IMG/VR virus record: IMGVR_UViG_3300022750_000028
Span: 1-31,234 of that record
Origin: a virus
DNA length: 31,234 bases
Reading direction: 5' to 3' (one strand)
This document shows positions 1 to 31,234 of the stretch, piece by piece. Below the pieces are notes generated by a model that saw only the letters and a list, made by a program, of their open reading frames with translations, was not told the origin of the DNA and ran no database searches. The position numbers were made by a program, and so were the translations under genes. Within the stretch, counting starts at the first letter, position 1; each line of letters begins with the position of its first letter.

Positions 1-63
1 AAGCAGATGATTCGGCAGATGATTGCTGAATTGGAAGATGTGCTGATTGTTCTCAAGAAATAA
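1..63 (+). CDS. 3' end of a host gene, possibly a MerR-family regulator
   Basis: An open frame enters from the left edge and ends at the TAA at 61-63, giving 20 residues that finish IAELEDVLIVLKK. In Pseudomonas a MerR-family regulator gene follows ihfA and lies directly before tRNA-Pro(GGG). As I remember that protein, its C-terminus is similar, so I infer the same locus. Only the tail is visible and there is no domain to confirm it. It lies outside the prophage, on the host side of the tRNA attachment site. Confidence 0.45.
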   Translation, partial: KQMIRQMIAELEDVLIVLKK

Positions 64-151
64 TTTCTGCTTTTAAATACTTCCAGTTTTCAAAAGCTTG
101 CGATATATTCTTGAGCGTCCTTCGAGATGAAGGACGAGTTTCACGCCTAGT

Positions 152-228
152 CGGGGCGTAGCGCAGTCCGGTAGCGCACTAGCATGGGGTGCTAGGGGTC
201 GAGTGTTCGAATCACTCCGTCCCGACCA
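152..228 (+). tRNA. tRNA-Pro (anticodon GGG), prophage attachment target
   Basis: A complete 77-base cloverleaf can be folded by eye. The acceptor stem CGGGGCG pairs with CGTCCCG (one G-U), the D stem is GCGC/GCGC, the anticodon stem CTAGC/GCTAG encloses ATGGGGT (anticodon GGG), and the T stem GAGTG/CACTC encloses TTCGAAT. CCA is encoded. The integrase gene ends 70 bases downstream and points at the tRNA, the usual arrangement when a prophage uses the tRNA 3' half as its attachment core. The exact core cannot be set because the right junction is outside the window. Confidence 0.95.
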
Positions 229-244
229 TATTTATCAGTAACTT

Positions 245-273
245 AGCCGAACTCTAGCCAGTTCGGCTTTTTT
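245..273 (+). terminator. Intrinsic terminator after tRNA-Pro
   Basis: Arms AGCCGAAC (245-252) and GTTCGGCT (261-268) form a perfect 8-bp stem with an 8-base loop, followed by a run of T. It ends tRNA transcription. On the other strand it is also the first hairpin after the integrase stop codon. Confidence 0.85.
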
Positions 274-297
274 ACGCGTAGGGACTTTTGCGGGGGA

Positions 298-1494
298 TCA
301 TCCCGTTTTCCTCCTCAAGATGGTCAGTGCCGGTCCTCGCGAATCGATGGCTGACACTTTGTTTGCCGCGTCAATCAAATGCCCAAGCTCTGCGGTAGAA
401 TAGTGGCTCGTAATGCTACCGTTCTTGTGCCCCAGTAAAGCCTTTCGATCTTCCTCGGTTATGCCCGCTGCACGCAGCCTTCTGCCAAAGGTGTGTTTGA
501 GGTCATGAACCCTGATTGAGCGGAACCCAGGGTGTGCCGACGAGCCGTGTTCCTTTTCCCACTTCGCCGCCGCTCGCACTCTGGCCTTCTTCCAGGCGGT
601 ATCGTTCATCCGGTGAATCGCCGTAGCCCCAAACTGATCAGGTTGCCCGTAGGGGAAAACTAGATCGCGATGCAGGCCGCGCTGACCATCAATGACTGAC
701 ATCGCCACCTTGTTGAGCACTACCAGTCGTTCGTCCCCGTTTTTCACCCCCGCCTTTTCGTGCCGACCGCCAAACCCCGACGGTATTAGAAACACACTCG
801 TTTCCAGCTCTGGCACTCGTATCTCCCAATCCCATCGCAGTTTGCAGACCTCTTGCTCGCGGCAACCCGTGTTCACCTTGTAGAGAGCCATCCTCAGCAG
901 GTGATCAGGGATCTCCGCAAACAGCATGGACTGCTCTTCCCATGACAAAGGGTAAGGCTTCCTGCTCGACCGCCTTTCTTCCAGCATCGAGATCATTGGC
1001 ACGCTCTCAAGCCACGGTCGCTTTTCTGCGTCTCGCCACTTCCTGTGGCACAGGTTCAAGATCCTGACGACTCGCTGCAGGGCGATGTTTACCGTCCTGT
1101 TCGATACGCCCGGCTTCACCTTCCCGGTAGCTGTTTTGGTGGGTTTTTGCCGATCCCGCTTGAAGGCGGCGAGGGTGCCGTCATCAATATGCGTGATCGG
1201 TAAGTCGCCGATGTAAGGGTCCAGCTGCTCAATGTGGGAGGCGGACAAGGCGATTGACGCCTGATCTTTGAAGTCCACCAGAAACTTCGTGGCGGCCTCC
1301 CGCCAGGTTCGCACCTGGCGCACACCATAGACCTTTTCCTGTCGGAGCTTTTCGAGCCGATGAATCAGGTACTGCTCTGCTTCTTCCCTCTCGCTTGATC
1401 CAGTGCTTTCTTGAAGTCGCTGACCTCGGACGACTTTGTCGATGTGCCAAATCCCGTTCCTCTCGTAGAGGCCGGAGATTGTTTTTCGCGCCAT
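298..1494 (-). CDS. int: Tyrosine-recombinase integrase
   Basis: This 398-residue protein has the length and layout of phage tyrosine integrases. It has an N-terminal DNA-binding region, a core-binding domain at about residues 60-160 and a catalytic domain. The catalytic signature is readable: NTGCREQEVCKLRW holds the first Arg, RVHDLKHTFGRRL gives the H-x-x-R type box, LLGHKNGSITSHYS gives the Leu-Gly-His segment, and the nucleophile Tyr is in SHYS. It would integrate and excise the prophage at tRNA-Pro. The start at 1494 is chosen for AAGGAG seven bases upstream. The gene faces the tRNA and overlaps the 3' end of the excisionase-like gene by 130 bases. Confidence 0.95.
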   Translation of the reverse strand: MARKTISGLYERNGIWHIDKVVRGQRLQESTGSSEREEAEQYLIHRLEKLRQEKVYGVRQVRTWREAATKFLVDFKDQASIALSASHIEQLDPYIGDLPITHIDDGTLAAFKRDRQKPTKTATGKVKPGVSNRTVNIALQRVVRILNLCHRKWRDAEKRPWLESVPMISMLEERRSSRKPYPLSWEEQSMLFAEIPDHLLRMALYKVNTGCREQEVCKLRWDWEIRVPELETSVFLIPSGFGGRHEKAGVKNGDERLVVLNKVAMSVIDGQRGLHRDLVFPYGQPDQFGATAIHRMNDTAWKKARVRAAAKWEKEHGSSAHPGFRSIRVHDLKHTFGRRLRAAGITEEDRKALLGHKNGSITSHYSTAELGHLIDAANKVSAIDSRGPALTILRRKTG

Positions 1495-1766
1495 TTATTG
1501 ACTCCTTGGCGCCCACTGCGGGGCTGATTGTTGTCCTGATTGGCTGCTTTTTCAATTGCCATAGACTCGACCCAGGCATCCGCCCATGCGTCGAGCTCCA
1601 GCCGATCGAAGCCAACACCCTGTTTCCCGATCGGGAACTCCCGAACGTTAGGCCTGACCGTCTTGTTGAATTCATCCCGGCACATGCCGAGGTAGCCATA
1701 GGCTTCGCCGGCGCGAATGAAGCGCGGGAGGATGGGCGCGACCTGGGCCGCGCTTCGATTGGACAT
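1365..1766 (-). CDS. Excisionase-like small DNA-binding protein
   Basis: The 133-residue product has a compact N-terminal region (ILPRFIRAGEAYGYLGM, then KTVRPNVREFPIGKQGVGFDRLELDAWAD) resembling the winged helix of AlpA/Xis-type proteins: a helix-turn-helix reading 'AYGYLGMCRDEFNKTV' followed by a 'GFDRLELDAWAD' strand-helix. The C-terminal third is polar and low in complexity. It lies directly upstream of the integrase and overlaps its first 130 bases in another frame, typical of xis-int pairs. Directionality factor is inferred from fold and position. A long out-of-frame overlap is unusual, but the conserved-looking residues lie outside it. Confidence 0.65.
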   Translation of the reverse strand: MSNRSAAQVAPILPRFIRAGEAYGYLGMCRDEFNKTVRPNVREFPIGKQGVGFDRLELDAWADAWVESMAIEKAANQDNNQPRSGRQGVNKWREKQSPASTRGTGFGTSTKSSEVSDFKKALDQARGKKQSST

Positions 1767-1817
1767 AGCGATTCCTCACCCGCCGATCACGGGCAGGCTG
1801 GTAGGAGGGAGAGTGGG

Positions 1818-2171
1818 TTAGGCTGCTGCTTTAGAGATCAGCTCGCAGTCGGCCGCCAGTTTCAGAAGGTTGCGAGTGGTCGGCCTGAATCGTCCGGTAT
1901 CCGGATAGCATTCGAACTCATGGCCTTCGGGGAATGCTTCGAAGGGTCCATGCCAGGGCCAGCAGCTTTTCCAATCAGCCCATACGGTGTATGCGTCCTG
2001 GCCTTCGCCCCAGTAATCGGTACCGCCGCCGACACTCGGACAGTGACGGACGGAGGACTTCTGCTCATTGGCCAGCTCTGAATGATCGTCGTCGATCCAT
2101 GCGCGGCGATAAAGCGATGGGTGCAGACGAACAAGGCGCTTGCCGAGCTTCTTCTCGATGCGAGCTTTCAT
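1818..2171 (-). CDS. Phage hypothetical protein (117 aa)
   Basis: The ATG at 2171 is preferred over an in-frame TTG one codon upstream, because that ATG overlaps the stop of the preceding 20-codon gene (TGATG), a sign of translational coupling. The product is rich in Trp, His and acidic residues (DYWGEGQDAYTVWADWKS, CWPWHGPFEAFPEGHEFE). I see no membrane segment and no catalytic motif. Similar short proteins are common next to Pseudomonas prophage integrases, but I know no function for them. It belongs to a leftward cluster of three overlapping genes. Confidence 0.65.
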   Translation of the reverse strand: MKARIEKKLGKRLVRLHPSLYRRAWIDDDHSELANEQKSSVRHCPSVGGGTDYWGEGQDAYTVWADWKSCWPWHGPFEAFPEGHEFECYPDTGRFRPTTRNLLKLAADCELISKAAA

Positions 2172-2233
2172 CAACGTGGCCCCGAGTAGATGAGCCAGGC
2201 CATGTAGGCGAGGGCGCAGACTGGAACGATCAT
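2171..2233 (-). CDS. 20-residue single-helix membrane peptide
   Basis: The frame reads MIVPVCALAYMAWLIYSGPR and stops. Nearly the whole peptide is one hydrophobic helix ending in Gly-Pro-Arg. Its ATG overlaps the TGA of the upstream 143-residue gene (TGATG), and its own TGA overlaps the ATG of the downstream gene the same way. Stop/start coupling at both ends is the main support for it being translated. Function unknown. It may be a true membrane micropeptide, or mainly serve to couple its neighbours. Confidence 0.5.
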   Translation of the reverse strand: MIVPVCALAYMAWLIYSGPR

Positions 2234-2664
2234 CAGCAATCGCTCCAGTTCATGGCCTGGATGTACTCGCACGGAACCACCAGCCTGTCGGGTGGCAGGG
2301 TGCTTTCGGTCTTGGTGTCGCCGAAATACGCAATGGCTGCCTGGGCACGCTCAAGCGAAAGCTGGGCATGACGCATCTGCCAGGACTTTCTCTGTTTGTA
2401 CGAGCGCAGCGCCAAGGCCTTGTCGGTGTAGGCAAATCGCCGACCGTGCTCGCCGCCCTCCTTAAGGACGCGCTTGCGGTACTGCTTCAGCAGGGATTCA
2501 CGCTGCGAGCCACCGAAGAGGTTGTCGTGGAATTCATCCACGATGTACCAGCACTGCTCAGTCTCACCGACAACTACATACTTTTTACAAGTTACTTCCA
2601 GGCCTTTTGGGTCCATCTCGTCGACGTAGCGGTAATGGACCGGGCCGAGCTTTTTCTTTTCCAT
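2233..2664 (-). CDS. Phage hypothetical protein (143 aa)
   Basis: A soluble, basic protein. Residues 1-50 look like a small beta-rich domain (HYRYVDEMDPKGLEVTCKKY, then QCWYIVDEFH), followed by a helical, Arg/Lys-rich region (RYKQ- and RKSW-like segments) that could be coiled. An AAGGA motif sits about 11 bases before the ATG, a little far. It is the first gene of a leftward group that continues into the 20-residue peptide and the 117-residue gene by stop/start overlaps. I do not recognise the family. Confidence 0.6.
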   Translation of the reverse strand: MEKKKLGPVHYRYVDEMDPKGLEVTCKKYVVVGETEQCWYIVDEFHDNLFGGSQRESLLKQYRKRVLKEGGEHGRRFAYTDKALALRSYKQRKSWQMRHAQLSLERAQAAIAYFGDTKTESTLPPDRLVVPCEYIQAMNWSDC

Positions 2665-2781
2665 GGGCGTACTCGTCCTTGCCGCTTTAGCGGCTGACTT
2701 TGAAAGGGGGGGAGTTGCTTGCGAAGAATTGTTTCTTTCAGGGTACTTTAGGTGTCTAGATTGTTACTGCGTTAAGGATGT

Positions 2782-3450
2782 ATGCTTGTTGGTCATTTGA
2801 TGAGTTGTGGATGTTGTAGATTGAATAATAAGTTAAAAGAAAAAATTGCGGGCTATTCGGTGACTTTGATTTGGGCGCTTTTATTTCTTGTCTCCAGTAG
2901 TTGGCTTCTTGTCGGCTCGGTAGCTTACTGGGTTAAGAAAGGATGGTTGCCCCCGGATAGCGCAGGGTGGGCGCAAGCGATCGGGGGTTTGCTAGCGGTG
3001 ATGGTGGCAATAGCAGTGCCCGCCTATCAAAGTTACCATCAGCAAAAGCAGCTTCAAGAAAAAGATGTTCGGAGTCGCCTAGACGGAATGCAAGCTACAA
3101 GAGCACTTATGGAGCATTTGCTTGGTGTTCAGATTCGACTCCGAACTGGTCTATATCAATTTCAATTGCGTAGAGGCTTATTCGAATCACTAGACGGAGC
3201 GCGCGCTTCCGCCCACGATGCTAAACAGGCTGCTGCAATGCTTAGAGAACTTTCGGTTGTGGCTTTAAGTGTTCAAATGGTTCATTTTTTGGTTGGTATG
3301 CGTGAGATTGCAAGCTATGGAGAATTTGCAGCGCAAACTATGGATAATCCCATGTCGGTCGTTACTCCTGATGTGCTTAACAAGTTAAAAAGTAATACTG
3401 AGCTTTTGAAGAAGTGGATTAATGAGTTGGATGGTTTAGAACAGTCATAG
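2782..3450 (+). CDS. Two-helix membrane protein, accessory gene
   Basis: The 222-residue product has two hydrophobic segments, at about residues 27-52 (TLIWALLFLVSSSWLLVGSV) and 66-82 (AIGGLLAVMVAIAVPAY). A long, mostly helical cytoplasmic part with heptad-like Leu/Gln spacing follows (YHQQKQLQEKDVRSRL onward). The coding strand is AT-rich compared with the phage genes around it and runs against the leftward operon, so it is probably an independently expressed insertion ('moron'). AAGGA lies just before the first ATG; a second ATG six codons later is possible. No family recognised. The plan resembles the genes at 5802 and 6531. Confidence 0.65.
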   Translation: MLVGHLMSCGCCRLNNKLKEKIAGYSVTLIWALLFLVSSSWLLVGSVAYWVKKGWLPPDSAGWAQAIGGLLAVMVAIAVPAYQSYHQQKQLQEKDVRSRLDGMQATRALMEHLLGVQIRLRTGLYQFQLRRGLFESLDGARASAHDAKQAAAMLRELSVVALSVQMVHFLVGMREIASYGEFAAQTMDNPMSVVTPDVLNKLKSNTELLKKWINELDGLEQS

Positions 3451-3651
3451 CTCTTAATTTTTCTAGTGACTCAGATCGTTTCGTGCTTTTACTTGCGGCT
3501 GTCCCTGCCGCAGCGCCTGCTGCAATACTTGCAGTGGTTCGGCCGCTTTGTTTCCTGTGGGCAACTGGCGTCCTATACCGGGTCATGCCCGGGCGGTAGA
3601 GGGTGGCGGCGGATCAGCTACAGTTGAGCGACCAGTCAGTGGAGGTTCGAC

Positions 3652-3939
3652 ATGTCCCTTTACAGCGTGAATGCAGTCCAGATCAGTCAGGAAGGTGAAA
3701 TCAAAGCCTTTAAAGGCGTTGAGGTTAATGCTCGAACCCGGGCTACGGTCGGCACCGAAAGAGTTTTCAGCGTTGCTGAAATTCTTGGCGCAATAACGCA
3801 CGGTGATTGCTTCGATCTGCTGTTTTACACCGCTGGCGGGCCTGTTTCCGGCGGACTGCTCATCCCTGATGGGCATGGGTCTGTGCGAGAGGAGCGTGGC
3901 GGCCCTGAGCGGAACATTGTCGACTTACGAAAATTTTGA
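3652..3939 (+). CDS. Small hypothetical protein (95 aa)
   Basis: GGAGG nine bases before the ATG supports the start. The product is a small, probably beta-rich soluble protein (YSVNAVQISQEGEIKAFKGV, VSGGLLIPDGHG) without membrane segments or motifs I can name. It ends 11 bases before the methyltransferase stop codon on the opposite strand, so the two genes converge. The preceding 200 bases (3451-3651) contain a weak uninterrupted frame but nothing I would call a gene. Confidence 0.6.
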   Translation: MSLYSVNAVQISQEGEIKAFKGVEVNARTRATVGTERVFSVAEILGAITHGDCFDLLFYTAGGPVSGGLLIPDGHGSVREERGGPERNIVDLRKF

Positions 3940-3950
3940 ATCGATCCGCC

Positions 3951-5756
3951 TCAAGCCGCGAGGCGCTGGTAGAGCTCAATGATGTCTGCTGCGTTGGCGC
4001 TGACCAGCGCTTCTGCCTCGTCCGGACAGACGCTGTTGCCGATCAATCGGACCTGGTCGGTCTTGTTGATGTCGCGCCATTCCTTGGCGCCGGTAACCGG
4101 GTCTACGAATAGCCCGCGGTCGATGATGTAGTCCTTGTGAAAGCCTTGCGCTGCCTTCAGCTCAGGTGGCTGCAGCATGCGCAGGGTGATGTCCACCAGC
4201 ACATAACCACCGACCATGACCATTTCGGCTGGGTCCTTGAAGTGCTCCGGCAAGTATTCGTGCATGAAGGCGGCGCAGCGGCGGGCCCCTTCCATCTGTT
4301 CAAGCGTCAGGGTGTCTGGCACTTGCACAACCTCGACCAGCGCAACCCGGTCCTTAGTAGGCAGTGTGTGCATTGGCTCGGCCAGCGAAATACCGTCCTT
4401 CTCGTTGCCGTAGTACTTCACCAGGTACGCGTTGACCAAACGCTGGTTGGCGCCGGATTGGCAGATGGTCGAGATTGGGTCGAAGGCGGAACGGCCGTCG
4501 CCTTTGTAATACCCGCCATTCGCCTGTTCGAAGAATGCGGAGACTACGCCGTGTCGCGCAGCACCGGCCAGCAGAGTCTGTGTAGGTTCTTGCGGCGAGC
4601 TGCCGACGGTGTTCTGACCGAAAGCTGTCATGTGTGCGGCAACCATCGCGAAGTGGCCACCTTTGACCTGGGCGACCTGCGTCCGCAGCGGCTCCTTCGC
4701 GTCGAAGTTGCGTTGCGATGATCCGTTCGCGCATTCGGTGAGGAATGGCGCGGCAACTGGCTGCACCAGTGCGTGGTGGGTGCCGCCGGCGCTGATGGTC
4801 GACAACGCCTCATTCATGCCATGGGTGCTGGTGTGCGCCGATGACGTGCCGCGCATGGGGACGATGAAAGGCTTGGCGCTGGTGAGCACGTGCCGCCAGC
4901 AGCCCTTGGCCACGCGGCGCATGGTGTTCTCGGCCATTGGCTTGTCGCGGAAGATGGTGCGCCCGAGGTTGCTCCAGTCGATGCATTCCGCCGCCGCGCG
5001 CCACGGCAATTGTTTGGCCGTCGGCTTCTTGTGGCGTACCGGTTCAGGCCAGACGATCGGAAGTCCGTCACTGCGTGCTACCAGGTAGAGACGCTTGCGA
5101 ATGGTTGGGGCACCGGCGTTTGCCGCAACGCGCTCCCGCCATTCCACGGTGTAGCCAAGACCTCGCACCAAGTCCGCGGCCGGGACATGGTCGCCGATGG
5201 AATCAAGGATCTCTTGCATGTCCGGGTGATCGGCAGCCAGCCCGGTGCTGAGCGCTGCGATAAATGAACGGAAGGTGCGCCCCTTCTCGGCCTTGATAGG
5301 ATGGCCGTCCTCGTCGATTGGGCCCCAGTCGCAGAACTCTTCAACGTTCTCCAGGAACATCAGGCGAGGTCGTGTGGCGTGAGCCCAACGAACCACTACC
5401 CAAGCCAGTCCTCGCACCTTGCGGTCGCGGGGGGCGCCACCCTTTGCCTTGCTGTGATGGCGGCAATCAGGTGATGCCCATAGTATTCCAACAGGCTGGC
5501 CACCGGTGGCGAGTACCGGGTCTACCTCAAACACATCAGCTACGTAGTGATCTGTCTGCGGGTGATTTGCGCGATGGACCGCCAACGCTATTGGGTTGTG
5601 GTTTACCGCGACATCCGGCTCCCGGTACGCCCGGGCTATTCCAGTGCTGGCACCGCCGCCACCAGCGAACAGGTCCACCACCAGTTCCTTTTTGAATGGC
5701 AGGCCCATGCTTAGTTGGCCGTGGATGAATTGGGGTTTCTTCTGTTGTGCGGACAT
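3951..5756 (-). CDS. C5-cytosine DNA methyltransferase, orphan phage type
   Basis: It transfers a methyl group from S-adenosylmethionine to carbon 5 of cytosine in DNA. From the ATG at 5756 the 601-residue product shows motif I DLFAGGGGAS (about 28-37), the catalytic-cysteine motif as ASPDCRHHSKAKGG (Cys about 98), motif VI ENV (about 136), motif VIII RKRLYLVAR, and motif X IGNSVCPDEAEAL near the end. The catalytic loop has PDC instead of the textbook PC, a form I associate with phage enzymes. A large middle region holds the target-recognition part. This start is chosen over one 12 codons upstream because AGAGGA is six bases away. No restriction enzyme is adjacent, so self-protection against host restriction or regulation is the likely role. 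Confidence 0.93.
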   Translation of the reverse strand: MSAQQKKPQFIHGQLSMGLPFKKELVVDLFAGGGGASTGIARAYREPDVAVNHNPIALAVHRANHPQTDHYVADVFEVDPVLATGGQPVGILWASPDCRHHSKAKGGAPRDRKVRGLAWVVVRWAHATRPRLMFLENVEEFCDWGPIDEDGHPIKAEKGRTFRSFIAALSTGLAADHPDMQEILDSIGDHVPAADLVRGLGYTVEWRERVAANAGAPTIRKRLYLVARSDGLPIVWPEPVRHKKPTAKQLPWRAAAECIDWSNLGRTIFRDKPMAENTMRRVAKGCWRHVLTSAKPFIVPMRGTSSAHTSTHGMNEALSTISAGGTHHALVQPVAAPFLTECANGSSQRNFDAKEPLRTQVAQVKGGHFAMVAAHMTAFGQNTVGSSPQEPTQTLLAGAARHGVVSAFFEQANGGYYKGDGRSAFDPISTICQSGANQRLVNAYLVKYYGNEKDGISLAEPMHTLPTKDRVALVEVVQVPDTLTLEQMEGARRCAAFMHEYLPEHFKDPAEMVMVGGYVLVDITLRMLQPPELKAAQGFHKDYIIDRGLFVDPVTGAKEWRDINKTDQVRLIGNSVCPDEAEALVSANAADIIELYQRLAA

Positions 5757-5801
5757 AGGGTATCCTCTACGAAATATCGAGTGGTTTTCCAAGGAGGTAA
5801 T

Positions 5802-6449
5802 TTGAAATCGGATGTCGTGGTGTGGATTGGTTGTATTCTTATATTTATGGCCGGCGTAGTTTGGTCTCCTATAATGTTAGGTTCTAGAGAGGGTGTTTCT
5901 GGATTCAGTTCCCTAAAAGAATCTTTGGAGTGTATAAGCTATGTCGCTACTGTAGCTGCATGTATAGCTGCGATTCTTGCGCTTAAAAGCTGGAAAACAC
6001 AGTTTTGGCATAGTAAAAAATATGAATGCTTGGCGCGGCTTAAATTGGCTTCTGACAATATTCAGTGCGCTGGCAGGCATGTGCGTTTTTTCACAAGAAA
6101 TCAAATTAGAATTAATGAGCTAATCTTCGGACAATTTCCAAGTTTAGAGGCGCGTGCTTCAGAAGCAGAACAGGCGTGGGTTTCAGCGGATACAGAAATG
6201 GGACGCGCAATTGATGAGTGTGAGCTGTTTCTTGCCTCTAAAGTTCAACGCGAGCTGTTTCTATTGCACGATGAACTTTCGCAGGTGGTTAGATCCTATG
6301 AATATAGGTTCTTTGACTTCCTCGAGGATAAAGTTGTTGCTATGCAGGTTATTCATAGCGCGGAACGAACTGCGTATGCACAATGCGATGAGATAGTCGG
6401 AAAAATAAAAATCCTTATAAAATCGATGCGTTCTAAAGAATTCTCGTAA
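5802..6449 (+). CDS. Two-helix membrane protein with TTG start
   Basis: An exceptionally good ribosome site, AAGGAGGT at 5791-5798, is followed by TTG at 5802; no ATG fits as well, so I take TTG as the start (215 residues). Hydrophobic segments lie at about residues 5-25 (VVVWIGCILIFMAGVVW) and 44-60 (ISYVATVAACIAAILAL). The rest is soluble and helical with many Glu and Arg residues. AT-rich, divergent from the methyltransferase and only 45 bases from its start, so the promoters overlap. No family recognised; topology is like the genes at 2782 and 6531. Confidence 0.7.
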   Translation: MKSDVVVWIGCILIFMAGVVWSPIMLGSREGVSGFSSLKESLECISYVATVAACIAAILALKSWKTQFWHSKKYECLARLKLASDNIQCAGRHVRFFTRNQIRINELIFGQFPSLEARASEAEQAWVSADTEMGRAIDECELFLASKVQRELFLLHDELSQVVRSYEYRFFDFLEDKVVAMQVIHSAERTAYAQCDEIVGKIKILIKSMRSKEFS

Positions 6450-6530
6450 ATCATAAAGATGAGTTTTACGCTTGATTTGTTGAAGTGGATATTCGTGTTC
6501 GGCCCGGCTTGAGGCCTGAGGGAGCGTCGT

Positions 6531-7187
6531 ATGGCGAAGAAATTAGAATTTTGGGGTGTCTCGGGTACCGTCGTATATTTGGTGCTGATTGCGACGACAG
6601 TAATATTTAAGTTTGATAGTTTTATAAGGCTTGAGTTGAACGAGTTGGGTGATTTCCTTGCAGGAGTTTTTGGGCCGGTAGCTTTTTTATGGCTGGTGCT
6701 CGGGTTCTTACAGCAAGGTCGCGAACTTAAGCTAAGTTCTGATGCGTTAAGGTTGCAAGCAGATGAACTCAGGGCATCAGTAGAGCAACAGACTCAGATG
6801 GTTGAGGCGCAGCAATTGAGTTTGGAAAATCATGAGCGCTCTCTTGATCCGTTGCTAATGCTGCAATCAATTGAAGGAACTCATGATGAGGATGGAGAGT
6901 TTCATTTTCAGTTTAAAGTTGTTAACAAAGGTGCTTATTGTGAGGATGTAGTAATAAGTGTTTCGTCAGTGTATTTCGATTTTAACCTCCATCCGGAGCC
7001 ACTGTATGACGATACGTACACCACATTCTCAATAGCTGAAGGCACGGATGATAGAGTTAGTGTGACGATTTCATATAGGCGTGTTAGCGGAAATACTGGA
7101 GTCCAAAAATTCCAGCTTGATAAATATATACACGAAGATGAAAGCTGGTATGCAATCTCTAAGATCAGGGGGCAGACTGTAGTTTGA
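6531..7187 (+). CDS. Membrane-anchored coiled-coil protein (218 aa)
   Basis: Two membrane helices at about residues 10-27 (SGTVVYLVLIATTVIF) and 41-61 (DFLAGVFGPVAFLWLVLGFL) are followed by a coiled coil at about 62-106 (QQGRELKLSSDALRLQADEL, heptad Leu). A C-terminal beta-rich domain (FQFKVVNKGAYCEDVVISVS) probably faces the cytoplasm. GGGAG lies before the ATG. The gene is AT-rich. Proteins of this plan occur in many accessory islands, but I cannot name a function. Position 82 bases after the previous membrane gene and same strand suggest co-transcription. Confidence 0.7.
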   Translation: MAKKLEFWGVSGTVVYLVLIATTVIFKFDSFIRLELNELGDFLAGVFGPVAFLWLVLGFLQQGRELKLSSDALRLQADELRASVEQQTQMVEAQQLSLENHERSLDPLLMLQSIEGTHDEDGEFHFQFKVVNKGAYCEDVVISVSSVYFDFNLHPEPLYDDTYTTFSIAEGTDDRVSVTISYRRVSGNTGVQKFQLDKYIHEDESWYAISKIRGQTVV

Positions 7188-7471
7188 TTTCTATCAAAAA
7201 GCGTCGGCATATCTAAGTTTGAATTTGACGCTTGTGCGCACGGTTTGACGACCGCGTCAATGAAGCCTCGGAAATGGTTTGTTGTTCGCGCGTGCGATAA
7301 CGTGGCGACAGATTTTTTCCGGTACCTGGGCTGCCTGACGCGCAGTTGTGGCTCACGGGGCCTTCAGTCGCACGCCGCCCTCCATGACATGATGCGACAG
7401 GGCGAGTGGTGGATTTTCTTGGATGGTTAACTCAAGATCCGGAACAGACTTCTGCTTAGGATTAGTGTGAT

Positions 7472-8062
7472 ATGGATATTTGGGAAATTGACAAGCTGGT
7501 CCTGTTCATCGCGTTCGTTATCCCTGGGTTTCTCAGCATCAAGTTTTACCAGCTGATTTTCCCAGGCACGGTTCGGAGCGCATCTGACCAATTGATTGAC
7601 GCGATCGCTTACAGCTGCATAAATTACGCATTGTTGTTCTGGGCTGTGGTGTACGTTGAGGCGAGCGGTTTGATGTCCGTTCATCCCTCGCTGTACTATC
7701 TTTTTTATGTCTTTGTGCTCTTCATTTCGCCGTTTTTGCTCGTGCTCGCCTGGAAGTGGCTGCGGACTCACGAAAGGTTCAAGGGGTCCGCTCCGCATCC
7801 AACCGCCAAGCCTTGGGACTATGTTTTTGAAAGCTCAAAACCCTATTGGATAGTGATCTACTTGAAAAACGGCAAAATGGTAGGGGGGAAGTACTCAGGA
7901 AAATCTTTCGCCTCTAGCTATCCAGTTGAAGAACAGATCTACTTAGAAGAAGCATGGATCGTAAACTCAGAAGGAATTCTTGAGCGCCCCATCAAGCGCA
8001 GTGCAGGCGTATTGGTAATGGCTTCTGAAATATCCTATTTAGAATTTTCACACTATGAATGA
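7472..8062 (+). CDS. DUF6338-like membrane protein
   Basis: The 196-residue protein starts with a hydrophobic segment containing FVIPGFLSIKFYQLIFP, followed by two further helices at about residues 47-65 and 74-95 (YYLFYVFVLFISPFLLVLAW). A cytoplasmic beta-rich domain then reads PYWIVIYLKNGKMVGGKYSG. The early Pro-Gly segment and the 'LKNGKxxGGxYS' strand pair are what I associate with DUF6338, a family without known function. AGGA is ten bases before the ATG. It is followed 10 bases later by the GYQP-repeat gene, a pairing I recall from other bacteria. A membrane-associated accessory or defence role is inference only. Confidence 0.7.
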   Translation: MDIWEIDKLVLFIAFVIPGFLSIKFYQLIFPGTVRSASDQLIDAIAYSCINYALLFWAVVYVEASGLMSVHPSLYYLFYVFVLFISPFLLVLAWKWLRTHERFKGSAPHPTAKPWDYVFESSKPYWIVIYLKNGKMVGGKYSGKSFASSYPVEEQIYLEEAWIVNSEGILERPIKRSAGVLVMASEISYLEFSHYE

Positions 8063-8072
8063 GGAATTCGAC

Positions 8073-8246
8073 ATGGCAGACAAAGAATTGAAAAACAATG
8101 GTTACCAACCTGCTAGCGAGAGAGTTGAGCGGGGCTACCAGCCCGCACTCGAAACGCCTCACAAGCCTAATCCGCATGGCGGCTATCAGCCGACAAGCAC
8201 TGGCGACAACCCGACTAACGTGCCTTCGCCTCCGAAGGAGAGATAA
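8073..8246 (+). CDS. Small GYQP-repeat protein paired with DUF6338
   Basis: From the ATG at 8073 (AGGA seven bases upstream) the 57-residue product carries three copies of a short motif: NGYQPA, RGYQPA and GGYQPT. They are separated by polar, Pro-rich linkers, and no hydrophobic core is visible. It is probably disordered and may bind a partner through the repeats. An upstream in-frame ATG at 8055 overlaps the previous gene but has a poorer ribosome site. Its last 32 bases overlap the end of the convergent minus-strand gene. Confidence 0.65.
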   Translation: MADKELKNNGYQPASERVERGYQPALETPHKPNPHGGYQPTSTGDNPTNVPSPPKER

Positions 8247-8556
8247 TTTCATCCCCCGGATCCTGCTGAATCATCTGCAGGCTCTTCCGGTGAAAAGCCA
8301 GCGACACGTTTTGGGATACCTCAATAACGTGTCGCGGCGGATCAAGCATCGGCAGGCACTTTTGAGGCCCTAACTCATGTAGCCGGTGAATCATCAGCGT
8401 GATGGCCTCGCCCTGTTCCTTGATGCCGCTCCAGGCCATCAACTCAGCAAGTGCTTGGCGTGTTCCGGCCATGCAATGCAGCCTGATTTCTTCCTCGCCG
8501 CGAGTCTTTCGCCTCGCCGCAGTCTTTGCTGATCGTTCTTTCTGCGCGGCTGCCAT
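8215..8556 (-). CDS. Small DNA-binding-like phage protein (113 aa)
   Basis: A basic N-terminus (KERSAKTAARRKTRGEEEIRLH) is followed by a helical unit (TRQALAELMAWSGIKEQGEAITLMIHRLHELG) resembling a ribbon-helix-helix fold: a short strand EEIRLHCM, then two helices. The PRHVIEVS segment recurs in related Pseudomonas phage proteins as I remember them. A regulatory role is plausible but unproven. It is the last gene of the early left operon and contains a 10-bp inverted repeat (8301-8335) matching one near 17542. Confidence 0.65.
   Translation of the reverse strand: MAAAQKERSAKTAARRKTRGEEEIRLHCMAGTRQALAELMAWSGIKEQGEAITLMIHRLHELGPQKCLPMLDPPRHVIEVSQNVSLAFHRKSLQMIQQDPGDEIISPSEAKAR
8301..8335. repeat. 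Inverted repeat GCGACACGTT / AACGTGTCGC, copy 1
   Basis: Perfect 10-bp arms at 8301-8310 and 8326-8335 with a 15-base spacer lie inside the coding part of the 113-residue gene. The same arm sequence in the same orientation recurs at 17542-17577, nine kilobases away, with nearly the same spacing. Confidence 0.7.
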
Positions 8557-8664
8557 GGTTTACCTCTTCTATTCCGCTGGCTGGGATCGCCATCCAGGCC
8601 TGTCGTTTGCGTTGCTGGACTCGGTGCTGCATCGAAAGGCGGGCTTCATCTTCGGATAGTCGAA

Positions 8665-9150
8665 TTAGTCATTGATGAGCCTGAGGAACAGCGTGGTGCT
8701 GATGCTCAAGGCCTTCGCGCACTGGCTGCGGTTGATGCCCTTCGCCATGCATTCCTTCACTCGAGTAACGAGCAAGGCCTCTGACTCAGCTGTTTCCTTA
8801 TTCGGCGCGAACGCTTTCTTCGGCCCGACCTTGAATTCGATGCTGTAGCGCCGGCCGATCCCGCGCAGCACGCCGAGCGATATCCCTTCTTTCTCGCAGA
8901 TCTCGCAGCGATTCAAGGTCTTGGCCAGTTCGCGAATGCGCACGACCTGCGCACCGGAATCGGCCTTTGCTGGTTCGCTTTGGAAGTTCGGCGTCTTGCT
9001 TCGATTGTAATTCGGCGGGCGGTGGGTGATTCCGCAGCTGGGAAGCTCCTCAATAGTCCCGCCTTTGAGGATGAAGGCGTCCTGAAGCATTGCCAGCTCA
9101 TGGCGGAGCGGGTTGAGCATTTCAATCATGCTGAGTTCGGTACTGATCAC
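8665..9150 (-). CDS. Phage hypothetical protein with C-terminal helix-turn-helix
   Basis: The start is taken as GTG at 9150, overlapping the stop of the exonuclease gene (GTGA); an ATG seven codons later is possible. Of 161 residues, the N-terminal half is unremarkable. The middle has a cysteine pair (RCEICEKEGIS), and the C-terminus reads CMAKGINRSQCAKALSIS, a good helix-turn-helix pattern. It probably binds nucleic acid. Its coupling to the recombination genes suggests a role in early lytic growth, but I know no specific function. Confidence 0.65.
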   Translation of the reverse strand: MISTELSMIEMLNPLRHELAMLQDAFILKGGTIEELPSCGITHRPPNYNRSKTPNFQSEPAKADSGAQVVRIRELAKTLNRCEICEKEGISLGVLRGIGRRYSIEFKVGPKKAFAPNKETAESEALLVTRVKECMAKGINRSQCAKALSISTTLFLRLIND

Positions 9151-10787
9151 GCTGCCACCTTTACCAGCTTGACGCCGGCCATGCTGAAGTTAGAACCCTG
9201 GTCTGCAACCATTGCGTCGAGGGCCTCCCAGTTCACCGAGAGGACCGATATAGGGGCTTGCCCGTATGCGACGGCCTTCACCAGCGATTCAAGGTCGAAT
9301 ACTTCGGCCTGTAGGCTTGATGCCTGCTGAGCGGGTGCGAGAGTCGGCTTCAGTGCTGCTTGGGCAGTCGGCGAGGTCTTGATCTGTACTGGCGTTACGA
9401 ATGGCGCAGGCTCAGCAACAGGCTCGACAACTGCCTGCTTCGCCCTTTCGTCCTCGATCTTCTGCAGCTCTTCCTTGCGGATCTTTTCGCGCAGGGCCTC
9501 GGCCTTTTCGTCCTCAGCTTTCTTGTGCTCGGAGATCCGAACCTTGATGAGCGACACCAGGTCGTCGTTGGCTTTCATGACCAGCTGCTGAGCATCGACA
9601 AATAGGAAGGCGTGGTCGGCAGCCAGGGTGCGCAGGCTTTCCAGATTCAGGCGGATGCCTTCGGCTGTTTGGCTGGCATCAATCTTCGCCCTGGCCAATT
9701 CGGTATCCACCGAGTCCTGCAGGCTGGCGATAGTGCGCTTGTTCTTCATGGCGCCAGCGAAGTCCGCGTGCACGTTCGGCAGGACCACTTTGCCAAGGGT
9801 TTTGTTGATCGCCGCAACGTGGTCAACCAGCGCCTGCTCGGCCTTCTGCTTGATGCTGGTCTTGACCACCAGTTCCTGCGCCTTCACCAGCTTGTCGACT
9901 TTCAAGCGGGTTTCGCGGGCATGCGCCGAGACGCGATCCAGTGACGAGAACAGCTCCTCGATGGACTGAGTTTGAGACAGCGCCTGCTTCTTGGCAGCGG
10001 CGACAGCTTCCTCAACATCGCCGCACCACTTGACGGCCTTCTTCGCGTCGGCGAAGTCCTGGTCGGTGGTCAGCGTGGTTTTCACCGAGTCAATGACCGC
10101 AAGGGCAGACTGCTCGAACACCTTCAGGTTGCTGGCGGTAACCATGCCGGTGAGTTCGATGCGCAGCGATGGCAGCTCGTCAGGGGCCTTACCGACAACG
10201 ATCGATGGCGCTTCTGCAAACTCATGGACGGCGAGGTCTGCCTCGAACTGCTTCCATCCGGCAACAAGCTTCGCGGCCCGGCCCGGCACTGGCGTGTATT
10301 CCATCGAGACGAAGTTTTGTTCGGTGCCGTCGGAGCAAACGAAAATCACTTTCTCGGCGCCGCTCACTAGCAGTTGCTGCTCAAGTTGCCAGTAGTAGTG
10401 CGGATCAAGGTCGCCAGCCCGAACGTCAGCGGCGAGCTGTTCGTTCCACATTTTGTGCTCGAACAGCGTTTCGCCAAGAAGCGTGCTTCCGTCGAACGAG
10501 GCGAGCAGGTTGCCGTCGGTGCCGACGATTGGGAAAAGATCCTCGCCAATCCGGGCTTCCAAGATTGGTCGAGCCATGGCCTCGAACTCATGACCCTTGT
10601 CGAAAAGGTACTTCTGCACCCACCACGACACATCGCGATCAAGCCCTGACTTCTTGGCGTCGAGCAGTTCGGTGCGTTTCATCTGTTTCGACGCACCCAT
10701 CATTGCCGGCGCTTCGGATGCTGTTTGGAAATCGGCGCGAAGGGCGTGCCACTCGGCGGAGCCTTGAGCTACGTTATGAATTTTCAT
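9147..10787 (-). CDS. YqaJ-type phage exonuclease with long C-terminal extension
   Basis: The N-terminal ~200 residues are a YqaJ / lambda-exonuclease-like nuclease. They show GSAEWHALR (9-17), GHEFEAMAR (Glu in the first helix), ASFDG (Asp about 99), FEHKMW (Glu110-x-Lys112) and YYWQLEQQLL (Gln in the last helix), matching the PD-(D/E)XK metal site. It resects double-strand ends 5' to 3' to make single strands for the Bet annealing protein encoded just upstream; the two genes overlap as ATGA. Residues from about 200 to 546 form a long helical, probably coiled-coil region with a Lys/Glu-rich segment and a Pro/Ala-rich linker. That is more than twice the usual nuclease length and unexplained. 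Confidence 0.87.
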   Translation of the reverse strand: MKIHNVAQGSAEWHALRADFQTASEAPAMMGASKQMKRTELLDAKKSGLDRDVSWWVQKYLFDKGHEFEAMARPILEARIGEDLFPIVGTDGNLLASFDGSTLLGETLFEHKMWNEQLAADVRAGDLDPHYYWQLEQQLLVSGAEKVIFVCSDGTEQNFVSMEYTPVPGRAAKLVAGWKQFEADLAVHEFAEAPSIVVGKAPDELPSLRIELTGMVTASNLKVFEQSALAVIDSVKTTLTTDQDFADAKKAVKWCGDVEEAVAAAKKQALSQTQSIEELFSSLDRVSAHARETRLKVDKLVKAQELVVKTSIKQKAEQALVDHVAAINKTLGKVVLPNVHADFAGAMKNKRTIASLQDSVDTELARAKIDASQTAEGIRLNLESLRTLAADHAFLFVDAQQLVMKANDDLVSLIKVRISEHKKAEDEKAEALREKIRKEELQKIEDERAKQAVVEPVAEPAPFVTPVQIKTSPTAQAALKPTLAPAQQASSLQAEVFDLESLVKAVAYGQAPISVLSVNWEALDAMVADQGSNFSMAGVKLVKVAA

Positions 10788-11611
10788 GCGGATTCTCCGT
10801 CGAGGGCTTTAAGGTTGGTGATTTTTTCGGCCTGCGTATCGCTCAGCGTGTACTTGCTGCGGATGGTGGCGATCAGGTGTTCGGGGCTGGTGCGCTTCGC
10901 GTCGATAAGCGGCTGCCACTTGACCATGTTCTGTTCCAGTAAATCGTCTGAGTAGGCCGGCAGAGTTTCTGGCTCTGGCTCTGGCTCTGGCTGAGTCTGA
11001 TGCTGCGGACTGACATCGCGCGGCGCCTCCTCGAATGACTTGCCTTCCATTTCGTCAGCGGTCGGGGCTGATCCGACCTCGGGAAACGCTTTGCGCAGGG
11101 CCTGGGCCTCGGCGCACTTGGCAAGCTGGGCGAAGGCGCGACGCTTCCACATGGAGTTCGGCGCGATGCTGTCCTTGCTGGCTGTCGCGTAGTTCTCAAG
11201 CCAGCGCTCGTTTGCGGTGAACTCGGCGACAAGACCGTTCGACATCTGTCGCTTTACCGTAACCCGGCACCATTCCGGGTATGTCACATCAACCCCGGCC
11301 ATCCTGGTCGTGATCGGTGGTCCGAACTCGGGGTCGCTGATGCCAGCGTATTGCCCGGTGCGAGCCGCCTGGATCCGGTAAAGGCCGATTCCCGGCATGA
11401 CCACGTCGACCATTCCTCGGCCTTTCTGGTAGATCGGGACGATGTGCACCGGCTTCAGCATTGGGTCAAGGTGCGCGGCTTGGCAGTAGGCCAAGACCAT
11501 TACGACGGAGTTGTGCGCGGCGCCTGGGTAAAGGCTGCCACTCAAAACCTCGACAAGAGCTGACTCCGACATAGCCGGCGTCTGGTCGACCTGCTTCATT
11601 ACTGCGGACAT
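10784..11611 (-). CDS. bet: Bet/Red-beta-type single-strand annealing recombinase
   Basis: It anneals complementary single strands during phage recombination. Family marks are VVMVLAYCQAAHLDPMLKPV, HIVPIYQKGRGMVDVVMPGI, LYRIQAARTGQYAGIS and MWKRRAFAQLAKCAEAQALR, in the order expected for the Bet family. The length, 275 residues, is close to lambda Bet (261). AAGGA six bases before the ATG supports the start. A PEPEPEPE linker, encoded by four tandem hexamers, separates the core from a C-terminal tail that probably contacts the exonuclease. Lies in the early left operon directly before that exonuclease. Confidence 0.93.
   Translation of the reverse strand: MSAVMKQVDQTPAMSESALVEVLSGSLYPGAAHNSVVMVLAYCQAAHLDPMLKPVHIVPIYQKGRGMVDVVMPGIGLYRIQAARTGQYAGISDPEFGPPITTRMAGVDVTYPEWCRVTVKRQMSNGLVAEFTANERWLENYATASKDSIAPNSMWKRRAFAQLAKCAEAQALRKAFPEVGSAPTADEMEGKSFEEAPRDVSPQHQTQPEPEPEPETLPAYSDDLLEQNMVKWQPLIDAKRTSPEHLIATIRSKYTLSDTQAEKITNLKALDGESA
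10969..10992. repeat. Tandem hexamer CTGGCT x4 inside bet
   Basis: Four perfect copies of CTGGCT lie in the linker of bet and encode alternating Pro-Glu. Gain or loss of a unit would keep the frame and only change linker length. Confidence 0.8.
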
Positions 11612-11654
11612 AAGGAATCCTTGCCGCGATGCACGCAGCGTTCGAAAGTGTGGG

Positions 11655-11771
11655 TTATTGGGTGAGCTGAGAGCAGTAGGAGCTGGCGAGCATCACGAAG
11701 GTGGTGCCGATCAGGACGAGAGCCGATCCGCGCCAGAGGTAAATGCGCTTAGCGCGCTGGTAGCCGGTCAA
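11655..11771 (-). CDS. 38-residue single-helix membrane peptide
   Basis: The frame starts at TTG 11771, overlapping the TGA of the upstream gene as TTGA, and ends at TAA 11655. The peptide has a basic start (GYQRAKRIYLWRGS), one membrane helix (ALVLIGTTFVMLASSYC) and a short tail. An AAGG motif lies about nine bases upstream. The positive-inside pattern and the coupling support a real small membrane protein of the early operon. Function unknown; the TTG start makes it less certain. Confidence 0.5.
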   Translation of the reverse strand: MTGYQRAKRIYLWRGSALVLIGTTFVMLASSYCSQLTQ

Positions 11772-11962
11772 GGCCGAACCCTTACCGCGATGCGACCGCC
11801 TTTCATGGTTGCCGCCAAGCGCTGAGGCAGGCTCGACACTTTGCGCTCGCGGGACATGCCGACCACTTCGTTAAACGGAAGGCCGAAGCCGAGCATGATG
11901 AGCTTCGATTCGATCTCTTCGATTTGCTCATCGATCAGCGTTTTAACCGGTGCAGTGCTCAT
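11768..11962 (-). CDS. Small phage protein (64 aa)
   Basis: An ideal ribosome site, AAGGAG five bases before the ATG at 11962, fixes the start inside a longer frame. The product has an acidic helix (TLIDEQIEEIESKLIMLGF) and a basic C-terminus (KVSSLPQRLAATMKGGRIAV). It has no named motif. It lies between coupled small genes upstream of bet. Confidence 0.6.
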   Translation of the reverse strand: MSTAPVKTLIDEQIEEIESKLIMLGFGLPFNEVVGMSRERKVSSLPQRLAATMKGGRIAVRVRP

Positions 11963-12152
11963 TGCAACTCCTTGGCCGGCTCGCAACCGCACGATTCAGC
12001 CTTTCGCAGTAGTGGTGAAATTCTTCGATGGTGATCGTGTTCGCCTGGAGGAAGCTGGCGATGTTGCGTAGGGCAAGCACCTCGTATAGAGGAGGGCAGG
12101 TTTCTCGGGTCAGCTCATCGATGTCTTTGTCTATCCGGATGTGAGGACTCAC
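11943..12152 (-). CDS. Small phage protein (69 aa)
   Basis: GTG at 12152 overlaps the TGA of the upstream gene (GTGA), so translation is probably coupled. The product is helical with EVLALRNIASFLQANT and EFHHYCERLNRAV; the C-terminus is polar with two cysteines. It overlaps the next gene by 20 bases. No family recognised. Confidence 0.55.
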   Translation of the reverse strand: MSPHIRIDKDIDELTRETCPPLYEVLALRNIASFLQANTITIEEFHHYCERLNRAVASRPRSCNEHCTG

Positions 12153-12571
12153 AACTCATCGTCTTCGGCTTTGGCGATGAGCGCGTCTTCAACCAGCGGC
12201 TCAAGCAGTGCCTGGGCGATTTCACCGAGCTTGCCGAGCGGGTGGTCGCTGTTGCCGAGAAGCTCGGCCACGGCTGTCTTGTCGGCGTTACCAATCGCAG
12301 AAGTAATCAGCAACCAGCCGAGCGCCGAGGTATGCACCTCGCTGTCGGCGAGCCGGTTGTTCACGTACTCATCGACCGCCAGGGCGAAGGCTTCGGCATC
12401 CACACCCTGAGGTGCACGCATGCGGCGCTGGAACGACACGCTGTTGCCACGTAGCAACTCCTCGGTGGCGTTGTACAGCCATTCGGACCGAGCATCGTCC
12501 TGTGTACTCTCGCTGACGGGAGGCGGCTGGCGGCGGTCGAGTTTCCACTGAGCAAGCTGTAAAGCATTCAT
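12149..12571 (-). CDS. First gene of the early left operon (140 aa, unknown)
   Basis: GGAGG nine bases before the ATG at 12571 fixes the start. The protein is acidic and helical; segments include LYNATEELLRGNSVSFQRRM and ALAVDEYVNNRLADSEVHTS, with an acidic end. I see no membrane helix or catalytic motif. As the first gene after the long leader it is the earliest leftward product, where host-takeover or regulatory proteins are often found. Confidence 0.65.
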   Translation of the reverse strand: MNALQLAQWKLDRRQPPPVSESTQDDARSEWLYNATEELLRGNSVSFQRRMRAPQGVDAEAFALAVDEYVNNRLADSEVHTSALGWLLITSAIGNADKTAVAELLGNSDHPLGKLGEIAQALLEPLVEDALIAKAEDDEL

Positions 12572-13192
12572 GGTCGCCTCCATCGGCGAGGTGAATGATG
12601 GCGAGGGCCGCCCGCATTCGTTTTAAACATATTGACCACAGGTGCATCCGGCGCGATCCGCCGGCATTCATGGCCGCTTAGAACACATCGCTACATCGGG
12701 TCAAACCAACAAAACTCGGCTGCACTCATCCATTCCGCTGATTGCCGTTGGGTGAGGAGGGGAGCGCATGCGAGCTGTGTCGGTGGCTAAGGTTGATGCA
12801 GGGGGCCGCATTGCGCGGTGCAGAAATCGTCCGCATCGGGGTGTGATCTGCATGACGTTTGTCAGCCGTTGCTCTCGCGTCGGTCGGAGGTACTCAGATC
12901 ACACTCCGATGGGGCCTGGTGCTGAGGAGTACCAGGTTCTCGGGCAGTTATCGTCAGGCTGACGTCTTGCTGGGGAATCTTTGGTTTCCGCTGGCTCTGC
13001 TTATCGGGTCATTCACGCGGTCCGAGCGTTTCGCTCTAGTCAGCCGTCGAGGTTTTCCTCGCGTTGGTAGCCTTTCGGGGCTATCTGATCTCCGGTCGCC
13101 GTAGAGGCAGTGCCGTCTTTGTTCGTATTGCGCTAACTGTTAAAGAGCGGCGGGTCTGTTGAGGCCCTTCGCAGGGACTGTGTCGCTGCGAT
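12572..13192 (-). ncRNA. Long structured leader of the early left transcript, no gene seen
   Basis: About 620 bases separate the left promoter from the first gene. Read along the leftward RNA it contains, in order: a small hairpin (CCCT/AGGG, 13176-13165), a boxA-like site (13149-13138), hairpin TAGCC/GGCTA (13083-13068), hairpin CGAGG/CCTCG with a tetraloop (13061-13048), hairpin GAGCG/CGCTC with a triloop (13036-13024), hairpin CCTGGT/ACCAGG (12936-12915) and a GC-rich hairpin CCGGCG/CGCCGG (12664-12648). No N-like protein gene was found. I infer a cis-acting antitermination leader, either NusB/NusE-dependent through boxA or of the HK022 put type. Plus-strand frames here (12768-12962 and 12859-13104) would be antisense to it and look spurious. 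Confidence 0.5.
13138..13149 (-). promoter_or_regulatory. boxA-like antitermination site
   Basis: On the minus strand the sequence is CGCTCTTTAACA, which differs from the ribosomal RNA operon boxA TGCTCTTTAACA only in the first base. It lies about 45 bases downstream of the predicted left promoter start point, where a boxA would act on the leftward transcript. Confidence 0.65.
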
Positions 13193-13198
13193 GGGTGA

Positions 13199-13240
13199 AA
13201 TATGCACCAGTGCAAACTAAGTGTCAATGCACTGGTGCAT
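13199..13240 (-). promoter_or_regulatory. Early left promoter with two operators
   Basis: On the minus strand, TTGACA (13227-13222) and CATATT (13204-13199) are separated by 17 bases: a strong sigma-70 promoter firing into the leader and the bet-exonuclease operon. Operator TGCACCAGTGCA at 13203-13214 covers the -10 side of the spacer, and its mirror TGCACTGGTGCA at 13228-13239 abuts the -35 box. The same 12-mer occurs at the rightward promoter (16690), so both are inferred targets of the CI and Cro proteins. Confidence 0.85.
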
Positions 13241-13285
13241 ATAATTTCTTTGCCGTGCATACCTTAATCGTCCTCTCGTGAAGGG

Positions 13286-13339
13286 TTAACTTTTCAATCG
13301 GCCTCCGCTATGCTCCGTAACACCTGGATATATATACAG
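13286..13339 (+). promoter_or_regulatory. LexA box and promoter of the DUF1654-like gene
   Basis: CTGGATATATATACAG at 13324-13339 matches the LexA consensus CTGTATATATATACAG at 15 of 16 positions. A fair promoter precedes it: TTAACT at 13286-13291, a 17-base spacer and TATGCT at 13309-13314, so LexA would sit over the start point. This implies release during the SOS response. Confidence 0.8.
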
Positions 13340-13353
13340 TAATTGGAGGGTGG

Positions 13354-13665
13354 ATGACCAAGGCAAACAAGTATTCAAAACCGTCGCAAAGACAAGAAAT
13401 AAGCGGGATAGAGCGGCTTGGGATGCGCGTGTCGTCGATGATTAATCACCCGGTCGCGCAGGTTCAGCGCTGGGTAACGATCCATCGCCTAGACGATGAT
13501 GGCGATCGGGAGTGGGAAGAGGTGATGGGCCTGCTATCCGAAACGGATGGCATAGATATGGCATTTAACGACGATGAGTCGGTGACGCTGAACTGGGAGG
13601 TGAGCGCCGAAGAAAATCGCTCTGTAGAGGTGCTTGAGCAGATTGAGGAGGCGGCGCCTTTCTGA
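13354..13665 (+). CDS. DUF1654-like protein under LexA control
   Basis: A 103-residue acidic protein with the pattern I recall for DUF1654, a family found mainly in Pseudomonas: SGIERLGMRVSSMINHPVAQ, then VTIHRLDDDGDREWEEVM, then SVTLNWEVSAEE. Its function is not known. GGAGG before the ATG supports the start. It is transcribed away from the left promoter and ends at a bidirectional terminator shared with the convergent ATPase operon. The LexA box just upstream makes DNA-damage induction likely. Confidence 0.75.
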   Translation: MTKANKYSKPSQRQEISGIERLGMRVSSMINHPVAQVQRWVTIHRLDDDGDREWEEVMGLLSETDGIDMAFNDDESVTLNWEVSAEENRSVEVLEQIEEAAPF

Positions 13666-13677
13666 CGAACAATAAAA

Positions 13678-13702
13678 AGCCCGCGATGGGCGGGCTATTT
13701 TT
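13678..13702. terminator. Bidirectional terminator between convergent units
   Basis: Arms AGCCCGC (13678-13684) and GCGGGCT (13690-13696) enclose a 5-base loop; a T run follows on the plus strand and an A run precedes it. It can therefore stop both the DUF1654-like gene and the leftward three-gene operon. Confidence 0.8.
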
Positions 13703-13731
13703 TGCTATTTGTAAAAGCAAAATAAGTGCTA

Positions 13732-14199
13732 TCAGATTTCATGTTTCCAAGACTTCATAAGAAAGCTTGAATTCAAAAGCTTGGAAGAAGACATTGCAAT
13801 ATTTGCAACTCTTTGGGATTTTGCACTTATTGGACGTTTGGCACTTTCGAAATCTAGCGTTATATTTTTTCGTAATTCTATCAGTAGCTGGCTTGGCTGC
13901 GGCTTATCGTTAAGTTCAGTGATTTGGTTGAAAGTCACTATTAAGCGCCGTAACAGGATTCTCACGTGATTTTGAGTAAATTTTGTATCTTTTTCTGTCC
14001 AAAAAGATAACACGCAGTCTTCCAGCTCGGATAACGCCTTTACAGCTCTGTCGATAGAATCATTGATGTCCTTTCGTTTAGCTATCGCGATTTGCTGCTT
14101 TCCACGTACTCGCCATCCGACAAGTGTTGAAACTACCCCTATAAACGCAAATGCCCATCCTACAATCGATCCAATCTCGGTAGCTGAACTTGCTGCCAT
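13732..14199 (-). CDS. One-helix membrane protein, third gene of the ATPase/STAS cassette
   Basis: The 155-residue product begins with one membrane helix (IGSIVGWAFAFIGVVSTLVG, about 9-28) followed by a basic stretch (RVRGKQQIAIAKRKD), so the remaining ~120 helical residues should be cytoplasmic. The ATG follows the TAA of the DUF4325 gene with no gap, so the genes are tightly linked. AT-rich, unlike the phage core. No family recognised. In this operon it could be the membrane effector or anchor controlled by the two signalling proteins. Confidence 0.7.
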   Translation of the reverse strand: MAASSATEIGSIVGWAFAFIGVVSTLVGWRVRGKQQIAIAKRKDINDSIDRAVKALSELEDCVLSFWTEKDTKFTQNHVRILLRRLIVTFNQITELNDKPQPSQLLIELRKNITLDFESAKRPISAKSQRVANIAMSSSKLLNSSFLMKSWKHEI

Positions 14200-14532
14200 T
14201 TATTTTGACTTCTCCGTGATCGCTTCTTTCACCCATTGTATTATTTCTATTTTCAATGATGGGTCTTCTTCTGAGACAATATGGTCGCAGATTGCGAGAA
14301 CTGTATTTTCATCAATGCCGTCTCTAATCAACCCACCGAATGCCTCATCTAAAAAAGATGAGCCGTAGCCAAATGCACCATCCAAAACTACGGTTATAGT
14401 TTCTTTATTTTCATTGGCTTTTATAGCTGGAATCAATACCGTTTTACGAAATTTTTCGCCCGAGTTTGGTCCTAGAGAATCGTATCTAGCCCCAGGAAAC
14501 TCAGAAAAATCTGTTACGAAAATTGTGCTCAT
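14200..14532 (-). CDS. STAS-like protein of the DUF4325 family
   Basis: From the ATG at 14532 (GGAA motifs upstream) the protein has 110 residues and shows the family pattern clearly: FSEFPGARYDSLGPNSGEKF (about 9-28), then a strand ITVVLDGAFGYGSSFLDEAF (about 46-65) and GGLIRDG. DUF4325 resembles STAS domains, which in SpoIIAA-type proteins bind a kinase-like ATPase partner. Its ATG overlaps the stop of the ATPase gene (ATGA), so the two are probably made in equal amounts and act together. No phosphorylated Ser/Thr can be assigned by eye; the Ser pair in GYGSSF is a candidate. Confidence 0.82.
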   Translation of the reverse strand: MSTIFVTDFSEFPGARYDSLGPNSGEKFRKTVLIPAIKANENKETITVVLDGAFGYGSSFLDEAFGGLIRDGIDENTVLAICDHIVSEEDPSLKIEIIQWVKEAITEKSK

Positions 14533-15686
14533 GCTTCCAATTCCTTCAAGGACACTGTCCACTCGATAAGCGTACCACAAATAGAGTGGCTGTAGCTTGC
14601 CGACCATTCTCGCCCGTTCGAACCATCAATCTCAGCGTACCCAGGTCGAATTGTCCCCGGGTACTTCTCGCCAGCTACAATGTAGCATCCGCGATTACTT
14701 CGTATAGACAGTAGCGCTCCTGGAAAGTGCTCTGTAATAGAGCGAATGTCGGCGCCGCCTTTTCCCCTATGAGTTTGATGTGTTCTAGTTCGTTTTATAA
14801 AAGTCGATGCGTGAATCATTTCTGCATCGCTGTTACCTAATATTCTGCATTTTTGAAAGATAGCTCTAAGCATGCTTTCGGGATGTTTTTTTGGCAAAGT
14901 TACCGGTATGCCTACTCCCAGATCACAGACTATAAGTGTGATTTTTTCTTGGTTCCTTCCTACTAGCATCCACCATCTGTTTTCTTTTAGTTGGGCACCG
15001 TTTTCATCGCGAGGATAAGCGTGATCTACACTATTTGCCATTGCCTCGATGGCGCCCTTGTAAAGTTGCGCCTTGGCTTTCTTGGTGATTGATGGTGGCA
15101 AACTATTCAATAGGCTCGCAGCTAAACTACCATCTGCGAGCTCGCCGGATAACTGACTCCATGCTGCAATATCGGCTCTTTTTGTCGGCGTCCGTTCCGG
15201 CTGTCCTATCATTTTAAAGAAACCAATTTGTTGCAGCACACCCTCGATGACTCGATCGTATTGCTTGTATTTGTGTCCAGATCTTCTGCTTGGGATGGAA
15301 CAGCCAAAAGACAGATTTTCATAGGTGGATAATAAATTTGATACGCTCGCCAACAGTCTAAGAGCTGCTGCGGCTGTGATCCGATGAGTATTTCTAAAGC
15401 AGATTATAACACGGTCATTATATCTTGAAGCTTGTTCAAGATTATTCAAGAAGTTGCAAAATGCGCCGAAATTATCTCCTGAATAGATGTCTAATTTGGG
15501 CGGCGCTTGAATTCTAGGCGTAGAGACATGAGAAGTGGCGCCCGGCACGGGAGGCTTAGGGTTCAGGAAAACTTGATTCAAGTCCCCCTGACCACCGGTC
15601 AAACCCTTCGGACGCTTCGCTTGCTCCAACCTACGACGTGCAGCGTTCAGCCTGTGCCGAAGCCTCGATCTGTTAAATTTTTTCAT
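14529..15686 (-). CDS. GHKL (HATPase_c) protein with N-terminal STAS-like region
   Basis: The 385-residue protein has the ATP-binding marks of the GHKL fold. The N-box helix is AIEAMANSVDHAYP (about 212-225), the G1 box is CDLGVGIP (about 254-261), the G2 glycines are in HRGKGGADI (about 306-314), and a final strand is GTLIEW. There is no dimerisation His box, so it is not a normal sensor kinase. It is closer to SpoIIAB/MORC-like switch ATPases. Residues about 92-120 (DRVIICFRNTHRITAAAALR) resemble a STAS strand-helix. First gene of an AT-rich operon with DUF4325 and a membrane protein, between cI and the early left region. No strong ribosome site is visible. Confidence 0.8.
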   Translation of the reverse strand: MKKFNRSRLRHRLNAARRRLEQAKRPKGLTGGQGDLNQVFLNPKPPVPGATSHVSTPRIQAPPKLDIYSGDNFGAFCNFLNNLEQASRYNDRVIICFRNTHRITAAAALRLLASVSNLLSTYENLSFGCSIPSRRSGHKYKQYDRVIEGVLQQIGFFKMIGQPERTPTKRADIAAWSQLSGELADGSLAASLLNSLPPSITKKAKAQLYKGAIEAMANSVDHAYPRDENGAQLKENRWWMLVGRNQEKITLIVCDLGVGIPVTLPKKHPESMLRAIFQKCRILGNSDAEMIHASTFIKRTRTHQTHRGKGGADIRSITEHFPGALLSIRSNRGCYIVAGEKYPGTIRPGYAEIDGSNGREWSASYSHSICGTLIEWTVSLKELEA

Positions 15687-15800
15687 TGAAACCCAAGGCC
15701 TTCCGTGGTTGTTTTCCAGTTAAACTGCTTCGCATTCGCATTCGCAGATTGCGCTGGCTGTACCTAACGCTCTACCAAAAAAGGAAAGTCACTTTTGGTT

Positions 15801-16631
15801 CTACACCAAGTGTGCATTCCACACCAAGAGGACGCGAGCCTGGATGTATGTCTCGTCTGCCCTGATCGTCTGCGGCGGATGTCTATCGTTATCGGAAAGC
15901 ATCTTGATCTGATCATCACCGATCCACTGAAGGCGCTTGATGTACAAGTGCCCCTCCCAAGAGAACATGTAGATCCCATCCCCTGCGAACTCTCGAATGC
16001 TGACGTCTACCAGGAGCGGGTCACGGTGCTTGATAGTGGGGGCCATCGACTGGCCCCAACCTGTCACCATCTTCAGGTGGAAGTGTTCTTTGAATTCGAC
16101 GCCCATTTCTCGTAGGTGCTGAGGACTGACGCGCACGTCCTGAAACATCTCTGGGTAGTCGTGGGGGATCTGCCCGCCACCCATGGCCGCGCGCACGTCG
16201 TAATGCGCAATCCATACTTCGTCGCCCACAACTCCGGGGCGGTAGTAGTCGATTTCAATTGCGCCGCCGCCATCCTCAGATCCGGCAGCCGCCATAATCT
16301 TCTGCTTTAGGTGCTCAGGTAGCTTTGAATTGCGTGCCAGCATCTCTCGCACAAGCTCCGCGGAGGACGCCTTCTCGTGGTGCGCATTGCCTTCAATCCG
16401 CTCGCCATCCATTGGCGCGTGGCCGCGCAACTGATCCGTGCTCACACCGAAGAGAGCGGCCAGCGGGTAGACCTGCTTATCCGTAGGCTCTTTGATGCCC
16501 TTAGGCCCGGAAGGCTTGAGGATGCGAGAAATGGTCGGCTGTCCGACTTTTGAAAGGCGTGCTAGTTCGGCCTGATTGAGGCCGTCTCGAGCCATCAGCT
16601 CAGCAAGAATTTTATCTATCGTTTTATGCAT
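15801..16631 (-). CDS. cI: CI-type phage repressor with S24 self-cleavage domain
   Basis: It maintains lysogeny by binding the operators at 13203-13239 and 16627-16713. Starting at ATG 16631 it has 276 residues. A helix-turn-helix (LNQAELARLSKVGQPTISRI, 18-37) is followed by a linker and a LexA/S24-type domain with the catalytic Ser in GWGQSMAPTI (Ser195) and Lys in YIKRLQ (Lys232). RecA-stimulated cleavage is the expected induction route. The cleavage dipeptide is not clear; Ala-Met-Gly around 149-151 is a guess. The frame stays open upstream, but the ATG is set by the HTH position and by an operator-like site that overlaps it. The ribosome site is weak. Confidence 0.92.
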   Translation of the reverse strand: MHKTIDKILAELMARDGLNQAELARLSKVGQPTISRILKPSGPKGIKEPTDKQVYPLAALFGVSTDQLRGHAPMDGERIEGNAHHEKASSAELVREMLARNSKLPEHLKQKIMAAAGSEDGGGAIEIDYYRPGVVGDEVWIAHYDVRAAMGGGQIPHDYPEMFQDVRVSPQHLREMGVEFKEHFHLKMVTGWGQSMAPTIKHRDPLLVDVSIREFAGDGIYMFSWEGHLYIKRLQWIGDDQIKMLSDNDRHPPQTIRADETYIQARVLLVWNAHLV

Positions 16632-16713
16632 GAGTGCAATCGTCGCTTTAGCCAGTGCATACATCAATAGAGTGAGCCGTTGACAGTTATGCACCAGTGC
16701 ATGATCATGTGCA
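16627..16713. promoter_or_regulatory. Rightward operator region and early right promoter
   Basis: On the plus strand TTGACA (16680-16685), 17 bases, then GATCAT (16703-16708) form the rightward promoter. The 12-mer TGCACCAGTGCA lies in its spacer at 16690-16701, identical to the left operator. Weaker copies are TGCATGAGTGCA at 16627-16638 (10 of 12, over the cI start codon), 16648-16659 (8 of 12) and 16702-16713 (8 of 12). The first three are spaced by 21 and 42 bases, two and four helical turns. This is a lambda-like switch; the cI maintenance promoter is not obvious. Confidence 0.8.
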
Positions 16714-16733
16714 TATCTAAAAAGGAGGCAGCC

Positions 16734-16955
16734 ATGAGTGCTACCGATCTTCCGAACAAACTGGATGTATTGCTTGGCGCCGGGCTGACCTACAAGGTCA
16801 TTGCAGAGCGTGCCAAGTGTGACATCTCGACAATTTTCCGTATTCGTAACGGCCAGATCAGCAACCCCAGCTACATCGCAGGACGAGCGATCGACCTTAT
16901 GCACGATGAGTTGGCGAAATCCGCCAAAGACTCAGTGAAGAAATCCGCCGCTTAA
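16734..16955 (+). CDS. Cro-like regulator (73 aa)
   Basis: The start at 16734 follows AAGGAGG by six bases, right after the operator region. The product contains a helix-turn-helix (AGLTYKVIAERAKCDISTIF, about 15-34, then RIRNGQI) and ends in a Lys/Ala-rich tail. As the first gene of the rightward operon facing cI it is expected to repress cI and early transcription. The HTH is of the XRE type; sequence similarity to lambda Cro itself is not evident, so 'Cro' refers to position and role. Confidence 0.8.
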   Translation: MSATDLPNKLDVLLGAGLTYKVIAERAKCDISTIFRIRNGQISNPSYIAGRAIDLMHDELAKSAKDSVKKSAA

Positions 16956-16985
16956 ACCAATTTCAACAGCCAGGAGCATCGAAGC

Positions 16986-17186
16986 ATGTACATGGACCCC
17001 AATCAAAAGCGCGCCATTCCGGTGAAGGTTCGTTTCGAACCAGTTCTTGATCGGATTCTGCGTCGAGCTGCAACGAAGACCCGTATGCAACACGCGACGT
17101 ATCTCTACGAAATCATCGAATGGGCAGTTGCCAACGGCGTGATCGAGGAACTCATGCAGGACAAACAAGAAGATATCGCGGGCTGA
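16986..17186 (+). CDS. Small ribbon-helix-helix-like protein (66 aa)
   Basis: GGAG lies nine bases before the ATG. The sequence has a strand AIPVKVRFEPVLDRILRRAA followed by TRMQHATYLYEIIEWAVANG, which fits an Arc/MetJ-like fold. A second ATG two codons in would be further from the ribosome site. Likely a DNA-binding regulator in the early right operon, between the Cro-like gene and a second protein of similar plan. Confidence 0.65.
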   Translation: MYMDPNQKRAIPVKVRFEPVLDRILRRAATKTRMQHATYLYEIIEWAVANGVIEELMQDKQEDIAG

Positions 17187-17205
17187 AGCCCCTTTGGAGG
17201 GCCAA

Positions 17206-17418
17206 ATGACCGTAGAGCTTGAAAGGCTGCCTCCGCAGACGCGGAAGAGGGTGGAAGAGCTGATGCATTTCAACGGCTGGACCTTCAGCCAAACCATCAA
17301 CGAAATGACCGAGCTCGCCATTGCCAGCGGTGCACTTTCAGAAGTGGGCCGCAAGAAGGCCAAGGTCCTTCAACTGGTGACCCCAATGAGGGCCTCAGGC
17401 AGGGACTCTTCCGGGTAA
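17206..17418 (+). CDS. Second small ribbon-helix-helix-like protein (70 aa)
   Basis: The ATG at 17206 follows GGAGG by seven bases and is preferred over an upstream in-frame TTG. The product shows ELERLPPQTRKRVEELMHFN, then GWTFSQTINEMTELAIASGA, which suggests two helices after a short strand, as in its neighbour at 16986. The basic C-terminus may contact DNA. Function unknown. Confidence 0.6.
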   Translation: MTVELERLPPQTRKRVEELMHFNGWTFSQTINEMTELAIASGALSEVGRKKAKVLQLVTPMRASGRDSSG

Positions 17419-17446
17419 CCAAGAGGGCCTCTGCTAAATCCGAGAC

Positions 17447-17474
17447 GAAAAAAAGCCAGGTTCGTGGCCTGGCT
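17447..17474 (-). terminator. Hairpin with A run, terminator for leftward transcription
   Basis: Arms AGCCAGG (17454-17460) and CCTGGCT (17468-17474) form a 7-bp stem with a 7-base loop, with a run of A just before it on the plus strand. On the minus strand this reads as stem plus T run. No minus-strand gene is close, so it may block antisense or leftward read-through. Confidence 0.5.
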
Positions 17475-17500
17475 CTCTTGAAACGCTTGTGGAGTAAATC

Positions 17501-17611
17501 ATGCACCATCCAAACCAAACGATCAATACCCCGGCCTATGTCGCGACACGTTTTCATCAATCGAAAAACGTGTCGCGGTTTTGTGCATTGCCCTTTCATG
17601 GAGGGCATTGA
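17501..17611 (+). CDS. 36-residue leader-like ORF before the replication genes
   Basis: GGAG lies nine bases before ATG 17501, and TGA at 17609-17611 is two bases before the ATG of the replication gene. The peptide includes ATRFHQSKNVSRFCALPFHG. It is soluble with no clear fold. A 13-bp inverted repeat is embedded in it, so its translation could melt or form an RNA stem and so control the next gene, or the repeat may simply be a protein site. I cannot tell whether the peptide itself has a function. Confidence 0.45.
   Translation: MHHPNQTINTPAYVATRFHQSKNVSRFCALPFHGGH
17542..17577. repeat. Inverted repeat CGCGACACGTTTT / AAAACGTGTCGCG, copy 2
   Basis: Perfect 13-bp arms at 17542-17554 and 17565-17577 surround a 10-base spacer, 36 bases before the replication gene. 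The inner 10 bases of each arm match the repeat at 8301-8335. It is not followed by a long T run, so it is not a typical terminator. Confidence 0.75.
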
Positions 17612-17613
17612 CC

Positions 17614-18543
17614 ATGGCCCGCGCACGTAATATCAAGCCCGGCCTGTTCAGCAACGAGTTACTGGTCGAGCTTCCAGCATTTGACCGGTTGGCCTTCATT
17701 GGGCTTTGGTGCTTGGCAGATCGGGAAGGCCGTCTTGAGGATCGTGTGAAGCGAATCAAGATCGAGTTGTTCCCATGCGATGACTACGACGTGGAAGAAG
17801 GTCTGGCTCGCCTTGCTGCTGCCGGGTTCATTTCTCGTTACCAGGTGGCCGGCCAGTCGGTCATCGAGATCATAAACTTCCAGAAGCATCAGAGCCCGCA
17901 CGGTTCAGAAAAGGACAGCACTCTTCCGGACGTTAACGGTTATCTCACTGTGTACGAACGGAAAAAGAACGTTGTTGTAGCAGGCTCTCAACGGAAGGTT
18001 CTTGTGTCAGCACAGGATCTTAACGTTAAAGAACCGTTAGAGCCTGTGGACCCAGCGTTAGATAACGCCCTGATTCCTGATTGTGGAATCCTGATACCTG
18101 ATTCCGGATTCATTGATTCTCCGAATCAAGAAGATCAACACCACTCTCTCAACGCGGGCGATGAGTCTGAGCCTGAGCCCGAAGTCGCGAATGAAGAACT
18201 CCCGGTGCTTGTCGACGCAAAGTCGCCGGTAGAGATGACGCTGGATTGGAAGCCTGACGCCAATCTTCTGAAGACCTACTGCATTCATTTCGGCGTATCC
18301 ACGGACCTGTTTACCCAAGAGGCCATTGCCCCGTTCACCGCTCACCACGAAACATCCGGCACCCTGCAGATCCAGTCCAAGTGGGTTTCGCTGCTGGTGA
18401 AATGGGTCAAGGACGACAAGAGCCGGGCGAGCAATGTCCGCCAGTTCCCGAAGCGCGAAACCCCATCCCGGCACACAGGGTTCGCTGACCGCGATTACAC
18501 CGTAGGCCTGATTGCGCGGGAGGACGGCACCTATGCGTTCTGA
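17614..18543 (+). CDS. Phage replication protein with DnaT-like C-terminal domain
   Basis: The start at 17614 follows GGAGG by ten bases. The N-terminal ~110 residues (MARARNIKPGLFSNELLVEL, then FDRLAFIGLWCLADREGRLE) are the winged-helix type found in phage replication initiators. An acidic, disordered linker follows. Residues about 215-280 (LDWKPDANLLKTYCIHFGVS, then SKWVSLLVKWVKDDK) match the single-strand-binding DnaT domain. It should recognise the phage origin or the fork and hand over to the helicase loader encoded directly downstream, whose start overlaps this gene by 11 bases. Confidence 0.82.
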   Translation: MARARNIKPGLFSNELLVELPAFDRLAFIGLWCLADREGRLEDRVKRIKIELFPCDDYDVEEGLARLAAAGFISRYQVAGQSVIEIINFQKHQSPHGSEKDSTLPDVNGYLTVYERKKNVVVAGSQRKVLVSAQDLNVKEPLEPVDPALDNALIPDCGILIPDSGFIDSPNQEDQHHSLNAGDESEPEPEVANEELPVLVDAKSPVEMTLDWKPDANLLKTYCIHFGVSTDLFTQEAIAPFTAHHETSGTLQIQSKWVSLLVKWVKDDKSRASNVRQFPKRETPSRHTGFADRDYTVGLIAREDGTYAF

Positions 18544-19339
18544 GACCGTTATCCAGCCCCCGGATTATCCACCAGGTACTCGACTCCAGCCTGCCGACTG
18601 TGAAACCCACGGTGAATTTGAGCAGAAGGTTTTTTCGGTGCTCGGCCGTGAGCTGAAGACTGGTTGCCCTGAGTGCTCGCGACTTGCACAGGAAGCGACG
18701 GAAGAGTCGGAGCGCCAGAGCAAGGCCCTGATGTTGCGCATGGCCATGGAGCGGAAGCTGGGCGCAGCGCTGATTCCCAAGCGCTTCGTGGGCAAGACAT
18801 TCGATTCCTACGTCGCCACCACTGTCGAGCAGCAGAAGGCGTTGAACACCTGTCGTCGATACGCCGCAGAGTTCTCGCAGATTGCCGAGTCTGGCCGCTG
18901 CCTGTTGCTGCTGGGCAAGCCCGGTACCGGTAAAACGCACCTGTCCGTGGCGATCGCAAACAAGATCATGGCGGCCACTTCAGCGACTGCCGTGTACCGC
19001 ACTGTCGGCTCTGTCCTGCAGGCAATCCGAGCCACGTACGACCGGACCAGCGAACAGAGCGAAAGTCAGATCCTGTCGAGCCTCGTTAGCCCCTCGCTGC
19101 TTATCCTCGATGAGATCGGCGTCAGCAAGGAGAAGCCGAGCGATTTTGAGCTGACCACTCTGTTCGCAATCATCAATGGCCGGTACGAAGAGCAGCGCCC
19201 TACGGTGATTGTTTCCAACCTGGACGCGAAGTCATTGCCGGCCGCCATTGGTGAGCGGTGCGCTGATCGGCTGCGGGAGGGCGGGGTGATCGTCATTCCG
19301 TTTGAGTGGGAATCGCAGCGTGGCAAGGAGGGTTTCTGA
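18533..19339 (+). CDS. DnaC-like helicase loader ATPase
   Basis: It loads the host DnaB helicase at the phage replication fork. The 268-residue protein has an N-terminal zinc-ribbon-like region (CETHGEF, then CPECSRL) and an AAA+ core with Walker A GKPGTGKTHL (about 129-138) and Walker B LLILDEIG, followed by an Arg in DRLREGG. That order matches DnaC/IstB-type loaders. ATG 18533 follows GGAGG by nine bases and overlaps the end of the DnaT-like gene, so the two are probably made together. Confidence 0.9.
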   Translation: MRSETVIQPPDYPPGTRLQPADCETHGEFEQKVFSVLGRELKTGCPECSRLAQEATEESERQSKALMLRMAMERKLGAALIPKRFVGKTFDSYVATTVEQQKALNTCRRYAAEFSQIAESGRCLLLLGKPGTGKTHLSVAIANKIMAATSATAVYRTVGSVLQAIRATYDRTSEQSESQILSSLVSPSLLILDEIGVSKEKPSDFELTTLFAIINGRYEEQRPTVIVSNLDAKSLPAAIGERCADRLREGGVIVIPFEWESQRGKEGF

Positions 19340-19434
19340 TGAGCTCACAAGTAAAGATGACAGCAGCCTGCACCTTGGCTGGTTTCTCCGTAGGCGTTTT
19401 CTGCGTTCTGATCACAATGGCGGTGACGGTATGA
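19339..19434 (+). CDS. 31-residue single-helix membrane peptide
   Basis: The frame starts at ATG 19339, overlapping the TGA of the helicase loader (TGATG), with AAGGAGG seven bases upstream, and ends overlapping the ATG of the next gene (ATGA). The peptide is a short polar start (SSQVKM) and one hydrophobic helix (TLAGFSVGVFCVLITMAVTV). A strong ribosome site plus overlaps at both ends make translation likely. Function unknown. Confidence 0.65.
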   Translation: MSSQVKMTAACTLAGFSVGVFCVLITMAVTV

Positions 19435-19901
19435 GCGACAAGATCAGCGTCAACTGCCACGCGAAGCTCGCCGAAGCCATCACCTGCCTCAACACGATGT
19501 TCCGCGAGAAGAAGTTCGTCGTCGTGTCGCTGCGCCCAGGCAAAGACCGCACGCTCGACCAGAACGCCCTGTGGTTCGCCCTGTACCAGCGTATCGCCCA
19601 GATGACCCAGATCGGCGACGTGGACGATGCTCGCAAGTACTGCAAGCTCCACTTCGGCGTGCAGATCCTGCTGAACGAGGAGGATGAGTTCCGAGTTTCC
19701 TGGTACCGGACCATGCGGCACCTGAGCTACGCCGAAAAGCTGGACCTGATGGGGGGCTGCTCGTTGTTCGGTCCTGACGGATTCCCGGTCACTCGCTTGT
19801 TCAGTCGCGCCCAGGGCATCGCTTACACAGACCGCATCGTTGCCGACTTCACGGAGCGCGGCGTGGTGTTCACGGATCTGTTGAGCGAGGAGGCGGCATG
19901 A
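19431..19901 (+). CDS. NinB-like recombination accessory protein
   Basis: Of 156 residues, KDRTLDQNALWFALYQRIAQ (about 41-60) is the most distinctive stretch: the Asp-Gln-Asn followed by an aromatic helix is what I associate with NinB of lambda, a single-strand-binding recombination mediator. A later FPVTRLFSRAQGIAYTDRIV fits the same family. It overlaps both neighbours by four bases and precedes NinG, the same order as in the lambda nin region. Family assignment is from memory, without alignment. Confidence 0.65.
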   Translation: MSDKISVNCHAKLAEAITCLNTMFREKKFVVVSLRPGKDRTLDQNALWFALYQRIAQMTQIGDVDDARKYCKLHFGVQILLNEEDEFRVSWYRTMRHLSYAEKLDLMGGCSLFGPDGFPVTRLFSRAQGIAYTDRIVADFTERGVVFTDLLSEEAA

Positions 19902-21022
19902 GCATTGAGCGTAAGCAGCCACGTCCCAAGAAATGCCGTGTCGCCGAGTGCAGGGCCTCATTCGTCCCCGCGCGCCTGGGTCAGGCAGTGTGCAGCCCGA
20001 CCTGCGCGATTCTTGATGCGCCAGCGAACCGGGAGAAGGCGCGTAAGGCTATCGATCAGCTCGGTCGCAAGGAAATCAAGGTCCGCAAGGAGAAGCTGAA
20101 GAGCCGGGCCGAGCACCTCAAGGATACGCAGATCGCCTTCAACGCATGGGTGCGTGAGCGTGACGCCGAGCTGCCATGCATCAGCTGCGGCCGGCACCAC
20201 CAGGGCAAGTACGACGCCGGGCACTACCGCACAGTTGGCAGCAACCCAGCGCTGCGCTTCGAGCCGCTGAACTGCCATCGCCAGTGCTCGCCGTGCAACA
20301 CCCAGCTGTCTGGAAACATCGTGAACTACCGCATTGCACTGGTGAAGCGGATCGGCGCGGACGCTGTGGACTGGCTGGAAGGCCCTCATGAGGCAAAGAA
20401 GTACACCGTCGAAGAGTTGAAGGCGATGACCGCCGATTACCGGGCAAAAAACCAGAGAGCTGAAGGGGAGAGCGGCATGACTTATCGCAACGTGGTATCC
20501 GCAGTAGTCCGGGCGCTCGCCGCCGAAACCATCAACTCTGCAGGCGGCTGCGACTTTGAGCCCAAGGTGCAGTGCGACAAGCAGAAGGGGGAGATCGTCG
20601 GTAAGGAGGCAGCGTTCCTCACTGACTGCTGGGTGTTCGGTCGCCTGCACAAGGCGCTGTCTGCGGCGCACTGGCGGGCTTTGGTCGCGAAGTACTCCAC
20701 GCATGACGAGCGCAAGCATGGGGCAATCCTTGAACTGATCAAGACGGCACAGTCGCCGGCGCCGCAACGGTTCCGTGAGTGCGCGGTGCTGACGTGGGCA
20801 ATCCCGCAGGTGGCAGGCGTAGATGGTAAGCGTTCTGCCGCATTGCTCCCGGCAGCGTGGTACGACATCACGAACTGGGACAACGACGGCAAGCCCGAAT
20901 CGACTCGGTACCGGTGGCGTTCGAACATCCGCAAGGCGCTCGACGACCAGGTGAACGAGGCGCTGACGGCTGCTCAGGAACTGCTGGATTCAGAGGGCCT
21001 GATCGAAAGTTGCGCGGCGTAG
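19898..21022 (+). CDS. ninG: NinG recombination protein fused to a Q-like late regulator domain
   Basis: Residues 1-193 read as NinG. There is a cysteine cluster (CRVAECRASF, then CSPTC), a basic helix and an HNH-like zinc site (LPCISCGRHH, then YDAGHYRTVGSN and CHRQCSPCNTQLSGN). Usual NinG length is about 200. Residues 194-374 (MTYRNVVSAVVRALAAETIN, then GEIVGKEAAFLTDCWVFGRL) look like a separate Pseudomonas phage protein normally encoded by its own gene after NinG, probably the antitermination regulator. The junction is exactly at a Met with GGGGAG six bases upstream (ATG 20477), so an 181-residue protein may also be made alone. No stop separates the two parts. Confidence 0.8.
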   Translation: MSIERKQPRPKKCRVAECRASFVPARLGQAVCSPTCAILDAPANREKARKAIDQLGRKEIKVRKEKLKSRAEHLKDTQIAFNAWVRERDAELPCISCGRHHQGKYDAGHYRTVGSNPALRFEPLNCHRQCSPCNTQLSGNIVNYRIALVKRIGADAVDWLEGPHEAKKYTVEELKAMTADYRAKNQRAEGESGMTYRNVVSAVVRALAAETINSAGGCDFEPKVQCDKQKGEIVGKEAAFLTDCWVFGRLHKALSAAHWRALVAKYSTHDERKHGAILELIKTAQSPAPQRFRECAVLTWAIPQVAGVDGKRSAALLPAAWYDITNWDNDGKPESTRYRWRSNIRKALDDQVNEALTAAQELLDSEGLIESCAA

Positions 21023-21032
21023 CAAATAGCCA

Positions 21033-21062
21033 TTGCAACGGGTGAGAGAATGAGAGAATATT
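21033..21062 (+). promoter_or_regulatory. Candidate late promoter
   Basis: TTGCAA (21033-21038), an 18-base spacer and AATATT (21057-21062) lie directly after the Q-like domain. A terminator follows about 35 bases beyond the predicted start. This is the order of lambda PR' and tR', where Q lets polymerase pass. The boxes are only moderate matches. Confidence 0.45.
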
Positions 21063-21101
21063 CCCCCATCCTGTCGATCTTGCGCGTTGAGGTTGCACAG
21101 T

Positions 21102-21128
21102 AAAGCCCGGCACGATGTCGGGCTTTTT
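21102..21128 (+). terminator. Intrinsic terminator before the late genes
   Basis: Arms AAAGCCCG (21102-21109) and CGGGCTTT (21119-21126) with a 9-base loop and T run. It would end early right transcription, and would need to be passed for late expression. Confidence 0.85.
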
Positions 21129-21146
21129 CATGTGAGGCAAAGGAAA

Positions 21147-21410
21147 ATGCGCACTCTTTTAATCCTCGGAATGTTGCTCTCGCCATTGGCGTTCGCTGAT
21201 ATGGTTGAGCCGTCACATTACTGCGACAAGCCAGATGTCCCTTACGAGTTCCAAGATCAGTACGAGCGCGATCAGTTCGAGACTGATGTTGAAGAATATA
21301 AAACCTGCATTACCGATTTCGTAGAAGAGCAGCAGGACGCCATTCGGAAGCACCAGTCAGCGGCCGATGACGCCATTGAAGAGTGGAACGCGTTCGCCCG
21401 CTCGACCTAA
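21147..21410 (+). CDS. Small secreted protein (87 aa)
   Basis: AAGGA lies just before ATG 21147. The N-terminus is a clear signal peptide (MRTLLILGMLLSPLAFA) with probable cleavage after Ala17. The mature part is very acidic and helical (YERDQFETDVEEYKTCITDF) with two cysteines that may pair. It should act in the periplasm. It sits alone between two terminators, as an independent unit ('moron') would. No function known. Confidence 0.7.
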   Translation: MRTLLILGMLLSPLAFADMVEPSHYCDKPDVPYEFQDQYERDQFETDVEEYKTCITDFVEEQQDAIRKHQSAADDAIEEWNAFARST

Positions 21411-21428
21411 TCACCAAACAATTTTCCC

Positions 21429-21455
21429 AAGCCCCGCCACTGAGCGGGGCTTTTT
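21429..21455 (+). terminator. Intrinsic terminator after the secreted protein gene
   Basis: Arms AAGCCCCG (21429-21436) and CGGGGCTT (21445-21452), an 8-base loop and a T run, 18 bases after the stop codon. Confidence 0.88.
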
Positions 21456-21766
21456 CGTTTGCGGTACAGCCAGACCCATTGCTCCGAGCTGGGAGTGCTG
21501 ATAAGGCCGACTCATTCACCGCAGCCAGGGCGGCCTCACCACTGATAAGCCGGCAAGTGCAGTGCTACGACAAAACACCGGCAGCCCGCGTACCTCGTCT
21601 GAACCATGCTTACGGGGTAGCGCGAGACTGGATCTGCGAGATCGATGCATCAGGGCGTCGACGTAGAGAGGGTCTTTGGCTGACAGCGTGGAAAGACCAC
21701 ACATCTTTTCAGGGGCTCGACAATGTGCGTGGGCACCCCACTGATTTTTTGTCGAGCCTAGCCATA
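21456..21766. other. Gene-free stretch with two inverted repeats
   Basis: No convincing gene lies here, although one plus-strand frame stays open by chance from the previous terminator into the next gene. Two inverted repeats follow each other: GGTCTTT/AAAGACC at 21671-21677 and 21692-21698, and GGCTCGACAA/TTGTCGAGCC at 21714-21723 and 21749-21758. A small RNA or a regulatory leader for the gene at 21767 is possible. I do not recognise a known RNA family or tRNA. Confidence 0.4.
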
Positions 21767-22222
21767 ATGTCAGTAATGGAAAAAAACAGGCACTTGGCTA
21801 TCATTCTGTGGATTGAATCTATCTACCCATGGATGAGCGCGATGAGTGATCAAAAAAAGATGCATACGGATATAGATGGGAATGAGCACTTTCAAGCTTC
21901 AGAGGCTGATTGGGCTAACAGAGACATTCGGAGTAGACGCGCCCAAGGAGGGAGTAAGGGAGGGTCAGCAGGCGAAATCATGATTGTAGCCTGCGGGATT
22001 CTGGTTTACTCGTGCTACAAGCTGATGGGTTATATCACTAAGTCTGTGGAAAGTTTTGGGCTTTCTCACGGAGTTTCAGATATCGTCGGGAAGGTTATCG
22101 CAGGTGCTGTTCTGCTTTTTCTTCTCTCCTCCATCTATTTCGCCGGCAGTCCACGCAACCAGTTTGGAATGTGCCTTTTTTATCTGATAATCGCCGTTAC
22201 AGTTATTTTCATCTTCTTCTAG
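21767..22222 (+). CDS. Membrane protein with uncertain start, accessory gene
   Basis: The C-terminal half has three hydrophobic segments: EIMIVACGILVYSCYKLMGY, then VIAGAVLLFLLSSIYFA, and at the end MCLFYLIIAVTVIFIFF. The N-terminal part is polar. No candidate ATG has a good ribosome site. I list 21767 because it follows the 10-bp inverted repeat; 21842 (MSDQKKMH) is equally possible and gives a 127-residue protein. It is AT-rich compared with the phage core and lies between terminators, as an independent insertion would. Family unknown. Confidence 0.5.
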   Translation: MSVMEKNRHLAIILWIESIYPWMSAMSDQKKMHTDIDGNEHFQASEADWANRDIRSRRAQGGSKGGSAGEIMIVACGILVYSCYKLMGYITKSVESFGLSHGVSDIVGKVIAGAVLLFLLSSIYFAGSPRNQFGMCLFYLIIAVTVIFIFF

Positions 22223-22244
22223 TTTGTTGCAGAAACATCATCAG

Positions 22245-22268
22245 CCCGGCCATTGAGCCGGGTTTTTT
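22245..22268 (+). terminator. Intrinsic terminator after the membrane gene
   Basis: CCCGGC (22245-22250) and GCCGGG (22257-22262) with a 6-base loop and a run of six T. Confidence 0.85.
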
Positions 22269-22301
22269 ATGCGCGCCCAAAAGAGAAGTGCGCACCTATT
22301 C

Positions 22302-22331
22302 AGGGCCTCAGAATGATCTGGGGCCTTTTTT
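22302..22331 (+). terminator. Second intrinsic terminator before the holin genes
   Basis: AGGGCCTCAG (22302-22311) pairs over ten positions, with two G-T pairs, with CTGGGGCCTT (22318-22327) around a 6-base loop; T run follows. Two terminators stand between the membrane gene and the holin, so late expression must read through both. Confidence 0.75.
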
Positions 22332-22361
22332 GTTCACGCTCCCCACAAGGGAGGACGCTGG

Positions 22362-22691
22362 ATGCCACATATGCCAGATAAACCAGACACCTGGCTGATC
22401 GTTATGGCCTGGCTCAGTCAGCACGCCCCGATGTTCTACGCAGCAACCCTATCGTGTTGGATCGCATTCTTGCGGGTCATCTACGGGGGAGGGGGGCGGA
22501 GACAGGCCCTGCTCGAATCCTGCCTGTGTGGCGCGATCACAGCGGGGGCATTCCCGCTTCTTGAATACTTCAACCTTCCATCGAGCCTTGCAGCCGCCGT
22601 CGGCGCTGTCATCGGCACTCTGGGGGTGAAGAAGGTTGCGGACCTGGCCGACCGATTCACAGATTTCAAATTGCCAAAACGGCAGGAGTGA
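22362..22691 (+). CDS. Holin, lambda S family
   Basis: The 109-residue protein has three hydrophobic segments, at about residues 11-30 (WLIVMAWLSQHAPMFYAATL), 50-66 (LLESCLCGAITAGAFPLL) and 74-90 (SLAAAVGAVIGTLGVKKVAD). It ends in a charged tail with FTDFKLPKR, matching the lambda holin family (about 107 residues). GGAGG is seven bases before the first ATG. As in lambda S, a second ATG follows three codons later (MPHMPDK), so dual-start holin/antiholin products are possible. It forms holes in the inner membrane at lysis. Confidence 0.85.
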   Translation: MPHMPDKPDTWLIVMAWLSQHAPMFYAATLSCWIAFLRVIYGGGGRRQALLESCLCGAITAGAFPLLEYFNLPSSLAAAVGAVIGTLGVKKVADLADRFTDFKLPKRQE

Positions 22692-22694
22692 CAC

Positions 22695-22889
22695 ATGCAA
22701 CTGATCGACAACTGGAAACAAGCGCTGAGCATGTCCAGCGTGCAGGCGGGTGGCGCAATTGCTGCCTTGGGTATCGCTGAGCAGATCATGCCATCGCTGC
22801 AAGCTGTGCTGCCGCCGATTGCCTATGGCGTGCTCGGCGTCCTAGTGATGATTGCCCGGGTGATCCTCCAGCCCAAGCTGACCGAATAA
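22695..22889 (+). CDS. Second holin-like small membrane protein (64 aa)
   Basis: It starts four bases after the holin stop, with the ribosome site in the end of that gene (CAGGAG). The peptide reads MQLIDNWKQALSMSSVQAGG and has two short hydrophobic segments around AIAALGIAEQIMPSLQ and VLPPIAYGVLGVLVMIARVI. Proteins of this plan (DUF7940-like) sit in lysis cassettes of many phages and are often called holins. It may instead be an antiholin. Confidence 0.65.
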   Translation: MQLIDNWKQALSMSSVQAGGAIAALGIAEQIMPSLQAVLPPIAYGVLGVLVMIARVILQPKLTE

Positions 22890-23026
22890 CTGAATCCGCG
22901 ATACGTTAAGGTTTCATGTGGTTTGTGCGCTCGATCGCCAAGCCTGCAGATCCATATTGCTAAAAGTAGTCCTACCGCTGGAACATTGCCCGCACCATAA
23001 TCGAGCCTCTAAAAATGGAGGTGCGT

Positions 23027-23518
23027 ATGACCGTAAAAATCTTGGACCAAGCGCAGCACAAGGCAGTGACTAGGGCGAAATTTAGCCTAACGAAAGCTTC
23101 AGAGTTCACAGCTGAGTTCCGCCAAAAGCTGTCGAATCTATTCAGTCAACATCATGCTCTAGACGCATGGGGTGTTGAATTTGAGCTGGACCAGAATAGT
23201 CTTGGAGCGAAAATTCGAACACCATTCGGATCAGCCAGAGCAGTAGCCGTGAATGCCATTGTGAATAGCAAGGCTCAGATTAGGTATGTGATCGAGAAAG
23301 CTGTAACGCTGGAAGATGGACGGCCGGGTCACGTCAAGATTGCTGCGGTATGCATTGATGAAAACGGAGTAATTACATCTGAAGATGGCACAAATCAGCT
23401 TGCTGACTTGAATAGCCTCTATGACAGCGAAAGTAACCGGGCGGCTGGTGAAATTGGTTTGTCGATTATTCATTCGATAGGTGTGGAGGAGCGGTACTTG
23501 GCACCGCTACACGTTTAA
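23027..23518 (+). CDS. Hypothetical protein (163 aa)
   Basis: GGAGG six bases before ATG 23027 fixes the start. The soluble protein has mixed secondary structure (AWGVEFELDQNSLGAKIRTP, then IRYVIEKAVTLEDGRP and IAAVCIDENGVITSEDGTN), with no membrane segment or metal motif. I do not recognise it. It lies where an endolysin often sits after the holins, but nothing in the sequence suggests a muramidase, amidase or transglycosylase. Confidence 0.6.
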   Translation: MTVKILDQAQHKAVTRAKFSLTKASEFTAEFRQKLSNLFSQHHALDAWGVEFELDQNSLGAKIRTPFGSARAVAVNAIVNSKAQIRYVIEKAVTLEDGRPGHVKIAAVCIDENGVITSEDGTNQLADLNSLYDSESNRAAGEIGLSIIHSIGVEERYLAPLHV

Positions 23519-23534
23519 CCCGGAAGGAGTAGTT

Positions 23535-23603
23535 ATGGTGACTCAGCCCGAGTGGGAGGCGATCGAACGAGCCTACCGGGCTGGATTGCTTTCCATCCGT
23601 TAG
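23535..23603 (+). pseudogene. Truncated start of a phage helix-turn-helix gene
   Basis: AAGGAG five bases before the ATG is an excellent ribosome site, but the frame ends after 22 codons: MVTQPEWEAIERAYRAGLLS and Ile-Arg. In many phages a similar start (W..IE..YRAGLLS.R) opens a helix-turn-helix protein near the terminase. Here the helix-turn-helix is missing after the TAG and the next 100 bases carry no gene. Loss may be linked to insertion of the reverse-strand gene next to it. A functional 22-residue peptide cannot be excluded. Confidence 0.5.
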
Positions 23604-23701
23604 ACCGCATCAACCAAAATCACCCAGCGAAATTCGCAAGCGACAAACGGGCATTTTTCGCGGGCTGCTGGTTGTTAGATTGCTGGCCCATGATTCAGCA
23701 C

Positions 23702-24256
23702 CTAGAACAATGCGTAGCTGAAGCTGGTCCGAGGGATACGTTTCGTGGTCATTCTTTCTTCGTGGTATGACTGTCTAGCACTAGTGAGCTTCAATCGAAT
23801 CATCTCTGGGATGTCTTTCTCATCGTCAGTCAAGAAGATGCCCAAGGCCCAAATTGAACGCATCTCCAGTTCCGACTTACGCATTCTGCCGACTTTGGCT
23901 AGGTCGGCGACCATATTGGTAATGCAGTTACCTGGATTGACATGCTGCTTCACTTCCAGAGCGATCCATCGATCTAGCGTCCAGTGCTTCTTCCTGATTA
24001 TAAAGTCAGCCTTAAAAAAGTAGCGATGTTTCTCACGGCGATAATCAAATTCTACTGCGCATTCGCGACCCCATTCCGGTTCGGAAATATGCTCGGCCAA
24101 GAACCGAGCGAACTCAATCTGAAACCAGATTTCCCAGCCGGTGATTTCCACCTCTGCGATAACTCTCAACGCAGAACGGATGCTGGGGATTTTGAAAAAA
24201 TCTTCGAGAAGGATTTGCATGTACTCGAAGTCAGCCTGGGGTTTTCTCATATCCAT
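23702..24256 (-). CDS. PD-(D/E)XK nuclease-like accessory protein
   Basis: The only minus-strand gene in the late region. From ATG 24256 the 184-residue protein has a helix with WFQIEFARFLAEH (Glu about 48), then a strand YFFKADFIIRKK (Asp84) and a strand RWIALEVKQH (Glu101-x-Lys103), followed by a helix with NMVADLAKVGRM. This spacing fits the metal site of the PD-(D/E)XK nuclease superfamily. The preceding ribosome site is weak and the start uncertain by a few codons. It lies between the truncated gene and the small terminase, as a 'moron' would. A role in superinfection exclusion or restriction is inference only. Confidence 0.65.
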   Translation of the reverse strand: MDMRKPQADFEYMQILLEDFFKIPSIRSALRVIAEVEITGWEIWFQIEFARFLAEHISEPEWGRECAVEFDYRREKHRYFFKADFIIRKKHWTLDRWIALEVKQHVNPGNCITNMVADLAKVGRMRKSELEMRSIWALGIFLTDDEKDIPEMIRLKLTSARQSYHEERMTTKRIPRTSFSYALF

Positions 24257-24363
24257 GTCCCGTAATAACGTCCTGCGCCGAATCGCGGCGCGTACAGATA
24301 CCGGCAATCAGCCACTATTTCAATACCTCACTACGCGAGTCACGAACGTCTCAAGGAATCCCT

Positions 24364-25011
24364 ATGGCGCTGACAGCAAAACAGCAGCGCTTTGTCGACG
24401 AGTACCTAATAGACCTGAATGCCACGCAAGCCGCTATTCGTGCGGGCTACAGCGGGAAGACCGCCAGATCCATCAGCAACGAGAACCTGACAAAACCTGA
24501 CATTCAAGCCGCTATCGAAAAAGGCATGCAGGCGCGATCAGGACGGGTAGAGATTACCCAAGACATGGTACTTCGCGAACTGGCCAAGATCGGCTTCAGT
24601 GACATCCGTAAGGTGGTGCGCTGGGGTGAGACGGAAGTCCGATTGGTTGATGGTGAGGAAGGTGAGGCTGAGGACATGGTTCCTTATCACGGCCTGGCGC
24701 TGATCGATTCGAGCGAAGTTGACGACAACACTGCGGGTGCCATTGCGGAAGTATCGCAAGGCCGAGATGGCTTGAAGGTCAAGCTTCACGACAAGAAGGG
24801 CGCGCTGGTTGATATCGGCAGGCACCTCGGGATGTTCGCGCCGCCTGGTCATGCCAGCCTTGATGCCGAACTGAAGCGAATCGAGGTCGAGAACAAGCGC
24901 CTGCTGAACGAAAAGCTTCGCCGTGAATTGGATGGCGAAGACGACGGGCCCGCACCACAACGCATCGAAGTGGTAGTAACTGATGCGAGGCGCCCGAATG
25001 CCGAGCCTTAA
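24364..25011 (+). CDS. Terminase small subunit
   Basis: The 215-residue protein begins with LTAKQQRFVDEYLIDLNATQ and AAIRAGYSGKTARSISNENL, the DNA-binding region of the Terminase_2 family, then a middle oligomerisation part and an acidic/Lys-rich tail. It recognises phage DNA and stimulates the large subunit during packaging. AAGGA lies eight bases before the ATG. The large subunit gene starts within its last 14 bases, so the pair is translationally coupled. Confidence 0.92.
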   Translation: MALTAKQQRFVDEYLIDLNATQAAIRAGYSGKTARSISNENLTKPDIQAAIEKGMQARSGRVEITQDMVLRELAKIGFSDIRKVVRWGETEVRLVDGEEGEAEDMVPYHGLALIDSSEVDDNTAGAIAEVSQGRDGLKVKLHDKKGALVDIGRHLGMFAPPGHASLDAELKRIEVENKRLLNEKLRRELDGEDDGPAPQRIEVVVTDARRPNAEP

Positions 25012-26299
25012 CGTACCTCAAGCACAGTTCCTGGCACTGCCTCACAAGTTCCGCGCCTTCGTTGCCGGCTTCGGCTCAGGCAAGACGTGGGTGGGCTGCT
25101 CCGCACTGGGGAAACACTTTTGGGAGTGGCCGCGCATCAACGCCGGCTACTTCGCACCGACCTACGCCCAGATCCGCGACATCTTCTATCCAACGATGGA
25201 GGAGGTCGCCCATGACTGGGGTTTGCGGACCGAGATCAACCAGTCGAACCATGAGGTTCATGTCTACAGCGGCCGGCAGTACCGAGGCACTGTGATATGC
25301 CGGTCGATGGAGAAGCCGCAGACCATCGTCGGCTTCAAGATCGGTCACGCGCTGGTCGATGAGTTGGACGTGATGAGTCTGATCAAGGCTCAACAGGCTT
25401 GGCGAAAGATCATTGCCCGTATGCGCTACAACGCCCCAGGCTTGCGCAACGGGGTGGACGTAACGACGACCCCTGAGGGTTACAAGTTCGTCTATCAGCA
25501 GTTCCTCAAGCAGGTACGCGACAAGCCTTCACTCGGCGAGATGTATGGCCTGGTGCAGGCGAGCACGTTCGACAACGAACTGAACTTGCCACCTGACTAC
25601 ATCCAATCGCTGATGGAGTCGTATCCGCCACAGCTGATCCTGGCCTACCTCAACGGCCAGTTCGTCAACCTGACATCGGGTTCGATCTACCACTCATACG
25701 ACCGCAAGCTGAACAGCTGCTTCGACACTGTGCAGCCCGGCGAGCCGCTGTTCATTGGCATGGACTTCAACGTGGGCAAGATGGCGGCAATCACGCACGT
25801 CAAGCGAGACACCGGACTGCCGCGTGCTGCTGACGAGCTGGTCGATGGATATGACACGCCCGACATGATCAGGCGCATCAAGGAACGCTACTGGCGTCAC
25901 AACGGCAGGGACTACGAGAAGACCTGCGAAATCAGGATCTACCCGGACGCCTCGGGCGGTTCGCGCAAGTCGGTCAACGCCAGCGAGACGGACATTGCCA
26001 TTCTTCGGCAGGCCGGCTTCTCGGTGATTGCGCCGGCTGCCAACCCGCCAGTTAAGGACCGGATCAACTCAATGAACGCCATGTTCTGCAATGCCCAGGG
26101 CGAGCGCCGGTACCTGGTGAATCCGTTCACCTGCCCGACCTATGCAGACGGCCTTGAGCAGCAGGTGTGGGCAGCCAACGGCGAGCCTGACAAGACGGCA
26201 GGCGTCGACCACGCGAACGACGCTGGCGGCTACTTCATCCACCACGACTACCCGATCATCAAGCCGATGACCCACATCCCTGTCACCTTCACCTTCTGA
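24998..26299 (+). CDS. Terminase large subunit
   Basis: ATPase motor and nuclease that cuts and packages phage DNA. The ATPase has Walker A GFGSGKT (about 30) and Walker B HALVDELD (about 123-130). The C-terminal nuclease has FIGMDFNVGKM with the first metal Asp, YPDASGGSRK with the second, and DHANDAGGYF with the last. The total of 433 residues is normal. ATG 24998 is chosen because GAGG is eight bases upstream; it overlaps the small subunit gene. Confidence 0.95.
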   Translation: MPSLNVPQAQFLALPHKFRAFVAGFGSGKTWVGCSALGKHFWEWPRINAGYFAPTYAQIRDIFYPTMEEVAHDWGLRTEINQSNHEVHVYSGRQYRGTVICRSMEKPQTIVGFKIGHALVDELDVMSLIKAQQAWRKIIARMRYNAPGLRNGVDVTTTPEGYKFVYQQFLKQVRDKPSLGEMYGLVQASTFDNELNLPPDYIQSLMESYPPQLILAYLNGQFVNLTSGSIYHSYDRKLNSCFDTVQPGEPLFIGMDFNVGKMAAITHVKRDTGLPRAADELVDGYDTPDMIRRIKERYWRHNGRDYEKTCEIRIYPDASGGSRKSVNASETDIAILRQAGFSVIAPAANPPVKDRINSMNAMFCNAQGERRYLVNPFTCPTYADGLEQQVWAANGEPDKTAGVDHANDAGGYFIHHDYPIIKPMTHIPVTFTF

Positions 26300-26306
26300 G
26301 GCCAAT

Positions 26307-27722
26307 ATGGCGAATTACAGCATCCCCCGGGCAGAGTATGCGAAGGCCCTGGCAGGCTGGCTGTTGGTGAAACGTTGTGTAGCTGGTGCTAGAGAGGTTC
26401 GGCAGCACGACGAGTATCTGCCGCAGCCAGATCCGGAAAACAAGTCGCCGGAAAATCAGTCTCGGTACAGGCAGTACAAGAAGCGAGCGATGTTCCTTAA
26501 CGTTACCGGGCGAACTCGTACCGGCTTGCTTGGTGCGGTGTTCCGCAAAACCGCCGAGTTGACCCTACCAGCCGGCGTCGACTACCTCAAAGAAAACGCC
26601 AGCGGCGACGGAACAAGTCTCGAGCAGCTTTCGAAAGAGGCTGTAGGCGAGTGCCTGGACACTGGGCGCGGCGGGTTTCTGGTTGACTTCCCGACGGTCG
26701 TCGCCGAAAGCGGTGTCTCGTCGATGGCTGATCTGGCCACCAAACGGGCCCTGATCCACTTCTACGACGCTCTCTCGGTTATCGACTGGGATGAGCAGGT
26801 TATCGATGGCGTAAAGCGCCTGATATATGTGAACTTGCAAGAGCGCATAACTGAGTTCGATCCGGCTGAGTTGTCCAGGGAAACCTACAACCAGAACCGC
26901 GTACTTCTGCTGATTGATGGGGTTTACTATCAGCGGGTGTACAAGGAAGGCGATGCCGATTACACGGAGGCCCAGCCAACTGACAAGTCTGGCCAACCCT
27001 TCGACCATATTCCGTTCAGTTTCTTCGGGTCCCAGAACAACGACGCCAGTATCGACAAGGCGCCGCTGGAAGACCTGGCAGACGTGAACATCTTGCATTA
27101 CGGCAATAGCGCCACGGTTGAAGAAAGCGGGTTTATTAGCTCTCAGCCAACGCTGTTTATCACCACCGATATCGATCCAGACAGCTTCATCAAGCTGAAC
27201 CCGAACGGCATGCATATCGGCTCGACGCGTGGTTACAACCTCGGGAAATCCGGTACCGCAACTCTGGTCCAAGCTGACGAAAGCCAGCTGGCCCGCGTGC
27301 TAATGAAGGACAAAGAAGAGCAGATGCTCATGATTGGCGCCCGCATCGTCCAGCAGGGCGGTGGCGCTGAGACGGCAGAGGCTGTTCGCATCCGATACAG
27401 CTCTGACAACTCAGTCCTGAGCACCATCGCCGGCAACGTGTCGGAGGCGCTGAAGCGGGCAATTCTCGACGCTGAGCGTTTCATGATTGGCGAGCTCGAC
27501 GAAAAGGGCACTGTGTTCTGGCTCAATCAGTCGTTCTTCGACGAGACCATGACCGCGCAGGACATCCTTGCCCAGGTGCAGCTCTGGCAGCAGGGCTTCA
27601 TTGCGAAGTCCGATGTTCGGACCAACCTGCGCCAGGGCGGTGTGCTTGAGTCTGATCGCACTGACGAAAAGATTGACGAAGAGCTGGCCAGCGCGCCTCC
27701 CATAGGTGGAACCGATGAGTAA
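26307..27722 (+). CDS. Portal protein, DUF4055 type
   Basis: The 471-residue protein forms the ring at the capsid vertex through which DNA enters. Its position right after the large terminase and length fit a portal. MFLNVTGRTRTGLLGAVFRK and CLDTGRGGFLVDFP near the start match the DUF4055 family as I recall it. It ends in an acidic tail. The minor head protein gene overlaps its last eight bases. Confidence 0.85.
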   Translation: MANYSIPRAEYAKALAGWLLVKRCVAGAREVRQHDEYLPQPDPENKSPENQSRYRQYKKRAMFLNVTGRTRTGLLGAVFRKTAELTLPAGVDYLKENASGDGTSLEQLSKEAVGECLDTGRGGFLVDFPTVVAESGVSSMADLATKRALIHFYDALSVIDWDEQVIDGVKRLIYVNLQERITEFDPAELSRETYNQNRVLLLIDGVYYQRVYKEGDADYTEAQPTDKSGQPFDHIPFSFFGSQNNDASIDKAPLEDLADVNILHYGNSATVEESGFISSQPTLFITTDIDPDSFIKLNPNGMHIGSTRGYNLGKSGTATLVQADESQLARVLMKDKEEQMLMIGARIVQQGGGAETAEAVRIRYSSDNSVLSTIAGNVSEALKRAILDAERFMIGELDEKGTVFWLNQSFFDETMTAQDILAQVQLWQQGFIAKSDVRTNLRQGGVLESDRTDEKIDEELASAPPIGGTDE

Positions 27723-28776
27723 TGAAGGCTTTCTTGAGGATGCTGCAACGCGCCACCAGATTTATGTCCAAAGGTACGCGGGCGGCAATCTGAAGCGGGT
27801 GGCGGTGTTTCTCAGCAAGGCTATCAAGACGGCGAAGGCGCGGGTTTCGGAAGGCCTGAGCGCTTACGGCACCGAGAGGTATACCTCACAGATAGAGACG
27901 CTCCAAGGCGATTTGCGGGGCATCTACGACGACCTGAAGGGTAGGGCGCAGCTGGACCTCGGCGAGTTCGCGGTCTACGAGGCTGAGTTCAACGCCACCA
28001 TGCTGGGTAAGGTCGTGAAGGCCGTTGTTCAGCTCAGCGTGCCGTCGGCTGAGATGGTTGCGGCTGCGGCCCTGGCTGATCCTCTGCAGCTCGAAGCCCG
28101 CAAGGGTGTGCAGCGCATCAGCATCGCCGGCGCACTCGATCAGTTCGGGACCAAGAAGGCCGCCGAGATCATCGGCGAGATTCAGATCGGTTCCAGCCTG
28201 GGCGAGACGAGTCAGCAGATCGGCAGGCGCCTGAGCGGCATTCACCAGATGCAACAAGACCAGGCTTCGTCGCTGGTTCGGACCATGACCAACCACATCG
28301 CCAGCACGGCCCGGGTGGAAATGCTCATGGCAAACGACGACATCCTCAAGGGCATGCGCCGGGTTGCCACGCTCGACTCCAAGACCACGCTGTTCTGCAT
28401 GAGCATCGATCAGACGATCATCCCTTTGGACGGGCCGCTACCGCCGTATCACTGGGGGTGCCGCACGACGATTGTGCCGGTACTGAAGGACGAGTTTGCG
28501 CGAGAAATCACGGGCTCTACCCGCCCCTCAATCGGGTCAGACGGTGTGACGCTGGTGTCGAGCAGGACGAGCTATCAGGAGTGGCTTGCTCGCCAGCCAG
28601 CATCGTTTCAGCGCGACATCCTTGGCCCGAACCGGTACGCATTGTTCAGCAAGGGTGAATTGACCCTGGACAAGTTCATCGACGATAACGGCAGGACATT
28701 GACCCTGCAGCAGCTGAAGGATTTAGAGCCGATGGCTTTCGAGCGAGCAGGGCTGAATCAATCTGGAGAAATATAG
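27715..28776 (+). CDS. Minor head protein, phage Mu F / SPP1 gp7 type
   Basis: The start at 27715 (AGGTGG upstream) overlaps the portal gene. Residues around 215-255 (MRRVATLDSKTTLFCMSIDQ, then DGPLPPYHWGCRTTIVPVLK) match the conserved C-terminal motif of the Mu F-like minor head family. The N-terminal half is helical. These proteins join the portal and are thought to help head assembly or be injected with the DNA. Confidence 0.88.
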   Translation: MSNEGFLEDAATRHQIYVQRYAGGNLKRVAVFLSKAIKTAKARVSEGLSAYGTERYTSQIETLQGDLRGIYDDLKGRAQLDLGEFAVYEAEFNATMLGKVVKAVVQLSVPSAEMVAAAALADPLQLEARKGVQRISIAGALDQFGTKKAAEIIGEIQIGSSLGETSQQIGRRLSGIHQMQQDQASSLVRTMTNHIASTARVEMLMANDDILKGMRRVATLDSKTTLFCMSIDQTIIPLDGPLPPYHWGCRTTIVPVLKDEFAREITGSTRPSIGSDGVTLVSSRTSYQEWLARQPASFQRDILGPNRYALFSKGELTLDKFIDDNGRTLTLQQLKDLEPMAFERAGLNQSGEI

Positions 28777-28898
28777 GTAGGGTTAGGCGCCCTGGTCGGG
28801 AGGCGTGTGCTTGTTCCTAGTGAGAGTGTGGTGGAGTAGCACTGGAATGAGGTAGCCTCGAAGGGCGGGAAACTACCGCTCATTATGAGAGCAGCGAA

Positions 28899-29018
28899 AT
28901 GACCGAGATTGATACATGTGGCTTGATGCCGATTGAAAAAGATGATGGTCTTGATGGCGACGATCCGATGACGCTGATCATTAACACCCTTCCTCCAGAG
29001 ACTGACGAGGAAGAATAG
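28899..29018 (+). CDS. Small acidic peptide (39 aa)
   Basis: A frame from ATG 28899 to TAG 29018 encodes a strongly acidic peptide (IEKDDGLDGDDPMTLIINTL, ending Asp-Glu-Glu-Glu). The ribosome site is weak (GAGAG). It sits in the gap between the minor head gene and a terminator; the preceding 120 bases hold no gene. The skewed composition and a clean end before the terminator support it moderately. Confidence 0.45.
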   Translation: MTEIDTCGLMPIEKDDGLDGDDPMTLIINTLPPETDEEE

Positions 29019-29037
29019 TAAAACGATTTACTCCGAG

Positions 29038-29062
29038 CCCTGGCATCCGCCGGGGTTTTTTT
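29038..29062 (+). terminator. Intrinsic terminator inside the head gene block
   Basis: CCCTGGC (29038-29044) and GCCGGGG (29049-29055) pair over seven positions around a 4-base loop, followed by seven T. Late transcription must pass it to reach the capsid gene. Confidence 0.8.
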
Positions 29063-29149
29063 ATGCCCACGATTTACGCAGGCCTTGTCACTGACTGGGC
29101 TTTTTCACATATGCGGGCCGGGCCTGCACAAAGTCTCTGGGAGACAGCA

Positions 29150-29860
29150 ATGACCTTGAAATTCCAACTGGACAGCCTCGAGGGCGTCGACGAATCCATT
29201 CAGGCCCTGTACGTCGAGAAGGCCGGCAAATTCGTTCTCGGCATCGAAGGCCTCCCACAGCCTGAAGATGTTTCCGGACTGAAGTCGAAGGTCGAAGAAC
29301 TGCTCGGCGAGAAAAAGCTGGCGGAAAAGAAGGCGCGTGAAGCCGAAGAAGCTGCGCGCCTGGAGCGCGAAGAGCTGGCTCGCAAATCCGGCAACGTCGA
29401 AGAGCTCGAGAAGTCCTGGTCGGAGAAGTACAACCGCCGTGAAGCTGAGCTGAACGGCTTGCTGGAACAGGAGCGTGGCAGCCTGGGCGGGCAGATCCGG
29501 GATCTGACTGTCGGCCGTACCGCTACTGACATCGCGACCACTCTGGCCGTCCCTGGCAGCGCAAAGGCATTGCTCCCTCACATCGAACGCCGACTGAGCG
29601 TCGAGCAACGCGACGGCAAACCTACCGTCGTTGTGCTGGACGCCTCCGGCAAGCTCTCGGCGGCAACGCTGGACGAGCTGAAAGCAGAGTTCACCAACGA
29701 TCCGGCCTTTGGTCCGCTGATCGCTGGCAGCAAGGCATCGGGCGGCGGGGCTGGCGGTGCTGGGAAAGGCGGCGGGGCCGCAAAAGGAAAAATCGGCGGC
29801 ACCAAAGAGGAACGACAGGCAGCAATCGCTAGCCGGTTCCCGGATCTCCCTCAATCGTAA
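29150..29860 (+). CDS. Probable capsid scaffold protein
   Basis: From ATG 29150 (GGGAG eight bases upstream) the 236-residue product has a small N-terminal domain. A long charged helix at about residues 45-115 follows (KSKVEELLGEKKLAEKKARE, then LEREELARKSGNVEELEKS), and a Gly/Ala-rich tail (ASGGGAGGAGKGGGAAKG) ends in a basic helix. Coiled coil plus flexible tail just before the major capsid gene is the usual plan for phage scaffolds. The longer frame from 29063 begins in the terminator T run and is not used. Confidence 0.78.
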   Translation: MTLKFQLDSLEGVDESIQALYVEKAGKFVLGIEGLPQPEDVSGLKSKVEELLGEKKLAEKKAREAEEAARLEREELARKSGNVEELEKSWSEKYNRREAELNGLLEQERGSLGGQIRDLTVGRTATDIATTLAVPGSAKALLPHIERRLSVEQRDGKPTVVVLDASGKLSAATLDELKAEFTNDPAFGPLIAGSKASGGGAGGAGKGGGAAKGKIGGTKEERQAAIASRFPDLPQS

Positions 29861-29871
29861 GGAAATAACCC

Positions 29872-30840
29872 ATGTCCCTGTCACAAATGCAGGTTTTCAA
29901 CGAATACATCATGCCGGCGACTCTTGAGACGCTGGATCAGTATCTCGCCGCGTTCAACGCCGCAAGCCGCGGCGCGATCGTGCTGTCCCCGGACGGTTTC
30001 ACTGGCGACTTCCTGCAAGAGTCCTTCTTCCAAACCCTCGCGGCCGCCCAGCGCCGAGTGGATCGCTACAGCGCAAACGCGGCTGTCGCTGCCACCGATC
30101 TGACCGAGCTGAAGAACACATCGGTGAAGGTTGCCGGCGGCTTCGGTCCGATCCGCTACGAACCATCGCAAATGACCTGGCTTGAGCGTCCAACCGCACA
30201 AGGCATTGAGGTTGCGAGTCGCGCGTTCGCTGAAATCCTTCTGAAGGATCAGCTGAATACTGCGATCGCTGCGCTGGTGGCCGCTATCACGTCCCAGGCT
30301 GCAGCCGTGAACGATGTTTCTGCTACTGCTGGCATTACCTACGCCGGCCTCAACAACGCTCATGCGAAGTTCGGCGACGCAAGCCAGAACCTGGTAACTC
30401 AGGTAATGCAAGGCACCAGCTATCACAAATTGGTCGGTCAGAACCTGGCAAACCAGCAGCAGCTGTTCCAGGCGGGCAACGTTCGTGTAGTCGACATCCT
30501 CGGCAAGATCTCCGTTGTCACGGACGCTCCTGCGCTGATGCAGGCTGGCACCCCGAACAAGGAAATCATCCTGTCTCTGGTGCAAGGTGCCGCTCTGGTC
30601 CACGACGGCCGCGACATCATCAGCAACGTCCAGACTGTCAACGGCAAGGAGCGCATCGAGACCACGCTGCAGACCGACTACACCTTCGGGCTGGGTCTCA
30701 AAGGTTACACATGGGACACCACCACTGGCGGCAAGTCGCCAACCGACGCCGAACTGGCGACCGGTACCAACTGGGACAAGACCGCCACCAGCATCAAGCA
30801 CACCGCCGGTGTTGCTCTGATCGGTGACGCCTCCAAGTAA
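29872..30840 (+). CDS. Major capsid protein
   Basis: The 322-residue product follows the scaffold gene after 11 bases, with AAGGAAA upstream. Its position, size, Ala-rich composition and fold-like alternation (FQTLAAAQRRVDRYSANAAV, then VAGGFGPIRYEPSQMTWLER, and near the end DYTFGLGLKGYTWDTTT) fit an HK97-fold phage capsid. 'Major capsid' rests mainly on gene order and on resemblance to capsid proteins of Pseudomonas siphophages I recall. It does not rest on a diagnostic motif. Confidence 0.8.
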   Translation: MSLSQMQVFNEYIMPATLETLDQYLAAFNAASRGAIVLSPDGFTGDFLQESFFQTLAAAQRRVDRYSANAAVAATDLTELKNTSVKVAGGFGPIRYEPSQMTWLERPTAQGIEVASRAFAEILLKDQLNTAIAALVAAITSQAAAVNDVSATAGITYAGLNNAHAKFGDASQNLVTQVMQGTSYHKLVGQNLANQQQLFQAGNVRVVDILGKISVVTDAPALMQAGTPNKEIILSLVQGAALVHDGRDIISNVQTVNGKERIETTLQTDYTFGLGLKGYTWDTTTGGKSPTDAELATGTNWDKTATSIKHTAGVALIGDASK

Positions 30841-30890
30841 CCCCTGAAGGCTGAGCCGGGCAGCGCGCCCGGCTTGGCGAGGACGTGATC

Positions 30891-31234
30891 ATGAGCAACA
30901 AAATCTGGTATCTGCCAGGCCCATTTCACCAGTATCAGGAAGACGTGAAGGCGCTGGCCAAAGCAGCAGGGCTGCGCATCATCGACGCGAACGCAACCGG
31001 AAGTCGTGAAGGCGAGGCTGTCGATGTGCCTGATGTAACGCTGCGCGATGTCGATTCTCACCAGGTGGTGATTGTCGGTGGCGGCGACCCTGGCCAACTG
31101 GAAGAGCTGATCGCTCGCCTGAATATCGAGCGTGACCTGATCGTCGCCCTGATCGAGTCAGCGGAGGGCCTGTCTCCGCTTGTGCAGCCAGAGGCCGGTG
31201 AGCTGCCGATCCGCCTGTTCGATGCGTTGAGTGG
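30891..31234 (+). CDS. Phage structural-region protein, cut by the window edge
   Basis: GAGGACG lies eight bases before ATG 30891, and the frame stays open for 114 codons to the end of the window. The visible part starts MSNKIWYLPGPFHQYQEDVK and looks soluble and acidic (VVIVGGGDPGQLEELIARLN). It follows the capsid gene by 50 bases containing a GC hairpin without T run. Position suggests a head-completion or related structural gene; I do not recognise the family. Confidence 0.75.
   Translation, partial: MSNKIWYLPGPFHQYQEDVKALAKAAGLRIIDANATGSREGEAVDVPDVTLRDVDSHQVVIVGGGDPGQLEELIARLNIERDLIVALIESAEGLSPLVQPEAGELPIRLFDALS

Follow-up and report, generated by a model that had tools for sequence, protein, structure and literature searches.

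A putative lambda-like immunity region in a Pseudomonas temperate phage with repeated palindromic operators and a LexA-boxed DUF1654 gene

The window, i.e., the whole 31,234-base virus record analyzed here, belongs to a Pseudomonas temperate phage. It harbors a cI repressor gene and a cro-like gene in divergent orientation with putative operators in between, three cargo genes downstream of cI, a DUF1654 gene, and a leftward early promoter, pL (Table 1). A RecT gene and an exonuclease gene lie under pL; the latter appears YqaJ-like, a name given from its sequence only.

Table 1. Features of the putative immunity region, in coordinates of the window.
Feature	Coordinates	Strand	Remarks
Long untranslated pL leader	12584..13192	-	predicted extent, set by pL and by the first gene, which starts at 12583
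boxA-like antitermination element CGCTCTTTAAC	13139..13149	-	within pL leader
pL, leftward early promoter	13199..13227	-	TTGACA-17-CATATT; sigma-70 consensus scan, 10/12
OL1, putative operator TGCACCAGTGCA	13203..13214	+	in pL spacer, reaching into -10
OL2, putative operator TGCACCAGTGCA, inverted	13228..13239	-	abuts pL -35; 25 bp from OL1
LexA box CTGGATATATATACAG	13324..13339	+	sole match in window against 0.03 expected
DUF1654 gene, proposed SOS-controlled induction factor	13354..13665	+	Pfam PF07867, E 4.7e-26
Bidirectional terminator-like hairpin	13678..13696	.	DUF1654/cargo boundary
Cargo gene 3	13732..14199	-	no named family; downstream of cI, same strand
Cargo gene 2, STAS-like DUF4325	14200..14607	-	PF14213, E 2.4e-10
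Cargo gene 1 ("ATPase cassette")	14529..15686	-	weak HATPase_c_2 match, E 0.029; phrog_3364, E 1.6e-45
cI repressor gene	15801..16631	-	HTH_3, E 6.6e-06; Peptidase_S24, E 1.3e-16
OR site TGCATGAGTGCA	16627..16638	+	on cI start codon; TGCAT..GTGCA invariant in 24 non-redundant OR regions
Candidate cI promoter	16638..16667	-	TTGATG ... GACGAT/ACGATT; predicted from sequence
Half-site GTGCATA of the 16648 copy	16655..16661	+	conserved
pR, rightward early promoter	16680..16708	+	TTGACA-17-GATCAT; sigma-70 scan; conserved in relatives
OR1, putative operator TGCACCAGTGCA	16690..16701	+	fills pR spacer
Half-site GTGCATA of the 16702 copy	16709..16715	+	conserved; just 3′ of pR -10
cro-like gene (phrog_6223)	16734..16955	+	downstream of pR

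The computed sites begin with the 12-mer TGCACCAGTGCA, which occurs exactly at 13203 (+), 13228 (-), and 16690 (+), as an earlier note on this DNA had claimed. These three copies compare with 0.01 expected, and none of 100 shuffles reaches three. The informative core of the 12-mer is the palindrome TGCAC-NN-GTGCA, and the core word TGCACNNGTGCA is found in the window only at the same three positions (0.02 expected). Single-mismatch copies of the 12-mer are present at 4762–4773 and 20335–20346.

The earlier note also listed weaker copies at 16627, 16648, and 16702. The first two have two and three mismatches to TGCACCAGTGCA, respectively; the third (TGATCATGTGCA) has four by our own count, which places it outside the list of copies with at most three mismatches and makes it a half-site only. 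The window holds 46 such copies against 32 expected, and by mismatch count alone the weak ones are near noise. Across the 24 non-redundant OR regions, all four sites keep GTGCA as an invariant half, and the DNA between the sites is variable; therefore, the weak copies are probably real. The 16627 copy stands as a near-full, conserved site, while those at 16648 and 16702 are conserved as half-sites only. A common helix face had likewise been claimed for the sites. The stated 21- and 42-bp spacings are correct and correspond to two and four turns; however, 16690 and 16702 are 12 bp apart and the OL pair is spaced by 25 bp, so the sites do not all lie on one face.

Relatives were fetched by CI (80 loci) and by Cro (41 loci); the two sets overlap in some contigs, so the raw counts of loci are not independent. 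The 25-bp OL pair is present in 36 relative loci (26 non-redundant), with ATGCAC..GTGCA invariant in the non-redundant OL regions and the TTGACA and -10 of pL invariant or nearly so. The OR layout is present in 54 relative loci (24 non-redundant), its spacers being free to vary. As the window's record is a virus contig, genome frequency was scanned instead in 18 Pseudomonas genomes with DUF1654 prophages. Frequent occurrence elsewhere, which the earlier note held to count against operators, is not seen: each 4.5–8.7-Mb genome has 2–11 copies of TGCACNNGTGCA, with 0–7 for a reversed-pattern control. Among the matches listed, a single 25-bp pair is present (L159 genome), accompanied by a third site ~3.1 kb off; here another prophage carries the same switch.

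Many relatives have the CI C-terminal half in common and a different helix-turn-helix (HTH), for which six classes (A–F) are distinguished. The OR palindrome is TGCAC-N2-GTGCA in class A, AACCG-N-CGGTT in class B, TGAAC-N5-GTTCA in class C, TTAAC-N5-GTTAA in class D, TAAGG-N5-CCTTA in class E, and TTTAG-N4-CTAAA in class F. The same palindrome is also found downstream of cI in 13/16 loci of class A, 21/26 of class B, 12/16 of class C, and 3/3 of class F; an exact-match search downstream of cI in classes D and E gave no copy of their OR palindrome. The computed class-versus-motif matrix is near diagonal. Off the diagonal, the class B OR site is also matched by the D pattern, and the class C motif has three stray matches outside OR/OL, two of these in class B loci. 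One class C match downstream of cI (L055) is not at a promoter. The class A motif is absent from loci of the other classes, and in ~220 kb of class A loci, TGCACNNGTGCA occurs nowhere outside OL/OR. The pL -35 (TTGAC) of classes B, C, and F likewise has a class-specific site on either side, the second one being imperfect in C and F.

A further locus, L110, carries a class A HTH (63.5% identity) on an unrelated S24 C-terminal half, and both its OR and its OL retain class A operators. L110 is a natural CI chimera with a SAGAG cleavage-like motif and no DUF1654. Because relatives with another CI HTH carry another word in the same places, the 12-mers are very probably repressor docking sites. The covariation of HTH and palindrome is the closest that sequence alone gets to CI, or CI together with Cro, reading the word. 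Together with the conserved placement at pL and pR in the computed promoter layout, it strongly supports the earlier proposal that the 12-mers are putative CI/Cro switch operators at both early promoters.

The candidate cI promoter was missed by the consensus promoter scan, and the cI transcript is probably leaderless, with its predicted start at about the cI ATG. The 16627 and 16648 sites are conserved and lie over the cI start and the predicted cI promoter, and cI autorepression through them, as the earlier note had suggested, is plausible. In prophage P1 of P. putida KT2440, CI (PP_3896) has been shown to activate the promoter of its own gene (PMC12894663); thus, autoregulation of cI in the window could be positive or negative, or combine the two. 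In the CI cleavage region, the sequence is AAMGGG, whereas Ala-Gly or Cys-Gly is canonical for RecA-stimulated self-cleavage, and the Ser and Lys are present. Since AAMGGG replaces the canonical Ala-Gly, CI self-cleavage is uncertain. A PDB sequence search with CI and Cro retrieved no relative.

The predicted pL transcript starts near 13192 and has ~600 untranslated nucleotides. Its leader folds better than shuffles (z -3.6), and parts of it match other Pseudomonas phages at the DNA level. Most relatives, across HTH classes, have the boxA in their pL leader as well, and GNRA-like hairpins lie 3′ of it. An Rfam search of the leader gave no match. The pL leader is likely an antitermination site. 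In relatives, the same boxA is followed by leaders of several distinct types. Elsewhere in the window, the Rfam Proteo-phage-1 RNA is matched at 21519–21586 (52.6 bits).

In relatives, the interval between cI and DUF1654 contains varied genes, with 150 ORFs in the cI direction and 22 opposed (mechanical ORFs of at least 80 aa). PADLOC matches among 78 slot representatives include Kiwa KwaA/KwaB, PD-Lambda-2, and other models; PADLOC gave no match for the window's own cargo genes and DUF1654. In KT2440, the slot contents are RexABpp (PMC12894663). Because the window's cargo occupies a rex-like slot, a defense role for it is a fair guess.

The computed conservation of the LexA box extends to 89 of 92 viral loci, in which it lies ~30 bp 5′ of DUF1654 (a contig end cuts two of the three exceptions), and to 33/33 genome loci. 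The KT2440 gene PP_3901, which was traced to its prophage (L160) through primers printed in PMC4595014, encodes a DUF1654 protein (E 1.7e-32) with 30% BLASTP identity to the window gene over 82 aa and is preceded by the LexA box CTGTCTATGCATACAG. A passage of PMC4595014, citing Abella 2007, describes PP_3901 as controlled by LexA1 and LexA2 and as needed for damage-mediated induction of several prophage genes. Within the stretch fetched for them, several class A phages (L090, L095–L098, L100, L103, and others) lack both DUF1654 and a LexA box; therefore, DUF1654 is not essential. The idea that DUF1654 tracks the CI C-terminal type was rejected, as class A phages with and without DUF1654 have the same half.

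We infer that DUF1654 acts on CI. A less probable reading, which still deserves some weight, is that DUF1654 is SOS-controlled and acts elsewhere, e.g., in a general function in SOS or replication. The gene occurs with CIs from several HTH classes, and the CI that it adjoins in KT2440 P1 differs in C-terminal sequence, which would suit such a target, as would the lack of a structural relative in the fold search: its AlphaFold2 model (pLDDT 75) gave no significant Foldseek match, and VIA-align returned only Z < 7, a common alpha-beta arrangement with no informative relative. However, DUF1654 always lies in the immunity region beside pL, and the reported need for PP_3901 in prophage-gene induction also argues for an action on CI. 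For the broader proposal, the odds seem about even. Here, DUF1654 proteins would be genus-wide LexA-controlled antirepressors beside pL that induce prophages whatever the CI DNA-binding domain, either in addition to CI self-cleavage or in its place, and the whole OL–cargo–cI–OR block would be swapped as one immunity/defense cassette.

Looping of CI between OL and OR, which the earlier note had raised, is possible. That CI bound at both OL and OR must loop the DNA around the cargo in helical phase is doubtful; the paired sites at two loci ~3.5 kb apart and the lambda precedent for OL–OR looping would speak for it. The OL–OR distance ranges from 1014 to 6005 bp with no 10.5-bp phasing (Rayleigh p 0.62), although this is weak evidence against the phased loop because loops of such length would need no phasing.

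Alternatively, the 12-mers may be primarily sites of Cro or another small regulator, with CI reading something else. The cro-like gene adjoins the sites, the same operators are found in Cro-based loci, and Cro changes together with the HTH class, so the sites could be chiefly Cro's. This is nonetheless improbable, as the OL/OR motif follows the CI HTH in six classes, the sites overlap the cI promoter and start, and CI and Cro use common sites in lambdoid phages. Finally, although every locus was found by a search with this CI or Cro, it is most improbable that the 12-mer is conserved through recent kinship of the loci only and has no binding function, given that the sites are invariant islands between variable spacers in 24–26 non-redundant sequences, the 25-bp pair is constant while the OL–OR distance varies sixfold, and where the HTH is swapped, a new palindrome stands at the same positions.

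With a probability of roughly 0.9, the whole is explained as the immunity region of a lambda-like Pseudomonas temperate phage in which CI, probably with Cro, would act on TGCAC-NN-GTGCA and DUF1654 would serve as an SOS trigger. We infer binding of this palindrome by a CI dimer and probably by the Cro-like protein as well. In the lysogen, CI at OL1 and OL2 would shut pL and thereby the RecT and exonuclease genes, and CI at OR1 would shut pR and thereby cro and the replication genes, while the sites over the cI start and the cI promoter would set the cI level. One leftward unit would comprise cI and the cargo, with the latter in place of lambda rexAB. Upon DNA damage, LexA would free the gene for the DUF1654 protein next to pL, which would help inactivate CI. 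The early transcripts would then start, with the pL transcript crossing the boxA leader.

This reading would provide a sequence-level operator code for a large Pseudomonas phage group, such that immunity groups become predictable from sequence. It would also make the DUF1654 family a probable prophage trigger. The variable slot behind cI is where relatives have their defense genes.

The switch of the window is lambda-like and thus of an already known kind. It shares with lambda the use of one operator word at both early promoters, cargo downstream of cI in the rex position, and, as proposed here, SOS induction. In contrast to the three plus three operators of lambda, OL in the window has two full sites and OR has two near-full sites and two half-sites, the latter region spanning 80 bp, unlike lambda. 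The separate LexA-boxed DUF1654 gene beside pL is also not a feature of lambda.

Lambda-like immunity regions are known in the Pseudomonas phages D3 and vB_PaeP_YA3 (PMC7326022). As described in the D3/YA3 passages of that paper, these share with the window divergent cI and cro, the promoters pR, pL, and pRM, and an additional gene that separates cI from pL. The YA3 CI given there is a different 236-aa protein, unlike the CI of the window, and the same passages contain no operator sequence like the window's. Prophage P1 of KT2440 resembles the window in its CI, its rex-type cargo downstream, its LexA-boxed DUF1654 gene, and a 25-bp operator pair around TTGACA with boxA downstream (L160 3011–3500; L162 8186–8224). 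However, its operator is ATGAG-NNNN-CTCAT, the C-terminal half of its CI (PP_3896) differs from that of the window CI, and its DUF1654 gene reads along the pL direction, whereas that of the window reads away from pL. What stands out more than the switch as such is the sorting of the operators into classes by CI HTH, along with the DUF1654 gene behind its LexA box.

Follow-up and report, generated by a model that had tools for sequence, protein, structure and literature searches.

The window, as we call the whole analyzed stretch of 31,234 nucleotides (record IMGVR_UViG_3300022750_000028), probably carries the ordinary late-control cassette, NinG followed by Q, of a temperate lambdoid Pseudomonas phage, in which the Q protein would have the fold of AlpA and 21Q, and in which one extra A joins the two reading frames. 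Its genes include those for an integrase, RecE- and RecT-like proteins, a CI-like repressor, replication, NinB, holins, terminase, portal and head, and its relatives are Pseudomonas phages. The window also contains a 385-aa gene on the minus strand (14529-15686) of phrog_3364, a family of unknown function, and, after the late promoter region, a 279-aa open frame on the plus strand (21383-22222) that has no PHROGs match and may not be a gene.

The original prediction was based on a single frame of 374 residues, and an open reading frame of 374 codons (19898-21022, plus strand) is indeed present in the record, with a NinG domain and a phrog_3412 domain in one frame. Residues 1-193 (19898-20476, plus strand) belong to phrog_171, and residues 6-189 align to positions 2-191 of the 193-position Pfam NinG profile (PF05766), with E 1.7e-66 and 224.2 bits (curated cut-off 25.4). 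Judged from these matches, the first half is a complete and ordinary member of the NinG/Rap junction endonucleases, with putative junction nuclease activity; it differs from them by its in-frame joining to the next gene, and its native ending is replaced in the fused frame from a run of A's onward. Residues 194-374, henceforth gene 2 (181 aa, 20477-21022, plus strand), match phrog_3412 over positions 1-188 of 188 (E 6.4e-75), a family labeled "unknown function". In the predicted model of the fused protein both folds are kept, a helix formed by residues 171-214 spans the joint, with low confidence at residues 191-195, and the two domains have no fixed arrangement (pTM 0.45).

The cause of the fusion in the record is one extra A upstream of the junction, which moves the frame by one. 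When the window was aligned with 16 relatives, the extra base was located in a run of six A's (20446-20451, plus strand), from which NinG is shifted into the frame of gene 2. Past the run, the ancestral NinG tail KTRELKGRAA is still readable one frame over, followed by the stop codon TGA at 20478-20480, and this stop overlaps the start of gene 2 in the sequence ATGA (20477-20480, plus strand). The fusion had been attributed to loss of the NinG stop, but both the stop and the ancestral tail are retained in the other frame. On the other hand, the prediction that a ribosome site is kept agrees with the sequence: the Met at 20477 is in frame and is preceded, six bases upstream and within the end of NinG, by the Shine-Dalgarno-like GGGGAG (20465-20470, plus strand). 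Since a Shine-Dalgarno core, by a loose definition, occurs 4-13 nt upstream of gene 2 in all 112 distinct relatives in which the two genes overlap, what had been called an "internal ribosome site" is the normal start signal of gene 2. With this native signal intact, a free 181-aa Q could still be produced beside the fusion.

To place these features among relatives, 305 loci were collected, besides the window's own, from phage records, viral contigs, genome contigs and Pseudomonas genomes, and pairs were told apart by the 300 nt surrounding the gene 2 start. The loci were sorted into 63 repeats, 92 with NinG only, nine with gene 2 only, and 141 distinct pairs. In 112 of the distinct pairs the genes overlap by exactly ATGA and in 26 they are apart, which bears out the claim that the two halves are usually separate genes; two pairs are odd (L281 and L296) and one is fused (L167). 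The match falls into two pieces in 44 of 44 phage records with a cover of at least 80%, and ninG and gene 2 are annotated as separate genes in phages psageK9, MR13, Cruim01 and PseuP_222. The alignment with relatives that had been proposed for placing the end of NinG gives the ancestral end described above, and a single 374-residue form is not general. In L281, the end of NinG extends over the first 176 nt of gene 2, read in a different frame, perhaps owing to another indel or to a longer NinG. A survey of 184 distinct NinG and 131 distinct second genes detected no frame split within the genes, splits near the ends being of a kind that could be missed, and three matches contained an internal stop (L135, L079 and L003).

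The fused state is rare. A pattern search for the window-type NinG tail, irrespective of the next gene, found ordinary spacing in 57 of 58 viral contigs, the contig of L167 being the only one that is one base longer, and in a sister lineage with its own run of six A's all 38 contigs were ordinary. No other copy of the window's exact junction was found. The search for other fused copies, made with either half, covered in viral contigs the best 80 loci of 330 and of 296 and in genome contigs 50 loci, and among the matches listed for 398 Pseudomonas genomes, 156 of which had a match, there was no single open frame over both halves. Several apparent candidates were rejected. Of the Pseudomonas genome cases with both matches in one frame, two were inspected: L296 (G115), which is a decayed pair, and L297 (G093), where the genes are apart. 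In L079 and L080 the long open frame before gene 2 is not NinG, which is truncated there. The decayed pair in L296 (1196-2100) is followed by a still recognisable promoter-like element. Upstream of position 3001 in L079 and L080 only the last part of NinG is left, preceded by unrelated sequence, for which a deletion, a chimera or recombination may be suggested. The one second fusion, L167 (IMGVR_UViG_3300014497_000096), has nine A's at the same spot and both genes in one frame of 416 aa, and is one base longer than its relatives at the junction. Because its bases differ from those of the window and the two proteins are 85% identical, the fusion in L167 is taken to be a separate event.

A recent accident or a read error is the best account of the fusion, and the odds that the extra A is a real mutation and not a sequence error are roughly even. 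That the phage has the usual two overlapping genes and that base-calling or assembly added one base to the A-run is nearly an even bet: a one-base homopolymer change is a classic type of error, the counts given above show how rarely the fused state occurs, and the ancestral NinG tail is perfectly preserved in the other frame. Against such an error stands the second contig, L167, with a +1 change at the same place and with different bases. Moreover, none of the window's 17 other annotated genes, which contain eight other runs of six or more, was seen to be split, albeit in a check that was not strict, as several of these genes match only part of their family profile. A real extra base would suggest that joining is tolerated by NinG and Q, or that the internal start is enough.

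Two further explanations give the fused product a role of its own. It is very unlikely that the A-run at the end of ninG is a programmed, slippage-prone switch that yields, by one base or in the transcript, either the two proteins separately or a fusion of NinG with Q. Such a switch would account for the +1 change having occurred twice at one position (window, six A's; L167, nine), and it has a precedent in TssM1 of Citrobacter rodentium, for which transcriptional slippage on a run of eleven A's, giving two protein forms, is described in the available text (PMC4256274); the frame depends on the length of the A-run in both cases. However, the six A's of the window form a short run compared with the eleven of TssM1, and the run is not conserved: of the 112 overlapping relatives, 68 have at most 2-3 consecutive A's within the final 40 nt of ninG and the other 44 at most 4-6, with no conserved long A-run at the frame junction, and 95 of 96 contigs from the two spacing patterns are ordinary. 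Were there such a switch, late control would be partly carried by a recombination nuclease, and the window and L167 would be two lineages caught in the fused state. The original prediction spoke of the two possible products as linking recombination and late gene control. An established fusion protein with the purpose of such a link would be in keeping with the intact domains and with a fused model that keeps both folds, yet we consider it highly improbable: the model does not fix the arrangement of the domains, the two +1 fusions look separate, each one insertion away from ordinary spacing, no fused lineage was seen, and a literature search found nothing joining NinG, fusion, antiterminator and Q gene. 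With one fusion among 141 distinct pairs plus the window, and with the ordinary state one base away, a selected link between recombination and late control is not supported.

The identity of gene 2 is a separate matter, and here the description of the second half as Q-like was upheld, since the protein is very likely a late-gene switch of the Q/AlpA type. A model of gene 2 built from 18 sequences (pLDDT 77.8, pTM 0.73) gave AlpA, the antiterminator of the P. aeruginosa alp locus, as the first Foldseek hit (E 0.022, probability 1.00, TM 0.51), followed by a hit with E 0.98. In a second structural comparison the six best PDB rows were AlpA (7xya and 7xyb, Z 13.0 and 12.2), the Q protein of phage lambda (7ubn and 7ubm, Z 6.6 and 5.9) and that of phage 21 (6p1b and 6p1c, Z 5.5 and 5.5 over 103-108 residues), and then came sigma chains (5.1, 4.4 and 4.4) and rows of 3.4 or less. 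The AlpA alignment comprises 145 residues spanning model residues 5-174, with 12% identity, and its Z of 13.0 has to be read with the caution that helical models can reach about 13 through a common arrangement without true kinship. Likewise, the score of Q21 (Z 5.5) ties with that of the first sigma chain (5.1). The assignment is made because the six leading rows are all of a single functional class, and the predicted model shares the fold with the C-terminal helix-turn-helix of Q and AlpA.

At the level of sequence, no match of gene 2 to any known Q or AlpA, including those of phages lambda and 21, was found in Pfam or among PDB sequences, where toxin rows at E of about 1 were dismissed as chance. 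A Pfam antiterminator family, such as Phage_antitermQ, was found neither for the window protein at E up to 1 nor among the eight families listed for 23 members of the gene 2 family, and a comparison with NCBIfam gave no match. The fold search against viral models returned mostly uncharacterised proteins, with "Antitermination protein Q" at rank 6 (E 0.58, probability 0.66). By its modeled fold and its putative site gene 2 thus appears to go with the Q/AlpA antiterminators, yet it is without their Pfam family. One relative, in the record of phage PseuP_222, is annotated as an anti-termination regulator, and the available text of the PseuP_222 paper mentions an antitermination protein gene beside that cluster (PMC10305613); as this relative already carries the name, the assignment is not wholly new.

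Other relatives are labeled differently. D3 orf84 (L303, 4027-4605; 43% identical to gene 2) and a "hypothetical protein" of phage MD8 (L302, 3413-4087; 46% identical) are candidate Q proteins, and in MD8 the label "antitermination protein Q" has been placed on a small gene preceding the gene 2 homologue. In phage PS-1 (L004, 3025-3567) a member of the gene 2 family occurs without NinG, after a Lar-like gene, and the usual downstream element is absent. Two loci with NinG only (L139, 3579-4160; L145, 3582-4259) have a phrog_3373 member in the ATGA-overlapping slot after NinG, and in L145 this member has a weak match to phrog_304, anti-termination protein Q-like (E 1.5e-7). From these two checked loci, the slot after NinG may be a Q slot more widely.

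Comparison of the downstream sequences revealed a conserved non-coding element directly after gene 2. In the window it resembles a late promoter (21033-21062, plus strand), with TTGCAA (21033-21038) and AATATT (21057-21062) separated by an 18-bp spacer. The spacer contains a tandem direct repeat, TGAGAG-aa-TGAGAG (21043-21056, plus strand; copies at 21043-21048 and 21051-21056), with a period of 8 bp and the layout of a Q21 site, which we propose as the Q binding element. The conserved start block CATCCTGTC is located where a -10-like pause sequence is expected after the start. A G+C-rich hairpin followed by T's (21103-21128, plus strand) is the proposed terminator that would be read through by Q; the 67-nt stretch with the hairpin folds with -25.8 kcal/mol (z -2.84), and 3 of 200 shuffles were as good. 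A promoter scanner based on a strict consensus and a terminator scanner with a loop limit of 8 called neither element.

With the start block as anchor, 119 of the 141 distinct downstream sequences were caught, and among the 22 unanchored ones inspected by eye, 16 show the element at least partly and six do not (L285, L101, L173, L004, L161 and L166). From the anchored sequences 22 representatives were kept, less than 75% alike position by position, some of which are shifted forms of one subtype. In these representatives the best period-8 repeat scores 5.41 of 6, compared with 2.95 in shuffles (maximum 3.45), and when the ten other periods between 4 and 14 were scored, period 10 alone exceeded its shuffle maximum, and narrowly (3.55 against 3.41). 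A cruder detector fires at period 8 in 133 of 141 sequences compared with 13.5 after shuffling, and also at periods 9, 10 and 12 (29, 74 and 65), probably by way of a repetitive GTGAGA-type subtype. By locus, the repeat was detected in 196 of 206 (136 distinct rows) and not in the remaining 10. The type of repeat pairs with the second helix of the putative helix-turn-helix: TRYRWR occurs with TGAGAG or GTGAG-type repeats, TQERWR with TGAGCC, TRRRWR with TGAGCG, TQYRWK with TGGC-type and TYQRWN with TGTCG, a co-variation that is confounded by common descent and in which single rows may be chance.

The arrangement is like that of known antiterminators. AlpA is described, in the available text, as having its site between -35 and -10 and a terminator downstream (PMC7969949, PMC9371919), and the window has the same layout, with the repeat between the -35- and -10-like sequences and the hairpin with T's behind the promoter; in contrast to the tandem repeat of the window, the complex is described with a single copy of AlpA (PMC9371919). 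The Q21 site in the late promoter is described as two TGAGCA direct repeats with an 8-bp period, whose C residues are at -21 and -13 (PMC6606751); the period is identical to that of the gene 2 loci, where the letters are TGAGAG, TGAGCC or TGAGCG. According to PMC7326022, the gene of lambda Q is placed between the nin genes and the late promoter, as is gene 2. One may ask if gene 2 is instead a DNA-binding promoter activator with a helix-turn-helix like that of sigma region 4, and not an antiterminator. The sigma chains ranked right behind the six best PDB rows (4xlp, Z 5.1; 5wur, 4.4) would fit, and the repeat could serve as an activator site, but the length of the AlpA alignment, the terminator hairpin after the promoter, as for AlpA and Q21, and the position of the site between -35 and -10, as reported in the available texts for both, make an activator unlikely.

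In the preferred reading, gene 2 as an antiterminator, the delayed-early operon would end with ninB, ninG and Q, followed by the late promoter. Gene 2, as a Q-type protein of AlpA/21Q fold, would bind the repeat in the promoter just downstream of its own gene, load on RNA polymerase near this late promoter, and carry the polymerase past the terminator into the lysis and head genes; site binding, loading on polymerase near the promoter and terminator read-through are described for Q21 and AlpA (PMC6606751, PMC7969949, PMC9371919; available text). Normally ninG and Q would overlap by ATGA, and with the extra A in the run NinG would enter the frame of Q, giving a fused product of 374 aa that lacks nothing but the last native residues of NinG, while the native start of Q would give the free 181-aa protein beside it.

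The fusion matters less than the gene 2 family, which offers a route to understanding late gene activation in Pseudomonas phages. The family phrog_3412, which is present in many Pseudomonas prophages and counts D3 orf84 among its relatives, looks like an under-annotated family of Q/AlpA-type antiterminators in Pseudomonas phages, and can be proposed as such in place of "unknown function". As protein and repeat letters differ together by subtype, the family provides natural protein-site pairs for how the Q/AlpA fold reads DNA.
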